Below are positions 1 through 64,000 of a stretch of DNA of 64,000 nt, one piece after another. Where the stretch lies: positions 1 to 64,000 of the IMG/VR virus record IMGVR_UViG_3300036795_000124. One strand, 5' to 3'. Both the position numbers and the translations under genes were made by a program. Positions within the stretch are counted from its first letter, which is position 1. Each line of letters starts with the position of its first letter. This DNA is from a virus. The notes beneath the pieces were generated by a model. The model searched no databases and was not told the origin of the DNA. It saw only the letters and a program-made list of their open reading frames with translations.

Positions 1-13
1 CCCGCCATCAGAG

Positions 14-742
14 ATGAATGACGTGCAGGATAATTCCATGATGAACGACGTTCAGAACAGACGTGAATGCGACGAAATAGCCCCGGAATCCTTGTATGCG
101 GAAAATGCGAATTCAAGGCCATTCTTATATTCCGAAAATGCGAATTCAAGGCCATTCTTATATTCCGAAAATGCGAATTCAAGGCCCTTGTTTGATGCGG
201 AAAATGCGAATTCAAGGCCCTTGTTTGATGCGGAAAATGCGAATTCAAGGCCATTCTTAAATGCGGAGAATCCGCACGTAGAAGAATCCAACAGAAAGAA
301 AGAAAGAAAGGAAGGAAGAAAGGAAGATTCCCCCCCTATCCCCCCAATGGGGGGATGCGGCATCGATGTCGTCGTCAGGGCTTGGAATTCTGTGGCTCAG
401 ACAAATGATCTCCCGCTGGTTCGATCCGTGACGGAGGCCAGGACTAAGCACGTCCGAAACCGCGTGAAAGAGCACGGCGTCCACACCGTGCTCGCTGTCG
501 TGGCAATGGTAGGTCAATCGGCATTTCTCTGCGGCAAGCGGACAAGCTTCCACGCTACATTCGATTGGGTGATGGGGCCGACCAACTTCGCCAAAGTGCT
601 TGACGGGAATTACGCCAAGGATCGCGAATCGCGATCACGCCCACTCACACCCGCCCAGGAACGCGAGACAAAATTCCAGGCGATGCGGGATCAGATAGCC
701 GCCCTCCGGCGGCGCGAACAGGAGCAGGAGATCGTGGTATGA
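14..742 (+). CDS. Phage replication initiator-like protein (probably 5' partial)
   Basis: The reading frame is open from base 2, so the ATG at 14 may be internal and an N-terminal DNA-binding domain may lie outside the window. Residues 30-85 are an 11-residue tandem repeat (core ENANSRP) encoded by 33-bp DNA repeats. The last 125 residues have the pattern of the C-terminal domain of phage replisome organisers: a Trp-Asn start, an LP..R motif, then a block FL.G...F.A.FDW....NF.KVL.GNY. In this family the protein binds the phage origin and brings in the helicase or its loader. The next gene overlaps by ATGA, so translation is coupled. The family call rests on pattern memory; the repeat is seen directly. 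Confidence 0.62.
   Translation: MNDVQDNSMMNDVQNRRECDEIAPESLYAENANSRPFLYSENANSRPFLYSENANSRPLFDAENANSRPLFDAENANSRPFLNAENPHVEESNRKKERKEGRKEDSPPIPPMGGCGIDVVVRAWNSVAQTNDLPLVRSVTEARTKHVRNRVKEHGVHTVLAVVAMVGQSAFLCGKRTSFHATFDWVMGPTNFAKVLDGNYAKDRESRSRPLTPAQERETKFQAMRDQIAALRRREQEQEIVV
101..356 (+). repeat. Five 33-bp direct repeats with purine tract and hairpin (candidate origin)
   Basis: A 20-bp core (GAAAATGCGAATTCAAGGCC) occurs identically at 101, 134, 167, 200 and 233, exactly 33 bp apart. A decayed start of a sixth copy is at 266. A nearly pure A/G tract follows (about 293-328), then a perfect hairpin, ATCCCCCC-AAT-GGGGGGAT at 338-356. Repeats inside an initiator gene followed by a biased tract resemble lambdoid origins, where iterons lie inside gene O. 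That function is inferred. Confidence 0.55.
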
Positions 743-1401
743 ATGAACTCGTTGCTCGCAATTCAGCAAGCCTCGTCGTCATCCCAGTCCGATTGCACGA
801 TCGGGTGCAACATTGGCGGGATATTCCCGATGATCTGCGAAGCGGTTGGCGTCCCGTTTATGATCCAGAGGCGGCGGCCGTCGCTGCCGCTTTGATCGCT
901 GAACAAAAGAAAATGGCGCCCGACGGGGCCATCGCGGAATGGCTCATGCGGCTCAATGATGCCGTTGCAGCCAATTTAGAACCGGAACAGCTGGCGCGTC
1001 GCGTCAGTGTCACCGTCAACGTTCTTGGCGAAGATCTTCCAGCCTATTGCTGGACAAACGAAACATTCAAGCTGGCATCACGGCGATTCAAATGGTTCCC
1101 GACGGTCGCCGAATTAAGCGATCTTTTAGAACCGATAAAAGTCGAACGTCAACAGACGATCGATCTGATTCTGCGGATGTCCCAGCGCGCGATCTCAGAT
1201 CGGATCGAGGGGGGCGTCGAATCTAAAACCCCCTACCCAGTCATACCGGCACCGCCCGGGACACCGGCGCCGCATTTTGATCCAAAGACGACGTTCCGGA
1301 CCGAGCCCGGCGTCGAATCTATAATCCAAAAACCTATACGCACGGTCGAGGAACAACTCGCCTCACTTGGATTCGCATCAGATGGGAAGACACCGCTATG
1401 A
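739..1401 (+). CDS. Unknown protein of the replication block (helicase-loader position)
   Basis: 220 residues, starting in an ATGA overlap with the initiator-like gene. No Walker motif, so it is not a DnaC-type ATPase. The middle (about residues 95-135) has a motif RRFKWFPTVAEL, seen in small phage proteins that follow replication initiators; a lambda P-like loader role is possible but unproven. The C-terminal 80 residues are rich in Pro, Thr and Ala and look disordered. Close spacing on both sides indicates one operon with its neighbours. Confidence 0.5.
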   Translation: MNELVARNSASLVVIPVRLHDRVQHWRDIPDDLRSGWRPVYDPEAAAVAAALIAEQKKMAPDGAIAEWLMRLNDAVAANLEPEQLARRVSVTVNVLGEDLPAYCWTNETFKLASRRFKWFPTVAELSDLLEPIKVERQQTIDLILRMSQRAISDRIEGGVESKTPYPVIPAPPGTPAPHFDPKTTFRTEPGVESIIQKPIRTVEEQLASLGFASDGKTPL

Positions 1402-2072
1402 ACGCGTTCGATATCGATGATCCTGGTCTGTCGGATCAGGATAAATCTCACGTCCGTTCATGGAACAACCTGCGAGCAGAGCGCATTGTGAACGGGAAAT
1501 TGTCGATCGGTCTCAGCATAGAACGCAGGTGGCCCAAATCCTTCGCGTATATCTGCCGCACCGATGCTGAGGCGTATGATATCGCTCGACAACGTGGCTG
1601 GATCAATCCGGACAACAGTTCCAAGGCGCTCGACAAACGAATGCAGGACGATTGGGGATCAATCACCGAGACAGGGCTCACCGCCAAATTGATCGAAGTC
1701 GAGAAATTGCACCGTGTAGACCGGGGAGGACCGAAGATCGCGGCAGCCTGTCTGAGTTTTCTTCGCACCGCGATTGGCAGGCACGCGCCACATCTCGTTC
1801 ATCTGATCCCTGATCGATTCGCCGATGCGGAGATCGAGACTCGGCGCACATCGGCGGAACAATTGGCGGCGATTGGTTCCATCGATGCCGCCCGGGAGGC
1901 GGTCGCGCGCGCAACGGCGGCATTCGAGGCGCGCCGCGGCCGGGCACCAGGGGCGCTGTCGGAGGACGCGTTGGCGTCAGCGCGTGATGGCTCGCAGGCC
2001 GTGCAGGCGGCGCGCGCGCACCAGGAGGCTGTCAGACGGCGGGACACCTGGACGCCGCCGTGGGAGGCCTGA
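1398..2072 (+). CDS. Hypothetical phage protein
   Basis: 224 residues, beginning in an ATGA overlap with the previous gene. The N-terminal 150 residues are mixed alpha/beta with no motif I recognise. The C-terminal 75 residues are Ala/Arg-rich and predicted helical. G+C rises clearly towards its 3' end. It belongs to the rightward replication operon. Function unknown. Confidence 0.6.
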   Translation: MNAFDIDDPGLSDQDKSHVRSWNNLRAERIVNGKLSIGLSIERRWPKSFAYICRTDAEAYDIARQRGWINPDNSSKALDKRMQDDWGSITETGLTAKLIEVEKLHRVDRGGPKIAAACLSFLRTAIGRHAPHLVHLIPDRFADAEIETRRTSAEQLAAIGSIDAAREAVARATAAFEARRGRAPGALSEDALASARDGSQAVQAARAHQEAVRRRDTWTPPWEA

Positions 2073-2073
2073 G

Positions 2074-2493
2074 ATGGCGGCGTGGAATGGCCCCAAGGGG
2101 ATCGAGGCCAAGCGGCGATCCGCCGTTCATCGCCACAAACGGGCAATCGCCTATGCCGTCCGTCTGGGCGAGGGCACCGCGACAATGACATCGATCGGAC
2201 GTGAGGAAGGCCTCACGCGTGACGCGATCAGCCTGATCTTGCAGCGTGCGTGTCCGCCGTTTGCCGATCCGCCTCCGCCATCGCCCCCCGAGCCGGCGTT
2301 CGCCCCCAAACCGCCCAAACCGGAGAAGCGGCCAGACTGGACACGGCCCGATCCCGCTTTGCTGGCGCTCGCCCGCGCGGCGCGCGCCGAGATCGAGGCG
2401 GCGTGGGGTAAGTCGAAAATTGCACCGACATCCAACGACGACGACGCCTGGACCGAGACCATGCTACGCGCATCGCACCCGGAGGTCCTGTGA
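2074..2493 (+). CDS. Small HTH-like protein with proline-rich linker
   Basis: 139 residues. The ATG at 2074 lies 1 bp after the previous stop; an upstream extension in frame would overlap that gene and was not used. The first 60 residues are basic and contain a possible helix-turn-helix (about residues 38-60, SIGREEGLTRDAISLIL). A Pro-rich linker (about 65-90) and an acidic C-terminus follow. A DNA-binding role is inferred. Confidence 0.5.
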   Translation: MAAWNGPKGIEAKRRSAVHRHKRAIAYAVRLGEGTATMTSIGREEGLTRDAISLILQRACPPFADPPPPSPPEPAFAPKPPKPEKRPDWTRPDPALLALARAARAEIEAAWGKSKIAPTSNDDDAWTETMLRASHPEVL

Positions 2494-2753
2494 TGCAAAA
2501 GCGATTGGCCAAAGACATCCTCGAATCACCCATCAGGCTCAGCGAGATCAAGCCCGGTGATCGCGTGCGCGGCTTTGAAGCGTGGGGCTGTGTGCCGGAC
2601 AATGCCACCCGCACGGTGATGCAGGACGAATCCGGTCTCTACGTCGAGTGCAAAAGTGGCCACCACTACCTGGACGGACAGACCAGCGAGGATGGCACTC
2701 TGCTCGGCATGATGAAAATTCCCCGGAGGTCGGCGGATATGTTTGCGCCATGA
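2493..2753 (+). CDS. Hypothetical small phage protein
   Basis: 86 residues. The start ATG shares its A with the preceding TGA and has GGAGG seven bases upstream; a GTG three bases earlier is less likely. Probably beta-rich, with a GDRVRGFEAWGCVP segment. Unrecognised. Confidence 0.55.
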   Translation: MQKRLAKDILESPIRLSEIKPGDRVRGFEAWGCVPDNATRTVMQDESGLYVECKSGHHYLDGQTSEDGTLLGMMKIPRRSADMFAP

Positions 2754-3016
2754 AAGACAACGAGGCTCGAAACACAACGACGCCTGCCGAATCGGTCCGT
2801 GACGGCAAGCCGAATTGGCCGGTCGTCTTGCGTCTGTGGGCGAAGTGGGGCCTTTGGGGTGGCGAGCCTCCCGACAAGTCGGACTATCTGGCCATAGCGG
2901 AGGAGATAGATCGGCTGCGCGCTGAGAACAGCGCTCTCAAACGCGATCTGATCTGCTGCGATCAAGCGCAGATCGATATAGTCAAGCGCATACAGGATGT
3001 AATCAATGGCCAGTGA
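2750..3016 (+). CDS. Hypothetical protein with short coiled coil
   Basis: 88 residues, ATGA overlap with the previous gene, with a GGAGG about 20 bases upstream. Residues 45-75 form a likely coiled coil (EEIDRLRAENSALKRDL). Unrecognised otherwise. Confidence 0.55.
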   Translation: MKDNEARNTTTPAESVRDGKPNWPVVLRLWAKWGLWGGEPPDKSDYLAIAEEIDRLRAENSALKRDLICCDQAQIDIVKRIQDVINGQ

Positions 3017-3230
3017 TCCACAGACCACCGCTGCGACTTTCCACTACCGGCTGAACGGCGGCGCTGAGAAGCAGATCGAAGTAAACACCGGCATCTACCA
3101 GTTCGCCGCGCTGGCTATACCAGCGGTAACTGGCGAGACCAATTTGCCGATGGTGATAGAGATGATCTGGTGCCCACGCTTCATATTGCGTGTGATGTGC
3201 CGATCCTCGCCGCGCCGGAGGTCGGCATGA
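3006..3230 (+). CDS. Hypothetical small protein
   Basis: 74 residues, overlapping the previous gene by 11 bp. The first 45 residues look like a small beta protein. The last 15 are Arg/Ser-rich and overlap the ribosome-binding site of the next gene. Low information content. Confidence 0.4.
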   Translation: MASDPQTTAATFHYRLNGGAEKQIEVNTGIYQFAALAIPAVTGETNLPMVIEMIWCPRFILRVMCRSSPRRRSA

Positions 3231-3808
3231 GCGGATCACAGGCCAACCGGATGACCAGAACTGAGCGCACCGAGTTGTTGTCGCTCATTCGCAAGCGGGA
3301 AAAGGTGATGAAGACCATGGCGTCGGATCGCTCGGCGCAGATGCTGGCCGAGTTCGAGGCCCAGGCCGCGAAGATCTACGATTTCAACGACGACGAGATC
3401 TGGAAGGCGGCCACCGAGGAGGCGATGAAGGCGGCCAAGATCGCCCAGACCGGCATCGAGAAGCGATGCAAGGAACTTGGCATCCCGAAGGAATTCGCGC
3501 CCTCGTTGGAAGTCGCGTGGTTCGGCCGTGGCGAGAATGCGGTCAGCATGCGTCGCGCGGAATTGCGGCGGGCCGCGAAAGCCCGCATCGCCGCAATCGA
3601 GACCCAGGCGATCAGTCGCATCGAGCAGATGTCGATGGAGGCGCAATCCGAATTGCTGTCGCACGGGCTCGATACCGACGCCGCGCAGAAATTCCTGGCC
3701 GCCGCCAAGGCTGATATGATTGCGCTGATGCCATCATTGGTGGTGATCGAGGTAGAAAAGATGATCGAGCCCACGTTCAGGCGCCGGCTGGCCACCAGCT
3801 ATCATTGA
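3227..3808 (+). CDS. Helical hypothetical protein
   Basis: 193 residues, starting at the ATG 3227 behind GGAGG, in an ATGA overlap with the previous stop. The composition is strongly helical and rich in Ala, Glu, Lys and Arg. Residues 10-90 and 105-160 are likely coiled coils. Last gene of the rightward replication operon; the following genes are on the other strand. Function unknown. Confidence 0.6.
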   Translation: MSGSQANRMTRTERTELLSLIRKREKVMKTMASDRSAQMLAEFEAQAAKIYDFNDDEIWKAATEEAMKAAKIAQTGIEKRCKELGIPKEFAPSLEVAWFGRGENAVSMRRAELRRAAKARIAAIETQAISRIEQMSMEAQSELLSHGLDTDAAQKFLAAAKADMIALMPSLVVIEVEKMIEPTFRRRLATSYH

Positions 3809-3888
3809 TTTGCCGACCGCATCCCGAGCGCGATAGCATGGGCGCGTTCCGTGCGGAAAACGGCAAGAACCCTCTGGGGTGAGTCGAT

Positions 3889-3941
3889 GGTGTCCTCTCG
3901 GAAAGGCCGGGGCTGGTTTGTGGCTTTTCCACGCCCCGGCC
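3889..3941 (-). promoter_or_regulatory. Leader element: start-associated motif plus hairpin (copy 1)
   Basis: The minus strand reads AGAGGACACC (3889-3898), the motif found before many leftward genes here. It is preceded by a perfect 9-bp stem, GGCCGGGGC (3905-3913) with GCCCCGGCC (3933-3941). No ATG follows; a 28-codon frame down to 3802 would have to start at ATC (3886-3888). The rest of 3809-3992 holds no other gene that I can support. Confidence 0.5.
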
Positions 3942-3992
3942 GCGAGGACTCGCGTCGCCCCCTTGGGTGAATCAGAATTGGTGCATCCCTTG

Positions 3993-4208
3993 TCACGCTC
4001 CATCGTTGAGGATAATCGCGCGATCATTCCAGCCCAGGCGCCAGCTGAGGCCCGCCACGCTGTGATGCGGATGTGGACAGGCGTGGAATGGCGCGTCGGC
4101 AACGCGCGCCGCCCAGCCCGCCTCGTAGGCGGCAGGATCGGGCGCCGCCGTGCCGTGGATGATGGCCTCGTAGCGCACGAATTCAGCGTGATCCATCGCG
4201 CGCACCAT
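3993..4208 (-). CDS. Small protein resembling ribosome modulation factor-type sequences
   Basis: 71 residues if the ATG at 4208 is used (4196 is an alternative). The C-terminal half carries the pattern AYEAGW...ACP......SWRLGW, which recalls the RMF family (conserved Gly, CP and W..GW positions). RMF proteins bind 30S/50S ribosomes and drive dimerisation. Here the match is by eye and partial, and no ribosome link is shown by context. It overlaps the upstream YkgJ-like gene by 26 bp. Confidence 0.45.
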   Translation of the reverse strand: MVRAMDHAEFVRYEAIIHGTAAPDPAAYEAGWAARVADAPFHACPHPHHSVAGLSWRLGWNDRAIILNDGA

Positions 4209-4770
4209 CGCGTATCTCCACGCGGCGTTGATCCATCGCCTCCCGCGTAAGCATCTCCGACGTGCGCTCAATCCATTCCCCGTCCGGGGCCGGCGGCGGT
4301 GCGATCAGCATAGCGTCCGCGCTGCCATAGCGCACGATCGCCGGCAGCCGCTTGGCCTGCAGCCAGGATCGCAGCGCGGGATCGCGGTGCGCATCCGACC
4401 GCGCCGGATCGACCCATATCTGGACGACCTGCATCTCCTTGTCGCCGTCGACGATGATGGTGTCGAGCATGCAATCGATCAGATAGCCCATGTGGTCAGG
4501 GCGCTTCATGCCTGCCGTGGTCGGATCGAACAGCCAGCGGCACGACCAGTACCGACGCACATCAGGCCGCTCGGCGTAGATCGAACAGCCCTTGTGATTG
4601 AGGAATTGGCACTTGGTCATTGCCGGCTTGTTCAGCGGGCGCTCGACGGGGACGAGCGTACAGCAAGATTTGCAACTGCCGCAGGCGCGTCCCAGTACCG
4701 GTTGGCCGTAGATCGTCCAATCGTCGCCGGTCTCGGTACCGATGACGACATTAGCAAGTCGATGTTCCAT
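4183..4770 (-). CDS. YkgJ-like cysteine-cluster protein
   Basis: 195 residues. The start is the ATG two bases after the leader motif AGAGGACACC. Residues 30-85 hold a cysteine cluster: CGSCKSCC, then a Lys-Cys, GCSIYAERP, and a W.CRW. This matches the zinc/iron-chelating YkgJ (UPF0153) family. The C-terminal half is probably a separate alpha/beta domain. The biochemical role of the family is unknown; metal binding is likely from the cysteines. Confidence 0.7.
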   Translation of the reverse strand: MEHRLANVVIGTETGDDWTIYGQPVLGRACGSCKSCCTLVPVERPLNKPAMTKCQFLNHKGCSIYAERPDVRRYWSCRWLFDPTTAGMKRPDHMGYLIDCMLDTIIVDGDKEMQVVQIWVDPARSDAHRDPALRSWLQAKRLPAIVRYGSADAMLIAPPPAPDGEWIERTSEMLTREAMDQRRVEIRDGARDGSR

Positions 4771-4772
4771 GT

Positions 4773-4850
4773 GGTGTCCTCTCAAGTCTTGTAAGGGCAG
4801 CGACGGGGGGGGGAGCGATTCCCCCTCCCCGCCACACGGGGGCCGGACTC
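4773..4850 (-). promoter_or_regulatory. Leader element (copy 2)
   Basis: The minus strand carries AGAGGACACC (4773-4782) two bases before the ATG of the YkgJ-like gene. Upstream of it is a G/C-rich inverted stretch, nine G (4805-4813) facing CCCCC and CCCC runs, able to form a hairpin. The arm sequence differs from the later copies. Confidence 0.5.
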
Positions 4851-4874
4851 GGGCCGCAAAGCGATATGCTTGGC

Positions 4875-5531
4875 TTAGCCCGCCGGGAGCCGGTTCCCCC
4901 GTATCAGTTTTCCCCGCCGTGCCAAGGCCAGGCCGATCATGCTCGTGCCTAGCGGCAACAAAGAAATGGGCTCAGGAATGTTGGAGCCGCCGGTTGCGAA
5001 GCCGGTTACGGCCCCTCCGTCGAAGCCAATATGCGCCGCTGCCAGGAAGCCGCTGGCATTTTCAGTCAGCACATTGTCGGCGTCGGCCCAGCTATTTCCG
5101 AGTGTAGCAATGAGGCTGACGATGATCTCGCCGGAGCGAGATGCCCACCCGTCACTGGAATTGATGGTCTGGTTGAATAAACCAAAACCATCTTCGTTGC
5201 CTGCGCCCCCATTGGCATACGTGGGTTGGATGGCGAGTGGCGCCGAGGTGCCACTGATGAGGCCGAGACTCCACGTTCCGTTGACGTTCATCGCCACGCT
5301 ACCACCGTCGAGCATGTAGTAGGTATTGCCGCCATTCGTGAATGCGCCGAACGTGACAAGAGCGTGTGTTGGGGTCGTTAGATTTACGTCTACATGGATG
5401 TACGGCCCGATGCCACCGACGTTGTCGCGATCGAGGCTGAAGTTGAAGTAGCTGAAGTCAGCCTTCGCTTGGCTGGCTCCCAGAGTGAGGAAACCAGCCA
5501 AAGCAGTGGACAGTAGAATATTGTGTTTCAT
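4875..5531 (-). CDS. Exported PEP-CTERM protein
   Basis: 218 residues, start behind TGAGGAG. Residues 1-24 are a Sec signal peptide (KHN, hydrophobic core, AKA-D cleavage). The mature part is Gly/Asn/Thr-rich and beta-like. Near the C-terminus is NIPEPISLLPLG, a hydrophobic stretch, then ARRGK: the PEP-CTERM sorting signal that exosortase systems recognise to move proteins to the surface or extracellular matrix in bacteria that make exopolysaccharide. The basic tail is about ten residues longer than usual. Such a signal is unexpected in a phage. The gene is probably cargo acting on the host surface; no exosortase is in the window. Confidence 0.75.
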   Translation of the reverse strand: MKHNILLSTALAGFLTLGASQAKADFSYFNFSLDRDNVGGIGPYIHVDVNLTTPTHALVTFGAFTNGGNTYYMLDGGSVAMNVNGTWSLGLISGTSAPLAIQPTYANGGAGNEDGFGLFNQTINSSDGWASRSGEIIVSLIATLGNSWADADNVLTENASGFLAAAHIGFDGGAVTGFATGGSNIPEPISLLPLGTSMIGLALARRGKLIRGNRLPAG

Positions 5532-5546
5532 TTGTGGAACTCCTCA

Positions 5547-5999
5547 TCAGTAGAAGCGCGCGCCGCCCTCGATGATGATGCGGCGCGCATTGCCGATCGG
5601 CATCTCGGCGAACGAGTCTTTCCAATCGAGCACATGCCGGCTCATTGGCACGAAATAACCCGTCTCTATTGCGCCGAATTCGATGATGTCGCCGATCATC
5701 GACGAACGACGGCCCCGTTCGAGATTGTGGCGGGTGATGGTGATGGGATCGATCGGCCGGATCGATGGCGGCGGCCGCACCGACCAGCAGTCGGACGCGC
5801 CGCCGTTCTGGGTGAGTGTGCGGAATAAGGCGAGTGCGGTGTGGCTTGGCAGGATGCCGTGCATCTCGGCGACGGCCTCGTAGTGGCCCGCCTGGAATAT
5901 GATGCCAGCCTGCCGCGCGCGGTTGATATTGGGTCCCGCGAAGAGCTCGTCGGGCAATCCGGTCGAATCCGCACGGATGAAGGAAAGGCGATGATACAT
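5547..5999 (-). CDS. Hypothetical phage protein
   Basis: 150 residues. The ATG at 5999 has GAGGAAAA upstream; a TTG at 6014 would extend it by five residues. Mixed alpha/beta, no motif I recognise. Begins 11 bp after the stop of the next upstream gene, so the two are co-transcribed. Confidence 0.55.
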   Translation of the reverse strand: MYHRLSFIRADSTGLPDELFAGPNINRARQAGIIFQAGHYEAVAEMHGILPSHTALALFRTLTQNGGASDCWSVRPPPSIRPIDPITITRHNLERGRRSSMIGDIIEFGAIETGYFVPMSRHVLDWKDSFAEMPIGNARRIIIEGGARFY

Positions 6000-6010
6000 G
6001 GTCGTTTTCC

Positions 6011-6595
6011 TCAATTGGGATCGATGCGCTGTAGCTCGGCCTCGAAGTCCTCCAACGCGGCGCGCGCGACCGCCACCATCTCTGGCGTCGGTGCTTTCGG
6101 CAGCAGGAAATTATTAGCCATCCGACCTGTCGTCTCGCCCGCGCCATCGTTGGCGAACATATCGAGCCCGATGCCGGTTACCTGATTACGATCGTTGCGC
6201 TCGATCGGATGGCATTGCATCAAGCGGCCGAGCGGCGCGTCGTCGCGACGATATTCCGTCATCGCGATCACTGCCTCGATCCTGTCGGGCAGCGATCTGA
6301 CGCCATCCCGGTCGGCTTTGTCGATCGTCGCCTGATCATTCCTCTCGATCGTCGCGACCCAGGCTTCGGTAAGATAGCTGAGCGACGTGGCCTCCTTGGC
6401 GATGCAGAACGTCCTGATCAGGGTGATCATGCGCGAACGTGCCCGTGCACTGGACATATTCACGCCGATGACGTGGATGATACCCGGGCAATGCACTAGG
6501 AATGTTGGTGGGAGCGAGCCCTGAGTGGTCAGGATGCGCTCGCATGTCGCAATGTCCTTGCGCATGACCTCGCGCCATTGTTGTTCGGTGTTCAT
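6011..6595 (-). CDS. Hypothetical phage protein
   Basis: 194 residues, start ATG preceded by the leader variant GAGGGACACCGAAAC. Mixed alpha/beta. A segment near residues 120-165 (LGRLMQCHPIERNDRNQVTG, then DMFANDGAGE) looks like a conserved loop region. Not recognised. Confidence 0.6.
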   Translation of the reverse strand: MNTEQQWREVMRKDIATCERILTTQGSLPPTFLVHCPGIIHVIGVNMSSARARSRMITLIRTFCIAKEATSLSYLTEAWVATIERNDQATIDKADRDGVRSLPDRIEAVIAMTEYRRDDAPLGRLMQCHPIERNDRNQVTGIGLDMFANDGAGETTGRMANNFLLPKAPTPEMVAVARAALEDFEAELQRIDPN

Positions 6596-6600
6596 GTTTC

Positions 6601-6680
6601 GGTGTCCCTCTGTGATCCTGGACATCTGGCCCAGGCGAAAGGGGCCTGTGTGAATACAGGCCGCTTCCGTCGCAGGTCAG
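6601..6680 (-). promoter_or_regulatory. Leader element (copy 3)
   Basis: The motif GAGGGACACC (variant with three G) precedes the 6595 start. The hairpin has outer arms CTGGCCC (6626-6632) and AGGTCAG (6674-6680) and an inner stem GGCCTGT/ACAGGCC. The right arm contains the TGA stop of the upstream gene. Confidence 0.6.
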
Positions 6681-7159
6681 AATTTTCGCTGGCGGAAACC
6701 CGGCTTGCCGATCATGGCATCCATGATGTCGCGCCGCTGCATCCCGAAAGGGATGCGATAGGCTGGATCGATAAAGACCCACAGGTGGTATTTGTTGCTG
6801 GTATCGTTGAGTCGCGATTCCGCCGGATAAATCTCAAGTCCCTCGCATTCGGGGCCGACGAGCTCGTTCTTGATTCATTGGAAATGCCGCCAATCGCGGA
6901 AGATCGGGCGACCGTCGCGGCGGCGGATGTTCAAGTGTTTGGCCGAGACGTTGCCGTCGCGGTCATAGACCGGCCGCACCTGGACCTGATACAGATCATT
7001 GATCCAGTACTCGCAATCATGAGTCTCCGCTTCCAACGCGAGACGAACATCGTCCCGGCTTTGCCCTGGAATATGCGCCAGCGTTGCATCGATATCTGCG
7101 TCGATGACGGGCGTGACCGTCGCCCGCTGCAACGGCCGCCAATGCTTCTGCGACGACAT
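6677..7159 (-). pseudogene. DUF7694-like phage protein interrupted by an in-frame TGA
   Basis: Reading from the ATG at 7159 gives 94 residues, then TGA (6875-6877), then a further 65 codons in the same frame to a second TGA (6677). The two parts join into one recognisable domain: DWRHFQ-stop-IKNELVGPE followed by LEIYPAESRL and NKYHLWV. In the phage family I remember as DUF7694 this block is continuous, with Arg or Trp at the stop position, so a single CGA-to-TGA or TGG-to-TGA change explains it. TGA is used as a normal stop in many neighbours, so recoding is unlikely; readthrough or a nonsense mutation remain. Starts in an ATGA overlap with the upstream gene. Confidence 0.65.
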
Positions 7160-7587
7160 CAGGCGTCATCCTTCGGAGCGGATGACGCGATGAATTCGTC
7201 CCATAGGGCGGCGGGTTCTCCGTTGATGGCAACGGCCGGTCTGGTTTGCGCGTTGGCCCATGCGACGAATTGCTCGCGCGTGACCCACTCGATTGTGCGC
7301 CGCAGATCATCGATGGTCTGGCCCGGCGGATCGCTGTCGGTCTCATTGTCAGGCCCGACCACGAGACCCTTGCCGGGGAGCGGCTGGCCATCGAGCCGGG
7401 TGCGGACGCGAAAGAAATGCCGCTGCGGCTTGAGCAGGCCGTTGTCATCGACGAACAGGACGTCGCCGTTGGGCCAGGAATGGCCGTGGCAGATCAGGTC
7501 GCCGTCGATGATCTTAGAAATGTTGGCGTAGTTGTACGTGGTCTCCGAGATGGTACGGCTCTCGGGATCGATCAGATAGCCTTTCAT
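7159..7587 (-). CDS. Hypothetical phage protein
   Basis: 142 residues, preceded by leader element copy 4. The N-terminal two thirds look beta-rich (GYLIDPESRTISE, DGDLICHGHSWPNGDVLFVDD). This resembles short phage proteins of unknown function that start MKGYLIDP; no enzymatic motif. The stop overlaps the start of the interrupted gene downstream. Confidence 0.65.
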   Translation of the reverse strand: MKGYLIDPESRTISETTYNYANISKIIDGDLICHGHSWPNGDVLFVDDNGLLKPQRHFFRVRTRLDGQPLPGKGLVVGPDNETDSDPPGQTIDDLRRTIEWVTREQFVAWANAQTRPAVAINGEPAALWDEFIASSAPKDDA

Positions 7588-7591
7588 GATT

Positions 7592-7674
7592 GGTGTCCCT
7601 CTGTGATCCTGGCCCTTGACTGGCCCAGGCCGATGCAGCGTTTCACGTGAAACGCTGCATCTGTCGCGGGTCAG
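7592..7674 (-). promoter_or_regulatory. Leader element (copy 4)
   Basis: The motif GAGGGACACC lies before the start at 7587. Outer arms CTGGCCC (7620-7626) and GGGTCAG (7668-7674) flank a perfect 30-bp palindrome. The right arm contains the stop codon of the upstream gene (7671-7673). Confidence 0.65.
7632..7661. promoter_or_regulatory. 30-bp perfect palindrome with a parS-like core
   Basis: A perfect palindrome without loop. Its central 14 bp, GTTTCACGTGAAAC, equals the core of the bacterial ParB site parS (TGTTTCACGTGAAACA); only the two outermost bases differ. It forms the tip of leader element 4. Whether ParB binds is not known; no full ParB with a DNA-binding domain is in the window. 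Confidence 0.5.
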
Positions 7675-7871
7675 GCGCGTCGTTTGTTTTTCTTTCTGAT
7701 AGGAGGTTTCAGCCGAGCCCGGACTGAATCTACTGGCAGCATCTTGCCATAGGTCCTGCCCGGGATGCCGGTACGCAAAGCGGCACGTCCGGCTTCGGTG
7801 ATGACGTAGCGATTCCCTTCAAGGGCGACCCATCCAGCGTCGATCATTTTCTCTAATTCTGTCTTGTTCAT
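7671..7871 (-). CDS. Small basic winged-helix-like protein
   Basis: 66 residues starting MNKTELEK. Residues 5-35 (MIDAGWVALEGNRYVITEAGRAAL) look like the recognition helix and wing of a small winged helix. The tail is very basic (KPPIRKKNKRR), suggesting nucleic-acid binding. The stop codon lies inside the hairpin arm of the downstream leader element. Confidence 0.55.
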   Translation of the reverse strand: MNKTELEKMIDAGWVALEGNRYVITEAGRAALRTGIPGRTYGKMLPVDSVRARLKPPIRKKNKRRA

Positions 7872-7875
7872 ATCA

Positions 7876-8097
7876 TCACCATCGCCAATTCTCGGGTATA
7901 TCCTGATAATAGCGATCGGCCGTCGCCTCATGGCGCGCTGCATCGACGATTTCGCCCATGGCCCGCAATCGCATCGCTTTACTCTTCGATGTTGCATAGG
8001 CTGCCAGGAAAACCAGATTCGCGGCAGTCTCGGCGAGTTCGTCGGCGCTCATCGCATCGAGATTGAGCTCGCCCAGGTCGTAGGGGAACTTGCTCAT
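7876..8097 (-). CDS. Hypothetical small helical protein
   Basis: 73 residues (MSKFPYDLGELNLDAMSADELAE...), acidic N-terminus, then a long amphipathic helix with a KSKAMRLRAMGEI segment. Similar small helical proteins occur in phages, but I cannot name a function. ATGA-type overlap with the upstream gene (8094-8097). Confidence 0.55.
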   Translation of the reverse strand: MSKFPYDLGELNLDAMSADELAETAANLVFLAAYATSKSKAMRLRAMGEIVDAARHEATADRYYQDIPENWRW

Positions 8098-8306
8098 AGC
8101 GCGAGCACCAATTCTTCCGCGCCGAACACTTGATCGGCGCCGCACGACTCACAGCGATAATTGCGCGCATCGGGATCGACGCCCATCGCTTCTTCGCCGC
8201 ACACGATACAGAACCCCGGATTGTCGAGGGTCGTGTTGTAACGTTCGACGGCTGCGAGGATGACGTCGTCGGTCAGGCTCGCGTGCCAAAGCTTACGATC
8301 GATCAT
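8094..8306 (-). CDS. Zinc-ribbon protein
   Basis: 70 residues; the start ATG follows CGGAGGGACC. A CIVCGEE....C..CG ribbon (about residues 30-55) should bind one zinc, followed by VFGAEELVL. The pattern CxxC-x(17)-CxxC is common in small phage proteins of unknown role. Confidence 0.65.
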   Translation of the reverse strand: MIDRKLWHASLTDDVILAAVERYNTTLDNPGFCIVCGEEAMGVDPDARNYRCESCGADQVFGAEELVLAL

Positions 8307-8499
8307 GGCGATGGTCCCTCCGTTCGGGTGGCGTTGTGCCGACGACGAGGTCGATGAACGCGCCGGCAAAGGTGAAGCAAACGAGGATCAAGCCGGCCGC
8401 CTGGGCGCACACGTCGAGCACGCCCATGACGATGGCCGGGATCACCAGGAGCGCGGCGATGATCGCGGCGACGATGATGAAGAACGGCAACTCGGTCAT
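8293..8499 (-). CDS. Small membrane protein
   Basis: 68 residues with two hydrophobic segments (about residues 5-25 and 30-52) and a basic, His/Arg-rich tail. Overlaps the zinc-ribbon gene by 14 bp. Could be an inner-membrane accessory protein; no family recognised. Confidence 0.55.
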   Translation of the reverse strand: MTELPFFIIVAAIIAALLVIPAIVMGVLDVCAQAAGLILVCFTFAGAFIDLVVGTTPPERRDHRHDRS

Positions 8500-8975
8500 G
8501 TCGGCGCCTCGCCGTGATGCGGGCAACCGTCGAGCACAGGATCATCCGACGCCACACCATTGGCCTCGGCCATGGCTCGGTAGTTTTCATGCAGCTCGTG
8601 GCCGCCGTCGCTGACCTTGGATGGATCGAACTTGCCAAAGGCTACCGCCAGACGCCAGCCGATCGCATCAGGAGAGCGCAGGATGTAGCCGGCGCATGTG
8701 GCGGGTTTTTCTGTGCCCGACGAATGGCAAGCGAAGCCATGGGTCGCTATGTCGAATTGTTCGATCGAAATCATGGAGCTGCCATAGCCGGTCGCAGCGG
8801 AGTGTCGGAATGCCTCGGCGGGGAACTCGCCCACGGCATCTTTGCGCCAGGGGCACGTATCGCAGGGACGACGCCGGTAGGAGCCGCCACCGCCCGTCAG
8901 GGTGTGCACAGCATGGTCAGGCCCCGCGAACCGCGTAGCGGTTATCTGGGGGCGCCTCTTTTGTGGTTTTTGCAT
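8496..8975 (-). CDS. DUF6283-like cysteine motif protein
   Basis: 159 residues; the ATG lies three bases after the motif AGAGGACACC. Residues 33-75 carry RRRPCDTCPWRKD, GEFPAEAFRHSA and then FACHSSG...CAGYIL, the signature of the family I know as DUF6283. The conserved Cys/His set suggests metal binding. The family is frequent in phages; function unknown. The last four bases overlap the next start. Confidence 0.7.
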   Translation of the reverse strand: MQKPQKRRPQITATRFAGPDHAVHTLTGGGGSYRRRPCDTCPWRKDAVGEFPAEAFRHSAATGYGSSMISIEQFDIATHGFACHSSGTEKPATCAGYILRSPDAIGWRLAVAFGKFDPSKVSDGGHELHENYRAMAEANGVASDDPVLDGCPHHGEAPT

Positions 8976-8978
8976 TGT

Positions 8979-9051
8979 GGTGTCCTCTGTTGAATTCCTG
9001 GGGTCTGGTCCAGGGAGAAGCACGGCGGACCGTGCTTCCCTCGCGGATCAG
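8979..9051 (-). promoter_or_regulatory. Leader element (copy 5)
   Basis: The motif AGAGGACACC (8979-8988). Hairpin outer arms CTGGTCC (9005-9011) and GGATCAG (9045-9051). The inner perfect stem GAAGCACGG/CCGTGCTTC has a CGGA loop (9017-9038). The upstream stop codon (9048-9050) is inside the right arm. The arm pair covaries with copies 4 and 8 (T:A instead of C:G). Confidence 0.65.
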
Positions 9052-10055
9052 ACGATGCGCCAGCGATCGTTGCCGGCGGAGACGATTTTCGATCCCGACA
9101 CCTTGGCAAGACGATTGATATGGCGTTGCGCGATCGGCCAGCCGGTCGCGTCCGTCAATTCCTTCTTGCTGGCGCCGTCCTTGCGCTTGAGCAATTCAAT
9201 CGCTGTCGCCTGTTTGCCGATGCCACGCGGACGCGATGCTCCCGCGACGCGTGCGGCACGTGGCGGTCGTTGTCCGCCGAGACGCGGATCGATCGTACGA
9301 ACGATCTTCCCGGTCTTGTCGATGATCTCGACCGTCATATCGATCTTGCGGGCGATGTTCTGCGCGATTTCGCCGAGCTTGAATTGCGGCCCGATCGGGA
9401 TGCGGAACACGTATGGCCCCCCCTCCGTCGGAAGGGCTGAAAGATCGTTCTGCGGTCCTGGCGGCTCCTGGGGTTCCGCAGGCGGGGGCGACGACGCGGG
9501 GGGGGCATTCCCTCCGTTCGTCTTCCCCGCCCCCTGGACCCCCTTGCCCTTCGCGTCCTGAGGGGCTTTCGCCGGTTCCCCCGGGGGCTTGGGCAAGGAA
9601 TGATCATAGGGAACGGGAACGCCCGCCCCATTGCCGGCGGGGATGGCGAAGATGGTCGCGCGTCGTCCGTGCTTGCCGTGCGTCGCGTTCATCGCCTGGG
9701 CCTTGCCGACCGCCTCGTCCAGGCTTGCCGCCGTCTCGTCGAATCGCTTGGTCGGGCTGGCGCGGAAATGGATCGAAAAACTCGCCGCGCTGGCGATCTT
9801 GGTCTGTGCATCGGCGTCCGCCGGGTGCATTTTCTTGCCGCCGGTCGCGGCGGATTTGTCCGCCTGCTTGGGCGGGACCTCGCCAGCATCGCCGTCTTCC
9901 AGCGGCATGATCTGCCACGATCCCTCCTTGTACATACGAACTTCGTAATCGGCCCCGCGCGCCTTGAAACCGTTGCGCTTCAATTCGGCTATGGCGGCCT
10001 CTTTGGTCGGCCAGCTCATTTGTCTGAGTTGAGCCAGCGTCGTGAATTGTGTCAT
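9048..10055 (-). CDS. Hypothetical protein with C-terminal DUF3489-like winged helix
   Basis: 335 residues. The N-terminus (about 1-60) is a small domain with W.TKEAAIAELKRNGF. A Pro/Gly/Ala-rich linker (about 165-225) follows. The last 60 residues (ATAIELLKRKDGASKKELTDATGW...) have the form of the DUF3489 winged helix. A DNA-binding or regulatory role is inferred. Start chosen at MTQFTTL behind GAGGGACACC; longer frames upstream would run through the hairpin. Confidence 0.55.
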   Translation of the reverse strand: MTQFTTLAQLRQMSWPTKEAAIAELKRNGFKARGADYEVRMYKEGSWQIMPLEDGDAGEVPPKQADKSAATGGKKMHPADADAQTKIASAASFSIHFRASPTKRFDETAASLDEAVGKAQAMNATHGKHGRRATIFAIPAGNGAGVPVPYDHSLPKPPGEPAKAPQDAKGKGVQGAGKTNGGNAPPASSPPPAEPQEPPGPQNDLSALPTEGGPYVFRIPIGPQFKLGEIAQNIARKIDMTVEIIDKTGKIVRTIDPRLGGQRPPRAARVAGASRPRGIGKQATAIELLKRKDGASKKELTDATGWPIAQRHINRLAKVSGSKIVSAGNDRWRIV

Positions 10056-10063
10056 GAGTTTCT

Positions 10064-10168
10064 GGTGTCCCTCTGTATCCTGACATCGTCCATCGATCCC
10101 AGGCCGGGGCACCAACGCGCAGACCCAAGGGGAGGTCGGCGCGCGGCGCTCCGGTACGGGGTCGCTCA
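10064..10168 (-). promoter_or_regulatory. Leader element (copy 6)
   Basis: The motif GAGGGACACC (10064-10074). Long G/C-rich hairpin region with inner pair GACC/GGTC flanked by GCGC/GCGC. Arms are less regular than in copies 4, 5, 8 and 9. The upstream stop lies at 10166-10168. Confidence 0.5.
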
Positions 10169-11296
10169 GGCCGCGAGCAATTGCGCCCTGGTCGGATCGC
10201 CCTCGGCGTTGGAAATCGCTTTCCATTGCGAGGCCGGCAGATCGATCACGTGCCCGCCGATCCGCTCGAATTCGGTCGCGCGGTCGTAGCCCGGCAAATC
10301 TTCCGCCGTGCGGGTGATCGCATTGAACAAGCCGTAGCGGGTCAATGAACCGCCCTCGATCAGATGCCGCAGCACGCCGCCGCGCTCATCCTCGGTCATG
10401 CCGAACCGCTTGGAGGCGAATTCGACCACCTTGACCGGATCGCCCTCGATCTTCTGCTGGGTGGTATCGGTGATTTTGGCGATGCGTGCGTCGAAACGGG
10501 CCTCGTCGAACGCGCCTTTGCAGACGTCGCGGATTTGTCCCCATAGCGCCTTGTCGGTAAGCCGGCGCGTCTCGTCGGACAGCAATTCCGCGATACCCTC
10601 GCCAGCCACCAGATCATGCCGCGCGCCGACGTGACGACGCTTCATGCTGTCGGAGGCGAACACCGCGAGATTGGTGCACGCCTTGGTCCAGATCGCGGTC
10701 TCGATCGACAGCGCGCCGGAACCGACCTCGGAATTCGAGATCACCATCGCCGGCACGCAGGTATCGAAGATGTTGTGCGATCCGTCGCCCATGCGCGCGC
10801 CCATCGGGATGTCCCGGTTGATGCGTTTGTCGACCACCTTGAGATAGAGCCGGCGCTCGGTGATCTCGCATGATATGACCTCGACCTTGAGATCAACGAG
10901 CACCGGCAGCACCGCCTCGGCGAGATCGACGTTTTCCAACGGCCGATAGGCGTCGGAGAGAAACGCCCGCGTGCGGTTGTCCAGGGTGCGGATCAATCTT
11001 GTGCCGGGCGTCTGTTCGATCCAGGTGTTGACGTTCTGCGCCAGCAAGTGCGGCGCCTCGGCCCGCATCCGATCATAGTATTTCGACGGGATGCCGACGT
11101 AATTGCCGATCTGATCATGCGCCAGATCGTTGACGCCGAATTCCTCGGTGCCCACCGACAATTCGATCGGCGCCTTGGGATCGGACGGGTCGGCCAGCAT
11201 GACGATATCCTTGGTCGATGCCACCAGATCGCGCTTGGCGCCCTGCTGGCGTTCGATCTCGGCCGCAAGCTGGCTGAGGGTTTTTCCTGTTTTCAT
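10166..11296 (-). CDS. DUF932-family phage/plasmid-like protein
   Basis: 376 residues, start ATG behind AGAGGACACCCTACCA. Features of the DUF932 family: FGVNDLAHDQIGNYVGIPSKYYDRM near residues 62-86, a central LIRTLDNRTRAFLSDAYRP, and S.IETAIWT..CTNL near 200. The family is common on phages and plasmids; its biochemical role is not established. It is the longest gene of this leftward block and probably strongly expressed. Confidence 0.75.
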   Translation of the reverse strand: MKTGKTLSQLAAEIERQQGAKRDLVASTKDIVMLADPSDPKAPIELSVGTEEFGVNDLAHDQIGNYVGIPSKYYDRMRAEAPHLLAQNVNTWIEQTPGTRLIRTLDNRTRAFLSDAYRPLENVDLAEAVLPVLVDLKVEVISCEITERRLYLKVVDKRINRDIPMGARMGDGSHNIFDTCVPAMVISNSEVGSGALSIETAIWTKACTNLAVFASDSMKRRHVGARHDLVAGEGIAELLSDETRRLTDKALWGQIRDVCKGAFDEARFDARIAKITDTTQQKIEGDPVKVVEFASKRFGMTEDERGGVLRHLIEGGSLTRYGLFNAITRTAEDLPGYDRATEFERIGGHVIDLPASQWKAISNAEGDPTRAQLLAA

Positions 11297-11302
11297 TGGT
11301 AG

Positions 11303-11380
11303 GGTGTCCTCTGTATCCTGATCATCATTGATCAGGCCGAGGCGTCGTCCCGTTTGGGGACGGCGCTTCGGTACGATCAA
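11303..11380 (-). promoter_or_regulatory. Leader element (copy 7)
   Basis: The motif AGAGGACACC (11303-11312). Hairpin with outer arms TGATC/GATCA, then GAGGCG/CGCTTC and a perfect CGTCCC/GGGACG (11346-11351 with 11357-11362). The stop of the small upstream gene (11377-11379) lies in the right arm. Confidence 0.6.
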
Positions 11381-11502
11381 CGGTCGCACCGTCTGTCGTA
11401 GTGATTACGTTCGTGGCGTATGCGTATGGAATATCCGACGATCGCCCCGATACAAAACAGCGCCAAGACGCTGATGATCGTCAGGACTAATGTCCAATCC
11501 AT
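11377..11502 (-). CDS. Single-span membrane microprotein
   Basis: 41 residues, ATG behind AGGAGGGAAAAAA. Residues 3-24 are one transmembrane segment (LVLTIISVLALFCIGAIV). The tail is basic and Arg/His-rich, so N-out/C-in by the positive-inside rule. Its stop codon sits in the hairpin of leader element 7, as for larger genes in this block, which supports that it is real. Confidence 0.55.
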   Translation of the reverse strand: MDWTLVLTIISVLALFCIGAIVGYSIRIRHERNHYDRRCDR

Positions 11503-11516
11503 TTTTTTCCCTCCTT

Positions 11517-11711
11517 TTAGACCAGTTCATCCGGTTCTTCGGTTAGCGGTGGCGTGAGTTCATCCGCCCAAGCGTGGATTTCCTCGACCATGACCTGGCA
11601 GAGCAATCGCTCCCTTGGCGAGAGCGTAACGCCATCGAGCAGGTCCTGATAATGATCCAGCGCCTGATGGATGATCGCCAATCGGAGCAGCAATTGCGCG
11701 CCGATTGTCAT
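11517..11711 (-). CDS. Hypothetical small helical protein
   Basis: 64 residues, helical, acidic C-terminus (LTPPLTEEPDELV). Starts in an ATGA overlap with the upstream gene. Unrecognised. Confidence 0.5.
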   Translation of the reverse strand: MTIGAQLLLRLAIIHQALDHYQDLLDGVTLSPRERLLCQVMVEEIHAWADELTPPLTEEPDELV

Positions 11712-11893
11712 GTCGATTTGTCCAGTTGGAGCATAGGCACCGCCGCGAACAAGGTGGCTGGCCGATCGCAGCGAATGACGAATCGATCGGGGCCGGTTCG
11801 CACGACGATCAGTTTGGGATCGGGCTTGTTGGTCAGGGCATCGAGCGCCTTGTCGCGATCGCTGCCGGGGATGACGGTGATGCGCGTGAGCAT
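11708..11893 (-). CDS. Hypothetical small protein
   Basis: 61 residues from the ATG at 11893, which shares its A with the upstream TGA; a GTG at 11902 would add three residues. A short alpha/beta fold (LTRITVIPGSDRDKALDAL, then LIVVRTGPDRFVIRCD). Unrecognised. Confidence 0.5.
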   Translation of the reverse strand: MLTRITVIPGSDRDKALDALTNKPDPKLIVVRTGPDRFVIRCDRPATLFAAVPMLQLDKST

Positions 11894-12024
11894 CAGAGAC
11901 ACAGCAGCGGCAGGCGGAAATCGCTGAAAAGCATCAGCCCGGCGAAGATGAGCATCGCCCCGATGACCGCATCAAGCGTGGGCGCCAGAACGCCGGTGAG
12001 GGCGTCCGTTATTGCGAATTTCAT
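11893..12024 (-). CDS. Small hydrophobic protein
   Basis: 43 residues, ATG four bases after AGAGGACACC. One long hydrophobic stretch (about residues 12-35, APTLDAVIGAMLIFAGLML) and a short tail. Probably a membrane microprotein. Confidence 0.5.
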   Translation of the reverse strand: MKFAITDALTGVLAPTLDAVIGAMLIFAGLMLFSDFRLPLLCL

Positions 12025-12028
12025 GGTT

Positions 12029-12104
12029 GGTGTCCTCTGTTTTCCTGAGTCGGTACTGGCCCAGGCAAATGCGGCCCGATGGGGCCGCATCTGTCGCGGG
12101 TCAG
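12029..12104 (-). promoter_or_regulatory. Leader element (copy 8)
   Basis: The motif AGAGGACACC (12029-12038). Outer arms CTGGCCC (12056-12062) and GGGTCAG (12098-12104). Inner perfect 9-bp stem ATGCGGCCC/GGGCCGCAT. Upstream stop codon at 12101-12103 inside the right arm. Confidence 0.65.
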
Positions 12105-12256
12105 CGTTGATGGCCGTTGGGAAGCACGCGGCCACGTTCATCGATAATCTGGTGATAGAGTCTGCTGTCCTCTGAGATCGCGATGGCGACGATAAATCCG
12201 AGCGCGAATATGATGAGAACGCCCAGACCAGCGGCGATCACCAGCCAACGCTTCAT
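12101..12256 (-). CDS. Single-span membrane microprotein
   Basis: 51 residues, start in an ATGA overlap with the upstream gene. Residues 5-28 form a transmembrane helix (LVIAAGLGVLIIFALGFIVA). A soluble tail with EDSRLYHQIIDERGR follows. Its stop lies in leader element 8. Confidence 0.55.
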   Translation of the reverse strand: MKRWLVIAAGLGVLIIFALGFIVAIAISEDSRLYHQIIDERGRVLPNGHQR

Positions 12257-12747
12257 CGACTCGCGCCGTCGCGTCTGATCTTGCGAGGATTGCGGGCGGT
12301 GACGATGGTGGGAATGCTGGCGAGCGGTCCCAGGCGATTGGCCCGGCCGACCTCGGCATCGATCTCAGCCTGTGAAGGGCCGCTCTCGATGATCTGGTAG
12401 CGCGATGCTGAGCGTGAACCACGCGGCTCCTTGCTCAGAATGTCGCGCATCTCCTCGGCGACGGCCTCGCGGTCGTAATCGCCGAATGCGATCTGCCATA
12501 TCCCGTCCTCGCCGCGTTCCAGCAGCGTGAAGTACTGGCGCGGCTTGCGATTGGGGACGACCAGCGCATCGCTGAGCACATCGCGCAGCTCGGCGAGCGT
12601 CGCGATAGCGCCCTCGGCGAACTGACGATCGTGGACGGTATGCGCCCGTCCGCGCTTGGCGCCGGCCGCAAGCAATCTGGCGTCGATCAGTTTGATGACC
12701 TCGGCCATAGCGTCGACCACGGTCGTGGCTTTGATGATCTGTTTCAT
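12253..12747 (-). CDS. Hypothetical phage protein
   Basis: 164 residues, ATG behind AGAGGACACCAACC. The N-terminal half is helical; the middle is beta-like (YFTLLERGEDGIWQIAFGDYD). A basic Arg/Lys-rich end follows. No family recognised. Confidence 0.6.
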   Translation of the reverse strand: MKQIIKATTVVDAMAEVIKLIDARLLAAGAKRGRAHTVHDRQFAEGAIATLAELRDVLSDALVVPNRKPRQYFTLLERGEDGIWQIAFGDYDREAVAEEMRDILSKEPRGSRSASRYQIIESGPSQAEIDAEVGRANRLGPLASIPTIVTARNPRKIRRDGASR

Positions 12748-12751
12748 GGTT

Positions 12752-12832
12752 GGTGTCCTCTGTTTGGTCCTGGCTGATCCAGGGAGATGCAGCGCCCCTT
12801 TGTGGACTGGGGCTGCATCCCTCGCGGATCAG
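12752..12832 (-). promoter_or_regulatory. Leader element (copy 9)
   Basis: The motif AGAGGACACC (12752-12761). Perfect outer arms CTGATCC (12774-12780) and GGATCAG (12826-12832). Inner stem GATGCAG/CTGCATC and CCCC/GGGG. Upstream stop codon at 12829-12831 in the right arm. Confidence 0.65.
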
Positions 12833-13143
12833 GCGCCGGTGCAGGCCTCGTAGTATTCCGACGTTGGCGCGGGTGATGGTGTCCGAAATGTCTCGTAGGC
12901 ACGTTGCATAGCCGCATCGCGAGCCGTCTCGTGTTCCGCGAGTTTAGCTGCGTAATAAGAGTCCGAAATCGCGTACGGTTCAGCGATTTCTCCCAAGGGC
13001 GTGCCGGTGCTGTTGTGGACAAAACGCGTGTAGGTGACGGCGCCATTATGCAATTGATCCAATTGCCATACGGCCTCGTTGTAGACGTGCCAGGCGTGGG
13101 CTATCATCGCGTTGTATTTTACGTCGTCCGATGATGATTCCAT
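12829..13143 (-). CDS. Hypothetical phage protein
   Basis: 104 residues, ATG behind AGAGGACACCGAACA. Acidic, rich in Tyr and Ala; mostly helical. Upstream frames run through the leader hairpin and were not used. Unrecognised. Confidence 0.55.
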   Translation of the reverse strand: MESSSDDVKYNAMIAHAWHVYNEAVWQLDQLHNGAVTYTRFVHNSTGTPLGEIAEPYAISDSYYAAKLAEHETARDAAMQRAYETFRTPSPAPTSEYYEACTGA

Positions 13144-13148
13144 TGTTC

Positions 13149-13232
13149 GGTGTCCTCTGTTGTCCTGGTCGATCCCAGGCCGATGCAGGCACGAACGATC
13201 CGGAGATCGCCCGTCCTGCATCGGTACGGGAT
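13149..13232 (-). promoter_or_regulatory. Leader element (copy 10)
   Basis: The motif AGAGGACACC (13149-13158). Perfect 10-bp stem CCGATGCAGG/CCTGCATCGG (13180-13189 with 13215-13224) inside ATCCC/GGGAT arms. The upstream stop (TAA, 13239-13241) is just outside. Confidence 0.6.
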
Positions 13233-13238
13233 AGGGAA

Positions 13239-13550
13239 TTACGCGGCGGTTTTCTTGTTCGTGTTGCTGTTGGCCGGTTTCTTCGCGACGGGCTTCTTCG
13301 CCCTCGCGATCTTCGGCTCGAAGCGATAGCGCTTCAATCCATCGTCGGTCTTGCTGCCGTCGATGATGATGAGCTTGAAACCGAAGCGATCGGCGATGCG
13401 CTGCAACGACCACGAATTATGCGGCGTGACGCCGCCGGCCTTCTCCAGCAATTTCGCGGCGGTCAATCCGTTCTTCGCCTGCAACGCGATGCAAACGATG
13501 GCGGTCTGGCCGCGCGGTTCGCGATCGGTCGTGCTGGTGATCTGTGCCAT
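13239..13550 (-). CDS. Basic-tailed hypothetical protein
   Basis: 103 residues, first gene of the leftward operon. The N-terminal 75 residues look like a small DNA-binding fold (AKNGLTAAKLLEKAGGV, then SWSLQRIADRFGF). The tail is Lys/Ala-rich and histone-like (ARAKKPVAKKPA). A nucleoid or DNA-binding role is inferred from composition. Confidence 0.55.
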   Translation of the reverse strand: MAQITSTTDREPRGQTAIVCIALQAKNGLTAAKLLEKAGGVTPHNSWSLQRIADRFGFKLIIIDGSKTDDGLKRYRFEPKIARAKKPVAKKPANSNTNKKTAA

Positions 13551-14278
13551 TGTTTTGGTGTCCTCTGGTTTCGCCCATACCGGGGCTCATCGGGTCGGCT
13601 GATTGCCGACGACCGCGTTGCAACGGCATTCTGTGATGAATGCTGCCGCAACGCTGTTTTGGATTAACAGAGGAGGACACACCAATTCTGATTCACGATG
13701 TCAAAGACTTCGCAACGACTCCGAACATCCCGCAACGCATGCAAGGAAGACGTTTTCGCTGGAATTGATCGGCCTTGCAGGCAGTGCCATGGTGGCACGA
13801 GCGATCGATTCAATGCGGAACATCTGTAGCTGCATCAGCGGCGTCATCACGACGGCGGCGGATGGCATGAGAGGCGGAATGGCGGATGTGATTGTCGAAC
13901 AGCGGCGGGAGGCGGCAATGATCGGAATGCGTGACGCAGTGTTTGCATCCTGCCTCGTTGGCAGATCGGCAGATCGTGGGGATGCGGCCCGTGGGCCAAT
14001 ACGGCGATCGATCGATCGCTACGCGGGAACATTGCCATGTCCCTGCACACGCGCGGTGGAACGCGTCATGTGCGTCAGATGAAATTGAGAAAGAACATGG
14101 ATATCAACGTGTTATCCCGATATCCGACACACATCGTAACGGCGTGGCACCCCGGCGCAAGTCGGCAATTCCGCTTGGGTAATCAACAGCTTACAGGGCC
14201 TCGCTGCGCATCCGTGGCGATCTCCGCGCGATTCCGCGTCAATTCCGTTTCACACAGCGAAACCCCCGGAGGACGCGC
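13551..14278. promoter_or_regulatory. Divergent control region
   Basis: About 730 bp between the leftward early block and the rightward packaging genes. It holds leader element 11 (motif at 13557-13566, hairpin 13615-13654), a rightward copy of GAGGACAC (13673-13680), inverted repeats GTGCCA-TGG-TGGCAC (13784-13798) and GCGATCGATCGATCGC (14004-14019), and GTTTC-ACACAGC-GAAAC near 14246-14262. I cannot point to convincing -35/-10 boxes. No repressor gene lies inside it. Confidence 0.5.
13698..13829 (+). CDS. Possible small protein in the control region
   Basis: A 43-codon frame starting ATG, 17 bp after a rightward copy of the GAGGACAC motif. Contains C..C (PCRQCHGG). The long spacing makes translation uncertain; given because the rest of the region is empty. 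Confidence 0.25.
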   Translation: MSKTSQRLRTSRNACKEDVFAGIDRPCRQCHGGTSDRFNAEHL

Positions 14279-14878
14279 ATGAATGACGCATCTACGCCCC
14301 CCGCCGCCGCGCTGCAGATCGTCTATCGTCCCCTCAAAGAACTCGAACCGTACGCCAGAAATGCCAGACGACACACCGCGCGTCAGATCGGCAAATTGCG
14401 GTCATCGCTGGCGCGCTTCGGATGGACCAACCCCATGTTGATCGCTGGTCGGGAAATGATCGCCGGTCACGGCAGGCTGGCGGCGGCGTTGGAGATGGCG
14501 GCGGCAGGCCAGGCGGTGGCGGGCAATCCCGATCCGTGGACCGGACCCACGGTCGATCTGTCGCATCTATCGACGGGCGACCGCTCGGCCTATCGATTGG
14601 CCGACAATCGCATCGCGCTCGACGCCGGCTGGGACAACGAATTGCTGCGCCTGGAAATGGCCGATCTGCAAGCCATGGGCGTTGATCTCTCGTTGACCGG
14701 CTTCGCCAATATCGAAATCGGCACCATCCTCGGCGCGGCCACGCCATCGTCCCGCGGTCTGGCCAACACCGGGTTGCAATATCAGATCGTCATCGAATGC
14801 AAGGACGAAAAGCAACAGGCCGAACTCCTCGCCCAATGGCGGGCGGAAGGATATCCATGCAAACCGCTGATCCTCTGA
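14279..14878 (+). CDS. ParB/Srx-fold (ParB N-terminal domain-like) protein
   Basis: 199 residues, ATG behind CCGGAGGACGCGC. Residues 18-95 match the ParB N-terminal domain: PLKELEPYARNARRH, then IGKLRSSLARFGWTNPMLIAG and MIAGHGRLAAALEM. ADNRIALDAGWD follows, as in phage proteins located next to terminases or DNA methylases. In those relatives this domain is a nucleotide-dependent switch or nuclease, without the HTH that parS binding requires. First gene of the packaging operon. Confidence 0.75.
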   Translation: MNDASTPPAAALQIVYRPLKELEPYARNARRHTARQIGKLRSSLARFGWTNPMLIAGREMIAGHGRLAAALEMAAAGQAVAGNPDPWTGPTVDLSHLSTGDRSAYRLADNRIALDAGWDNELLRLEMADLQAMGVDLSLTGFANIEIGTILGAATPSSRGLANTGLQYQIVIECKDEKQQAELLAQWRAEGYPCKPLIL

Positions 14879-14879
14879 C

Positions 14880-15992
14880 ATGCCGACGATAGATCTCGCG
14901 GTCGAGACCGCGATCAGCCAATCGATCCGCGCCGCCCAGGTGTCATCGATGTTCGACGTGCCGCCGGCGCCCGTCCAACGCCTGGAATGGCACGGCGACA
15001 TGCCGTTGGATGAACGTCCCTGGCATGTGGGCCTGATCGTCGGTCCCTCCGGGTCCGGCAAATCGACCATCCTCAATGGCGTGTTTGGCGCGCCGGCGAT
15101 CTTCGATTGGCCCGGGGTGTCGGTGATCGATGATTTCGATGCCACGGTCAGCGTGGAAGACGTGGCCCAGATATGCCAGGCGGTGGGCTTCAACACGATC
15201 CCTGCATGGCTGCGTCCGCATGCGGTGCTGTCCAACGGCGAGAAATTCCGCGTCGATCTGGCGCGGCGCCTGCTCGAGGGCGGGCCCCTGGTGACCTGCG
15301 ACGAATTCACCTCGGTGGTGGATCGTCAGGTGGCCCGGATCGGCGCCCACGCGGTGCAGAAGCACATCCGGCGGCATGACCGGCAATTCGTGGCAGCTGC
15401 CTGCCATTACGACCTGGAAGATTGGTTGCAGCCGGACTGGGTGTTCGAGCCTGCCACCATGGTTTTCAGATGGAGGTCGGTTCAACGACGACCGGAACTC
15501 ATTTGTGGTGTCCATCGGGCTCCGCGGTCTGCTTGGGCCGCCTTCGCTCGTTTTCACTATCTGACGGCTGACATCCATCAGAACGCCAAAATCTATGTCC
15601 TCACTGTCGAGGGCGAACCGGCGGCGTGCTGCGGCGTGATATTCCGCCCTCATGCCAGGGTGCGCGACATTTATGGCATGTCCCGGCTCGTCACCCTCCC
15701 CGATTATCAGGGCATCGGTCTAGCCTTCGCCTTGGCCGATCGCGTGGCGTCAGCCTATCGGGCCATGGGGCGACGGTACCACGCCTATCCCGCGCATCCC
15801 TCGTTGATCCGTTCGTTCAATCGTTCCGAGGTGTGGCAGATGGAACGCGCCCCCGGAATGCAAAACAGCACGCGCGACGGCGGCCACGTGTCGGTGGGAG
15901 GTCTCTCGTTTGGCGGCAGGCCTTCGGCTTGTTTCTCATATTGCGGGGCCGCTATGGAGGATCGCGACGCAGCGGAGAGGCTGGTGGCGTGA
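14880..15992 (+). CDS. ABC-type ATPase fused to GNAT acetyltransferase
   Basis: 370 residues. The N-terminal half is an ABC-like ATPase: Walker A GPSGSGKST (residues 55-63), a signature-like LSNGEKFRV, and a Walker B LVTCDEFTS. It has no membrane part. The C-terminal half (about residues 200-330) looks like a GNAT acyltransferase, with DYQGIGLAFALADRV as the acetyl-CoA loop. Such fusions occur next to phage packaging genes; the substrate is unknown. Follows the ParB-like gene after 1 bp. Confidence 0.7.
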   Translation: MPTIDLAVETAISQSIRAAQVSSMFDVPPAPVQRLEWHGDMPLDERPWHVGLIVGPSGSGKSTILNGVFGAPAIFDWPGVSVIDDFDATVSVEDVAQICQAVGFNTIPAWLRPHAVLSNGEKFRVDLARRLLEGGPLVTCDEFTSVVDRQVARIGAHAVQKHIRRHDRQFVAAACHYDLEDWLQPDWVFEPATMVFRWRSVQRRPELICGVHRAPRSAWAAFARFHYLTADIHQNAKIYVLTVEGEPAACCGVIFRPHARVRDIYGMSRLVTLPDYQGIGLAFALADRVASAYRAMGRRYHAYPAHPSLIRSFNRSEVWQMERAPGMQNSTRDGGHVSVGGLSFGGRPSACFSYCGAAMEDRDAAERLVA

Positions 15993-16363
15993 ACCGCTGG
16001 GCGATCTCGATCCGGCAACCCTTCGCCTGGCTGATCATCGCCGGTCACAAGGATGTCGAGAACCGACCTTGGGGCACCGTGCACCGCGGCCCCATCCTGA
16101 TCCACGCCGGCGCCAGCTTCTGTGACGGGTTCACCCCGTCCAACGCTCTACGGAACTGGCCGGACGTCCAACCGCCGGACGAATGGCTGCTGGGCGGCAT
16201 CATCGGCGAGGCCGAACTCGTAGACGTGGTGACGGAGCATCCCTCTCGTTGGTTCAACGGTCCGCGCGGCCTGATGTTGCGCAACCCCCGCAGCCTGCCG
16301 TACCAGGAATGCTATGGTCGTCCCGGCGTGTTCAAGGTCGATTATCGCCAGAAAGATGGATGA
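15989..16363 (+). CDS. ASCH-domain protein
   Basis: 124 residues, GTG start in a GTGA overlap. The N-terminus has the ASCH pattern AISIRQPFAWLIIAGHKDVENRPW, then GPILIHAGASF, and a later IIGEAELVDVV. ASCH domains are PUA-like and bind RNA or act as amidohydrolases. The target here is unknown. Confidence 0.75.
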   Translation: MNRWAISIRQPFAWLIIAGHKDVENRPWGTVHRGPILIHAGASFCDGFTPSNALRNWPDVQPPDEWLLGGIIGEAELVDVVTEHPSRWFNGPRGLMLRNPRSLPYQECYGRPGVFKVDYRQKDG

Positions 16364-16542
16364 ACGAGATGCATCCTATGATCACGGACGACGATGAGAC
16401 GATCCTGCAGCAAAGGGTTGATGCCATCGTGCGGGGGGTTGTCGGTCAGCCGATCAGCGACGAACTGATCAGGCAAATGTCCGCAAAGCTGGGCGCCGAT
16501 CCCGTCATCAAACAGCTGATCGCCGAGATTGACGATGAATGA
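16360..16542 (+). CDS. Hypothetical small acidic protein
   Basis: 60 residues in an ATGA overlap with the ASCH gene. Helical and acidic, no motif. It sits directly before the small terminase gene. Confidence 0.5.
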   Translation: MNEMHPMITDDDETILQQRVDAIVRGVVGQPISDELIRQMSAKLGADPVIKQLIAEIDDE

Positions 16543-16602
16543 CGTGCAGATCAAAGGACGGCGGATGGCCGAAATCCAGGATTATTGAGAAGTCGCACGG
16601 AG

Positions 16603-17094
16603 ATGCCCGACGCGATTCCCAATCAACCGCCGTACAATCCGAAAGCGCTGTTCGTCCCGACCACGGAGCAACGCTGGCTGGTCCAGGTGCTTCACGCCCA
16701 CGGCATTCCGCTCGCGGCGATCGCGCGCAATGTTCACGATGACGGCCGGCATATCGACGTCAAGACGCTCAAGCGCGCGTTCAAGGAAGAATTGTCGACC
16801 GCGAAATTGCAGGTCAAGGCAGCCATCATCGCGTCGCTGGTGCGATCGGCGACGCAGGGCAATGTGATGGCCCAGCGCTACTGGTTGTTGACCCATGGCG
16901 GTCCTGAATGGAAAAATCCGTGGAATGATCGCGACGCTGCGGCGCCGATCGCCGCGAACGAGACCGGGACCACGATCATCATCAAAGGCGGCCTGCCGCC
17001 GATCGATTATTCCGCGCCGACCCTCGAACACGAGGATATTGTGCCGCGATCTACCAACGGCAGCGGCGGTAATGGTCGAGATCATTCGGATTGA
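16603..17094 (+). CDS. Putative small terminase subunit
   Basis: 163 residues from the ATG behind CACGGAG (a TTG at 16585 would add six). Residues 15-60 look like an HTH with QRWLVQVLHAHGIPLAAIARNV; the core helix follows (ELSTAKLQVKAAIIASLVRSATQGN) and then a conserved MAQRYWLLTHGGPEW. Small terminases recognise the packaging site and form a ring on the DNA. The overlap with the large terminase gene (17072) supports the call. Confidence 0.65.
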   Translation: MPDAIPNQPPYNPKALFVPTTEQRWLVQVLHAHGIPLAAIARNVHDDGRHIDVKTLKRAFKEELSTAKLQVKAAIIASLVRSATQGNVMAQRYWLLTHGGPEWKNPWNDRDAAAPIAANETGTTIIIKGGLPPIDYSAPTLEHEDIVPRSTNGSGGNGRDHSD

Positions 17095-18415
17095 GGATTA
17101 CCGTGAGAAGCGGAAATCCCAACGAGGCATAGGCGACAACGGCGGGCCCACTCTCGAAATCGAACTGCCGACGCTGCATCCGGATCAGATCAAGGCGTAT
17201 CAGATGCCCGCCCGTTTCAAGGCGGTGCGTTGCGGCCGACGATGGGGCAAAACGAAATTCGGCGAGACGGTGGCATGTGATGCCGCCATTCGTAGTCAGT
17301 ACATCGGGTGGTTCTCGCCCGAGTACAAATTCCAATCGGAGGCCTACGCCGACATCGTGGGCATGTTGGCGCCGGTGCTGTGGTCGTCATCGAAAATGGA
17401 CGGCGTGGTACGCACCACGACGAAGGGACGCCTCGATTTCTGGTCGCTGGACAATCCGAATGCCGGCCGCTCGCGGCGTTACCACGGGGTGGTAATCGAT
17501 GAGGCGGCGTTCGCCAAGGGCAATATGACGGATATTTGGCGCAAGGCGATCCGCCCCACGCTGGTTGATTTTCGCGGCTGGGCTCTGGTGCTGAGCAATA
17601 CCAACGGCATGGATGCGACCAATTGGTTCTACCAGATTTGCAATGACGCCGATCTCGGGTTCAAGGAATACCACGCGCCGACCTCGGCCAACCCCTACAT
17701 GCCGCCCGATGAATTGGCCGAGATCGAGACCAAGACGCATCCGCTGGTCTATCAGCAGGAATACCTCTCGGAATTCGTCGACTGGTCGGGCGCAGCATTC
17801 TTCGCCCAGCCATCATTCCTCGACGGCAATTCGCGGCCCTATCAATTCCCCCGGGTCTGCGATGCGGTGTTCGCGACCATCGATACCGCCGACAAGAACA
17901 AGAAACAGCATGACGGCACGGCGGTGATCTATTGGGCGCGCTCACAATTCTCGGGCATTCCGCTGATGATGCTCGATTACAATCTGATCCAGATCGAAGG
18001 CGCCATGCTGGAAAATTGGCTGCCGTCGGTATTCGATCGATTGAATGAACTCGCCAAACTGTGCGGCGCGCGGCGCGGCAGCCTGGGCGCATGGATCGAG
18101 GACAAGCATTCCGGGACGATCCTGTTGCAGCAGGCCAGGAACCGACGTTGGGCGGCCACGCCGATCGATCCGAAATTGACCAACCTGGGCAAGGACGCCC
18201 GCGCGCTGAACGTCTCAGGCTATGTGCACCGGGGCTCGGTCAAGATCTCCGAATGGGCCTACAAGCAGCACACGACCTATAAGGGGGTGACGCGCAATCA
18301 TCTGCTGGGCCAGATCGTGGGCTATAGAATGGGCGTCGATCAAGGTGAAGATGATATTTTGGATTGTTTTTGTTATGGAATAGCATTGGCTCTCGGAGAT
18401 AATAGAGGTCTTTAG
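17072..18415 (+). CDS. Large terminase subunit
   Basis: 447 residues, ATG at 17072. The ATPase has a deviant Walker A, CGRRWGKT (residues 54-61), and Walker B VVIDEAAF (D143, E144). The nuclease domain has acidic residues in ATIDTAD, AWIEDKH and EDDILD. The protein packages DNA into the procapsid. The last 70 bp are clearly A+T-rich compared with the rest of the gene. Confidence 0.9.
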   Translation: MVEIIRIEDYREKRKSQRGIGDNGGPTLEIELPTLHPDQIKAYQMPARFKAVRCGRRWGKTKFGETVACDAAIRSQYIGWFSPEYKFQSEAYADIVGMLAPVLWSSSKMDGVVRTTTKGRLDFWSLDNPNAGRSRRYHGVVIDEAAFAKGNMTDIWRKAIRPTLVDFRGWALVLSNTNGMDATNWFYQICNDADLGFKEYHAPTSANPYMPPDELAEIETKTHPLVYQQEYLSEFVDWSGAAFFAQPSFLDGNSRPYQFPRVCDAVFATIDTADKNKKQHDGTAVIYWARSQFSGIPLMMLDYNLIQIEGAMLENWLPSVFDRLNELAKLCGARRGSLGAWIEDKHSGTILLQQARNRRWAATPIDPKLTNLGKDARALNVSGYVHRGSVKISEWAYKQHTTYKGVTRNHLLGQIVGYRMGVDQGEDDILDCFCYGIALALGDNRGL

Positions 18416-18458
18416 ACCAACAACATTCGGAGGCCGGTTGGTCCGATGGTTTCGTTGG

Positions 18459-18656
18459 TCATGGCTGTGGCTCACAACCGAGGTGATACGGGCCTTTGTT
18501 GCCGACGAACTTCATGTGCGTCGCCGGCGCCTCGTCGCGCCGGAAACCCATAGGCAGGATATCGCATCCGCACCCCGCGCACACGGGAGGCTTTGATGTG
18601 CCGATCATCCAATTCACGGTCGGCATCGGTGCGGTTGAGGATTTACCGCCTGACAT
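18459..18656 (-). CDS. Small cysteine-containing protein
   Basis: 65 residues. CAGCGC near residue 27 and a later HLGCEPQP could form a zinc site. Short overlap with the upstream gene; last gene of the leftward lysis block. Unrecognised. Confidence 0.5.
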   Translation of the reverse strand: MSGGKSSTAPMPTVNWMIGTSKPPVCAGCGCDILPMGFRRDEAPATHMKFVGNKGPYHLGCEPQP

Positions 18657-18873
18657 TGCCACGCTCCTTCACGGTCTGCGCTAATCCATGCAGCGACCAG
18701 CCATTGAGCCAACCTTCACTGCACCGATGCGTGCCGGCATCAGGCAAGCTGCGAAGGAAGGCATCGATCGCATCACCGGCCTGTTTCATCGTGCCGCCCA
18801 TGCGTAAGGCCACAGCGGTCAACGCGAAATCGATTGCTTCAACCTCGGTCGTTGGGGATTTACTCTCGCTCAT
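18643..18873 (-). CDS. Hypothetical small helical protein
   Basis: 76 residues from MSESKSP, chosen because GGAGG lies eight bases upstream. Helical, with EAIDFALTAVALRM. Unrecognised. Confidence 0.5.
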   Translation of the reverse strand: MSESKSPTTEVEAIDFALTAVALRMGGTMKQAGDAIDAFLRSLPDAGTHRCSEGWLNGWSLHGLAQTVKERGNVRR

Positions 18874-18914
18874 TTCAACCGCCTCCAGTAGAACCGCCAT
18901 TTCCCGGTTTCTGA

Positions 18915-19148
18915 TCATCGCCTGATCGCATCCCATCGTTGGGCGCACAACGTGAGCGCGGCCTCGGTGCCGATGCGCGCGGCGTGCTCGGCGGCGTCAT
19001 GGGCGCGGAGCTGATCGGGGCGCACCAGAGTGGGCAGCGGCGGTGGTCCTGGCTGGGCGTGCGAACAAGGCTCGGGCGCCCCGCCTGGCATGGACGCCGG
19101 GGTGCAGCCGGTCAGCAAGCCGAGCATGAGCAACCGTCTCACGGGCAT
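18915..19148 (-). CDS. Rz1-like outer-membrane spanin lipoprotein
   Basis: 77 residues. Signal with lipobox LLTGC (Cys near residue 15), followed by a Pro-rich stretch (PEPC...QPGPPPLPT), as in Rz1 lipoproteins. Its start overlaps the end of the Rz-like gene upstream. Spanins fuse inner and outer membranes in the last step of lysis. A Gram-negative host follows. Confidence 0.7.
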   Translation of the reverse strand: MPVRRLLMLGLLTGCTPASMPGGAPEPCSHAQPGPPPLPTLVRPDQLRAHDAAEHAARIGTEAALTLCAQRWDAIRR

Positions 19149-19660
19149 TGGATCGGCCTTCTGCCGCTGGCACCAACCACGCCGACCAGACGGGCGCATA
19201 CGGTGGCGATCTGTAGCTGTCGCTGGTTGACCTCGGCGAGCAGGTTGCGATCGGTGGTATCAAGCCGGCCATCGAGCGCGCCCAGATGCGTGCCGAATTT
19301 CTCGATGACCTCAGAGGTCACGATATAGGGCGAGATCAGCGTCTCGAGCTTGAGGACGCGCTCGCGCAATCCGGCGCGTTCAGCGGCGCCGGCCTCATCG
19401 ATCTTGGCCAGCGCATCAACCCGCGAGGTCAGCGCGTCCTGCTTTCCCTCGACCTGGACATAAGACCGTTGCATTGAGGCGTACGTGGTTTGTGTCGTCC
19501 ACAAGCCCCAGCCGATCGCGCCCAGCGCGCCAGCCGGGATGCCGACCACCCAGCCGATGAAGAACGCGACGGTTTGCAGATTTTGGAGGCCTTGCCACAT
19601 ACGCGACCAGCGACCGTTGTTGTTTTCGCGCGGCGGCTTGTCGTCCTGGCTCAGCGGCAT
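19139..19660 (-). CDS. Rz-like inner-membrane spanin
   Basis: 173 residues. One transmembrane helix (about residues 30-52), then a long periplasmic coiled coil (about 65-150). Position, topology and overlap with the Rz1-like lipoprotein gene suggest the inner spanin partner. The sequence family was not recognised; the call rests on context. Confidence 0.55.
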   Translation of the reverse strand: MPLSQDDKPPRENNNGRWSRMWQGLQNLQTVAFFIGWVVGIPAGALGAIGWGLWTTQTTYASMQRSYVQVEGKQDALTSRVDALAKIDEAGAAERAGLRERVLKLETLISPYIVTSEVIEKFGTHLGALDGRLDTTDRNLLAEVNQRQLQIATVCARLVGVVGASGRRPIQCP

Positions 19661-19661
19661 G

Positions 19662-19946
19662 TCATTTTCCCATCAACCCACGGGCCAGTGCGCCGATCAG
19701 CGCGGGGCCTTGCGATATAAGAAGCGCGGTCACAATCGCGCCGAAGATCGTCGTGGCGATTCCGATCAGCCATTTGCTACGGCTTTCACGGCGATCCAGC
19801 AAATCACATAGCCTGCGATAATTCTTGGCGAATTCCCTCGCCGCCTCGGGATCGGATGGATCAATACCGACAACAATTAGCGCGCGCTCGATTTCTTCGA
19901 GCCGAGAGGCGAACCGGCTTATACGCGTCGCTGGTTCATTTGCCAT
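19662..19946 (-). CDS. Holin-like membrane protein
   Basis: 94 residues from MANEPATR. A helical N-terminus, a basic DRRESRSK, one transmembrane segment (about residues 59-78) and a short C-terminus. It abuts the spanin genes, so a holin or pinholin role fits. Only one span is evident; unproven. Confidence 0.45.
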   Translation of the reverse strand: MANEPATRISRFASRLEEIERALIVVGIDPSDPEAAREFAKNYRRLCDLLDRRESRSKWLIGIATTIFGAIVTALLISQGPALIGALARGLMGK

Positions 19947-20101
19947 TGTCCGTCCAGTCGTCCCGGTCGTTCCGAAAGCAGTCTTTGACGGCACAATGCT
20001 ATGGCGGGCAGAGAATTGTCCAATTAACGCCGGTTTGACGGCAATCTGGCTGCGAGGGAAGATTCCCCCGTGGCATGCCCGCCACGTGGAGGACACTAGC
20101 T

Positions 20102-20470
20102 GTGACAATCGATGTTCTGATTACGCGCGTCGTCAACGCGCACAATTCAACGGTTTACGCCCTCATGCACGCCGACGAGCGCTATATTGCAAATCACGAT
20201 GAATTCCGCGACACGGTCACCGCCCTACGGCAATTCGCCGCCAAGATGCGATCTCGCGTTGGCGTGCTGGAAGAGCTCGTGGAGCGACGGAAAACCGCCA
20301 CTGACGAACGTGACAAACAGACTCCGGATTTCGTGGTCGAGGATGGGCTGCGTTGGCGCCCCACGGCGGATTATCGCCTCGTGCACAATCTTGACGGCTA
20401 TTGCATAGAGCGCCTGTGGATCTGCTGTGATGATCCCGCCAAGGCCGGGCAGTGGAGACGTGTGCCGTGA
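20102..20470 (+). CDS. Hypothetical phage protein
   Basis: 122 residues, GTG start just after GTGGAGGACACTAGCT, a rightward relative of the early-gene leader motif. Helical N-terminus, a beta-rich end with CIERLWICCDDPAKAGQWRRVP. Unrecognised. Confidence 0.55.
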   Translation: MTIDVLITRVVNAHNSTVYALMHADERYIANHDEFRDTVTALRQFAAKMRSRVGVLEELVERRKTATDERDKQTPDFVVEDGLRWRPTADYRLVHNLDGYCIERLWICCDDPAKAGQWRRVP

Positions 20471-20859
20471 GCGCGCTGATTATCGGGGACGCCCAAAGGC
20501 AGCAAATCGCCAAGCTTCGTGCGCTGGCGGCCGACAATGTGATGGACCCGGCGGCAATGGTGAACGTCGCCCAAAAGGACATGGCCGCCTATCGCCAGAT
20601 GATGAGGACGCTCAGCCTTGAAATTCCGCACGGCTACATCGTCACCTATTCGCACGAGCGCCAGCCGTTCGGTCTCGCGCGGCACATCAGCATCAGCGTC
20701 GGTCGGCCGCACAAGATGCCGCACCCGGCGGCGGTCGACATGATCCTCGACGCATTCGCCCTACACCGGGCCGCGCGAAACACCGGAGGCAGCATAGATG
20801 GCGACGAACGGCAAAGAACGGTTCTGTTGGTACTGCGGCGACAGCCTTGGATTCGTTGA
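20467..20859 (+). CDS. Hypothetical phage protein
   Basis: 130 residues, GTG start in a GTGA overlap. Residues 60-85 (HGYIVTYSHERQPFGLARHISISVG) form a clear beta-rich core. Its 3' end overlaps the next gene by 62 bp, which is long for this region. Confidence 0.55.
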   Translation: MSALIIGDAQRQQIAKLRALAADNVMDPAAMVNVAQKDMAAYRQMMRTLSLEIPHGYIVTYSHERQPFGLARHISISVGRPHKMPHPAAVDMILDAFALHRAARNTGGSIDGDERQRTVLLVLRRQPWIR

Positions 20860-20989
20860 AAATCGCTACTACGACAAGCACGATACATGCGGCAAGTCTG
20901 AGTGCCAGCGTGAGGCACAAGCCATGTATCGAGAGGAGCGCGAGGAGGCACACCGCGAGGTAGATGAACGCTTTGATGGTGGCTGGTGA
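20798..20989 (+). CDS. Small zinc-finger protein
   Basis: 63 residues. FCWYCG, then DTCGKSECQREA gives a CxxC...CxxxxC zinc site (residues 10-38). The C-terminal half is a charged helix. Behind GGAGGCAGCATAG. Confidence 0.6.
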   Translation: MATNGKERFCWYCGDSLGFVENRYYDKHDTCGKSECQREAQAMYREEREEAHREVDERFDGGW

Positions 20990-21420
20990 TGCCGCGAGCC
21001 AAGAAAGCCGCTGCGCCTGCCGAAGTGCCAGAGGCTCGGGGTATCGGCGACAACAAGCCGCCCTCAGTCGCCTCCCTCGAATTCACGTCAGAGCACCGTC
21101 GGCTGACGAACGCGGCGATCTCCGAGTTTCGGATGAATCAGGACGATTCGACGGCGCTGGCCACCGAATCGGTCGATCAGCTTGGCATGACGACCGCGCC
21201 GACGACGTCGCAGCTATTGGAGAGTATCAACCTATTTTGGTTCGCGTTTCTGACATCGTGCCATGATCCGCATCAACGGCCTCCGGATCGTCACCAGCGA
21301 CCTGCTGACAGAGACCATCCCCTACTCCCGTTCGCCCGCGCGTGCGCGCCGCAGGGCGGCGATGGGGCATCGACAGTATTATGCCACACGGCCCCAGGAC
21401 AAGGCGGTGCAGATGCCTGA
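20989..21420 (+). CDS. Hypothetical protein with long 3' overlap
   Basis: 143 residues. Residues 1-85 look natural (RGIGDNKPPS..., then RRLTNAAISEFRMNQDD). Beyond about residue 90 the sequence becomes His/Pro/Arg-rich and runs 158 bp into the next gene, a sign that the natural end is upstream. Another frame ends precisely at the ATGA of the next gene (21263-21266), so a frameshift near 21225 is possible. Confidence 0.5.
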   Translation: MPRAKKAAAPAEVPEARGIGDNKPPSVASLEFTSEHRRLTNAAISEFRMNQDDSTALATESVDQLGMTTAPTTSQLLESINLFWFAFLTSCHDPHQRPPDRHQRPADRDHPLLPFARACAPQGGDGASTVLCHTAPGQGGADA

Positions 21421-21529
21421 CGGCACGATAGTGATGCACCCAGAACTGTTGCGCGTGATCAAGAGATTGATCGCCGAACGGGAGGCGGCGAAGGCGGTCA
21501 ATCATTCGGTGTACGTCCATGCCATATGA
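21263..21529 (+). CDS. Conserved hypothetical phage protein
   Basis: 88 residues. Basic N-terminus, a central MPDGTIVMHPELLRVIKRLI with the look of a conserved small phage protein. No function known. Confidence 0.6.
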   Translation: MIRINGLRIVTSDLLTETIPYSRSPARARRRAAMGHRQYYATRPQDKAVQMPDGTIVMHPELLRVIKRLIAEREAAKAVNHSVYVHAI

Positions 21530-21749
21530 CGAATTCATCGAATTCCCAGACGGGACGCGTGCGTTCGTCCGGTTCAGCGGCCGGCGGCCGAGGGCCAAGC
21601 CGTGCAAGTGCGGCGCGCCATCGACGTTGCAATGCGATTATCCAACGCTGGTCGGCACCTGCGACGCCTATCTATGCCAGCGTTGCGCGGTGCGCATCGG
21701 GCCTAATCGCGATTATTGCCCTGATCATCCGAGAGGGCACCAACCATGA
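21519..21749 (+). CDS. Cysteine-rich zinc-binding phage protein
   Basis: 76 residues. The Cys series CKCGAPSTLQCDY, GTCDAYLCQRCA, YCPDH (residues 29-70) is a pattern I know from small phage proteins. Probably binds two zinc ions. Role unknown. Confidence 0.65.
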   Translation: MPYDEFIEFPDGTRAFVRFSGRRPRAKPCKCGAPSTLQCDYPTLVGTCDAYLCQRCAVRIGPNRDYCPDHPRGHQP

Positions 21750-21889
21750 TCGACGCTGACGCGCTCGGGCGCTCGGCATGCGCCATTCTGGTGATCACCG
21801 CGCTCGGCTTGCTCTGGCCGCTGCGCTCCATCTGGGCGTTTCCGCTGGCGATCATCCTGTTGGGCGTGATCACGGTGATGGTATTGTGA
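21746..21889 (+). CDS. Two-span membrane microprotein
   Basis: 47 residues, ATGA overlap with the previous gene. Two hydrophobic segments (about residues 10-27 and 29-46), no tail. Ends in a GTGA overlap with the next gene. It could be a lysis-related or superinfection protein; not determined. Confidence 0.5.
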   Translation: MIDADALGRSACAILVITALGLLWPLRSIWAFPLAIILLGVITVMVL

Positions 21890-22065
21890 GTCCCGAGGAA
21901 GTCCTGGAATGGATCGAAAAATCGTGGCTCGACGGCTACGATATGGCCCAGGCCATGCTACTCGAAATCGCCAGCGTCACCGACAATCCGGATATCGCTG
22001 TGCATTTCCGGCTGGCGGCGATGATGCTGGCCAACGTCAAACCAAAGGATGGATTGCGCAAGTGA
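21886..22065 (+). CDS. Hypothetical small helical protein
   Basis: 59 residues from GTG in a GTGA overlap. Acidic helix (SPEEVLEWIEKSWLDGYDM). Unrecognised. Confidence 0.5.
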   Translation: MSPEEVLEWIEKSWLDGYDMAQAMLLEIASVTDNPDIAVHFRLAAMMLANVKPKDGLRK

Positions 22066-22343
22066 ACGATGCGCGTCATCTCGCGTGGATCAGACAGCAG
22101 GAATGCTGTGTGCCAGGATGCGAACGCCGCGCGCCCCACGACGTGATCGAGGCCGCGCACATCCGGAGATCGTTCAACAGCGGCACCGGAATGAAGCCGG
22201 CGGACCGATTTTGCGTCCCATTGTGCTTCGATCATCACAAGGAATCGCACCGGGGCGAGCGGACGTTCGAGCGGAAATACGGCATCGATCTGCTGGCGCT
22301 GGCCGCGCAATATGATCTCGGATCAGGGAGCGACTTGATATGA
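22062..22343 (+). CDS. HNH-type nuclease-like protein (DUF968/Ref-like)
   Basis: 93 residues from GTG in a GTGA overlap. The pattern CCVPGC...DVIEAAHIRRSFNSGTG, then VPLCFDHHKESH and FERKYGIDLLALAAQY matches small HNH phage proteins related to DUF968 and the RecA-dependent nuclease Ref. The two CxxC-type pairs would hold zinc. It may trim recombination intermediates or help packaging. Confidence 0.7.
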   Translation: MNDARHLAWIRQQECCVPGCERRAPHDVIEAAHIRRSFNSGTGMKPADRFCVPLCFDHHKESHRGERTFERKYGIDLLALAAQYDLGSGSDLI

Positions 22344-22609
22344 GCACCAAGCAGATCGGCCGTCTTGCGTTGCGCGAGGAAGGCGATAATTGGGTCGCCT
22401 ACTACGCCATGCCGGATACCATGAAGGACGCCATCTTGCTGGGATCGATCCGCACGGCAATTGTCGGCGAGGAGAAGCACAAGCAGGCGTTTATGGCGCT
22501 GATGCGCGAGATCGTTAGCGATATCATCGAAGAGACGATGGGCGTTCGCCCTATATGGCCTGACCCACCAATGCGAGCCCCCGAGCATGAACGTGCCGGG
22601 CGCGCGTGA
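22340..22609 (+). CDS. Conserved hypothetical phage protein
   Basis: 89 residues, ATGA overlap. Core GRLALREEGDNWVAYYAMPDTMKDAILLGSI, which I remember as a recurring small phage protein near HNH and zinc-binding genes. Function unknown. Confidence 0.6.
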   Translation: MSTKQIGRLALREEGDNWVAYYAMPDTMKDAILLGSIRTAIVGEEKHKQAFMALMREIVSDIIEETMGVRPIWPDPPMRAPEHERAGRA

Positions 22610-22796
22610 TGCCAAAGGACGTGCCCGCCAAATCATTTCGAACGATCCCAGGGCGGTCACCCAGACGGTGTTCGTGCGCCTGTCGCCTGGTACCGCCGCG
22701 TTGTTGCGCGCCTATGCGGCGCTGCGTGGCCAGAGCGTGGATGAGGCGGCGCGTGACATCATCGCCCGGGCGTTGATCAAAGGAGAACCAGCATGA
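22587..22796 (+). CDS. Ribbon-helix-helix-like protein
   Basis: 69 residues. TQTVFVRLSPGTAALLRAYAALRGQSVDEAARDII fits a ribbon-helix-helix fold (one strand, two helices), a DNA-binding regulator type. Overlaps the previous gene by 23 bp. Confidence 0.55.
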   Translation: MNVPGARDAKGRARQIISNDPRAVTQTVFVRLSPGTAALLRAYAALRGQSVDEAARDIIARALIKGEPA

Positions 22797-23062
22797 CCGA
22801 CGATTTCGAGGTCAAGACGCCAGATATTATCAACCCGTTGCTGACCAATGCCGTGATCTGCAAGGTTCTCGGCTACGATCCGCACAAGGTCTCACGCATC
22901 GTGATCGAACTTGAGGGAATGAAAATGCCGACGATCACCGTGCATCATTTTTTAAGCAGCAAGGATTCTAAGGAACTCGCCGCGATCATTGACCGCTACA
23001 ATTTGGTGCCGAAAGCTGTGTCTACACATGAATTGGAAGAACGTCGAAAGGGCAAGCCATGA
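22793..23062 (+). CDS. Hypothetical phage protein
   Basis: 89 residues behind GGAGAACCAGC. Alpha/beta, with a RIVIELEGMKMPTITVHHFL strand pair. Unrecognised. Confidence 0.5.
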   Translation: MTDDFEVKTPDIINPLLTNAVICKVLGYDPHKVSRIVIELEGMKMPTITVHHFLSSKDSKELAAIIDRYNLVPKAVSTHELEERRKGKP

Positions 23063-23313
23063 CAGAAGATCCCCGCTTTCTCCCGGTCGATGGCAAACGG
23101 GTGACGCACCATCCGGGCGAGCGCTGCCGGGCGTGCAATTGCCCGGTCAATATCTCCGATCTCGCCACGCCCCAGGCCAAAGGACGGGATGAGGCGTTCT
23201 ATTGGTGCTTGTGGTGCACCAATGTCGCGTGCGTCAACAATGCTGGCGAATGTTGGTCCAACACGGCGCCGGTCTGGACGACGTTCCTGCCCGCCTCCGC
23301 CCTGGGCAACTGA
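23059..23313 (+). CDS. Cysteine/His-containing small phage protein
   Basis: 84 residues, ATGA overlap. HHPGERCRACNCPVN, then WCLWCTNVAC gives a likely zinc ribbon. Last of the run of small genes before the beta-helix gene. Confidence 0.55.
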   Translation: MTEDPRFLPVDGKRVTHHPGERCRACNCPVNISDLATPQAKGRDEAFYWCLWCTNVACVNNAGECWSNTAPVWTTFLPASALGN

Positions 23314-23359
23314 CCGGCCAAGGTTCATTGTCAGGCGATACCCAATCGGGAGACACGCC

Positions 23360-24724
23360 ATGCCATCGATCATCGTCACCTATCCGCCGACCGCCGATGA
23401 TCTCGCCCTATTGGCTAAATTAGGAATCGGCGGTGCGAGTACTGGCACCGGCGGCAACACGGACTTTTTCCCCACCGATCCGACGACCGCGCCGTTCCCG
23501 AGCCCCGAGAATAGTCAGGTCATCAACACCGCTGGTGTGATCGGCGGCCGGCCCTACCTGAAGGACAGCGACGGGACAATCCACACGTTGAAGGTGATCA
23601 GCGGTGTGGTGAATTGGATGAAAGGCAACAACGCCTGGGCGGGCGATCCCAGCCTCGGACAGATCAATCAATTGCTTGTTCGCCAGGGCAAGGTGTTCTG
23701 CCAAGACGGTGTGATCTGGAAGGATTGGACCCCGGTCTCTGTCTACAACACGACGCTCCCGCCGGCCTGGACGACAAGCGGAGGCGGTTCGACCACGCCC
23801 AATTTGCCGGCCCTTCCCGCCTTGCCGACGCCATCAGCGGTGGCGCCGGGATCATCGGGCAAAATCATCAACTGCGGCTCAGGCCAGACGCTTGCCACGC
23901 TCTCGGCCGCCATCCCGACCGCCAAGGCCGGCGATACGGTCAAGCTCGCTGCCGGCACCTACACCGACACGCCGCCTGCCTGGACGGTGCCGCTGCTGGT
24001 CGATCTCGGCGGGGCGACATTCAATGCCACCGGCAAAACGGCGTCCCTGGCGCGCGGCAAGGGACTGCTGGTGCCATCCGCCGATTCGATCATCCAGAAC
24101 GGCACGATCACGGGAGTCGCGATGGACCAAGGAAGCGGGCAGCTGACCAGCGGAGTCAGGCCTGACGATGGGTGTGGGTATTTGACATTGAAGAACCTGC
24201 AGCTGCACGGCAACCAGTGCGCCGTCGGCGAGGGCGGCATCAGCGTCGCGATCGAGCTGGACAACTGCAACATTTCCAACAACGGGCTGAAGGTGAATTC
24301 CGGCTCGCTGACGCACGACCTCTACGTCAGCTGCCGGCGGCTTACCCTGGTGAACGTCATTGCCAACGGCGCGGTCGAGGGCCATGCCATCAAATACCGC
24401 GGCCCGGAACTGATCGTTACCGGTGGCACGTTCGCATCAGCGCCTGGAAAGCCGTTCGATATGCCGGATGGCTCGACTGTGCCGTTCAAGATCACCAACG
24501 CCGCCCTCATCAAGGGAGCCACCGATCCTGATCACGGCGTGCTGGCCTACGGGGAGGAAAGCGGGGCCAACGGTCTGATCGGCGGCTCGATTACCGGCGG
24601 TTCGATCGTGGCGGCCTGTCCGAACCCCTCGATTATCACGATGGGCGGCACGATCACGGTGACCGCGACCATCACGGGCGGCAAGATCACTGCCAGCGGG
24701 GGTGGCACTGTCACAGGCATTTAG
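23360..24724 (+). CDS. Parallel beta-helix (pectate-lyase-like) protein
   Basis: 454 residues, behind GGGAGACACGCC. The N-terminal 180 residues hold a small domain and a Pro/Gly/Ser linker. The C-terminal 275 residues have the repeated short strands of a right-handed beta helix (SLTHDLYVSC, GGSITGGSIVAA, GGTITVTATITGGKI). Such folds occur in tailspikes and polysaccharide lyases. No signal peptide. Its 3' end overlaps a secreted glycosidase, suggesting joint action on a surface glycan. Confidence 0.6.
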   Translation: MPSIIVTYPPTADDLALLAKLGIGGASTGTGGNTDFFPTDPTTAPFPSPENSQVINTAGVIGGRPYLKDSDGTIHTLKVISGVVNWMKGNNAWAGDPSLGQINQLLVRQGKVFCQDGVIWKDWTPVSVYNTTLPPAWTTSGGGSTTPNLPALPALPTPSAVAPGSSGKIINCGSGQTLATLSAAIPTAKAGDTVKLAAGTYTDTPPAWTVPLLVDLGGATFNATGKTASLARGKGLLVPSADSIIQNGTITGVAMDQGSGQLTSGVRPDDGCGYLTLKNLQLHGNQCAVGEGGISVAIELDNCNISNNGLKVNSGSLTHDLYVSCRRLTLVNVIANGAVEGHAIKYRGPELIVTGGTFASAPGKPFDMPDGSTVPFKITNAALIKGATDPDHGVLAYGEESGANGLIGGSITGGSIVAACPNPSIITMGGTITVTATITGGKITASGGGTVTGI

Positions 24725-26144
24725 AAAGACCCCAATTTTCCGGACGACGGTGACGCTTGGGCTTTTGGTTGCCGTTGTTTGGGCGACGATCGGACTTGCC
24801 CACGCCACGGACACGACGATCACACTGCAGCCCGGCGACACGGTGCGGATCATCGCCCCGCCGCCGGCGTTGCCCGCGCCTTCAACCGGCATGCAGGCAG
24901 CGCGCATCGCGGACCTGATGAACGTTCTCTCGGTGGTCGCGTTTCCGATCACCGACCAGAACAATGATCCGTGGGGATCATGGCCAGCCGATTACTCGGC
25001 GGCGACAACCGTTGCGGCGCTCGATTATCTGACCGCTGGGTCCGGACTGCCGATCAATTTGCGCGTCTACCACTATGCGGGCCGCGAGACTGTAACGGCA
25101 CCGTGGCTGCGACAGGTGCACGCGGCGACCGGGGCACGGGTCTCCGTGGCAGTGGGCGGCGGCGGTGGCATGGCCGACGTGCCGTCCATGCTGGCGCTGG
25201 CCGCCGATCCCGCCACCGGCATCGCCTGGGCGGAGGGGATCAACGAGCCCAACAACATTGGACCGGTGCCGGCCGCAACGACGATCGCGGTCCAGCAAGC
25301 GATCAAGGCAGGGCTTCCGGGCGGCGTCGTCAACGTGGGGCCGTCGATCGTGTTCGGGCTACCGTTCCCGGCCGGCTATATCTCGCCGCCCTATTTCAGC
25401 ACCACGGACCTCGCGACGATCAATGGCCTGATCGGGCATGCGAACGGCCATTTCTATCCACCCACCCTGCCAGACCTCAACGACGGTTCCGGTATGGGTG
25501 CATTCGACGACGTGGTGAGCGGCCTTGGGATCGCCTATCAGCGCAAGCCGATCGACCTGACCGAGTGGCATCCGACACTGTTCAACGCGAACGGGCAGAC
25601 CGCCAACGACAAACTGGCGGCGTATTATGGATTGCAATTCCTGGTGCGCGCCTGGCAACTCGGCGTCGAGCAGGCCTCTTGGTTTGCCTTGTTCGATTTC
25701 GGCACCATCTACCGCTGCGGTCTGTTTCCGACCAACGCAACCAACCCACGCGCGGCCGCCATCGCCCTGCGCGCACTGTACGTCCTCACGGGGGATCATG
25801 GGGTGACGAAATCGACGTTCGCGCCCGGTCGGCTGCCGGTTGCCATCTCCGGTCAGCAACCGGCGATCGCCGGCAGTCCGCGCACCGGCGGCAATCTCGC
25901 GGTGTTCGAGGCGAGCGACGGGCGGTACTTCATCCTGTTCTGGGACGCGGCGGTCGTTCCTGGGGGGGCCGCGTCGCCCTGGACGTTCAGTTTCGCCGGG
26001 ACGCCGCCGGTCTCGGTGAAGGAGTACAACCTACAGGGCGTGGCGACCGACACGACACCGATCCAGACGGTCATAGCGCCGGCAACAGCGCGCGTCATCT
26101 CGCAAATGCCGGCGGCGTTCCATCTCATGGTGGTACAGCCGTAG
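24702..26144 (+). CDS. Secreted GH-A-like glycoside hydrolase
   Basis: 480 residues, GTG start overlapping the previous gene by 23 bp. Residues 1-36 are a signal peptide (LGLLVAVVWATIGLAHA). The TIM-barrel part has AWAEGINEPN (Glu182, likely acid/base) and DLTEWHP (Glu288, likely nucleophile), about 105 residues apart as in clan GH-A enzymes such as GH39 or GH5. A beta-sandwich C-terminus follows. It would cut an extracellular or capsular polysaccharide after export by the host. Confidence 0.65.
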   Translation: MALSQAFRKTPIFRTTVTLGLLVAVVWATIGLAHATDTTITLQPGDTVRIIAPPPALPAPSTGMQAARIADLMNVLSVVAFPITDQNNDPWGSWPADYSAATTVAALDYLTAGSGLPINLRVYHYAGRETVTAPWLRQVHAATGARVSVAVGGGGGMADVPSMLALAADPATGIAWAEGINEPNNIGPVPAATTIAVQQAIKAGLPGGVVNVGPSIVFGLPFPAGYISPPYFSTTDLATINGLIGHANGHFYPPTLPDLNDGSGMGAFDDVVSGLGIAYQRKPIDLTEWHPTLFNANGQTANDKLAAYYGLQFLVRAWQLGVEQASWFALFDFGTIYRCGLFPTNATNPRAAAIALRALYVLTGDHGVTKSTFAPGRLPVAISGQQPAIAGSPRTGGNLAVFEASDGRYFILFWDAAVVPGGAASPWTFSFAGTPPVSVKEYNLQGVATDTTPIQTVIAPATARVISQMPAAFHLMVVQP

Positions 26145-26193
26145 CGAGGCGCAGCTAATTCGGACATGATCCGCCAGGAAAGGCGGAGTCCCC

Positions 26194-27732
26194 ATGTCCG
26201 GCACCCAGATCGACAACAGCACGCCCCCGTCCGCTCTTAGCATCAACGGCGCCCCGCTGGGCACGCCGCTGACCCAATTGCTGCTGGCCGACAGCATCGA
26301 GCCCGGCGCTGAGCTCTCCTACCAGCTGTGCAAGATCATTCTGACCTACCATCCGCTGGGCGCGAAGATCGTCGACGCGCCCACCAATCTTGCGCAATCC
26401 AAGGAACGCGAAATCAAGGTCCCAGGCCATCCCGATCGCGTCGCCAAGGCCTTCATTAAGGAATGGCAGGCGATGCACACCGACATGATCATCCACGAGG
26501 CCAAGCGGATTTCCCGCGCCTACGGCCTGTCGGCGGTGGTGATGGGCGCCAAGGGCGTGGATTCGGACAAGGCCATCGATCCCGAGAAATACGCCACGCT
26601 GGAACTCTATTTCAACGTGCTCGATCCGCTGAACGTCTCCGGCTCGCCTCTGGTCAGCCAGGACCCCAACGCGTCGAATTTCCTCAAGGTCACCGCCATC
26701 ACCGCCCAGGCCCAGACCTATCATCGATCCCGCGTTTGCGTGACGATGAATGAGCGGCCAATCTACATCCAATATACCCAATCGGCGTTCGGCTTCGTCG
26801 GCCGCTCGGTCTATCAGCGCGCGCTGTATCCGCTGAAATCCTTCGTCACCTCGATGAAGACCGACGACATGATCAGCCGCAAGGCTGGTCTCCTGATCGC
26901 CAAGATGGAGCAGGCTGGCTCGTTCATCGATCGCACCATGCAATCGCTGTTCGGCGCCAAGCGCGCGCTGCTGAAATCCGGCGAGACCGACAATGTGCTG
27001 GGCATCGGCATTACCGAGGACATCACGTCGCTCAATTTGCAGAACATCGATGGCGCGGGGAAATTCGCCCGCGACAACATCCTCAAGAACATCGCGACGG
27101 CGGTCGATTTCCCGGCGAAGATCCTCGACAACGAGACTTTGGTCGAGGGCTTCGGTGAGGGCACCGAGGATGCCAAGCAGATCGCCCGCTTCATCGACCG
27201 CTACCGCGAGGAATTGCGCCCGCTCTACGATTTCTTCGATTTGATCGTGCAGTACCGGGCGTGGAACCCGGAATTCTTCGCCAGCATGCAAAAGGAATTC
27301 CCCGATCATTACGGCAGACTGAATTACAAGCAGGCGATGACGGTCTGGCAGAATACCTTCGAGGCTGTTTGGCCGTCATTGCTGCAAGAACCCGACAGCG
27401 AGCGGGTCAAGACTGACGACACCAAGCTGCGTGCGATCGTGGCCGTGGTGGCCGCCCTGATGCCATTCCTCGATCCCGACGACCAGGCTTTGGTCATCCA
27501 ATGGGCGCAGGACAACATCAACGATACCGCGATGTTATTCTCGGCGATGCTCAATCTCGACATTGAGGCGATCAAGCAATTCGCCCAGGACAAGATCGAT
27601 CAGACGGAGGAAAGCCGACAGGCCGGGCTCATGGGCGGACAGGGCGGCGAGGATGGCGAGGCCGGCAACGGAGGTGAGGCCGCCCCCAAACCGCCCAAAC
27701 CGCCGTCGTTCGGACTGAAGGCCGCTGCGTGA
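26194..27732 (+). CDS. Portal protein (DUF1073-like)
   Basis: 512 residues. Portal-type features: QLCKIILTYHPLGAKIVDAP near the start, a long helix region, then NIATAVDFPAKILDNETLVEG and a C-terminal Gly-rich tail. Typical length of the DUF1073 portal family. The portal ring is the DNA gate of the capsid. The next gene starts 1 bp after its stop. Confidence 0.75.
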   Translation: MSGTQIDNSTPPSALSINGAPLGTPLTQLLLADSIEPGAELSYQLCKIILTYHPLGAKIVDAPTNLAQSKEREIKVPGHPDRVAKAFIKEWQAMHTDMIIHEAKRISRAYGLSAVVMGAKGVDSDKAIDPEKYATLELYFNVLDPLNVSGSPLVSQDPNASNFLKVTAITAQAQTYHRSRVCVTMNERPIYIQYTQSAFGFVGRSVYQRALYPLKSFVTSMKTDDMISRKAGLLIAKMEQAGSFIDRTMQSLFGAKRALLKSGETDNVLGIGITEDITSLNLQNIDGAGKFARDNILKNIATAVDFPAKILDNETLVEGFGEGTEDAKQIARFIDRYREELRPLYDFFDLIVQYRAWNPEFFASMQKEFPDHYGRLNYKQAMTVWQNTFEAVWPSLLQEPDSERVKTDDTKLRAIVAVVAALMPFLDPDDQALVIQWAQDNINDTAMLFSAMLNLDIEAIKQFAQDKIDQTEESRQAGLMGGQGGEDGEAGNGGEAAPKPPKPPSFGLKAAA

Positions 27733-27733
27733 G

Positions 27734-29440
27734 GTGGCAAGCTTCTATCAGACCATCACCGATGCGGTCGCCGACATCGCCGAGTACGGTTATGAATCCG
27801 AAGAAAGATTGACCTATTGGCTTGAGCAAATCCGCGCCGCCGCCCAGGCCGATCTGACGCCCGAGGCGGAGCTCACCGCACAATTGCAACGGGTGCTTGG
27901 TAAATCTTACGCCTCGCTGGTCGAGAAGGGCGGCATCCTGCGCCGGCATGAGGGCGTGGAGCGTTGGAAGGTCGATCGACTGGCGCCTGAGCTGCGCGCC
28001 GAACTCGATCGGCGCATCATGGCGTCCGCCGACCTGATCAAGTTGAACCGCGAGCAGGCGATCGCCGATATGTTGCGGCGGTTCCAGGGATGGGCGACCT
28101 CGATCCCGGCCGGCGGCAGCGAGGCGGTCGACAAGCGCGAGATCAAGGGGCATATCCGCAAGGAGCTCGCCGGCCTGCCATTCCGTGAGCGGCGCGTGTT
28201 GATCGACCAGGGCCACAAGCTGAACGCTTCGCTCGCTGACATCATTGCCACGAATTCGGATGCGATCGCCGCCATCTGGCATTCGAACTGGCGGCAGGTG
28301 AATTACAATTATCGTCGGGATCACAAGGAACGCGACGGCCTGTTCTATGCGATCCGGGGCAATTGGGCGATCGAGCGCGGCTTCATGAAGCCAGGCCCTA
28401 ATGGCTACACCGATCAGATCACCATGGTGGGCGAAGAGGTTTTCTGTAGATGCCTCGCCCCCTCAACCCGGATTTTCCATGCGCGCGATATCGAGATCAT
28501 CAGCCGGAGAGACTATCACGGACCAGTCTACGAGATCATATCCGCCGCGATGCCTGAATTGCCTCTTGTGCTTACACCGAACCATCCAGTTCTGACCAGC
28601 CGTGGCTGGGGTGCGGCACAAGAACTCAATGTCGGTGACGATTTGATCGAGTTTTGCCAGGAGAACATCGCGTCTGGTATGGGGATAGATCACAAAAATG
28701 ACCGCGCGCCCATGATCTCGGATATATTCGAGTCGGCTGCGAAAACGTGGGGCGTCCGGTCGATAGGAGATAGTCGTTTGCAATTCCACGGCGATGGAAG
28801 TGCCAATGGCAACGTCGAGATTATACGGACCGCACGGGGATTGAGCCTCGGCATCGATTCCTTTGGCGATCATGGCGCTGATCAATTCTCGCTCGCCGAA
28901 CCCGATATGAGAGGTCTTCGATCGCGCCCTGTTTATTCGGTGCTGGAGAGATTGCTGGCGGCCACGCATACTCCCTCTCGGGATTTGGCTTATTCGTTGC
29001 TGGCGTTCTTCTTCGGTCAAATTGTGCCAATGCGCTTTCTGACCGCGACTAATTTTGGCGCCTATAATAGCGCGTTCGGTCTCGCTCCGACCGGCTTGTT
29101 TGAGAACCGCGGCATCGGCGTGCGATCTGATATCTATTCCGGCCTCTCGCAGGCGGCGACGGATTGTCGCATCGGAGACATCGAATTGCTGTGCCAGGGT
29201 CATCGAATCCCGACCGCCAAGATACGCGCTGCGAAGATACTCAGCATCAAGCGGCAGGCGTTTTCGGGACATGTTTACAACCTCCAGACCAAGGACGAAT
29301 GGTATACCGCCCATCGTATAATATCGCATAATTGCTATTACACCTACAGATACAACCTGACCGACCTCCCCGAGGACATGATCACCGCCAAGGGTCGGGC
29401 CGCGATCGCGGAGACGCGCGATATGATGATGGCGTTCTGA
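27734..29440 (+). CDS. Mu F-like head protein interrupted by an intein
   Basis: 568 residues, GTG start. Extein: residues 1-239 (helical, with NWRQVNYNYRRDH) and 534-568 (CYYTYRYNLTDLPEDMITAKGRAAI), together a 274-residue minor head protein of the Mu gpF type. The intein is codons 240-533 (28451-29332): Cys240 starts CLAPSTRIF, the B block has T..H in LTPNHPVL, the F block GHVYNLQT, and the end is HN before Cys534. Splicing would rejoin the conserved CRC motif. The central part contains no sense-strand LAGLIDADG or HNH domain. Confidence 0.85.
   Translation: MASFYQTITDAVADIAEYGYESEERLTYWLEQIRAAAQADLTPEAELTAQLQRVLGKSYASLVEKGGILRRHEGVERWKVDRLAPELRAELDRRIMASADLIKLNREQAIADMLRRFQGWATSIPAGGSEAVDKREIKGHIRKELAGLPFRERRVLIDQGHKLNASLADIIATNSDAIAAIWHSNWRQVNYNYRRDHKERDGLFYAIRGNWAIERGFMKPGPNGYTDQITMVGEEVFCRCLAPSTRIFHARDIEIISRRDYHGPVYEIISAAMPELPLVLTPNHPVLTSRGWGAAQELNVGDDLIEFCQENIASGMGIDHKNDRAPMISDIFESAAKTWGVRSIGDSRLQFHGDGSANGNVEIIRTARGLSLGIDSFGDHGADQFSLAEPDMRGLRSRPVYSVLERLLAATHTPSRDLAYSLLAFFFGQIVPMRFLTATNFGAYNSAFGLAPTGLFENRGIGVRSDIYSGLSQAATDCRIGDIELLCQGHRIPTAKIRAAKILSIKRQAFSGHVYNLQTKDEWYTAHRIISHNCYYTYRYNLTDLPEDMITAKGRAAIAETRDMMMAF
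28451..29332 (+). mobile_element. Intein (294 residues) in the minor head protein gene
   Basis: Hint-type splicing blocks: block A Cys1 with LAPSTRIF; block B Thr42 and His45; block F with GHVYNLQTKDEW; block G His-Asn293-294 followed by Cys+1. The insertion point is inside the conserved CRC(Y/W) motif of the head protein, a typical choice in an essential gene. The segment is less G+C-rich than its flanks. The linker region has FHGDGSANGNVEII, whose complement encodes part of a nuclease on the other strand. Confidence 0.85.
28463..29272 (-). CDS. Antisense Vsr-like homing endonuclease inside the intein
   Basis: 269 residues on the strand opposite to the intein, nearly as long as it. The ATG at 29272 has GGAGG eight bases upstream (29281-29285). 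Residues 10-50 are a helix-turn-helix (LAQQFDVSDATIRRRLREAGI). Residues 123-200 look like a Vsr/PD-(D/E)xK-type core: GFGEREL, then YNLDVAIGTSIAVELQ (Asp153, Glu163, Gln165), then RLEYIRDHG and VIFVIY. Free-standing Vsr-like homing nucleases linked to inteins are known. The last 30 residues may be readthrough over the start of the intein. Coding is inferred from the start signal and motifs. Confidence 0.65.
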   Translation of the reverse strand: MSRKRLPLDAEYLRSAYLGGRDSMTLAQQFDVSDATIRRRLREAGIDIRSHADAAVLKQAGRSETERAIIGAKISRGQKAHWHNLTEEERQQRISQIPRGSMRGRQQSLQHRINRARSKTSHIGFGERELISAMIAKGIDAEAQSPCGPYNLDVAIGTSIAVELQTTISYRPDAPRFRSRLEYIRDHGRAVIFVIYPHTRRDVLLAKLDQIVTDIEFLCRTPATAGQNWMVRCKHKRQFRHRGGYDLVDWSVIVSPADDLDIARMENPG

Positions 29441-29441
29441 G

Positions 29442-30617
29442 ATGTTCTTCCACGATGGCACGCGCTGGAAATTCGCCGTGGGCGATGCCGCGCGCGCCGA
29501 TGCGGAATTCAAGGAAAGCGATCATCCGCGCGACGAAGACGGCAAGTTTGGTTCAGGGGGCGGCGATGGATCGACCGGCGGCCGGTCCGATGCGATCGAC
29601 CTGCCGCGCGGCGCTGGGCTGCTGATCATCCATCATTCCCCCACGATGGGTAGTCAGCGCGTCTTGTTCGTCCGCCATGGCGAGCGCGGCACCTGGGAAT
29701 TCCCCGGCGGCACCATCGAGCTCGGCGAGACCGCCGAGGATGCCGTCATGCGTGAGGTCCGCGAGGAGATTGGCGTGACCCCCCACGGCAAGGTCTCGCT
29801 GCTGATGCGCGATCGCCTCGGCGGGATCGATTATACCACCTTCATCGCCAACACCTCGGCGATGATCGCGCCCTCGTTGTCCGATGAATTGTCCGACTGG
29901 CAATGGTCAGACCCGCATCATCCGCCTGAGCCGCTGCATCCCGGCGTGCGACTGGCGCTCGACCGGCTCCGGATGAACGAGCTCGATCTCGCGCGCGCCA
30001 TTGCCTCAGGCCAATACTCGAGCCCGCAGGTCTACGAGAACATCTGGCTATTCGCGATCCGCATCACCGGCACCGGGATCAGCTATCGACCTGAACTCAA
30101 GGAGTATGTCTGGCGCGAACCTGGCATCTATCTGAACTCGAATTTCCTGGAACGCTGCAATGGCCTGTCGGTGATTTGGAAGCATCCGCCCGGCGAGTCA
30201 TTGGACACCGAGCAATATCGCGAGCGGATCATCGGCGCGATCATGCTGGCCTACATCAAAGGCGACGAGGTTTGGGGTATCGCCAAGATCGCCGACCAGG
30301 ACGCTGCACAATTGATGCTTGATCTCGATCTGTCGACCTCGCCGGCGGTCCTGTTCCGCGATGCCGGCGTCAACGAGGTGCGCAAGATCGAGGGCGGCAA
30401 ACGGCTATTGATCGAGGGTGATCCATCGCTGTTAGACCATGTCGCGATCTGCCAGCTTGGCGTCTGGGATAAGGGCGGTGAGCCCACCGGCATTGCCAAG
30501 GGCGAGCCCGAGATGGCCGAAAGCCGTGCCGACTCGATCGACTCGGATCAGATCGCCGATATGCTGGACGCCACGGCCTATCTGATAGACGGCATGCGCA
30601 AGCGATTTGGCGCATGA
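29442..30617 (+). CDS. Nudix hydrolase fused to DUF2213-type prohead protease
   Basis: 391 residues. Residues 89-112 are a perfect Nudix box (G-x5-E-x7-REVREE-I-GV). The C-terminal part (about 195-391) has PQVYENIWLFAIRITGTG, EPGIYLNSNFLERCNGLSVIWKHPP and RIIGAIMLAYI, as in the DUF2213 phage maturation protease. The N-terminus carries a linker SDHPRDEDGKFG seen in phage head genes. The role would be capsid maturation plus a nucleotide-type hydrolase of unknown substrate. Confidence 0.7.
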   Translation: MFFHDGTRWKFAVGDAARADAEFKESDHPRDEDGKFGSGGGDGSTGGRSDAIDLPRGAGLLIIHHSPTMGSQRVLFVRHGERGTWEFPGGTIELGETAEDAVMREVREEIGVTPHGKVSLLMRDRLGGIDYTTFIANTSAMIAPSLSDELSDWQWSDPHHPPEPLHPGVRLALDRLRMNELDLARAIASGQYSSPQVYENIWLFAIRITGTGISYRPELKEYVWREPGIYLNSNFLERCNGLSVIWKHPPGESLDTEQYRERIIGAIMLAYIKGDEVWGIAKIADQDAAQLMLDLDLSTSPAVLFRDAGVNEVRKIEGGKRLLIEGDPSLLDHVAICQLGVWDKGGEPTGIAKGEPEMAESRADSIDSDQIADMLDATAYLIDGMRKRFGA

Positions 30618-30712
30618 TTGACCGCCTGAATCATCATTCCATTGTCAGGTGGCAGGGTTTTAGGCACTAATGCCCCGATTCGTCCGGAGCCTTCCGATTA
30701 GGAGACGCGGCC

Positions 30713-31627
30713 ATGGCTGGTGAAAAGACCGAACCGACCACCGAGGAAAAGGTCGCGGCGCTGCACGATTCCGTCAGTGATCTGCACAAGAAATTCGATG
30801 CTTTCATGTCGAAGCACGCGAAAAAGGACGATGACGACGACGATCGGAAGGACGCCAAGAAGGACAACGAGGAGGAGGACGAGGGCGATCACGACAAGGA
30901 TGGCGAGCCCAAGAAGGACGCCAAGAAGGATGATGACGACGACGACGACGATCGCCGTAAGGATGCCAAGAAGGATGCCGAGGGCAAGGATATCGAGGAG
31001 TGGGCCAAGGAAGAAAAAAAGGAGCCCGAGCACAAGGACGCCAAGAAGGACGACAAGAAAGACGCCGACCCGGATGCCGCCCCCGAGGAAAAGGGTGAGC
31101 CCAAGGCGATGGCATCGGATGACGATCGCCGCAAGGATGACGACGATCACGGCCGCAAGGACTCCGTTGAATTTCGCCGCCGGCTCGACCGGCTTGAGCG
31201 CTCGCGCGTGCGCAGCGACGCGGAGTTGAACGCCCTGGCTGACGCCCAGCAGGAGTGGGATCGCGTCGCCCAGCAGTTCGGCGAGCGCGCGCACCGACCG
31301 CTCGATGGCGAGACGCTGAATACCTTCAATCGCCGCCACGTCGTGCGTTTCCAAAAGCATTCTCCGCGCTGGAAGGATATGGACTTCTCCCAATTGCCGG
31401 CCTCGGTGATGCAGGTCGCCATGCCGGACGTGCGCGCCGACAGCATCGAGGCGGCGAAACGCGGCCTGATCGGTCAGCCTGAATTGCGCGAGATCGTCCG
31501 CTACGATCGCACCGGGCGGAAGATCAGCGAATTCATTGGCGACATCGCTGTCACGCTGGCCCCGTTCAGATTGCCGTCGATGCGGGTCAAGGGTGGGCGG
31601 ATCAACACGCGGCCCAACGAGTACTGA
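30713..31627 (+). CDS. Scaffold-like protein with Asp/Lys low-complexity region
   Basis: 304 residues, ATG behind GGAGACGCGGCC. Residues 37-150 consist of repeated KKD, AKKD and runs of Asp; this part is surely disordered. Residues 155-300 are a folded helical domain (RRLDRLERSRVRSDAELN...). Position between protease and capsid genes and high charge fit a scaffold that is removed on maturation. Confidence 0.55.
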   Translation: MAGEKTEPTTEEKVAALHDSVSDLHKKFDAFMSKHAKKDDDDDDRKDAKKDNEEEDEGDHDKDGEPKKDAKKDDDDDDDDRRKDAKKDAEGKDIEEWAKEEKKEPEHKDAKKDDKKDADPDAAPEEKGEPKAMASDDDRRKDDDDHGRKDSVEFRRRLDRLERSRVRSDAELNALADAQQEWDRVAQQFGERAHRPLDGETLNTFNRRHVVRFQKHSPRWKDMDFSQLPASVMQVAMPDVRADSIEAAKRGLIGQPELREIVRYDRTGRKISEFIGDIAVTLAPFRLPSMRVKGGRINTRPNEY

Positions 31628-31655
31628 GGCCCGCCCCTGACAGGAGATCAAGCCC

Positions 31656-32540
31656 ATGCCCTCGAACATCTCTTTCAACCCGCTGCTCACCACGGTCGCG
31701 CCGGGCTCGTTCAACATCCAATCGGACGGCTTCATCCAGGGCACCATGATGGATGATCCGGCGGTGCGCTTTGCCTTGGCTGGCGGCGTATTGGCCACCA
31801 CGGAGACGCTGCCGATGTGGGGCGGCGTCGCGATCTACGAGGACATCCCGGGTGCTGCGGGCTCGCCCAACTCAATCCTGGGCGCGATCGTGGGCCGGGC
31901 TGCGTCGAATGCGGCGATCGCCGGCTTCTCGGTCTTCAATCAGGCCTCCAACTGGATCACCAGCCCGCAATCGCAGGCGCCCTCGGCCGCCGCCGGCATG
32001 ACGGTCCCCTATTTCCGGCTAGGGTCCGGCGCGCGCATCGCCGTCCAATGCGATCCATCGCTCGCCGCCGCGCTGCAGGGCGGTGCCACCAACCAACAGG
32101 TCAGCTGGGACATCAACAATCAGCTGCTCCAGCCGTACGAGACCACCGCGACGTACTCGATCACCTCGATCACCTGGGCGTCGACCAATGGCGGCCAGGG
32201 CACCGTGGTCGCGGCCGTGGCCACGCCTGTGGCTGGCGTCGGCGATCGGATCAACATCTCCGGGGCCACCAACACCGGAACCGGTGGCGCAGCAGCGGTC
32301 AACGGCAATTTCACCGTGACCCAGTTCACCGACAACCAGCATTTCGTGATCGGCATGCCGGCCGCCGCCGGCGTGATCGCGACCATCGCCGGGACCATCC
32401 TGGCGAATTACGGCATCGGCGCGCTGGCCGTGAAGGTGCTCGATTTCCAGATCGGCAATTCGCAGGTCGTCTCCTACGATCCGGTCCAGAATTTCGTGAA
32501 CTGGAATCGGTCGGGCGCTTGCGCGCTGATCCTGCTCTGA
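31656..32540 (+). CDS. Putative capsid decoration/structural cement protein
   Basis: 294 residues. Ala/Gly/Thr-rich, beta-dominated. Residues 160-245 form an Ig-like or BIG-like insert (ATYSITSITWAS..., then INISGATNTG). It lies just before the major capsid gene, where decoration proteins usually are. Call by position and composition. Confidence 0.55.
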   Translation: MPSNISFNPLLTTVAPGSFNIQSDGFIQGTMMDDPAVRFALAGGVLATTETLPMWGGVAIYEDIPGAAGSPNSILGAIVGRAASNAAIAGFSVFNQASNWITSPQSQAPSAAAGMTVPYFRLGSGARIAVQCDPSLAAALQGGATNQQVSWDINNQLLQPYETTATYSITSITWASTNGGQGTVVAAVATPVAGVGDRINISGATNTGTGGAAAVNGNFTVTQFTDNQHFVIGMPAAAGVIATIAGTILANYGIGALAVKVLDFQIGNSQVVSYDPVQNFVNWNRSGACALILL

Positions 32541-32566
32541 TCCCCAACTGACAAAGGCCAGCCGTC

Positions 32567-33583
32567 ATGGCGACAATTTCCCCGTCCTGGACCCAAGTCC
32601 ATCCGTCGTTTGTCGAGCCGGACATCCTGTTGCAGTATTCGCAGAAATCTGGGGCATGGGACGCGTTGGCCGAGGGCAAGCCGCGCACCAAGATTGGCTC
32701 GGAGGACCTGTACGTCTACATCAAGCGGCTCGATATCCGCACGCGGGTTCGCTCGGGCCAGTCGGCGTACAATCAGCTGCCATCGGTCGCCGTGGCGTTC
32801 AGCCAGATTTCACAACCCACCTATCTCGATCGGGTGCGCGCCGAATACGACCACCACGATACGGCGGCTACGGGTGAATGGGGTGCATCCATCGTCGAGG
32901 TCCAACGGCTCGGCATGCGGCAGGGCTTGTTCCAGACGCTGCGCAACAAGCTGCTGTATGGCGAGAACCCTGGCGAGGGCATCGTCAATACGCCCGGCAT
33001 CACCACGACCAACCTGCCGGCGGACAGCTACGGCAACCAGACCTTCGTGACCTACGACAACGGCCAGTTGGCGGTGTTCTTCCTGACGCAGGTCTCCAAC
33101 CTGAAGACGCGGACGCTGCAGTTCGGCATGCCCAATCGCTACGGGCTGGTGGGGCCGCAGCGCATCCTGGGCGGCATGGCGACGCAGAACATCGTCCAAC
33201 TGGTGCAGTACCAGCGCCCCGGCGCCGGCACGCAGACGACCAAGGGCGTGATCGATGCGATCGAGGCCGAGAATGGCGACAATTTCTTCTGGGCCTACGA
33301 TGATACGCTGATCGGCCAGGGCGCCAACGGCAACGATCTGGTGTTGCTGGTCATGCCGGAGGTCCAAAAGCCCGGCGGCGATCCGTTCAATACCAACGAA
33401 TTCTCCAATGTCTCGCCCGGTCTCGATGCCTGCGTGCTGCAATACATCGACATGGCGGCGCCGCGCGAAATCCCCACACCATTGGCCGGCGGCGCGATCG
33501 ACGTCTTGTCGGAATGGCGCTCGAGCTGCGGCTGGGTGATCCGTCCCGAGGCGGCTACCGCTATCAGCATCCAGTACCAATAG
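32567..33583 (+). CDS. Major capsid protein (DUF2184-like)
   Basis: 338 residues, ATG behind GACAAAGGCCAGCC. Features of the coat family: YVYIKRLDIRTRVRSGQ, a long central QTLRNKLLYGENP, TRTLQFGMPNRYGLVGPQRIL and a final EWRSSCGWVIRPEAATAI. Length and gene order fit the major coat. High G+C and frequent use of preferred codons agree with a highly expressed gene. Confidence 0.75.
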   Translation: MATISPSWTQVHPSFVEPDILLQYSQKSGAWDALAEGKPRTKIGSEDLYVYIKRLDIRTRVRSGQSAYNQLPSVAVAFSQISQPTYLDRVRAEYDHHDTAATGEWGASIVEVQRLGMRQGLFQTLRNKLLYGENPGEGIVNTPGITTTNLPADSYGNQTFVTYDNGQLAVFFLTQVSNLKTRTLQFGMPNRYGLVGPQRILGGMATQNIVQLVQYQRPGAGTQTTKGVIDAIEAENGDNFFWAYDDTLIGQGANGNDLVLLVMPEVQKPGGDPFNTNEFSNVSPGLDACVLQYIDMAAPREIPTPLAGGAIDVLSEWRSSCGWVIRPEAATAISIQYQ

Positions 33584-33736
33584 GGGGCACGGCGTTCCGG
33601 GACGCGGGGGAGGGCGGCGCAGACCGAGACGCGGCCCGAAGTACTACACGTGTGGCCCCGAGCGTGCTGCGAACCCGGGTCGGGGCATCAATATCGCGAC
33701 GCCAAAAGGGGCCGCGCACACATTGGAGCCCAGGGA

Positions 33737-34291
33737 ATGGCCCGTCTCTATATCGCCAACTGCACCAAACAGGTTCACGAATTCTGTTATCGCGTGCCCG
33801 CCGATGATGGCGCCGCATATAGTCGCACCGTCCGCACGCAGCGGATCGACCCTGGAACTCAACAGCTCATCCATACCGAGACGGCGCTGCAAATCCTGGA
33901 AGCGATCGTCGATCAGCACGTCATCTATGGCTTGCTGCCGGCGGCCGAGGTGGTCAGGACCAAGAATTTCGTGGGGCTGTGCTTCTCGTTCGATAAGCCA
34001 GTTACCATGGAGGCCATCGCCTACGCATTGGATCGCAACGAGGGTGTGAACTTCGATCGCGCCGAGGAGCGGCGTGAGATCAATGCGATCGGCGTGGCCG
34101 ATGCCCTGGAAGGAATTGGCGAGCAATTGCGCCATGATGGGCGTCGGGTGCCGCCCCTTCGCGGCGTCGATGTCGAGACGCTGGAGGATGGCGACGATCC
34201 GAAATTCGCCCACGCCATCCGGGTCGATAAGGGCGTTCCGCGCGCCGACGGCCGCGTTATCCAACCGGCCCGCCGGCCGGCACGCGCCTGA
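33737..34291 (+). CDS. Hypothetical head/neck protein
   Basis: 184 residues, ATG behind CCCAGGGA. Begins MARLYIANCTKQVHEFCYRVP. The C-terminus is basic and Pro-rich. About 150 bp of noncoding sequence without evident structure separates it from the capsid gene. It lies between capsid and connector genes. Confidence 0.55.
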   Translation: MARLYIANCTKQVHEFCYRVPADDGAAYSRTVRTQRIDPGTQQLIHTETALQILEAIVDQHVIYGLLPAAEVVRTKNFVGLCFSFDKPVTMEAIAYALDRNEGVNFDRAEERREINAIGVADALEGIGEQLRHDGRRVPPLRGVDVETLEDGDDPKFAHAIRVDKGVPRADGRVIQPARRPARA

Positions 34292-34767
34292 TGTCGGGTT
34301 TTGCCACACCGGGGCAGGCCAATCTTGCGGATTATACCGTGTTCCTGCGCAGCATCGGATTGAACGCCGCTGTGCTGCCTGATGACTCGATGTGGATACC
34401 GATCACCTTCGAGGTCGCCAAGGCCACGGTCAATCCGTTGCTGGCGCTCGGCGGATGCGGCCCCACGGTGCCAAATTTCTATGTGCTGGCGCTCTACAAT
34501 CTGGGCGCCGACCGGGTGATCAATTTCGCCCCGGATCAGCCGAACCAGACCTTCTTCAGCGATCTTCGCTCATCCCTGGCGCTGAATTCGTTCGCCTCTG
34601 GCCTGGTGACCGCATCGTCGGATCAAAGCACATCGCAGACGCTTGAGACCATCGAGGCGGCGAAGAAAATGACGATCGGCGATTTGCAGTTGGCCAAGAC
34701 GCCCTATGGCAGGTTGTACCTCTCGCTCGCGCAGAAATATGGCCCGAACATCTGGGGATTGTCATGA
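34291..34767 (+). CDS. Head-tail connector-like protein (DUF4054 type?)
   Basis: 158 residues starting in a TGATG overlap. LALYNLGADRVINFAP, then a C-terminal TPYGRLYLSLAQKYGP resembles connector proteins that follow capsid genes in myophages. Family assignment is from memory. Confidence 0.5.
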   Translation: MSGFATPGQANLADYTVFLRSIGLNAAVLPDDSMWIPITFEVAKATVNPLLALGGCGPTVPNFYVLALYNLGADRVINFAPDQPNQTFFSDLRSSLALNSFASGLVTASSDQSTSQTLETIEAAKKMTIGDLQLAKTPYGRLYLSLAQKYGPNIWGLS

Positions 34768-35093
34768 GCGATCGACCCAAGACGACGCTGACCGGTGGCT
34801 CGCCCGTCACGGCCGATCATCGCGAAATCAAAGCGAACGGCCAGCAGAAGGATTACGTCGTGCTATCCGAGGAAGAACGCGCCAAGGGGTTCGTACGCCC
34901 GGTGCGTCAGGCTTACATTCACGCGAAGTGCCACGGCAGGACGACGATGGGATTGGCGCTCGCCGAGACCTACGCGCGCGATCCTTCGTTCTATAGCGGC
35001 ACATTCTGTGCTGTGTGTGGTTCGCATTTTCCGGTCGGCGCCAACGGTGAATTCACCTGGGACGACGGATCGGGGGAGAAGGTCGGCACGTGA
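34764..35093 (+). CDS. Conserved phage protein with CxxC
   Basis: 109 residues, ATGA overlap. RQAYIHAKCHGRTTMGLALAETYARDPSFY, then FCAVCGSHFP is a pattern I know from small phage genes in the neck region. Probably zinc-binding; function unknown. Confidence 0.6.
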   Translation: MSDRPKTTLTGGSPVTADHREIKANGQQKDYVVLSEEERAKGFVRPVRQAYIHAKCHGRTTMGLALAETYARDPSFYSGTFCAVCGSHFPVGANGEFTWDDGSGEKVGT

Positions 35094-35521
35094 CCACGCT
35101 GCTGCATCTTGGGGTGAATGACGTTCCGTATAGCATCGGCAAGGGCAAGACCACCGGCGACGTCGCGGAAATTCTCGAGCACAAGTACCACATCATGGCG
35201 ACGTTTGCGCAGATCTACGATCGTCAAATACGCGAGGCGGCGACCAAATCGATCCAGGGCGCGGTATCGACCATGATCATACGCGGGGTTGGATCGACCA
35301 AGCGGCATCCTTTGGCGGGGGCGACCGGCGAGATCGAGCATCTGTTCAAGCAGGCGCTGTCGCAACGCGCGTTCGATGGCAAGATCACCGGCGTGCCGAC
35401 CCTGGCCGCGCTGCGCGGCGTCAGCCATCGCTTCAAGCGTCCCTATGCGCGCAGGCCTGCGCGGCCCTCGTTCATCGACACAGGTTTGTACCAGAGCAGT
35501 TTCCGGGCCTGGGTCGATTGA
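35090..35521 (+). CDS. Putative head-tail completion protein
   Basis: 143 residues, GTG in a GTGA overlap. Helical with a basic C-terminus (RRPARPSFIDTGLYQSSFRAWVD); the DTGLYQSSFRAW end is typical of tail-completion (minor tail) proteins of myophages. Call by pattern and location. Confidence 0.5.
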   Translation: MTTLLHLGVNDVPYSIGKGKTTGDVAEILEHKYHIMATFAQIYDRQIREAATKSIQGAVSTMIIRGVGSTKRHPLAGATGEIEHLFKQALSQRAFDGKITGVPTLAALRGVSHRFKRPYARRPARPSFIDTGLYQSSFRAWVD

Positions 35522-35522
35522 T

Positions 35523-36509
35523 ATGGCATCCATCGACGAGCTCATGGGCAATCCGGCGACCGGGCTCGCCGATGCGCTTGCCGCCGGTCTCATCGATCTG
35601 TCGAAGGCGCGCGAGATTACGCTGGATTATTATACCCGCATCGTCCTGCCGCTCGATGGCTTCGTCTTCTGGATCGCGAGCGGCACGGTCACCGTCAAGG
35701 GTGTGCTGCATTACACCTCCGATCGCCCGCAGGATGAGGATGGGACGCTGACCGAATCCACCGTGGTGCTGACATGCACACAGGAGATCGTCCAGCTCAA
35801 CGCCTCGAATACCCAAACCCTGGTCGTGGGTGAAATCGAGGGGCAGAAATACGCCTTTCATCGCCACGGGTTCTTCTTCCGTGAGGCCAATGTCTGGCAC
35901 TACGAGGGCACCACCATCAACGCCAATCTGTCGACGCAGCTGATCGATGATCCCTCAGCGCTCGATCCCACCCAGGTCATCGTCTCCGACAGCCTGCCGA
36001 TCTGGTTGCAGATCGCCAGCTATTCGCCGATATGGCTGAACCCGCCAAATCCCATGGTCACGCTGTATCCGTCCTATCTGGTGCCCGACAACCTGCCGCC
36101 GATTTATGGCGCGGTGCACCATGAACCCGAGGCGATCCGCGCCTTGCAGGACGCGCCGCTGCTGCGCCCGCAAATCGGCGTCACGCCCGGCACCCCGCCG
36201 GTCAATGTCGGACTGCTGCACAATCAGCTGGTGACCGAACAGGTGCGCGTGACGCTGTATGGATGCAACAATGCGATGGCAGTGGATTTCCTCGATACCG
36301 TGCTGCGGTATTCGCTCGATACCGACAACATCGGCATCATGAACATGCCGGCGATTCGCGACGGCAAGAAAGGATGGGCGGACGGCATGTTGATCGCTCA
36401 GCAGAAGATCATCGATTTCGACATCAGTTATGTGCAAAATCGCGCCTACGCGGTCGCGACACAGCTGATCCTGTCCGCGCAGGCCAGCGTCATCGACGCC
36501 ACCCCGTGA
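35523..36509 (+). CDS. Neck/tail-terminator region structural protein
   Basis: 328 residues from the ATG 35523, 1 bp after the previous stop. Mostly beta, with GFVFWIASGTVTVKGVLHYTSDRPQDEDGTLTESTVVLT. It lies at the head-tail junction. The family is common in myophages; its exact role is unknown to me. Confidence 0.55.
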   Translation: MASIDELMGNPATGLADALAAGLIDLSKAREITLDYYTRIVLPLDGFVFWIASGTVTVKGVLHYTSDRPQDEDGTLTESTVVLTCTQEIVQLNASNTQTLVVGEIEGQKYAFHRHGFFFREANVWHYEGTTINANLSTQLIDDPSALDPTQVIVSDSLPIWLQIASYSPIWLNPPNPMVTLYPSYLVPDNLPPIYGAVHHEPEAIRALQDAPLLRPQIGVTPGTPPVNVGLLHNQLVTEQVRVTLYGCNNAMAVDFLDTVLRYSLDTDNIGIMNMPAIRDGKKGWADGMLIAQQKIIDFDISYVQNRAYAVATQLILSAQASVIDATP

Positions 36510-36532
36510 CCGTGTGTTAATCGGAGATCGCT

Positions 36533-36850
36533 ATGGCCAAAAACTTCCGCGCAGGAAATGCCAGCTCGATCGTGAATGGCGGAACGGCCGTCGCGGCGAT
36601 CATCGGGCCATGCAACGGCGGCTATATCGCCAATCCCGCTAACGCGGCAGCTCAGGGAATCGGCGCGGCTGAGGCGCTCTATGTCGATCCTACGACACCA
36701 CCCGGCCATGCGGACGCGAACGCGAACGGCACATGCAGCGCGATACAACCGGGCGGTGTGTGGACGCTGGCACAACCGATCGGTACTGGCCAGACGATCT
36801 GGGCAAACGCGACAACCACGAATCACGCCTTCACCGTGGTTATCAACTGA
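36533..36850 (+). CDS. Hypothetical Ala/Gly-rich protein
   Basis: 105 residues behind GGAGATCGCT. Ala/Asn/Gly-rich, beta-like, no signal peptide. The next gene starts on its stop (TGATG). It opens the accessory cassette between neck and sheath genes. Confidence 0.5.
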   Translation: MAKNFRAGNASSIVNGGTAVAAIIGPCNGGYIANPANAAAQGIGAAEALYVDPTTPPGHADANANGTCSAIQPGGVWTLAQPIGTGQTIWANATTTNHAFTVVIN

Positions 36851-37884
36851 TGCGCGGCCTCACGCGCGCTGCCACGTTTCTGCTGCTGACAGCATCTCTC
36901 GCAGCAGCGCAACCAAGCCCGAGTGGTCCCGGCACAGGCCCGAGCCCGAGCGGCGGATCGACCATCACGACCACGATTTATACGAGCACAACGAGCGGGA
37001 TCGTTCTCTCTGGAACGCTCGGGCGCATCATCGTCAAGGGGCAGGGCGGTTGCGGCGGTGCCGGCGGGGGTATCACGACGCCGTTCACCGGGGCTGGCGG
37101 CGGCGGAGGCGGCGGCGGATCGAACAAGGACACCGGTTGGTTTCCGCTCTCAATTCTCTCTGGAACCGGCACAGTTACCATCGGAACGTCATGCACGGCG
37201 GCCTCCGGCGCGGGAATCGGAGGAACCGGCGCCAACGGTTCGGTTGGAGCCAACGCGACCTATGCACAGACGGGATTGCCGGGAGCCATAGTCTCGTTTG
37301 GCGGCGGTGGCGGTGCGGGTGCGGTTGGCGGCGCTGGCGCGACGGCGACGGGCGGCGGCGGCGGCGCCGGAACGGCCGCCGTCGGGGGAAGCTCCACGAA
37401 TACCACGGGCGGAACCGCAGGGACCAACGGCGGCGTGGCTGGCGGCTCCGGCACGTTCTCCCTTGCCAATCCTAACGCTTTTGGCGGTGGCGGCGGTGGC
37501 GGGTCCTCGACTGCCGGCGTCGCGGGGTCCGCCTCGCAGACTACAGTCGGGGCGACCGGCGGTGGTGCCGGTGGAGGCTGCAATGTGGCGACACCGGCTG
37601 CTGGCGGTCTGGCAACGGCCATGTTCACTACGCCTTCAACCGCTGGGGGAACAACGGCTGGGGCTACAGGGAATCCCGGAAACACAGGACCTGCGTCCCT
37701 CGGTGGATGGGGCGGCTCTGGCGGCTCTGGCGGCGCCGGAGGCACGTCAGCGGGGGGCAAGGGCGGTGATGGAGGTGTGGGAGGCGGTGGTGGCGGTGGC
37801 GGTGGCTCTGGTTGCGGCGCCGCAGCGACTGGCGGCAATGGCGGCGTTGGTGGCGCTGCGCAAATCATCACCATGACGCAGTAA
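36850..37884 (+). CDS. Exported glycine-rich protein 1
   Basis: 344 residues from the ATG 36850. Residues 1-24 form a Sec signal peptide (RGLTRAATFLLLTASLAAAQ). The rest is up to half Gly, with runs GGGGGGGG and repeated GGxGG. Gly-rich parts are known in tail fibre tips, but a signal peptide points to export by the living host. Paralogue of the gene at 39353. Confidence 0.6.
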   Translation: MRGLTRAATFLLLTASLAAAQPSPSGPGTGPSPSGGSTITTTIYTSTTSGIVLSGTLGRIIVKGQGGCGGAGGGITTPFTGAGGGGGGGGSNKDTGWFPLSILSGTGTVTIGTSCTAASGAGIGGTGANGSVGANATYAQTGLPGAIVSFGGGGGAGAVGGAGATATGGGGGAGTAAVGGSSTNTTGGTAGTNGGVAGGSGTFSLANPNAFGGGGGGGSSTAGVAGSASQTTVGATGGGAGGGCNVATPAAGGLATAMFTTPSTAGGTTAGATGNPGNTGPASLGGWGGSGGSGGAGGTSAGGKGGDGGVGGGGGGGGGSGCGAAATGGNGGVGGAAQIITMTQ

Positions 37885-37889
37885 CAGCC

Positions 37890-38537
37890 ATGGCACAGTC
37901 TAAGTTCTTCGATCTGATCAAGTGCTTCTCGACCACCGTTGGCACCGGAAATCTAACAATCGGACCGGCGGTGCCTGGTTTCCTGAATTTTAGTACCGGC
38001 GGCGTGGTTTCCGGCGACCCTGTTCCGTACACACTCTTCGACGGGCCATCACCGTCCACCGGTCAGATTACCGCCAGCGAGACCGGCCAGGGCACGGCCA
38101 CGCTGTCCGGAAGCACATGGGCGCTAACCAGACACATCCGCAAATCCACCAACGACAATGCAGCAATCAACTGTAGCGGCAACGAAGTAGTTGCGCTCAC
38201 TTTGGCGGCGGAAGATCTGGAATTTGTCGGCAGGATCAGCGGCACGTTTGGCGCTGACGGATCGATGGTGGATCAGTTGCCGGCAGGAGCAGTGATTACA
38301 GGGGGGAGGATCACTGCTAATAATTCCACCGGGGTCACCATCTCTCTGGGGTCGTCCTCTGGCGGCGGCGATCTGTTGCAGGCGACGGCTATCGCTGGCG
38401 CACCGAACCCAGGTCAGCCTCTGCAGGGCATCAACTTCCTGACGACCATGTTCGCCTCAGATCAGACGATATTCGTCCACGCGCCAGCATGGGCAGGCGC
38501 ATCCGTCACCATCACCATTTGGTTCCTGGGACCATAA
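37890..38537 (+). CDS. Hypothetical beta-rich protein
   Basis: 215 residues, ATG behind GTAACAGCC. Ser/Thr/Gly-rich beta protein, ending FVHAPAWAGASVTITIWFLGP. No signal peptide. It sits between exported proteins; could be a fibre-like or adhesin-type protein. Confidence 0.5.
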   Translation: MAQSKFFDLIKCFSTTVGTGNLTIGPAVPGFLNFSTGGVVSGDPVPYTLFDGPSPSTGQITASETGQGTATLSGSTWALTRHIRKSTNDNAAINCSGNEVVALTLAAEDLEFVGRISGTFGADGSMVDQLPAGAVITGGRITANNSTGVTISLGSSSGGGDLLQATAIAGAPNPGQPLQGINFLTTMFASDQTIFVHAPAWAGASVTITIWFLGP

Positions 38538-38538
38538 G

Positions 38539-39027
38539 ATGATGAAACGCCTATTGCTTGTGGTCTCAATCGTTGGCGTTATCGCGGCGGGTCCGCCTCC
38601 GGTCCCCACCCAGAACGGCGGGACGGGAACCGGGGCGCCATCGACGACCGGCCAGATTCCGATCAGCCAAGCTGATGGCAGTTCGACCTGGACAAGTATC
38701 GCCGGGTGCAATCTGTCTGTCGGCGGGTTCATGCTGTGCAACAGCACCGCAGGATCGGTGGTAAACCGAAGCGGCTCGATTACGGCGGGAGGCGTCGCGC
38801 AAACCGTCATGCCTCCAAATCAGAATCGCAGCGGATGCAACATCCAGGCGCTTGGCGGCAGCGACCTGTGGGTGAACATCAGCGGAACGGCATCACCGGG
38901 GACCGGATCATACGACATTCCGCCCGGCTCGGTGTTCGTCTGCACACAGCCGACGCCGACCGGGAGCATCAGCATCTTCAGCGCGATCACCGGGACGCCG
39001 TTCACCGCGACGGAACTATCGCAATGA
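38539..39027 (+). CDS. Exported beta-rich protein (paralogue A)
   Basis: 162 residues. Signal peptide (MMKRLLLVVSIVGVIAAG). The mature part starts PPPVPTQNGGTGTG. The C-terminal 87 residues (NRSGSITAGGVAQTV..., then GSVFVC and SIFSAITGTPFTATEL) are closely similar to the following gene. One or two Cys pairs per domain suggest a periplasmic or external location. Confidence 0.55.
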   Translation: MMKRLLLVVSIVGVIAAGPPPVPTQNGGTGTGAPSTTGQIPISQADGSSTWTSIAGCNLSVGGFMLCNSTAGSVVNRSGSITAGGVAQTVMPPNQNRSGCNIQALGGSDLWVNISGTASPGTGSYDIPPGSVFVCTQPTPTGSISIFSAITGTPFTATELSQ

Positions 39028-39356
39028 GTCGTCCTCTCTGCGCATTGCTGTTCCTGTTCCTGGGAACCGTCTGCGCGACTGCCGCTCAGGTCAACCGCAG
39101 CGGATCGATCATTCTAGGGGGCACGGCGCAGACGCTGGCGCCGGCGAACCTCAATAGGTTAGGATGCGTGATTCAGCCGCTTGGGACGACCGACTTCTGG
39201 ATCAGCCTCACCGGCACCGCAGGTGCCGGACTTGGCTCGTACGTCGTCCCGGCCGGCTCGGTGTTCGTCTGTCCCAAGCCGGCGCCGACCGGAGCCATAA
39301 CGATCTTCAGCAACAGCACCGGGCAGCCCTTTACCGCCGTGGAGCTCACCCAATGA
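39024..39356 (+). CDS. Exported beta-rich protein (paralogue B)
   Basis: 110 residues, ATGA overlap. Signal peptide (SRPLCALLFLFLGTVCATAAQ), then one copy of the domain also present in the previous gene (NRSGSIILGGTAQTL..., GSVFVC, TIFSNSTGQPFTAVEL). A tandem duplication is clear. Function unknown. Confidence 0.55.
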   Translation: MSRPLCALLFLFLGTVCATAAQVNRSGSIILGGTAQTLAPANLNRLGCVIQPLGTTDFWISLTGTAGAGLGSYVVPAGSVFVCPKPAPTGAITIFSNSTGQPFTAVELTQ

Positions 39357-40429
39357 GGCGCTTCCTTCTCACGGCCGCGGCCCTGCTTCTGCTGTCGTCT
39401 TCGGCTTTGGCTGACATCTCGTTCGCGCCACATTTCCCCTATGCCGTCGTGTTCACCGGCGGCCCTGTGGCGACGTTCGGGTCCGTCACTGGGGGCAGTG
39501 GCTACACGACTGGTACCTACACCAATGTGCCGCTCACCGGCGGCAGCGGCACCGGGGCGCAGGCGACGATAGTGATCGCTGGCGGCGCGGTGACCACCGT
39601 CACGCTGACCAATCCCGGCGCCGCGATAACGAGCACGGGTGCCGTCGGCTATCTCGTCATCGACGTTCTTTCGGCCGATACGGCGACGATCGGCGGCGGC
39701 GCCGGCAGCGGGTTTTCGATCCCTGTCGCGACCGTGGGCACCTACGTATGGCCGACGCCGCAATTCGGCTCCAGCCTTCTCGTGGACGAATGCGGCGGGG
39801 GAGCCGGGGGCGGCGGAGGGCAGTCGACTTCCGGCGCAGGCGGCGGCGGCGGCAGCTCCGGATCGTCCGTCTACAACTGGCCGCTTCCCTTCACCCCCGG
39901 GTCCTCGCTGACCATCGCTCCTGGACAGCCCGGTGTTGGAGGATTGGTGGACGGCGTCGGCGGCGCTGGCGGTGCCAGTTCCGTAACGGGCGGCCTGCAG
40001 GTTCTTCCGTCGATCCCTGGCGGCGGCGGCGGGCAACCCGGCGCGGCTAACGTCGGAGGCACGGGCGGCAACGCCGGCAACGGCCAGGGCGGCGGCGGCG
40101 CGGCTGGTGCGATCGGCTCGACGTCCGCGCTCAACAATATCCACTACATGAACGGCAATGGCGGCGGCGGTGGCGGCAGTATAGCAGGCGTCGGGGGTGC
40201 GGGAGGCGGCGGCCTGATAGGGCCGTTCAGCTCGACGGCGGCGGGCGCCGGCAATGGGGCAGGCGGCGGGGGCGCCAGGTCCGTATACGGCGACGGCGCG
40301 CATGGCGGCGACAACGGGAGCAACGACGCCAGGTCGCCGGTGACCGGCTTCTGCGGCGGCGGGGGCGGCGGGGCGGTTACTTTCCCAGGTGCGCCCGGTG
40401 CGCCGGGGATGGTCGAGCTCAGGTTCTAG
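39353..40429 (+). CDS. Exported glycine-rich protein 2
   Basis: 358 residues, ATGA overlap. Signal peptide (RRFLLTAAALLLLSSSALAD). Residues 25-130 are beta-like (GGSGYTTGTYTNVPLTGGSG). Residues 140-345 are Gly-rich (up to nine Gly in a row). It ends in GAPGMVELRF. A surface-associated product is likely. Confidence 0.6.
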   Translation: MRRFLLTAAALLLLSSSALADISFAPHFPYAVVFTGGPVATFGSVTGGSGYTTGTYTNVPLTGGSGTGAQATIVIAGGAVTTVTLTNPGAAITSTGAVGYLVIDVLSADTATIGGGAGSGFSIPVATVGTYVWPTPQFGSSLLVDECGGGAGGGGGQSTSGAGGGGGSSGSSVYNWPLPFTPGSSLTIAPGQPGVGGLVDGVGGAGGASSVTGGLQVLPSIPGGGGGQPGAANVGGTGGNAGNGQGGGGAAGAIGSTSALNNIHYMNGNGGGGGGSIAGVGGAGGGGLIGPFSSTAAGAGNGAGGGGARSVYGDGAHGGDNGSNDARSPVTGFCGGGGGGAVTFPGAPGAPGMVELRF

Positions 40430-40432
40430 ACG

Positions 40433-42217
40433 ATGCGTCGCCGGGACTTCCTGCGCGGCTCCACGGCGCTTGCCGGCATCGCCTTTCAGGGCGGCCTGCG
40501 TGGCATCCTGCCTACCTCGTTGGTGGCGATCGACGGCTTGATCTCCTACGGCCAGTCGTGGCGTGTGAATTTCTTCAACAACTTCGGTATTGTTGATCTA
40601 AACCAACTCGCGGTCCTCGCCTTCAAGACCACCAATCCGGTCTTTCCGCTTTTGCCTGTTTCGGCTGGGATATCCATCGCCGGGGTCATCAACGGCGTCG
40701 GGCAGTACGCGCCGTCCGACGTGTATACGATCGGCCGGTGCTCGGTCATAGCGCAGCAGCTCTGGCGCATCCACAGTGGCGCCACCGTTCCCCAACAGCC
40801 GATCGCAGAGTTCTGCGCGGCCTATCCGGGATCGACGTGGGGATGGGGTGGCGGCGCCGGCCTAGCGCCTGGAGCCACGTTCACCGCCTCCATCGCGTCC
40901 AACGTGATGACCGTGGCCAGCGTCGGAACCGGTCAGTACGTTTCGGACAACTCGACGCTCAGCGGCGCCGGGATACCGGCGTCCACCTTCGTCTTCAGCG
41001 GAGGCCCGCCGAGCGGATCGGGAGGAGTCGGCACGTATCAGGTTGGCGTCGGGCAGACTGTTTCCGCCCCTGTTGCGCCGGTGCCGTTCACGACAGCCGG
41101 GTCCTCGTTCAAGGGTTGGATTCTTCTTAACCTGCTTGAGGTTTCGTCCGTGACGTCGGGCACGATCTCGATCGGCGAGACGGTCGTCGGGTCCGGCGCA
41201 AAGGCCAACAGCGTGATCATCGGTCAGAATTCCGGCACGACTGGCGGCGTCGGCGAGTATGTCCTGCAGGTTGGCACTCCGTTTACCGTCGGCAGCGAGA
41301 CGATGACCACGACGGGCACGAGCTGGACGAACATGCGCACCGTTCTGTCGCAGATGGCGCCGCTGTTCCCCGCAAAGTCGTACGCTTCGATCAAGTATAC
41401 CAGCGTCGGCTGGACGCAGGGCACCTCGACGGACGGAACGCTGGCGACCAAGCTCACTGATCTGGCTACGATGATCCAGGACTTCGACGCACTATCATAC
41501 AGCGTTCTTGCGCCATTTCTGGACTTCTATCTGGGACTGCCTGCGGCGCCCTCTGTGGACACCACATATGGCAGTACGGGGCAGATAGCCGGATATTGGG
41601 GTACTTATCTGTTCCTGCGCGCCAATGCCCCTGGGGCTGGCGGACCATATTCCGGCCGAATATGGGCGAGTGCGCCGTCCTATCCGTGGATATTTGATGG
41701 GAGCGGCATCCACACCACTGGATATGGCATGATCCGGTGGGCCGAGTTGGAGGGCTATGCGCGTCATCTCGTGCGTGATCTTGGCGTTCAGTGGACGCCG
41801 CTCTGGCGCTCCATGACAAATCCGATCACTCGATCCGGCACCACGTTCATTGTTCCGTTCGATCGACCGACTGGTCCAGATTTCACGACTGCCCCGATGG
41901 CGTGGCAATCCGATCCGCAGGACGGGATACAGGTCTGGCCACAGTACGGCTGGCACGTGAAGCGGAGCGGCACGGAAATGCCGCTGGTCTCCGATCCGAT
42001 CATCAGTGGCATGAGCGTCATTCTGGACATCGGAACGGCCGCTTTGGTCGGGGACGAGGTTAGCTATTGCTTCTATGGACCAGGCGGCACGGTTCCGCCT
42101 GGGATCATCCCCGGCGTTGGCGGCAATCTGGTGATGAATGGTCCTGCCAGCGTGATGGTGCCAGGCAAGCAACTCGGAATGTGGGCATGGCCGTTCGCTG
42201 AGAACGTAACGACATGA
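40433..42217 (+). CDS. Tat-exported SGNH/esterase-like protein
   Basis: 594 residues. The N-terminus MRRRDFLRGSTALAGIAF is a twin-arginine signal (RRxFL). Residues 34-43 (DGLISYGQSW, Ser42) resemble the block I Ser of SGNH or sialate O-acetylesterase-like enzymes. Residues 424-440 (DGSGIHTTGYGMIRWAE, His427) resemble block V with the catalytic Asp/His. A beta-rich insertion fills about residues 140-300. Removal of acetyl groups from a polysaccharide is likely. Confidence 0.6.
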   Translation: MRRRDFLRGSTALAGIAFQGGLRGILPTSLVAIDGLISYGQSWRVNFFNNFGIVDLNQLAVLAFKTTNPVFPLLPVSAGISIAGVINGVGQYAPSDVYTIGRCSVIAQQLWRIHSGATVPQQPIAEFCAAYPGSTWGWGGGAGLAPGATFTASIASNVMTVASVGTGQYVSDNSTLSGAGIPASTFVFSGGPPSGSGGVGTYQVGVGQTVSAPVAPVPFTTAGSSFKGWILLNLLEVSSVTSGTISIGETVVGSGAKANSVIIGQNSGTTGGVGEYVLQVGTPFTVGSETMTTTGTSWTNMRTVLSQMAPLFPAKSYASIKYTSVGWTQGTSTDGTLATKLTDLATMIQDFDALSYSVLAPFLDFYLGLPAAPSVDTTYGSTGQIAGYWGTYLFLRANAPGAGGPYSGRIWASAPSYPWIFDGSGIHTTGYGMIRWAELEGYARHLVRDLGVQWTPLWRSMTNPITRSGTTFIVPFDRPTGPDFTTAPMAWQSDPQDGIQVWPQYGWHVKRSGTEMPLVSDPIISGMSVILDIGTAALVGDEVSYCFYGPGGTVPPGIIPGVGGNLVMNGPASVMVPGKQLGMWAWPFAENVTT

Positions 42218-42225
42218 GGTGATAG

Positions 42226-42699
42226 ATGCTTCTAGGCGGTGAATCACTTGCGGCTGTGCCCCTGGCGGCGTTCCAATTCTCATCGGGACCGCAACTGAAA
42301 TCGGGGGGTCGCGCCGCGCTGCTGCCGGTCGATAATGCGATCCTGAGCAACAGGCAATTTCCGACACCGCAGCCATTTCCGCTGGGCGCGATGGGATATA
42401 CCGATATCGATGGCGCATGGGTCGTTGATTGTTCTGCGAACATGACACAACGCGGCACCACGATCGAAGCCATCAACGCCACCAATGTCATGGTCCAACG
42501 CGTCGATCAGAGACCGATGGGCGCGATGGACATCACGGTAAGCAATGTCGCGGTCCAGTCCGGCGGACTCAAATTCATCTTCGACGTGACCGCTCACGGT
42601 CTATCAACGCAATATTTGCTCGGCTTTCCCCTATCCCTTGCCAACGGCGATCTGATCGTTCGCTGGGGAATTCTGACCACCATTCCCCATCCTGGCTGA
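42226..42699 (+). CDS. Hypothetical protein
   Basis: 157 residues, behind GAGGTGATAG. Mixed, with a beta-rich second half (MDITVSNVAVQSGGLKFIFDVT). No signal peptide. Possibly part of the exported cassette's operon. Unrecognised. Confidence 0.5.
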   Translation: MLLGGESLAAVPLAAFQFSSGPQLKSGGRAALLPVDNAILSNRQFPTPQPFPLGAMGYTDIDGAWVVDCSANMTQRGTTIEAINATNVMVQRVDQRPMGAMDITVSNVAVQSGGLKFIFDVTAHGLSTQYLLGFPLSLANGDLIVRWGILTTIPHPG

Positions 42700-42740
42700 T
42701 CCAGTGTTATGATCAGCCTTAGTTCAGAGGAGTCGCGGCA

Positions 42741-43067
42741 ATGCCACAGGGTCCACTTCCGGTCTTTGACAGTTCGCTGAGCGGCAACAAAAGCGCGCTG
42801 AACATCTCGGCAGTAGGCGTCATCAAAGCCACGCCCGGGCGGATCAACCGCATCGTGCTCACCGGCACGGTCGGTACGGGAGGTGCTCTGACGATCAATG
42901 ATTGCGCGACGACAGCGGCGGCGGCGGCGGCGAATGTCGTCTTTTCGACCGCCGGCACGCTGGCGGTGGGATCGGTGATCAACCTCGATTGGCCGTGTCT
43001 GGTGGGTATTACGGTCTCCGCGTTCCCCACCGGGGGCGCCCCAAAGGTCGCGATTTCCTTCGTCTGA
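42741..43067 (+). CDS. Hypothetical Ala/Gly/Thr-rich protein
   Basis: 108 residues, behind AGAGGAGTCGCGGCA. A small beta protein (INRIVLTGTVGTGGALTINDCAT) with an Ala run. Directly before the sheath gene. Unrecognised. Confidence 0.5.
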   Translation: MPQGPLPVFDSSLSGNKSALNISAVGVIKATPGRINRIVLTGTVGTGGALTINDCATTAAAAAANVVFSTAGTLAVGSVINLDWPCLVGITVSAFPTGGAPKVAISFV

Positions 43068-43096
43068 CCGCGTTCACGCATTGAAAGGCGACCGCC

Positions 43097-44488
43097 ATGC
43101 CCGCCACGAACATTGTCCAGATCAACGTATCGTTGCAGCAGGCGCCGTTGCCCAGCATGCTGCAACAATCCGGTGCGTTTCTCAGCCAGGGTGCTACCGA
43201 TCTTACACCGGGCACTTTGTCCAATCCGCTGACCCAGGCCGGCGATATCGCGACGATCATCGCCTCGGCGCTGGCGATCACCTCGATCGCCTGGCTGAGC
43301 AGCGTGGCCACGGTGACCACCGCCGCACCGCACGGCTATACCATCTCCGATGTCGTCCAGTTGACCATCGCTGGCGCGGTTCCCGCCGCATACAACGGCA
43401 CGTACCAATGCACGATTACCGGCGCATCGACCTTTACCTATCCCCTGACGCCCAATCCCGGCACCAGCCCGGCCTCCACGCCGGGCACCTATACGCCGGA
43501 GGATGTGGGTGAGCTCGTCGCGATGAACACGACCTATTTCGCGCAAGGCACAGCGCAATCCGTCCGCGTACTCGAGCTTGGCAAGGGCACGCCGGCCGAA
43601 GGTGTGGCCGCGCTGACCACGTGGCTGAACAACAATCCGAACATCCTCTATGCCGTGCTGGTACCGCGCGCCTGGGATGGCGTCTCATCGTTCCTGGCAC
43701 TCATCGCGTCGTACGAAAGCACGACCTCGAAATTCTACTTCTACGTGACGACGACCACGGGCACGTACACCGACTATACAGCGCTCATGAAAGACGTCGT
43801 CGCCATGGTCGAGGCGCCAGCCATTCCCTCGATCGAATTCTCACTGGCGGCTGGATTCTACCGGCTGCTGTCGCAGAACCCAGGACCCACCAACAAACTG
43901 CCGCCGTTCTCCTTCGCCCAGCTGTTCGGCGTCACGCCCTATCCGATGGCGGGCAACAACGCGCTACTGACCAATCTCAAGGCGGCTGGCGTCAATGTGG
44001 TGCTGACCGGCGCCGAGGGCGGGCTCACCAACACTTATCTGTACTGGGGCACCACGATGGATGGGCGAGACATCGCCTACTGGTATTCCATCGATTGGGT
44101 GCAGATCCAATCGCAGATCGCGCTGGCGAACGAGGTTATCAACGGCTCTAACACGCCGCTCAACCCGCTCTACTACGACCAGCAAGGGGTCAACCGCCTG
44201 CAAAGCCGCGAGGCGCAGGTGATGACCAACGCCGTGGTCTTTGGCATGGCGACCGGCGCCATCACGCTCACCGAATTCGACGGCACGCAATTGGCGGCGG
44301 CGCTGAATTCCAACCAGTTCACCAATCAGTTGGTAGTCAACGCGGTGCCCTTTGTCAGCTACGCGACCTCGCTGCCAGGGGATTATCGCATCGGCAAATA
44401 CGGCGGCCTGGCGGTGGTCTTCATCGTCAATCGCGGATTCACGGCCATTATACTGAATATTATTGCGACCGACTTCGTTACATTCTGA
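43097..44488 (+). CDS. Tail sheath protein
   Basis: 463 residues, behind GAAAGGCGACCGCC. Ala/Thr-rich. Sheath-like features: VRVLELGKGTPAEGVAALTTWL, a central NILYAVLVPRAW, a DUF3383-like middle with YWYSIDWVQIQSQIALAN, and a C-terminal GFTAIILNIIATDFV. This identifies a contractile-tailed phage. The last 50 bp are unusually A+T-rich and end on the start of an endonuclease gene. Confidence 0.75.
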   Translation: MPATNIVQINVSLQQAPLPSMLQQSGAFLSQGATDLTPGTLSNPLTQAGDIATIIASALAITSIAWLSSVATVTTAAPHGYTISDVVQLTIAGAVPAAYNGTYQCTITGASTFTYPLTPNPGTSPASTPGTYTPEDVGELVAMNTTYFAQGTAQSVRVLELGKGTPAEGVAALTTWLNNNPNILYAVLVPRAWDGVSSFLALIASYESTTSKFYFYVTTTTGTYTDYTALMKDVVAMVEAPAIPSIEFSLAAGFYRLLSQNPGPTNKLPPFSFAQLFGVTPYPMAGNNALLTNLKAAGVNVVLTGAEGGLTNTYLYWGTTMDGRDIAYWYSIDWVQIQSQIALANEVINGSNTPLNPLYYDQQGVNRLQSREAQVMTNAVVFGMATGAITLTEFDGTQLAAALNSNQFTNQLVVNAVPFVSYATSLPGDYRIGKYGGLAVVFIVNRGFTAIILNIIATDFVTF

Positions 44489-45204
44489 TGGCATATACCG
44501 AAGCAGATGCGGCAGCGCAAAAGCGCTACAGAGAACGTCACCCAGATAGGGTCAGGGCGGCTGCTGCTGCGCAATATGCCAAGAACCCGAAATATCAGTT
44601 GGAGTGGCGCAAGAGAAATCCGGAAGCCTACAAGGCGATCCTCGAACGAAAACGCGAAAAACCCGAGACGGTAGAACGACAGAAGAGATGGGAAGCGGCC
44701 AATCCGGATAAGGTCTTGGCTCGGCAGAGACGCTATCGGGAAAAACATCGTGCCGAACTCGCGGAGAGAACGCGACTCCGACGCGAGGCTGACCCCGATC
44801 CCGACACGAGACGCGCCCGTGACGCTGCGTTGAAGCAGCAATTGCGCGTCGAACGCCCCGACGAATGCAAAGCGCAGCGCGATGCCTGGGTTGCGAAGAA
44901 CCGCGACAAGATGGTCGGCTATTGCGCGCAGCGGAATGCGCTCATCAAAGGCGCGCCAGGATCATTGTCAGACGGTCTGATCGATCTGCTGCTTGATGAA
45001 CAAGGGCATCGATGCCCGTATTGCTGGCAGAGATTTGGCGACGGATTGCCATGGACGCTTGATCACTATCTTCCGCTTCGCCGAGGTGGCGCGCATAACG
45101 ACGACAACATCCAATTGGCGTGTTTCTCCTGCAACTGCCGCAAGAGCCGTAAAGACCCGACGAAATTCGTGCTACAAATAATGCACGCTGAAGGAGCGTT
45201 GTAG
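44488..45204 (+). CDS. Free-standing HNH homing-type endonuclease
   Basis: 238 residues, start in a TGATG overlap with the sheath gene. Residues 1-120 are very basic and helical with repeats of the type RYRE(K/R)H, as in phage homing enzymes. Residues 165-225 contain the HNH core: HRCPYCWQRF, LDHYLPLRRGGAHNDDNIQLAC, and CNCRKSRKDP. Two CxxC pairs bind zinc. It separates two essential tail genes, a classic site for homing genes. Confidence 0.85.
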   Translation: MAYTEADAAAQKRYRERHPDRVRAAAAAQYAKNPKYQLEWRKRNPEAYKAILERKREKPETVERQKRWEAANPDKVLARQRRYREKHRAELAERTRLRREADPDPDTRRARDAALKQQLRVERPDECKAQRDAWVAKNRDKMVGYCAQRNALIKGAPGSLSDGLIDLLLDEQGHRCPYCWQRFGDGLPWTLDHYLPLRRGGAHNDDNIQLACFSCNCRKSRKDPTKFVLQIMHAEGAL

Positions 45205-45206
45205 CT

Positions 45207-45647
45207 ATGCCGAACCCCCTCACGCCCCAAGGAACTTTAAACCGGCTGCGTGCCTCGATCACGTGGCCCAATTTCGCCAACCTCAACATCGTCTCGGGCT
45301 ATCTCGGGCGGATGGGGATCAGGCTGGCGCTGGACGGCGATTCGACGCTGTTCATCCCAGCGATGACGGGGACGGTGACCTCGCCCGAGCCTTACATGAT
45401 GATCACGGCGACGGCGCATCTGTTGAAGAGCCAGCCGCTCGCGGCCGCCTACAAGGCGCAGATGGAGCTGTCGGCGCTGCTGGGCGACGGCACCGTGCGA
45501 TCGGACTCGGCGGTGCTGACGCCCTATCAGATCGTCAATTGCGCGATCCAGAGCGTGCGCGAGCTCAACTTCGCCGGCGACGACGGCGATTGGGCGGTGA
45601 CCTTCCGTGGCCAGTACTATGTGAACTCCAACCTGTTCAACGGGTGA
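45207..45647 (+). CDS. Tail tube protein
   Basis: 146 residues, two bases after the HNH stop. Alpha/beta, with GRMGIRLALDGDSTLFIPAMTG and a C-terminal AVTFRGQYYVNSNLFNG. Size and place after the sheath fit a myophage tube protein. Confidence 0.65.
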   Translation: MPNPLTPQGTLNRLRASITWPNFANLNIVSGYLGRMGIRLALDGDSTLFIPAMTGTVTSPEPYMMITATAHLLKSQPLAAAYKAQMELSALLGDGTVRSDSAVLTPYQIVNCAIQSVRELNFAGDDGDWAVTFRGQYYVNSNLFNG

Positions 45648-45651
45648 TCTT

Positions 45652-46224
45652 TTGGCGCCCCGCATCGATGAACGGCTGAACCTGATCATCCCGATCGATC
45701 GCTACGACGGGACGACGGTCTACATTCACGCCACCCCGATCGGCCGCGAGGTCTTCCAGAAGTACTTCCTGGTGATGGCGAAGGCGTTTGCCTCGATCTG
45801 GGCCGAGGGGCTCAACAACGTCTCAGGCCCGCGCGTGGCCGCGCTGATGCTGCGCGAGATCGCGACCAACATGGGCCTGTGGGACGGCCCCGAGGGGGTC
45901 AGCCTTGGCCTGATGACCGAGATCAAGCGATTGGCCAACGTGATCGCCCCGGCCTCGGGGCGGGGCTGGGATGTCGTGCCGCTGGATCAGGCGATCCAGG
46001 CAAAAATGGTCGATGGCGACGATGTTGATGAGATCGAGGGCAACCTGGTTTTTTTTTCGCTCACCTGGCATCTCAATCGGCGGAAGGAGCGCGAGATCGT
46101 TATGGACACTGTTGCCTCACGCCTGGATGCTTCGATGTCCTCGCAGAATTTGTCGGCATTCGTCAATTCCTTGCCGACGTCGATCGCGACCGGCAATACT
46201 GGCGGGACGCCCCTGGCAGCCTGA
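45652..46224 (+). CDS. Tail assembly chaperone (gpG-like), zero frame
   Basis: 190 residues from TTG. It lies between tube and tape measure, where myophages and siphophages have G/GT chaperones. The T9 run at 46049-46057 gives, in phase, T-TTT-TTT, a slippery site. A -1 shift there leads without a stop into a second frame ending at 46358, two bases before the tape measure start. These chaperones guide tape-measure assembly. Confidence 0.6.
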   Translation: MAPRIDERLNLIIPIDRYDGTTVYIHATPIGREVFQKYFLVMAKAFASIWAEGLNNVSGPRVAALMLREIATNMGLWDGPEGVSLGLMTEIKRLANVIAPASGRGWDVVPLDQAIQAKMVDGDDVDEIEGNLVFFSLTWHLNRRKEREIVMDTVASRLDASMSSQNLSAFVNSLPTSIATGNTGGTPLAA

Positions 46225-46358
46225 TCGCGTGCATTCTCGATTGGGCGGCCGGGCCTGGATTTGAGGAATGCTTCTGGCAGCGCGAGAATGAATTCCGCTG
46301 GCGATCGGCGACCGAATTCCGCCAACGCTATCTGATCGCAGCCGCCGGGGGGGCCTGA
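46056..46358 (+). CDS. -1 frame extension of the tail chaperone (GT-like)
   Basis: 100 codons open in the -1 frame after the T9 run. The second half (ADVDRDRQYWRDAPGSL, then GFEECFWQRENEFRWRS) looks like natural protein, but no ATG or GTG begins it, so a frameshift is the simplest route. The first 25 residues are less natural, so the true slip point may be further downstream. Confidence 0.5.
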   Translation, partial: FAHLASQSAEGARDRYGHCCLTPGCFDVLAEFVGIRQFLADVDRDRQYWRDAPGSLIACILDWAAGPGFEECFWQRENEFRWRSATEFRQRYLIAAAGGA

Positions 46359-46359
46359 C

Positions 46360-49032
46360 ATGCCGCTGCGATCCGTCGTCGAAATAGATGTCGCCGATCA
46401 AGGCTTCGATCGCTTCTTCGACAAATGGAAGGCGTACGACCAGCAGAAAAGGGAGGCGGCCGAGGAGGATCGCGAGCGCGCGAAAGAGGAAAAGGCGCGG
46501 CGCGAGGACGAGGCCAAGGCGGAGGAAGAGCGCAAACGCACATCCGTCGCCGGCCGCATCAAGGCGCTGTCAGAGTCGGTCCCGCGCGGGCTCAAAGCGG
46601 CGTCGACCGAATGGGAGAAAATGCAGAACGCCTCCCGCAACGTGGCGCGCTCGATGGAACAAATCGGCTCGCGCGCGCTGCACCTTGTGGGCAGCATGAC
46701 CAAGCTGACCGGCCTGTTGTCGCTGGTGGGCGGGGCCGCAACCGGGTTCGGCTTTCTGGGCGCCGACGTGCTTGCCCGCACCGCCTCAGGCTGGCGTCGC
46801 AACGCGATGGGGCTCGGGGCCACGATCGGCGGCAGCCGCGCCTTCGGGTTGAATTTCGGCCGCTTCGTTGATCCGAACTCGATGCTGTCTGGCGTCTCCC
46901 AGGCGATGCGCGATCCGCGCAATTCGGTGGCCTTGAATGCGCTCGGCGTCCGCGCGCAACCGGGCGAGGATACCGCCCTGGTCGCGGCGCGCGCCTTGGA
47001 GCGTGTTCAGGAGCTCGCCAAGCGTCAGCCGGAAAACACCCTGGGCACGCTGCTCACATCGTACAAGCTGGATCAGCTGGGACTCAATCTTCAGGACCTG
47101 CAACGATTGCGCGCCGCCGATCGCGGCGAGGTGGGCGATCAGGCGCGGCATTTCCGTCAGGATCGCGGTGCGCTCGATCTGAATCCGGCGCAGGCGCGCG
47201 GCTGGCAGGATTTCCTGACCACGCTGGATCGCGCGCGCATGGGTATCGAGACCACCTTCATCGTGCGCCTATCGCCCTTGGCGCCGGCGCTCGGCCATCT
47301 GTCCGAGGCGTTCAACAAGGTCGTGTCCAAACTGCTGGAGCGACAGGATTTCGGCAAATGGATTGAGCAGGCGGCGGACGGGCTTGAACATTTGGCGCAC
47401 TACATCTCGGGAGACGATTTCCAAAAGGATGTCGAGAAATTCGGCACCAAGATAGGCGAAATGGCGACCGCGATCGGCCGGTTCGTCACGTGGCTCGTGG
47501 GCACCTTGGAGGATCTGCATATCGGCGATGCCGATCCGAAACAGGGCACGCCAGGGGTCGATCCAAAAGGCACGTCGATTCCGCACAGCGGCCCGATGTT
47601 CGGTAGCAATCTGTGGCAGAACCCGGACGGCACGATCGTCGATCCCGATACCGGGCGGTTCTATACCCGCAGGCCTGACGGGAATTTCGATCCCACCGAC
47701 AAATACGCGCCGGGCTCATCTGGCGATAAACGGTTCGTCCAGCCACCGGAACCGGAGCAGCCGGCGGTGCCCTACAAGGCCGGCGACATCATCCGCGACA
47801 TGAACATCACCGAACCGCAATACGACGCGTTCAAGGGATCGGTCGCCAGCATCGAGCACGCCCGCTACGATCAGATGGGCGGCGCGGGAAAACAGCACGC
47901 CGGCCGCTATCAGTTCGGCCGACGCGAGATCGAGGAGACCGCCGCGCGCCTGGGCGAGCCGGCGCCGACGACGCAACAATTCCTCAACGATCCCGCGAGG
48001 CAGGAGCGCTTCTTCGAGGCCTACACGGCGGGCCACAACGCCTATCTGTTGGCCAACAGCGCGGAGTACCGGGCGCTGTCGCCTGAGAAGCGGCTTGCCA
48101 TCCTGGGATATGCGCACAACCAAGGTCCCAAAGGGGCGGCGGATTACCTGCGCACAGGTCAGGAGGGGCGCGATCTATTCGGCACATCGGGCAAGCGGTA
48201 TTCCAATCTGGTCACGGCCGCGCTCGTCGAGCGCATTCCCACCCGGGACCAGCGCATCGCGGAGATCGCCAAACGCATGGCGACCGATGCATCCCAGGCC
48301 GGCGATCCCGGACGGCCGGCTCGCCAATCTACCGATGCCGGTCGGGCCACGTCGGATCAGCAGGCCGCTAATCCGGCAATCGCGCCGCCCGTTCCGCCAA
48401 TCACCATCCCGATTGCGCCACCAGCGTCATCGAGACCGATAACACCAGCCCCTATGGTCTATAACCCTGGGCTTGACAGGATGGTGGGTGCCCATTCGCG
48501 TCTCGATCGCGCCCTCGTACCGCAACCCGCTGCGCGTCCGATTGGTGCGGATAACGATCGCAGGCCGGCGCGGGATCAGCGCATCACCGACATCGCTCAG
48601 CGCATGGCGGTAGAGCCAGCGCGTCCGGCTCGCGGGCCAGCCGATCCGCAGGCGCCCCCGCGCGCATCACCAACCGATCAGCGCATCACGGAGATTGCCA
48701 AGCGCATGGCGACCGAGGTCGCGCCTGACCGGCCGGCTGACACGGCCTCACAGGCCGCACGAATCGTCAATCCGCAGATGCCAGCGCGGCCGGCTGGCGC
48801 GGATAAGGTGCACCAGGATATCGTCCAATTCGGCAAAGCATGGAAAGACCGGATCGCCGATGCCACGCGCCCGTTCGTCGATCACCTGGGCCAAATGATG
48901 CAGGCGGCCAGACAGCCAACCGGCACCGCGCCCCCGCTGTCGACGCCGCGCGCGCCGCGTGTCGACATCCACATCCATAACGAGACCGGCGGCAACGCGG
49001 TCATGTCAGCGGCACAGGCGTCAGCGTCGTGA
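46360..49032 (+). CDS. Tape measure protein with lysozyme-like domain
   Basis: 890 residues. Residues 20-65 are a charged coiled coil. Residues 100-150 are hydrophobic (GSMTKLTGLLSLVGGAATGFGFLG). The middle is helical. Residues 480-610 look like a transglycosylase/lysozyme domain (SIEHARYDQMGG, HAGRYQFGR, ILGYAHNQGPKGAADYL). Beyond 625 a motif DQRI-(A/T)-(E/D)-IA-(K/Q)-RMA occurs three times in a Pro/Arg/Ala-rich linker. The tape measure sets tail length and may open the cell wall during DNA entry. Confidence 0.75.
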   Translation: MPLRSVVEIDVADQGFDRFFDKWKAYDQQKREAAEEDRERAKEEKARREDEAKAEEERKRTSVAGRIKALSESVPRGLKAASTEWEKMQNASRNVARSMEQIGSRALHLVGSMTKLTGLLSLVGGAATGFGFLGADVLARTASGWRRNAMGLGATIGGSRAFGLNFGRFVDPNSMLSGVSQAMRDPRNSVALNALGVRAQPGEDTALVAARALERVQELAKRQPENTLGTLLTSYKLDQLGLNLQDLQRLRAADRGEVGDQARHFRQDRGALDLNPAQARGWQDFLTTLDRARMGIETTFIVRLSPLAPALGHLSEAFNKVVSKLLERQDFGKWIEQAADGLEHLAHYISGDDFQKDVEKFGTKIGEMATAIGRFVTWLVGTLEDLHIGDADPKQGTPGVDPKGTSIPHSGPMFGSNLWQNPDGTIVDPDTGRFYTRRPDGNFDPTDKYAPGSSGDKRFVQPPEPEQPAVPYKAGDIIRDMNITEPQYDAFKGSVASIEHARYDQMGGAGKQHAGRYQFGRREIEETAARLGEPAPTTQQFLNDPARQERFFEAYTAGHNAYLLANSAEYRALSPEKRLAILGYAHNQGPKGAADYLRTGQEGRDLFGTSGKRYSNLVTAALVERIPTRDQRIAEIAKRMATDASQAGDPGRPARQSTDAGRATSDQQAANPAIAPPVPPITIPIAPPASSRPITPAPMVYNPGLDRMVGAHSRLDRALVPQPAARPIGADNDRRPARDQRITDIAQRMAVEPARPARGPADPQAPPRASPTDQRITEIAKRMATEVAPDRPADTASQAARIVNPQMPARPAGADKVHQDIVQFGKAWKDRIADATRPFVDHLGQMMQAARQPTGTAPPLSTPRAPRVDIHIHNETGGNAVMSAAQASAS

Positions 49033-49778
49033 GCGGCACATCCGCCGGCCGCGTCGCCTATCAATTCGCGTTCCAACTGTGTCCGATCTTCCTGACCGGC
49101 GGCGTCGCGAAATTCATCCCCGGCAACGTGCTGCCCATCGTGGTGCTGACCGAGGCGCTGAATACGCCGATCAGCCTGCTGACCGGCGGCGGCAATTTCA
49201 ACCTGGATAGCTTCTTCGCGAATTTCGTGCCGATGCCGGGCGCCACCCTGATCGAGAACGACATCGCCCGCTATCCATTCGCCAATCAGGCGGTGGCCGC
49301 CAACGCACTGATCGCCAAGCCGCTGCACATTTCGATGCGCATGATCTCGCCGGCCAGGAACGATTTCGGCGTATGGAGCAAGTTGGGAACCATGCTCCTG
49401 CTAAAGTCCACGCTGTCGCAGCACAATCGCTCAGGTGGGACCTATACGGTCGCGACCCCATCGGGCTTCTATACCAATTGCATCCTGCTCGACATGCGCG
49501 ACATCACCGGCGGCGAGACCAAGCAACCACAAGCCGAGTGGCAATTCGATTTCGAGGCGCCGCTGCTGACCTTGGAGCAAGCCCAGGCGGCGCAAAGCAG
49601 CCTGATGAGCAAGTTCACCGACGGGAGCCAATTGGGCAATCCGTCATGGTCTGATCCAGCGAGCGCGATCGGGCAGGTCTCACCGCTATCGCCGGTACCG
49701 GCGGGCGAGCAAGCGGTCGGATCATCGGTTGTGGGCCCTGTCACCTCCGAGCCACTGGCACCGTTGCCCGGCACATGA
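49029..49778 (+). CDS. Tail/baseplate protein
   Basis: 249 residues, GTG in a GTGA overlap. Core ALNTPISLLTGGGNFNLDSFFANFVPMPG... then ISMRMISPARNDFGVWSKLGTMLLLKSTL, a pattern of myophage proteins after the tape measure. The tail is Pro/Ser/Gly-rich. Role inferred. Confidence 0.55.
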   Translation: MSGTSAGRVAYQFAFQLCPIFLTGGVAKFIPGNVLPIVVLTEALNTPISLLTGGGNFNLDSFFANFVPMPGATLIENDIARYPFANQAVAANALIAKPLHISMRMISPARNDFGVWSKLGTMLLLKSTLSQHNRSGGTYTVATPSGFYTNCILLDMRDITGGETKQPQAEWQFDFEAPLLTLEQAQAAQSSLMSKFTDGSQLGNPSWSDPASAIGQVSPLSPVPAGEQAVGSSVVGPVTSEPLAPLPGT

Positions 49779-50047
49779 CCACATTCGTCCCCTTCACACC
49801 GCCGGTCCAAGGCACCTTCAGCTTTACCGCGACGCTGGACGGCAACAGTTATCAGATGAGCGTCCCATGGCTCGCCTTCGGCAAACGCTGGTATCTGCAA
49901 TGCCTGGCCCCGGGCAATGTGCCGGTCTTCTACAAGGCGCTGGTGGGCTCGCCCGATACCGGCGATATCAACCTGCTGTTCGGCTATTTCATCATCTCGA
50001 AAATGGTGTTCCGGGTCTCGACCCAGACCTTCGAGATCACGCCTTGA
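49775..50047 (+). CDS. Small tail protein
   Basis: 90 residues, ATGA overlap. The beta-rich sequence SVPWLAFGKRWYLQCLAPGN is known to me from small baseplate-associated proteins. Function unknown. Confidence 0.55.
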   Translation: MTTFVPFTPPVQGTFSFTATLDGNSYQMSVPWLAFGKRWYLQCLAPGNVPVFYKALVGSPDTGDINLLFGYFIISKMVFRVSTQTFEITP

Positions 50048-50063
50048 TCCTACGGGGGCCGCT

Positions 50064-51092
50064 TTGAGGTTCTATCAGATCAAGATCACCAACCCGAAGG
50101 ATGAGCCGGTGACATTCCCGTCGCTAGCGGGGAGCGGCATGCCACCAGGGGTGATCACCTCGCAATTGAAGGATGGGACGATCAATCCAGCGGCGCTCAA
50201 CATCGAGATCGACCTGATCGTCTACGGCGCCGTGTCCGCCGCCGATTCGGCCTCCTATCTCCGCATCTGGGGGCTGTCGCTCAAGGAGCTCTCGTCGGCG
50301 TTCAATCTCAACGGCATGAAAATCCAGATCACCGGCGGCATGGCGAAAGGCTATCCGCTGGCTGATCCGCAGCAACAGGGCATGCTGATCAAGGGCAACA
50401 TCAATCAGGCCTTCGGCAATTGGATCGGCACGGACATGACGCTCGATATGTACCTGCGGGCGGAGGATTTCGGTTCGCTCGAGGCGCCAGCGAATTATAC
50501 CCAGACCTGGGCCAAGGGGGAACCGCTGGCGGACATGATCGCGCGCGCGCTGAAGGTGGTGGCACCCAATCTCAAACCGGAGATCACCATCTCGTCCGAT
50601 CGCGTGGCCAACCAGGACAAGCCCTCGGTTTATTCGACGCTGTCGCAATTCGCCCAGATGGTCCAGAATCAGACCTATCACGCGCTGAGCCCCACCGATC
50701 AGGGCGTGATCATCGCCTCGGACGGCCAGACGATTCGGGTGTTCGAAAAGGGATCAGGCAAAACGGACGGTGCCAAGCAGATCAAATTCCAGGACCTGTT
50801 GGGCCAGGTGACCTGGATCGAGCCAAAGGTCGTCCAGGCAAAACTGGTCATGCGCGGGGATCTTCGCATCGGCGACGTGATCACGTTTCCCGAGGGCCTG
50901 GTGGTGACGACCTCGGCCAACGCCATGTCGGCGTTCGGCGGCACCGGGAGTGCGCATCCGGCGAATTCGCTGACCATCTCGGGCACGTTCCAGATCGTCC
51001 AGATGCAGCATTGGGGTAATTTCCGCATCGCCGATGCGGCGGCGTGGAACACCACCATCAATTGCGCCATCATGGCCGACAATCCGGCGTAA
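50064..51092 (+). CDS. Baseplate hub-like protein
   Basis: 342 residues from TTG behind GGGGG; no ATG fits. Residues 1-130 are beta-rich (FYQIKITNPKDEPVTF). A central region of gpD-like type follows (LADMIARALKVVAPNLKPEI...). The protein probably forms the hub that holds the spike; inferred from order. Confidence 0.5.
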   Translation: MRFYQIKITNPKDEPVTFPSLAGSGMPPGVITSQLKDGTINPAALNIEIDLIVYGAVSAADSASYLRIWGLSLKELSSAFNLNGMKIQITGGMAKGYPLADPQQQGMLIKGNINQAFGNWIGTDMTLDMYLRAEDFGSLEAPANYTQTWAKGEPLADMIARALKVVAPNLKPEITISSDRVANQDKPSVYSTLSQFAQMVQNQTYHALSPTDQGVIIASDGQTIRVFEKGSGKTDGAKQIKFQDLLGQVTWIEPKVVQAKLVMRGDLRIGDVITFPEGLVVTTSANAMSAFGGTGSAHPANSLTISGTFQIVQMQHWGNFRIADAAAWNTTINCAIMADNPA

Positions 51093-51102
51093 GGGATGGC
51101 CG

Positions 51103-51729
51103 ATGGCCGCAACCAATAGCCAGAAGACACCGCACCTCCAATCGCTGAACCGCATCGCCTACAAGGGCGGCGCGAATTCGACCGCGGTACTGGGCAAGAC
51201 GCTGCCGTGCAGCGTCACCAAGGTCCAAGGTTCGGTCGTGACCGTCAAATTCGAGATCAACGCCGCGCCATTTACCCTGCCGCCGGCGACCATGCCGGTG
51301 TTCGGGCCTGAATACATCCGTTATCCCATCCAGGTAGGCTGCAAGGGCATGGCGATCGCCGCCAACGCCTACCTCGGCGGGATGTCCGGCCTGGGCGTGG
51401 GGGTGGCCACCCTGGCCGAGCCCCCCAATCTGTCGGCGCTGGTGTTCCTGCCGTTCGGCAACGTCGATTTCTCGGCGGTCGATGGCAACGCGCTCGTATT
51501 GTATGGACCGGATGGCGTCGTCATCCGCGACATCGACAGCAATTGCGTGCTGACCCTCCGCGATGACGGGATCGCGACGTTGCAGGGCAATCTGCATGTC
51601 ACCGGCGCGATCATCGCTGGATTCGGCACCGGCGATCAGGTGGGATTGCAGACGCACGGCCATCCGCAGGGCGCTGACAGCCACGGCGACAGCGAGGAGC
51701 CCACCGGCTCGCCGATACCAGGGACATAG
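51103..51729 (+). CDS. Baseplate spike-like protein (gpV/Gp45 type)
   Basis: 208 residues. An OB-fold-like start (AVLGKTLPCSVTKVQGSVVTVKFEIN), a beta-helical part, and a C-terminal HGHPQGADSHGDS...TGSP. The HxH motif near the tip binds an iron ion in known membrane-piercing spikes. Confidence 0.65.
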   Translation: MAATNSQKTPHLQSLNRIAYKGGANSTAVLGKTLPCSVTKVQGSVVTVKFEINAAPFTLPPATMPVFGPEYIRYPIQVGCKGMAIAANAYLGGMSGLGVGVATLAEPPNLSALVFLPFGNVDFSAVDGNALVLYGPDGVVIRDIDSNCVLTLRDDGIATLQGNLHVTGAIIAGFGTGDQVGLQTHGHPQGADSHGDSEEPTGSPIPGT

Positions 51730-51731
51730 CG

Positions 51732-52172
51732 ATGCGCACCTATGGCAGGATCGAGGACCCATCAGGGGTCAAGGTGTGGGTCCAGGTCGATCCCGATCCG
51801 AAGGGATTCCTTGATGCGATCTATCTGACCGCGTTGTGCCAGGTCTTCAAACTGAACCTTGGCGAGAGCCCATTCTTCGCCGATTGGGGATTGCCGGCGC
51901 TGCAAAGCGTCATGCAGCAGATCGCACCGGATTATTATGTCGCGCTGACCCAGCAGCGCTTCGCGCCGTATTTTCTCTATCTCGGCGTCTCGCGACTACC
52001 GACGTTCCAACCGACCTACAATGTCTCGGTGATGTTTCAGAACGGCGCACAGGCGCAGATCGAACTCATACCGACCGTGCTGCAGGACGGCTTTGGACGA
52101 CCAATTCTCGACGGCTACGGAAATCCGATACTCTCTGGCACCACCAGTTCCGGTAATCGAGTCCCGCAATAG
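51732..52172 (+). CDS. Baseplate wedge protein (gp25/W-like)
   Basis: 146 residues. The form LDAIYLTALCQVFKLNLGESPFFADWGLPA is typical of the small wedge protein that precedes baseplate J. Assignment by pattern and order. Confidence 0.6.
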   Translation: MRTYGRIEDPSGVKVWVQVDPDPKGFLDAIYLTALCQVFKLNLGESPFFADWGLPALQSVMQQIAPDYYVALTQQRFAPYFLYLGVSRLPTFQPTYNVSVMFQNGAQAQIELIPTVLQDGFGRPILDGYGNPILSGTTSSGNRVPQ

Positions 52173-52184
52173 GAGGAGCCGCCA

Positions 52185-52415
52185 ATGCCACTCGAGGAAG
52201 GATCATCGAAGGCCACGATCGGACGCAACATCGCCACGGAGATGCATCACGGGAAACCGCAGCCGCAGGCCGTCGCCATCGCTATGCGTGTTGCGGGCAA
52301 GTCCTACAAAGACGACTGCCCGCAGACCGGCTACATGGATGCCTGCCGGCGTAGCGATGCCGCCGGCATGGCCGCCCATTCACAGGCCATGCTGCGCGGC
52401 CGCATGGTGCGTTGA
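52185..52415 (+). CDS. Small conserved phage protein
   Basis: 76 residues, ATG behind [43 protein letters not shown] is a motif of small phage proteins of unknown role; it often occurs near tail genes. Confidence 0.6.
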
Positions 52416-53902
52416 TGTCGCTCACGTTTTCCGCCGGCCCCAATCCGCTGATCTTCCCCGTCGTGATGACGATCGCGGGCGTCCAGCCGCAGGCTCCGAT
52501 CGCGCTCAATCAGCAATTGATCACGCTGGTGACCTTCGGGACCGATCCCACCGGTGCCCAGGTGATGCAGCCGAATCCAGGCTATACCGCCGGTCTGCCG
52601 GGCAGTTTGATCGAGGACATCTCGTCAACCGATACCGCGTCTAATGTGCTGATGGACCAGGCCCGGGTCGAGCTCATCAATTCGATGACGCCTTATGGTT
52701 GCAACGCGTTCATTCTCAATCAGCTGGGCCAGTTGAAGGGCGTGGCCCCGGGCGAGACGACCAACATGAGCGTCCCCGTGATCTTCTCGGGCACGGTCAA
52801 TTTCATCGTCCAGAGCGGCTTTCTGATCTCGGATGGCACGCATACCTATGTCACCCAGCAAGCGGTCACTATCGGATCGGGCGGCGCCTCGCCCACGGTC
52901 ACGGCGATCGCCACCCAGCCGGGCATCTGGGCGATCCCCGCCGCCTCGGTCATCGATATCGTGACTTCGGTTGATGGCTCTATCACGCTGTCGGTGACCA
53001 ACCCCTCGGACGGGTCGGGCGGGACCATCGTCGAGACCGAACAGGAATATCGCCTGCGCGTGCTGCAAGCCGAGATCGCGACATGCCAGGGCACGGCGGA
53101 ATTCCTCAAGACGTTGCTGATGGAAATCCCCGGCGTAGTGCCCACCGAGGTCCGCATCCTCTCGGTGGGCGGCGGCGGGTGGCAGATCGTCTGCGGCGGA
53201 TCGAATCCTGATCCATCACAGATCGCGGGGGCGATCTTCCTCGGCGTGCCCGATCCCGGCGTGCTCCAGCCTGCCGTGCTGACTGTCGCATCGATTACCC
53301 AGGCCAATCCCGGCGTGATGACGACCAACACCAAGCATGGCTACGCGACCGGCCAGGTGGTCAGCTTTACCGGCGTGGGCGGTATGACCTCGCTGAATAC
53401 CGGGACCTATCCGATCACGGTCACCGGACCGAACAGGTTCGCGCTGACCGGCCTCGATACCACCGGCTTTCCGGCATATACGACCGGCGGCGTGGTCTCG
53501 CCCAATCTCCACAATACCTCTGTGACCATCAACGATTTTCCCGACAACTATGTCATCCCGTTCATCACGCCGTTTTCCCAGACGACACTGATCGAGCTGA
53601 CCTGGAATACCGCGAGCGCATTCGCCGCCGCGTCGACGTTCAATCAGCAGGCCCAGGCCGCGATTGTCGATTACATCAATTCGATCCCAACCGGGGCGCC
53701 GATCAACATCCTTGCGATGCAGGAGGCGGTGCAAGCTGCTGTTTCCAATCTGCTGCCGCTGAGTCAGCTGGTGCGCATGATCTGGGTGGTCACCATCGAC
53801 GGCATCGTCACCGCCCCATTGACGGGGACCTATGAAATCCTCGGCGATCCGTTGTCCTATTTCAACACGACGTCGGCCGGGGTCACGGTGGCGCAAGGAT
53901 GA
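52415..53902 (+). CDS. Baseplate J-like protein
   Basis: 495 residues, ATG in a TGATG overlap. The order VDVVTSVDG-type motif, ETEQEYRLRVLQAEIATCQGTAEFLKTLLMEIPGV and a C-terminal LTWNTASAFAAASTFNQQAQAAIVDYIN match gpJ. An Ig-like insert (about residues 285-360) is present. It joins wedge segments of the baseplate. Confidence 0.75.
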   Translation: MSLTFSAGPNPLIFPVVMTIAGVQPQAPIALNQQLITLVTFGTDPTGAQVMQPNPGYTAGLPGSLIEDISSTDTASNVLMDQARVELINSMTPYGCNAFILNQLGQLKGVAPGETTNMSVPVIFSGTVNFIVQSGFLISDGTHTYVTQQAVTIGSGGASPTVTAIATQPGIWAIPAASVIDIVTSVDGSITLSVTNPSDGSGGTIVETEQEYRLRVLQAEIATCQGTAEFLKTLLMEIPGVVPTEVRILSVGGGGWQIVCGGSNPDPSQIAGAIFLGVPDPGVLQPAVLTVASITQANPGVMTTNTKHGYATGQVVSFTGVGGMTSLNTGTYPITVTGPNRFALTGLDTTGFPAYTTGGVVSPNLHNTSVTINDFPDNYVIPFITPFSQTTLIELTWNTASAFAAASTFNQQAQAAIVDYINSIPTGAPINILAMQEAVQAAVSNLLPLSQLVRMIWVVTIDGIVTAPLTGTYEILGDPLSYFNTTSAGVTVAQG

Positions 53903-54546
53903 GCGGCGCGGTCCAGAATGGCACGCCGTTTCCGCCTTTGAGAGCAGTCACAGTTCAGGCTATTATTCCATCGTATCTATATGCCGAGTACCAGGACGAC
54001 TATTGGGTTCCATATTTCGTTACCGCCTACAACATCATGTCGCAGGAGTGGCTCGATTGGATCAATCTGATCAATCTGCCGGTCTGGGCGTCGTTGGCGG
54101 GGCAATTGCTCGATTGGATCGGCGCGGGCGTCTATGGCTATCCCCGGCCGCAACTCTCGATCACCAATAACACGTATGCCGGCGGCTACAATTCCACACC
54201 GTACAACACGATCGCCTACAACGATCAGCGGATCATCTCAACCTCGATCCTGCTCAGCGTCACCGACGATGTCTATCGCCGCTGCCTGACGTGGCATCTC
54301 TATGTAGGCGACGGCTATCAGTTCACCACCAAATGGCTGAAAAAACGCGTGCATCGATTCATCAACGGAGACAACGGCTATCTGGCGGAAAATGACACCA
54401 CCGAGGACGTGAGCATCGCCTGGTCCGGCACCACCGCGACGATCTCGCTGGTCTCCCAGCCGATCTCGATGATCTTCCAGGTCGCGGTTACCGATGGCGT
54501 GCTGCGGCTGCCTTTCCAGTATGATTTCACCATCACCCTGACATAA
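53899..54546 (+). CDS. Baseplate/tail protein (tail protein I position)
   Basis: 215 residues, ATGA overlap. Trp/Tyr-rich; FVTAYNIMSQEWLDWINLINLPVW, then a C-terminal beta domain. It lies between gpJ and the fibre, where gpI-type proteins link baseplate and fibre. Confidence 0.55.
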   Translation: MSGAVQNGTPFPPLRAVTVQAIIPSYLYAEYQDDYWVPYFVTAYNIMSQEWLDWINLINLPVWASLAGQLLDWIGAGVYGYPRPQLSITNNTYAGGYNSTPYNTIAYNDQRIISTSILLSVTDDVYRRCLTWHLYVGDGYQFTTKWLKKRVHRFINGDNGYLAENDTTEDVSIAWSGTTATISLVSQPISMIFQVAVTDGVLRLPFQYDFTITLT

Positions 54547-54563
54547 CGACATAGAGGCAGCCG

Positions 54564-56294
54564 ATGGCGATCTTCCTGTTCTCCGATAATGGCACTTCGA
54601 CGCTGGCGGCTAATATTGGACCTTCGGCGACCTCGATCACGCTGGCACCCGGCGATGGTGCGAAATTCCCAACGCCAGCAGCAGGCCAATTATTCACCCT
54701 GACGTTGAATGACGCGGCGACGCATCTGCAATTCGAGACCACCTATTGCACGCATCGCGCCGGCGATGTGCTGACCGTCACACGCGGACAGGAGGGGACC
54801 ACCGCGCAATCCTGGGTCATCGGCGATCAGGCATTCAACGGTCCCACGTCCGGGACGATGCAAAATATCTTGCAGATTCCGCACATTACCGATGGCTCCC
54901 TAAGCCCGATCGTCAACAACCTGACGGTCGGCGGCAGCGAGACCATTGGTGGCAATCTGGGCGTTGCCGGCACCGTGTCGTCTGTTGGTGTCGTCATTCC
55001 GTGGAGCGCGTCATTCCCGGGGGGTTATCCAAGGGGTGCGATTGTTCAATCCGCCACTGTGCTCGGAAGATTTTGGGTCTCCACTGCTGACAACAACACG
55101 ACCAACCCAGACACCGGAGGGGCGAACTGGCTGTCAGTTATCCCCGTGGGCGCCAACCCGACCGCCACGGCTGGCCCCAATGCCATCAACGGTTCGGCCG
55201 TGACGTTCATGCGCTCGGACGCGGCTCCCGCCGTGCAGACGGCCACGACCGGGCAAAAAGGTCTGGTGGAACCTGACGGCACGACAATCACGATATCCAG
55301 CGGCGTGATATCGGCGGTCGGGGTCGGACACAACCCGACCGCCACCGCCGGCCCGACGGCAGTTAACGGTTCGGCCGTGACGTTCATGCGCTCGGACGCG
55401 GCTCCCGCGGTTCGTCTGGCAACGACCGGACAGACCGGCCTCGTGCAGCCCGACGGCACGACGATCGGGATATCCGGAGGCGTGATATTTTCGCTTGGCC
55501 GCATACGATTGACGGCTGACCTAAACATCTTTGTTGCGACCACCGGAAGCGACACCGCCAATACCGGACTCACGATAGGCTCACCGTTTGCCACGACACA
55601 ACACGCATGGAATATCATCGTCAAAAATTATGACATGAACGGGTTCAACATTAACGTAAATGTTGCAGACGGGGTATATTCAAGTGGAGCACTTTGCTTT
55701 GGAGCTCTTGTCGGAAACGGTACCGTAAATTTTATCGGCAATGTAATAACGCCGCCTAACGTCTTAATATCAGTCACAAATCAACACTGCTTTGTCGCAG
55801 GCGCTGGCGCCAGCATAACTCTGGCAGGTTTCAAATTAGAAGCTACTGGAACAGGGTCCGTTGGACTGGCGGCCTGCGCGTTGCTATCAAGTCAATCAAC
55901 GGTAGGCATCGTAAATAACATGGAGTTCGGACATTGCGATGGATTTCATATTTACGCGTCTGCTGGAAGTAACGTTGGCATCAGCACGGCGGGTTACGAA
56001 ATATCTGGAGGAGCGCAAGCCCATTTCCTTTCCGACACCGGAGCGCCAATCAGCGCCAATACGAACGTATCAATTATAATAAGCGGAACGCCTGCGTTTA
56101 GCACAGCGTTCGCCTACGCGAATCTTACTGGCGTCATCAGCATGCCGACTCCTACCATGTCATTCTTTGGTGGCTCAACAGGTCTTAGATATCTGGCAAA
56201 CTTAAATGGCGTCATCGCGACAAATGGGGGAGGTCCGAACTACTTTCCTGGAACCGTTGCTGGAACTGTCGCCGCTGGCGGGCAGTACTCTTGA
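54564..56294 (+). CDS. Tail fibre with two internal repeats and an A+T-rich tip
   Basis: 576 residues, behind GAGGCAGCCG. The N-terminal 130 residues form a baseplate-binding part. Two related units (about 192-249 and 254-311) share NPTATAGP.A.NGSAVTFMRSDAAPAV and GLV.PDGTTI.IS.GVI. From about residue 320 the DNA is clearly less G+C-rich, and the protein becomes a beta-helix-like receptor-binding tip. This pattern indicates exchange of the tip. Confidence 0.75.
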   Translation: MAIFLFSDNGTSTLAANIGPSATSITLAPGDGAKFPTPAAGQLFTLTLNDAATHLQFETTYCTHRAGDVLTVTRGQEGTTAQSWVIGDQAFNGPTSGTMQNILQIPHITDGSLSPIVNNLTVGGSETIGGNLGVAGTVSSVGVVIPWSASFPGGYPRGAIVQSATVLGRFWVSTADNNTTNPDTGGANWLSVIPVGANPTATAGPNAINGSAVTFMRSDAAPAVQTATTGQKGLVEPDGTTITISSGVISAVGVGHNPTATAGPTAVNGSAVTFMRSDAAPAVRLATTGQTGLVQPDGTTIGISGGVIFSLGRIRLTADLNIFVATTGSDTANTGLTIGSPFATTQHAWNIIVKNYDMNGFNINVNVADGVYSSGALCFGALVGNGTVNFIGNVITPPNVLISVTNQHCFVAGAGASITLAGFKLEATGTGSVGLAACALLSSQSTVGIVNNMEFGHCDGFHIYASAGSNVGISTAGYEISGGAQAHFLSDTGAPISANTNVSIIISGTPAFSTAFAYANLTGVISMPTPTMSFFGGSTGLRYLANLNGVIATNGGGPNYFPGTVAGTVAAGGQYS

Positions 56295-56311
56295 GAGAAA
56301 GGAAAAAACCG

Positions 56312-56698
56312 ATGACCGCAGTATCGCCGTCGACGTGGCTCGCGCGCTTGTGGCAAGAGGCAGCGCAGATCTTCGACAAGTGGAGCGTCGATGGCGCCAA
56401 GGGCGAGCACGACGGACCGGCGGCGGAGCATCCCGACGTCCAAGCGGTCGCGGCCCAGCTTGCCGAGACCAAGCCCCCCGACATCACCGCCGATCAGGCG
56501 GCGATCGCAGATCATATCTCCCAGGTGGTCTTCGGCATGCAAAGCCATGCTGCGATGCTGATCAGCAAGCCCGGCGCCGACGATGCCTTTGAGGGCAAAG
56601 CGGCCGATGACCCCGGGGCCGATCCCGGCAAGGATCAGGGCGATCCAAGCAGCGACAAGATAAAGCCGAACAAAAAGCCCAAGCCGGAGAATGATTAA
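56312..56698 (+). CDS. Hypothetical protein at the end of the tail operon
   Basis: 128 residues behind GAGAAAGGAAAAAACC. The N-terminus is helical; the last 30 residues are a charged Asp/Lys/Pro tail. Last rightward gene of the late block. Unrecognised; could be a fibre chaperone. Confidence 0.5.
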   Translation: MTAVSPSTWLARLWQEAAQIFDKWSVDGAKGEHDGPAAEHPDVQAVAAQLAETKPPDITADQAAIADHISQVVFGMQSHAAMLISKPGADDAFEGKAADDPGADPGKDQGDPSSDKIKPNKKPKPEND

Positions 56699-56704
56699 CA
56701 GCGT

Positions 56705-56745
56705 TGGCGGAGTGGGCGGGAGTCGAACCCGACTCGACTGATCAA
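56705..56745 (-). other. tRNA-Ser 3'-end-like fragment (candidate attachment site)
   Basis: The minus strand reads CGGGTTCGACTCCCG (T-arm), then CCACTCC-G-CCA, like the last 35 bases of a bacterial tRNA-Ser. The 5' half with a normal D-arm is absent. Phages that integrate into tRNA genes carry such a fragment as attP, but no integrase is in the window. Confidence 0.35.
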
Positions 56746-56747
56746 GC

Positions 56748-56768
56748 CGAGGCGCCGCGAAGGCGCGC
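56748..56768. terminator. Hairpin between convergent genes
   Basis: GGCGCC-GCGAA-GGCGCGC can form a strong G/C stem between the end of the late operon and a leftward gene. No U-run follows, so terminator function is only suggested. Confidence 0.3.
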
Positions 56769-56779
56769 ACACCGTTATT

Positions 56780-56977
56780 TCAGGGCCGGTGGCGTTTGCG
56801 CGGCGCGTCTTTCAGCAATTGCGCGATCGCGAGCGCGGCGATGGGCGTGATCGGCACCTTGCCGGTCGCCCACCGCCGCAATGTCGAGACATCGATCCGC
56901 AGAGTTTTGGCGAGCTGCTTGCGCCAATATTCGCCGAACAGCCGCTCACCCGCAGCGATGAGTTCTGAGGGTGTCAT
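56780..56977 (-). CDS. XRE-like HTH protein
   Basis: 65 residues from MTPSELI (an upstream TTG would add five). Residues 15-50 (WRKQLAKTLRIDVSTLRRWATGKVPI) form a helix-turn-helix of the type used by phage regulators. It follows the Ro60 remnant. Targets unknown. Confidence 0.6.
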   Translation of the reverse strand: MTPSELIAAGERLFGEYWRKQLAKTLRIDVSTLRRWATGKVPITPIAALAIAQLLKDAPRKRHRP

Positions 56978-56988
56978 CTCAGCGGCCC

Positions 56989-57608
56989 TCAATCAGCCGC
57001 CTCGTGCTCCATGACCCACCGGAGCACGTGCTCCGACATGCCATCCAGATGGACCCACGCCCCGTAGCCCACGCCGTTCTGTGCGCTGGCCACGTTGATC
57101 GTATAGGCGCGCGGACACGCCGGGGCTGGCATTCCCCCGTTTGCCCACGTCGGCCGATGCGCCTGCTCGTCGGTGATCACGATCAGTCGGTCGTGTGGTA
57201 CCTGGGCATTGATCGCGGCCACCGCCTCGAACAACCGCGTGCCGACGTGCCATTGGCTCCTGACGATCGCATCGACGCCGGCCATGCCACGTCTTGGTGG
57301 GACCTCCACGGTCCGATCCGAGAAGCTGAACACGCGGAGCGCCTCGGCGTTGATCATCGAGGCCAGCGTGGCCGCAGCATCCATGCGCGTCTGACCGACA
57401 GCTTGACATCCATCGAACCGGACACGTCCACCAGGACCACGGTACGGCCGCGCAGGACGGGCAGCTCGCCGATCGCCTTGACCAAGACGGCGTCAAGTAC
57501 GGGCTCGAACTGAGGCGCGGCACGCGCGGCAGCGACGTAGCGGAACGGCAGCACGCGATCAGCACCCCCCTTGCGGGCTACCCACGCGCGATCAAGCCGG
57601 AAGATCAA
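56989..57608 (-). pseudogene. Broken Ro60/TROVE (Rsr) C-terminal half
   Basis: The first frame from 57608 (open to about 57650) reads VLPFRYVAAAR.APQFEP, then VVLVDVSGSMDVKLS, the vWA domain with its MIDAS motif D.SGS. After a shift near 57375 the second frame continues TRMDAAATLASMINAEALRVFSFSD, LIVITDEQ and YTINVASAQNGVGYGAWVHLDGMSE. Together these are the C-terminal half of a bacterial Ro60 (TROVE) protein. The N-terminal RNA-binding HEAT ring is missing, and a small deletion between LS and TRMD breaks the frame. Family role: an RNP with Y RNA in RNA quality control. Confidence 0.75.
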
Positions 57609-57944
57609 ACGACAGCGACACTCATTTTCAAGATGCAGTCGCCGCCTACGCTATCCGGTACGCACGTCATTCAAGGCCGTGAGAGATCAGGCGAAAACGG
57701 TAACAGTACGTGCTCTACCAGACTGAGCTAACGCCCCGTATATGTGGAGCGTGATGGATTCGAACCACCGACCCCGTCCTCCTTGAAGGAAGTAACCGTC
57801 ATCTACGCTACTCACGCACATTCAGCGGCGCGGCTTATGCGCGCCCATCATGCGCGGTGTCAAGCCCCTGGGAAAAGCTTTCGCGCCGCGCGCGATGCCG
57901 TGTTATAGCCGGCTTGTCACAGCCATCCTGGAAAGGAATACGCC
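57609..57944. other. Intergenic stretch around the Y RNA
   Basis: Apart from the Y RNA I see no gene. 57813-57944 holds only short G/C-rich inverted sequences and the ribosome-binding site GGAAAGGA of the next rightward gene. 57609-57689 may be the lost upstream part of the Ro60 gene. Confidence 0.4.
57690..57812 (-). ncRNA. yrlA: Y RNA (YrlA-like) with permuted tRNA-like domain
   Basis: On the minus strand, 5' to 3': stem strand GACGGTTAC (57800-57792), a small hairpin CTTCC-TTCAA-GGAGG, T-arm GGTGG-TTCGAAT-CCATC (57769-57753), acceptor strand ACGCTCC (57752-57746), linker of 8 nt, acceptor strand GGGGCGT (57737-57731), TA, a complete D-arm GCTCAGTCTGGTAGAGC (57728-57712), then GTTACCGTT (57704-57696), which closes the stem with one mismatch. 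All seven acceptor pairs form (one G-U). T-arm before D-arm, with the stem in place of the anticodon arm, is the design of bacterial YrlA RNAs bound by Ro60. It lies upstream of the Ro60 remnant on the same strand. Confidence 0.7.
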
Positions 57945-58049
57945 ATGAGCGGCACACAAGCGCAGGACCCCTCGCCCGAGCCACAGCCTGATCCTGCACC
58001 ACAGCCCGAGCCACAGCCCAATCCGCCAGCGGACCCGCCGGCCGCATAA
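57945..58049 (+). CDS. Proline-rich microprotein
   Basis: 34 residues behind GGAAAGGAATACGCC. Almost only Pro, Glu, Gln, Asp and Ala in repeats of PEPQP type. Low complexity; the good ribosome-binding site supports translation. Function unknown. Confidence 0.45.
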   Translation: MSGTQAQDPSPEPQPDPAPQPEPQPNPPADPPAA

Positions 58050-58080
58050 TTGTCACCGGCACGCGCATAATTCCACCGCA

Positions 58081-58108
58081 GGGGCGCATCCGTAAGGGGC
58101 GCCCCTTT
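58081..58108 (+). terminator. Terminator-like hairpin
   Basis: GGGGCG (58081-58086) can pair with CGCCC(C) (58100-58105), and AAGGGGCGCCCCTT is a perfect 14-bp palindrome followed by TTT. It sits between two small genes, so it may attenuate rather than stop transcription. Confidence 0.35.
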
Positions 58109-58123
58109 GCTTGTGAGGCCACC

Positions 58124-58285
58124 ATGTATCTGATCTTGATCATCCTCGTGATCTTGCTGCTGGCGGGCGGTGGTGGCTGGCATTACGGGCCGGCAATGGG
58201 ATGGGGCGCGCCGCATTATCTCGGCGGCGGGCTCGCCATCGTCCTGTTGATCATTCTCATTCTCGCCCTGTTGGGGCGCCTCTGA
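58124..58285 (+). CDS. DUF3309-like membrane microprotein
   Basis: 53 residues. Two hydrophobic segments (about 2-14 and 35-51) with a Gly/Trp/His-rich loop (GGGGWHYGPAMGWG), as in the small DUF3309 proteins of Alphaproteobacteria. Inner-membrane location is likely. Role unknown. Confidence 0.6.
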   Translation: MYLILIILVILLLAGGGGWHYGPAMGWGAPHYLGGGLAIVLLIILILALLGRL

Positions 58286-58393
58286 ATGGAGCAACTGTTT
58301 CCCGAATTGATCCAGGCGATCGCGACCGCGCTCGGCGCTGTGATCACCGCTACCGCCGCCAGCGCGCGCCCCATAATCAGGGAACATTCATGA
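58286..58393 (+). CDS. Hydrophobic microprotein
   Basis: 35 residues, starting immediately after the preceding stop. One amphipathic or membrane helix (IQAIATALGAVITATAASA). Ends in an ATGA overlap with the phosphatase-like gene. Low confidence but consistent spacing. Confidence 0.4.
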   Translation: MEQLFPELIQAIATALGAVITATAASARPIIREHS

Positions 58394-58815
58394 GCGAGAT
58401 TAAGAGCAAGCCAATTCTCTGTCTGGATTTCGACGGCGTAATGCACAGCTATTCGAGCGGATGGAAGGGCGCTGACGTGATCCCTGATCCGCCGGTGCCC
58501 GGTATGGTGGAGTTCCTCGAACGCGCAATGGAGTGGTTCGACATCCACGTGTTCAGCAGTCGCTCGCATCAGACCGGCGGCACGCAGGCGATGAGAGATT
58601 GGCTCCGCACGCATGTCACGCGACATTTCGACTGTGAGTTCCACACTGGCAGACCCGCAGATTTCGACCGCGCCATGGCGATCATCGACGGGGTGACATT
58701 CGCTACCGAAAAGCCTGCGGCCTTCCTATCGATCGATGATCGCGCATTGACATTCAATGGCGAATGGCCTGATCCAATGTCACTTCGCTTGTTCAAGCCA
58801 TGGAATAAGCGATAA
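58390..58815 (+). CDS. HAD-like phosphatase
   Basis: 141 residues, ATGA overlap. LCLDFDGVMHSY (residues 9-20, Asp12 and Asp14) is HAD motif I; HVFSSRS is motif II; FLSIDDRAL fits motif IV. Similar small HAD proteins in phages act on nucleotide or polynucleotide phosphates. Substrate not determined. Confidence 0.7.
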   Translation: MSEIKSKPILCLDFDGVMHSYSSGWKGADVIPDPPVPGMVEFLERAMEWFDIHVFSSRSHQTGGTQAMRDWLRTHVTRHFDCEFHTGRPADFDRAMAIIDGVTFATEKPAAFLSIDDRALTFNGEWPDPMSLRLFKPWNKR

Positions 58816-58838
58816 TCACCATGACCAAGGAGGTTCCG

Positions 58839-59186
58839 ATGTTTTCACCCGCTCAGATCGCCACCGAAGTTGAAATGGTTGTCGGCATGCTTGAGGGCGT
58901 TGTGCCGCAACTCGGTCTATCCGCCAACACCACGACCGGAATTAGCAACGCATTGGAGGACGTTCGGCTTGCGACCGACGCCTTCGCGAAAGCCGACAAC
59001 GCCGCGACCGCCGCTCCGCTGATCGATCGCATCGGTGCAGATCTCAACGGCGTGCTGAGCACGTTGGCGTCCGCTCCGCTACCGAGCGCTGCCGTGATCC
59101 CTGTACGGATTGCGTCTATCCTGGTGCCGGTGATTATCGGCGCTGCCGATCTCCTATTTCCGCCGACGCTGCCGAAGCTGACCTGA
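58839..59186 (+). CDS. Small protein with C-terminal membrane segment
   Basis: 115 residues from MFSPAQIA, chosen because AAGGAGG lies six bases before this ATG; an ATG at 58821 precedes that site. Helical, then a hydrophobic segment (about 88-110, AVIPVRIASILVPVIIGAADLLF). It could be a holin-like or virion-associated protein. Unrecognised. Confidence 0.5.
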   Translation: MFSPAQIATEVEMVVGMLEGVVPQLGLSANTTTGISNALEDVRLATDAFAKADNAATAAPLIDRIGADLNGVLSTLASAPLPSAAVIPVRIASILVPVIIGAADLLFPPTLPKLT

Positions 59187-59414
59187 TCAATCAAGCAAGC
59201 GAACGTCAAACGACGCCAATTCGCGCGACGCGCGGATCGATTGCAGATCGCGCTCGAATTCGATCAGCATCGTCTCGTCGGTGGTCTGCGGCTGGATCGT
59301 AGCAATCCAGGCTTTGACCGGGACGCCATTGTCCGTGGTGCCCTCCCAGATGCGGGCTCGAACCGTGCCGTCGATGGTATCGATGGTCGTGGTCGGCGTG
59401 AGGATGAGTTTCAT
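59187..59414 (-). CDS. Hypothetical small beta protein
   Basis: 75 residues (MKLILTPTTTIDTIDGTVRARIWEG). Convergent with the rightward gene, without a gap. ATGA overlap upstream. Unrecognised. Confidence 0.55.
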   Translation of the reverse strand: MKLILTPTTTIDTIDGTVRARIWEGTTDNGVPVKAWIATIQPQTTDETMLIEFERDLQSIRASRELASFDVRLLD

Positions 59415-59590
59415 GACGATGCCTTCAGTTTGTCGATGATCGCTTGGATGATTTCGCACTGACGATCCGCTTTGGCCTGCGACAATCGTTTGTTGGAAAT
59501 CCACATCGGATAAACGCGATGCCGCAGCACGAGCTCGCGCTCGAGTTCGTTGATCATGTCCTGGGTGGAAATCGGCAGCAGATCAGCCAT
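59411..59590 (-). CDS. Hypothetical small helical protein
   Basis: 59 residues (MADLLPISTQDMINELERELVLRH...). Helical with KADRQCEIIQAIIDKL. Unrecognised. Confidence 0.5.
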   Translation of the reverse strand: MADLLPISTQDMINELERELVLRHRVYPMWISNKRLSQAKADRQCEIIQAIIDKLKASS

Positions 59591-59828
59591 GGCCAACCTC
59601 CACGGGAAACTCGATCTTCGGTTCAAGATTAACCGAGTCCTGGAAGAATTGGATCGCCTCCGGATCGTAGCCGGTGCCCTTGAGCAGCACCGCCGCGATC
59701 TGGCCCAGCGCGTTGAGCGCCTCCAAGGTGCGCGTGGGTGAGGTCTCGTTGGTCTCGTAATTCTGTTTGACCGCTTCGAGGATCGCGGCCCCGATCTTTT
59801 CGACGTTATCCCTGTTGATCACGAGCAT
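59583..59828 (-). CDS. Hypothetical small helical protein
   Basis: 81 residues from MLVINRDN. Two helices with conserved-looking TRTLEALNALGQIAAVLLKGT. Overlaps both neighbours by a few bases. Unrecognised. Confidence 0.55.
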   Translation of the reverse strand: MLVINRDNVEKIGAAILEAVKQNYETNETSPTRTLEALNALGQIAAVLLKGTGYDPEAIQFFQDSVNLEPKIEFPVEVGHG

Positions 59829-60024
59829 TGTCGGTATCCCCTTCGGCCGGGTTGTGCACAACCTGCCGCATATCGCCGCTGGGCATTTTGATCGCAAATG
59901 GGGGAGGACCCAGGTCGGCGAGTAAAAGCGGCGTCTTGGGCAACGAGTGCCATACGCCATCCTCGGTGATGTGACCCCACGGCCGCCCATCATCGCATTC
60001 GTCGTGAATGCGCCCGTCGCTCAT
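59806..60024 (-). CDS. Hypothetical small protein
   Basis: 72 residues, ATGA overlap upstream. HITEDGVWHSLPKTPLLLADLG in the middle; acidic ends. Unrecognised. Confidence 0.5.
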   Translation of the reverse strand: MSDGRIHDECDDGRPWGHITEDGVWHSLPKTPLLLADLGPPPFAIKMPSGDMRQVVHNPAEGDTDNARDQQG

Positions 60025-60290
60025 GATGCCAATCGCTCGCCTTTAGCATCTGGGTTCTTAAGCCGATCGGGATGGGCGTCGCGCCACGCTTTGACGCGAT
60101 CCATCATGCGATTAACAGCCTGGATTTGATCCATGTCGCAACCGAGCTCGATGCATTTGTTGCGATAGTCCTGCAAGATCGCTGCAAACGCGTTGTCTTT
60201 GATGAGAAAGACGATGCGCTCATCCTCCAACACCGGTGAGTGATCCTTTACCTTGTAGACTACGCCGTAGAATTTCTGATCAGCGTTCAT
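60021..60290 (-). CDS. Hypothetical small protein
   Basis: 89 residues from MNADQKFYG. A beta-rich start, then a helical part (NRMMDRVKAWRDAHPDRLK). Unrecognised. Confidence 0.5.
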   Translation of the reverse strand: MNADQKFYGVVYKVKDHSPVLEDERIVFLIKDNAFAAILQDYRNKCIELGCDMDQIQAVNRMMDRVKAWRDAHPDRLKNPDAKGERLAS

Positions 60291-60510
60291 GAGCTTTCCC
60301 CCGATTTCTATCGGCCGCACGCCAATCGATGCCGTTTTCTTCGCAGTACCGGCGCAAAACATCGACCTCGCTGCGGAGCAGATGACCTGTTACCGGCACA
60401 AATTTGTTCACATCTTCGGGCGGCAGGCTTTCGAGCGTGCCGGCGAACAGATCGAGATGATCGCAGATCGTCGCCAACACGTGCGCATTGCGCATACGTT
60501 CGTCGCTCAT
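60280..60510 (-). CDS. Hypothetical small helical protein
   Basis: 76 residues from MSDERMRN in an ATGA overlap with the endonuclease gene. Helical with ATICDHLDLFAGTLESLP. Unrecognised. Confidence 0.5.
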   Translation of the reverse strand: MSDERMRNAHVLATICDHLDLFAGTLESLPPEDVNKFVPVTGHLLRSEVDVLRRYCEENGIDWRAADRNRGKAHER

Positions 60511-61115
60511 TCCGCGCTGACCCAATTGGATTTCGGTTTCCAACTTACGCCACGACAGATGTTTGAGACCTGTGATGAGCTAATCGTGAATTCGATCGCC
60601 AGCTTCTCCAGAGTCCAACCGTTTGTGCGTAAGAGCCGCATTCGATCGACCTGTTCCTGCGTCAGGATTGCGGCTGAATTCTCTGCTCCGCGCAGTGTTC
60701 GACCAGGACCTATAAATGATTGCCGTCCCTTTCTTACTTTGTCATCCATGTTTTCCTGATGGGTGCCTGGGAACAGGTGGAGTGGCTGAATACACGGCAT
60801 AAAGTCGCAACGATGTAGAATTTGTGCGCCGTTCGGTATTGGTCCCACGAACAATTCGTAGGAGAGGCGATGCGCCATCTTTGTGATACCACTCTTTTTT
60901 CCGTTCCTAACTGTGATCAGTCCATATCGATCGCCTTGCCTTGCGCCGATCCATTCCCAGCAATCTCCGACGACGTCCGGGGTTCGACATTCAACGAGTC
61001 GGATCTTTGATAGCACCCGCTGGCGCAAATCGTAATCTCTCAACATTGTTCTCATGTGTTCCGCATCAAGCACCGATCCACAGCAGTTGCATGCTATAAT
61101 TGGCTTAATCGGCAT
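60507..61115 (-). CDS. HNH homing-type endonuclease with C-terminal HTH
   Basis: 202 residues. CNCCGSV at the start, then CWEWIGARQGDRYGLITV, a core MAHRLSYELFVGPIPNGAQILHRCDFMPCIQPLHLFPGTHQENMDDKVRKGR (HNH with H..C and N positions), and a C-terminal helix-turn-helix (WTLEKLAIEFTISSSQVSNICRG). This is the arrangement of phage homing enzymes. The gene is A+T-richer than its neighbours, a sign of transfer. Confidence 0.85.
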   Translation of the reverse strand: MPIKPIIACNCCGSVLDAEHMRTMLRDYDLRQRVLSKIRLVECRTPDVVGDCWEWIGARQGDRYGLITVRNGKKSGITKMAHRLSYELFVGPIPNGAQILHRCDFMPCIQPLHLFPGTHQENMDDKVRKGRQSFIGPGRTLRGAENSAAILTQEQVDRMRLLRTNGWTLEKLAIEFTISSSQVSNICRGVSWKPKSNWVSAE

Positions 61116-61674
61116 TGACGTGACTCGGTCTCTGTACGTTTAAATCAGAGTAAGATTTCCATCCTTTTTCTGCAAATTCCTTGTTGTATACCTCGCCGCG
61201 TGGATGAATTGGGCTCCATGAGCGATCGCAGAACACCCGCCAGTGCTGGACGCCGGCCTCCTTGCCCTGTTGCGAGAATGGCCCCTCGTGCCAGGACAGC
61301 TTAGCCGCATCATGGCCGAGGATCGCCTGGACCCATTGATCGGCAAGCGTGGAATTGAACTGCCATAACTCGACATAACCGAAGAAGTTTTTGGCGAATT
61401 CCACACCAACAAGACGATCGACTGGCCAATTCGGCATGGGGATGCGGAACGACAGCGAGACATGCAGGCAACGTTCGTAATCGGGATTTTTCATCCATCC
61501 AGAACTATGATGCCCGGCATCGCGGGTGAACATGATCAGACTGCCACTGTGCGCGTGGAAATGCGTGCATCGGCGGTAGTAGGCGCGCTCCTCCGGCGTG
61601 TCGTCGCGGCCGTGGGTCACGCCGTAGGACGCGGTGCGGCGGATTGCCGCGATGACGATCTCGGGGATGTCCAT
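61105..61674 (-). CDS. Hypothetical phage protein
   Basis: 189 residues. His/Trp-rich: FHAHSGSLIMFTRDAGHHSSGWM, then LHVSLSFRIPMPNWPVDRLVG and KLSWHEGPFSQQGKEAGVQHWRVF. The arrangement suggests an enzyme or a metal-binding fold, but I do not recognise it. It ends just inside the HNH gene. Confidence 0.6.
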   Translation of the reverse strand: MDIPEIVIAAIRRTASYGVTHGRDDTPEERAYYRRCTHFHAHSGSLIMFTRDAGHHSSGWMKNPDYERCLHVSLSFRIPMPNWPVDRLVGVEFAKNFFGYVELWQFNSTLADQWVQAILGHDAAKLSWHEGPFSQQGKEAGVQHWRVFCDRSWSPIHPRGEVYNKEFAEKGWKSYSDLNVQRPSHVNAD

Positions 61675-61675
61675 G

Positions 61676-61912
61676 TCAGTTCGCCTTGAGCGGATAGAGG
61701 ACGTTGCACAATTTCTGCGCCGCCCTCGTTGATCGGAACGGCAGATTGCAGCACGGGCAGACTTCCCTCACAGTGTTGCCGACGGCGTCTTTGATAACGA
61801 AACGACCGCCCTCAGGTGCAAGCTCGATCTCCATGCCGTCGCAACGGCGTCCAACCGTCATGCTGGTACCAACGTTGACGATAGCAAACCAGCCCGATTC
61901 CTTCTCAGCCAT
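61676..61912 (-). CDS. Small protein with C-terminal zinc motif
   Basis: 78 residues. Beta-rich N-terminus, CPCCNLPF near residue 52 and a further Cys at the end (KLCNVLYPL). Unrecognised. Confidence 0.55.
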   Translation of the reverse strand: MAEKESGWFAIVNVGTSMTVGRRCDGMEIELAPEGGRFVIKDAVGNTVREVCPCCNLPFRSTRAAQKLCNVLYPLKAN

Positions 61913-62168
61913 GTCCTGATTCCCCGTGGATGCGCTCGCTCTCGATCGCGATCAGCGAACGCACCATACCGATGTGCATGCTGAGCAATTCCTCGCGGCT
62001 GCGGGCGGTGTTCTTCGGATCGATCACGGCCCCATCTTTCCAGATATGGCCCGCCAGCCACGTGGCCAGCAGGTCCGCCAGCGCCGCGCCCTGGACCTGC
62101 GGCGGTTGCCCCGCCAACACGGGCCGCAGCCGCGCCACCAGCGCCTCCACCTGTTCAGGGGCCGTCAT
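61905..62168 (-). CDS. Hypothetical helical phage protein
   Basis: 87 residues. Helical; QGAALADLLATWLAGH is the recurring segment in related small phage proteins as I remember them. Function unknown. Confidence 0.55.
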   Translation of the reverse strand: MTAPEQVEALVARLRPVLAGQPPQVQGAALADLLATWLAGHIWKDGAVIDPKNTARSREELLSMHIGMVRSLIAIESERIHGESGHG

Positions 62169-62182
62169 AGGGCGGCCCCCCG

Positions 62183-62791
62183 CTATAGCGCCGCGTGATG
62201 CGCCGCAGCGTCCGCGACGATGCCCTTGTGGACGAGCTGCACGGCGCGGACGATCTCCATGCCACGGAGATGCGGATCGGCGGACAGCGACATCGCCTCC
62301 CCCGTGAAATGATGCACACTTTCCGCGAGGCTAGGCCATTTCCACCGGCCGTTGCCCTGTAGGACGACGCGCACGACATCGGCGCCTTTCTGCATGGTGC
62401 AGAACCACGGTGGCATCTCGGGTGGCTCAAGTCCCGTATCGCGATAGACGCGCCGCAGCACCCGGCTATGGAACGAGGCGTTATGGGCGACGATCATATC
62501 GGCCGCACTGATCAGGCGCGACAGCAGATTGGTGATCAGCGGCAGCTTGACGCCGTGATTGTGGAGATCCGTCTGGTCGATATTGTGCAGCGCCATTCCG
62601 ATCGCTGTGATGGCGGGCCAGCCGGACAGCGGTTCAACAAGGCGGCAGGCCGCATCGAGTTCGTGGTCCATGGTATCATCGGCGAGAATGGCAGCGACGC
62701 GGATCATGTGCGGCTGCGACGGCGATTGCTCGGGTTCGCGCCAATTCCAGACGCCTGTGGTGCTTGCTGTGTCCAAATATAAGATTCTCAT
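62183..62791 (-). CDS. DnaQ/DEDDh-fold protein lacking key catalytic residues
   Basis: 202 residues, ATG after the motif GAGGACACCGAC. An RNase H-like exonuclease fold is suggested by YLDTASTTG at the start and VAHNASFHSRVLRRVY in the middle. In active enzymes these are DTETTG and HN..FD: here the Glu (motif I) and the Asp (motif II) are replaced. It may be a non-catalytic relative. A C-terminal ADAAAHHAAL end could stand for motif III. Confidence 0.55.
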   Translation of the reverse strand: MRILYLDTASTTGVWNWREPEQSPSQPHMIRVAAILADDTMDHELDAACRLVEPLSGWPAITAIGMALHNIDQTDLHNHGVKLPLITNLLSRLISAADMIVAHNASFHSRVLRRVYRDTGLEPPEMPPWFCTMQKGADVVRVVLQGNGRWKWPSLAESVHHFTGEAMSLSADPHLRGMEIVRAVQLVHKGIVADAAAHHAAL

Positions 62792-62794
62792 GTC

Positions 62795-62803
62795 GGTGTC
62801 CTC
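62795..62803 (-). promoter_or_regulatory. Start-associated motif (far right copy a)
   Basis: The minus strand GAGGACACC, three bases before the ATG of the exonuclease-like gene, without a clear hairpin. It shows that this block shares the early-gene signal of the 3.9-13.6 kb region. Confidence 0.5.
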
Positions 62804-62804
62804 G

Positions 62805-62999
62805 TTAGGAGATGGATTTCATGGCATCTGCGACCGCCGAAATAGGATCGCTACCTATGCCTCTCGCTTCGTGATCTCCGCCATCGCGTTCGAGTAAGGC
62901 GTCGTACGTCAGAGCTCCGCCGAAGCACCATCCCCGATCTCGCCGCACGATAATCGAAATCACATGCCAGTGCAGCGGCAACGCCGGCCACCCGCTCAC
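62805..62999 (-). CDS. Small protein with DUF-like core
   Basis: 64 residues from GTG in a GTGA overlap. Contains LHWHVISIIVRRDRGWCFGGAL. Unrecognised. Confidence 0.5.
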   Translation of the reverse strand: MSGWPALPLHWHVISIIVRRDRGWCFGGALTYDALLERDGGDHEARGIGSDPISAVADAMKSIS

Positions 63000-63211
63000 C
63001 ACGTCTGAGTCCTGGCGCGTTCGCCCCAGGAGATGATGATCTTGTTCTGTACCACCACATCCCAATAGGCTTTGGGCACCACGGCGGTCGATCGCCTGAC
63101 CTTGTTCGGCACCTTGTCGCGATGGATTTGCGCCTCGAACGAACGATCCTCGTTGTAGATCAACCAGGGCGCATCTTTTGGCGCCAACGGCCGTTGGATT
63201 TTCACAAGCAT
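62996..63211 (-). CDS. Conserved small phage protein
   Basis: 71 residues, ATG one base after GGAGGACACC. Begins MLVKIQRPLAPKDAPWLIYNED, a start I know from small phage proteins of unknown function. Beta-rich. Confidence 0.6.
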   Translation of the reverse strand: MLVKIQRPLAPKDAPWLIYNEDRSFEAQIHRDKVPNKVRRSTAVVPKAYWDVVVQNKIIISWGERARTQTW

Positions 63212-63402
63212 TGGTGTCCTCCCTCAAACATTCTCACGGAGTCCTCGTGTCGTTCCTTATCCCAGCGTGTTTCCGATTCGGTAAGCGGACGTTCCCGCAT
63301 GATCTTCAGTTTGTCGTCTAATCTGGCTATCTCCATATCGACGGCACGCTCAATACAGAGCATGCGGCATATATCGCGAGTGAAATTCGATATCCCGGTC
63401 AT
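63202..63402 (-). CDS. Hypothetical small helical protein
   Basis: 66 residues, helical, with RLDDKLKIMRERPLTESETRWDKE. Its 3' end overlaps the leader motif of the next gene by 10 bases. Unrecognised. Confidence 0.5.
   Translation of the reverse strand: MTGISNFTRDICRMLCIERAVDMEIARLDDKLKIMRERPLTESETRWDKERHEDSVRMFEGGHQCL
63213..63222 (-). promoter_or_regulatory. Start-associated motif (far right copy b)
   Basis: GGAGGACACC on the minus strand, one base before the ATG at 63211. It lies within the 3' end of the upstream gene, so here there is no hairpin. Confidence 0.5.
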
Positions 63403-63620
63403 AACGCGATCTCCAACAGGATTCTCTCATAGGCGCGAACAAATGATTCACCGGGCCTGATCTCGAAGATGCGATCGGGTTGTTCCCGTTTGGTGAATTG
63501 CAACGCGACCTGCTTGAGCGATGCCGGCACCACGGCGAATCCCTCGTGATCCATGGCGGCGAGGAATTCCAATTGCGACATGGCGCCCCGGATGGCGGCG
63601 CGATCGCGCCACGATTTCAT
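63399..63620 (-). CDS. Hypothetical small protein
   Basis: 73 residues, ATGA overlaps on both sides. MKSWRDRAAIRGAMSQLEFLAAMDHEGFAVVPASL then a short C-terminal domain. Unrecognised. Confidence 0.5.
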   Translation of the reverse strand: MKSWRDRAAIRGAMSQLEFLAAMDHEGFAVVPASLKQVALQFTKREQPDRIFEIRPGESFVRAYERILLEIAL

Positions 63621-64000
63621 GATGCCTCTTTCCCTTGGTCCTGGGTCAATAGACCGCGTGCATCGTCGCTCTCCCCTTCGGCCTCGGCTTCATCGGCCTC
63701 GTCATCCTCGCCGCCGAAGAATTCCCCAGGCGTCGGGTCGGATGCGAATCCCGATCCCTTGTAGCCGGGCATGTTGCCCACCATGCGCTTGCGGACCTCG
63801 CTGATCTTGCCGTGGTCGTTGATGCCGTAATCGCGCGCCAACGCCAGCAGCGCATCGCCGGAGAAGCCTTTGAGGATTTCCTCGGTATCACAGCGCGGCA
63901 GGTGATCCTCGGCGCCCACCAGCTTGGCGATGACGTTGACGATGTGGCCCGATCCGCCGACGATCTTCGGGTGATTGCAGCGGATGACGGCCTCGACCAG
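63617..64000 (-). CDS. C-terminal part of a larger protein (cut by the window end)
   Basis: 127 codons open to the right edge; the start lies outside. Reads VIAKLVGAEDHLPRCDTEEILKGFSGDALLALARDYGIND, followed by an acidic, Glu/Asp-rich tail (GEDDEADEAEAEGE). The DHLPRCD part recalls the C-termini of phage ParB-like proteins, but this is only an impression. Confidence 0.5.
   Translation of the reverse strand: MVEAVIRCNHPKIVGGSGHIVNVIAKLVGAEDHLPRCDTEEILKGFSGDALLALARDYGINDHGKISEVRKRMVGNMPGYKGSGFASDPTPGEFFGGEDDEADEAEAEGESDDARGLLTQDQGKEAS

Follow-up and report, generated by a model that had tools for sequence, protein, structure and literature searches.

A phage intein family with a predicted homing endonuclease gene antisense through the splicing domain

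Introduction

Intein endonucleases are known in the form of domains that belong to the intein. In PhoVMA and PI-PfuI, two inteins with a homing endonuclease domain, the splicing domain and the nuclease form one insertion at a conserved protein motif and belong to the same polypeptide. Two other described systems bring a homing endonuclease into an antisense or overlapping position. A group I intron of Didymium squamulosum, L2066, carries an antisense homing endonuclease gene inserted in its peripheral helix P9.2 (PMC9548176), and the ShiLan domain is an out-of-frame HNH endonuclease hidden in phage methylases (PMC11855218). The EDxHD family, which includes I-Bth0305I, has been reviewed as a family of group I intron endonucleases (PMC3943268).

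Here, we describe a virus head gene with an intein whose opposite strand carries a gene for a predicted Vsr-like homing endonuclease. As in PhoVMA and PI-PfuI, splicing domain and nuclease occupy one insertion at a conserved protein motif, but the nuclease is a separate opposite-strand gene that overlaps the splicing blocks and has its own start and ribosome-binding site. The Didymium intron likewise has a homing endonuclease antisense to a self-splicing element; however, that element is a ribozyme with an insertion in P9.2, whereas here both strands are protein-coding and most codons are shared. In ShiLan, too, an in-frame insertion of a phage gene has a homing endonuclease hidden in a frame that overlaps it, but this endonuclease lies on the same strand, in the third frame, belongs to the HNH family, and comes without a splicing domain or a detectable ribosome-binding site. 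I-Bth0305I resembles our protein in its predicted catalytic fold and in the joining of DNA-binding modules to a nuclease domain, although our protein lacks the active-site His and has no detectable sequence similarity to it. A freestanding member of the same nuclease family lies beside a head gene in Acinetobacter phage BUCT629, but there the head gene is uninterrupted and has no intein. None of these systems has a separate nuclease gene antisense through a splicing domain. The original prediction, made from the sequence of this locus, had called a full antisense overlap unfamiliar; we found no description of an antisense endonuclease within an intein in the open-licence literature, although a report that we have not seen is possible.

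Results

The window is the whole stretch of DNA that was analysed, 64,000 nucleotides of IMG/VR virus record IMGVR_UViG_3300036795_000124. Its MuF-like head morphogenesis gene (27734..29440, plus strand; GTG start; phrog_324 head morphogenesis, E 5e-19) is interrupted in frame by an intein of 294 aa and 882 bases (28451..29332, plus strand), which separates an N-extein ending in GEEVFCR (27734..28450) from a C-extein that begins CYYTYRYNL and runs to the stop (29333..29440). Every intein hallmark is present: Cys1, block B with its T..H (TPNHPVLT, 28574..28597; conserved in the alignment of relatives), block F (GHVYNLQT, 29267..29290), block G (WYTAHRIISHN, 29300..29332) with the terminal His-Asn directly before Cys+1, and a host gene that continues in frame. 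By these features the segment is a complete intein, as originally predicted, and one for which splicing can be predicted; the predicted spliced head product, EEVFCRCYYTYRY, matches EEVY-CRCYYTYLY of the relative L019. The window intein is inserted before the second Cys of the CRC motif and those of most relatives before the first (28439-28451 compared with L019, a 6-base shift).

Pfam Intein_splicing matches the sense protein at E 3.5e-5, which is under the family's curated cut-off. In an AlphaFold2 model with a Hint fold, the splicing halves (residues 1-70 and 257-294) reach a pLDDT of 90-98, and most of residues 130-253 fall below 50. Nearly all Foldseek matches listed for this model are inteins, PhoVMA and PI-PfuI among them, with none at E<=0.001. 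Between these parts, at intein aa 85-130 (28703-28840), the model places a sense helix and strand at moderate confidence, facing a helix and strand of the nuclease; they may be a true extension of the intein or an echo of antisense constraint.

The predicted antisense gene (28463..29272, minus strand) has 269 codons plus a stop and spans 810 of the 882 intein bases. The two frames are in register, with every sense codon facing exactly one antisense codon, its reverse complement. Its ATG (29270..29272) is the exact complement of the His274 codon, CAT, of block F, and a Shine-Dalgarno GGAGG (29281..29285), with 8 bases between it and the ATG, is also contained in the complement of that block. 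The gene, its start signals inside the splicing motif and the sense linker FHGDGSANGNVEII (28784..28825, plus strand), an exact complement of the nuclease motif YNLD...AVE, had all been claimed from the first reading, and all were recovered.

These start signals recur in relatives. At the 46 loci whose antisense start lies at block F, the His codon is CAT (antisense ATG) in 43 and CAC (GTG) in the remainder, compared with 18.4 CAT expected from the codon usage of the same genes (P about 1e-15), a Shine-Dalgarno core of at least 4 bases occurs at 30 of the 46 compared with 10.1 expected by synonymous shuffling (P about 2e-11), and -10-like hexamers lie upstream of the antisense start in 26 of 45 relatives compared with 13 expected (P about 1e-7), all three P values being optimistic because the loci are related and were treated as independent. 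A strict promoter scan found no sigma-70-like promoter on the minus strand of the window. The antisense gene is unannotated in every intein-bearing phage record examined.

The antisense protein combines a helix-turn-helix (HTH) region at residues 10-60 (29093..29245, minus strand; HTH_DeoR, E 7e-4; helices in the model; HTH families in relatives) with a predicted Vsr-like nuclease domain at residues 127-220 (28613..28894, minus strand) built of a helix, three strands, a helix, a strand and helices. Among relatives, Y150, N151, Asp153 (28814..28816) and Glu163 (28784..28786) are invariant, and Glu127 (28892..28894) is kept in at least 90%. An AlphaFold2 model from 31 sequences has a mean pLDDT of 80; values in the HTH helices and the nuclease core are mostly 85-98, and the C-terminal tail is disordered. 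The best PDB enzyme matches of the model are the I-Bth0305I homing-endonuclease catalytic domain (3r3p; TM 0.69 over the target) and Vsr-like NGO0050 (3hrl; TM 0.72 over the target), at Foldseek E values of only 0.02-0.05 and probabilities of 0.99-1.00 (1.00 for 3r3p).

Sequence searches with the window protein matched only HTH families, and a PDB sequence search returned only ankyrin-like and other chance matches. Its relatives match the nuclease families REase_MTES_1575 (19/31) and DUF559 (8/31) as well as HTH families. The Vsr-type active-site His (WH motif) is absent from the window protein, and GGxWH is found only in some relatives, for example L074, L077 and L089; the Rhodococcus REQ3 copy is without the N-terminal HTH part. 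Predicted fold, conserved residues and family matches support an HTH and Vsr-like nuclease with predicted activity. The HTH and Vsr-like core first proposed thus stand in respect of Asp153, Glu163 and the I-Bth0305I-like predicted fold, and the nuclease similarity that was to be looked for is present in relatives and in the fold; a Vsr-type His is lacking, and the window's own sequence matches only the HTH part.

A tblastn search with the antisense protein reached 90 phage records at E down to 1e-15, from phages of Mycobacterium, Gordonia, Pseudomonas, Klebsiella, Salmonella, Haemophilus, Vibrio and other hosts; overall, relatives are present in about 90-120 records of phages and in more than 200 contigs of IMG/VR. 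Among the tblastn matches listed, all are antisense, and the genes that contain them bear annotations such as head, minor capsid, structural or hypothetical protein. These are genes of head type or ORFs without annotation, except in Rctr197k, where the gene is a dCMP deaminase. A motif scan of IMG/VR gave 204 relatives; the overlap is real, but what had been taken for a single case is a family. A scan of IMG/VR with both window proteins found no close relatives of them, and a tighter alignment scan of genome contigs found one prophage, in Atlantibacter subterranea (L111).

Both frames stay open across this family. At the 97 nuclease-seeded loci read in detail, none had a sense stop across the match, and antisense stops occurred in only two hits, each being the gene's own terminator; the remaining four frames nearly always had several stops. 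Apparent internal antisense stops at L061 and L062 were rejected, the tblastn match having been over-extended past the true stop. Even in a Helicobacter prophage, where the GC content of the region is 0.33, both frames are open. In a search of IMG/VR seeded with the sense intein profile, the best 80 of at least 523 relatives were kept, and all 80 score on the antisense profile. Intact sense frames opposite frequent antisense stops, which the original prediction had named as evidence against itself, were not seen in this set, as 77 of the 80 have no stop inside the antisense domain and 3 have one only near its C-terminal end.

Taken alone, the window is unremarkable: the other frame is stop-free in 15-18% of synonymous shuffles that keep one protein, and the antisense frame in 15% of those that preserve the sense protein. 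It is the conservation across relatives that goes beyond chance. For 55 non-redundant loci, redrawing synonymous codons with the sense protein kept gave 271 expected antisense stops and none was seen, a zero that is partly ascertained because the loci were found by their antisense frame; with the antisense protein kept, 207 sense stops were expected and none was seen, a zero free of that ascertainment. In leave-one-out profiles, the window antisense protein scored 186.6 bits compared with 59.6 +/- 10.7 for sense-preserving shuffles, and the intein 203.4 bits compared with 133.5 +/- 13.4 for antisense-preserving shuffles. Seven other loci behaved in the same way, and each strand therefore holds information that the other does not supply.

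Selection was read from parsimony changes counted at sense codon positions 1/2/3. In ten Guernseyvirinae genomes, the N-extein shows 166/101/529 and the C-extein 39/21/206; in the intein middle the counts become 149/27/37, and in the final intein block they are back to 1/0/14. Nine further groups, pooled, gave 492/378/1069 in the N-extein, 809/234/415 in the intein middle and 21/13/72 from block F to block G. In all ten groups, substitutions thus shift from sense position 3 in the exteins to sense position 1 inside the intein. Sense position 1 corresponds to antisense position 3, so that constraint in the intein middle falls on the antisense protein; it is under purifying selection, visible between close relatives, which is the codon-level signal that had been proposed as a check. 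Each of the proposed checks open to this analysis favoured the original interpretation. By the mean confidence over 10 residues, exactly one of the two strands has confident structure at 199 of the 269 shared codons and both have it at 60, and the two folds thus largely tile the segment.

Intein-free alleles were seen among relatives (the searches gave none close to the window itself): the site is empty in the host gene of Gordonia Stultus (INCRC) and of Salmonella vB_SenTO17 (PNCRS). Gordonia Fosterous and Sedona are 95% identical in their exteins compared with 50% in their inteins. At least three host genes are occupied, namely MuF, uracil-DNA glycosylase (UDG; L043) and dCMP deaminase (L007), with second and third insertion sites in MuF genes (L002/L057 and L048), and the sense ORF of IMG/VR contig L058 has two antisense-nuclease inteins at different sites of one MuF gene. 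Empty alleles, the gap between extein and intein identity, the several hosts and the two copies in one gene indicate that the element is probably mobile.

Two natural controls are available. The ordinary intein in the polymerase part of L043 has 8 antisense stops. In BUCT629, the freestanding nuclease relative (L192:1324-2217; 155.9 bits) is convergent with the adjoining intact, intein-free head gene and has 12 stops in its opposite frame, so nuclease coding alone does not open the other strand. This freestanding form hints at a possible ancestral state and at how the overlap could have begun. At L043 itself, the C-extein is a UDG fused to a polymerase A type protein, and the ordinary intein is the second one of that gene.

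At the head-gene site that the Vsr-like element uses in Gordonia phages, phage Lennon has a different intein, with an in-register antisense ORF of 196 aa that has a LAGLIDADG-like motif (L108:915-1502, minus strand; phages Lennon, Sitar, Nordenberg, Thing3, Barsten and SchottB). The ORF matches annotated endonucleases of Cyanophage PP (E 2e-6) and Caulobacter phage CcrRogue (E 8e-6), and Pfam LAGLIDADG_3 weakly (E 0.26). Lennon and Barsten differ at sense positions 1/2/3 by 42/3/8 changes in the middle and by 4/3/25 in the N-extein, the codon-position flip seen in the Vsr-like family. IMG/VR yielded no close relatives of this protein, and because the case is one small clade it is suggestive, not established, of a LAGLIDADG-like nuclease, unrelated to the Vsr-like one, antisense in another intein. 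We consider it probable that inteins with an in-register antisense nuclease form a general class, that this arrangement arose at least twice from nucleases unrelated to each other, one Vsr-like and one LAGLIDADG-like, and that the Vsr-like form has its start codon and Shine-Dalgarno within the block F complement.

Discussion

The locus is very probably a mobile intein whose homing endonuclease is encoded by the opposite strand, in a frame that keeps codon register with the intein over most of its length and takes in parts of the splicing domain. Both frames are open and both are under selection, alongside the nuclease fold and conserved residues, the start and ribosome-binding site, the intein anatomy and the allele pattern; from these we infer the antisense transcription and translation, the cleavage and its target site, the homing and the splicing. 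Sense translation would give the head protein with a self-excising intein, whose central linker would for the most part reflect passive reading through the nuclease gene. From a start inside the block F complement, antisense translation would give a separate HTH and Vsr-like nuclease, which would cut an intein-free head-gene allele near the CRC codons. Repair from the intein-bearing genome would copy in the entire 882-bp segment, so that splicing domain and nuclease would move as one unit without fusion.

The antisense ORF could instead be a by-product, given that GC-rich genes often have an open antisense frame in register, with minus-strand similarity merely mirroring intein conservation. 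The further long antisense ORFs in the window and the share of sense-preserving shuffles that leave its antisense frame stop-free fit this reading, but under such shuffles the antisense profile score falls by about two thirds, changes cluster at the third positions of antisense codons, and an AT-rich member is open on both strands. The CAT and Shine-Dalgarno biases at block F, the freestanding homologue without an overlapping intein and the antisense stops of the ordinary L043 intein also stand against it. Unless it has a non-coding cause, the codon-position flip already refutes the by-product account, to which we give almost no weight.

Homing endonucleases in inteins commonly decay, and the antisense gene might be a former homing endonuclease that is now a decaying relic in most genomes, with only the intein maintained; the REQ3 copy with its missing HTH part would suit this. 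Decay is nevertheless improbable in view of the kept active-site residues, the purifying selection between close relatives, the lack of internal stops in the nuclease-seeded loci and the restriction of stops to the C-terminal end in the sense-seeded ones. It is about equally improbable that the protein is a genuine DNA-binding nuclease or regulator that serves some purpose besides homing, such as control of head gene expression. Its HTH domains and its position antisense to a structural gene would suit such a role, and cutting is a prediction; however, it co-occurs with inteins in the unrelated UDG and dCMP deaminase genes, its alleles are cleanly present or absent, and its fold is like that of a homing-endonuclease catalytic domain.

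An intein with an antisense homing endonuclease would represent a new kind of linkage between a self-splicing element and the enzyme that mobilises it. The family is a deeply diverged, conserved natural case of two unrelated folds on opposite strands of one segment, with selection measurable on each, and provides a natural system in which overlapping sense and antisense coding can be studied. A nuclease may be present on the opposite strand of some 'mini-inteins' that seemingly lack one, and the absence of the antisense gene from the records exposes a systematic annotation gap.

The dCMP deaminase with an antisense-nuclease intein in Virus Rctr197k (L007:616-1968, minus strand) is annotated as a 'putative head morphogenesis protein', a name that seems to derive from the intein. 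In Salmonella phages ZCSE7 and NBSal007, the intein-bearing head genes are annotated as 'NAD+--asparagine ADP-ribosyltransferase', which is probably a misannotation.
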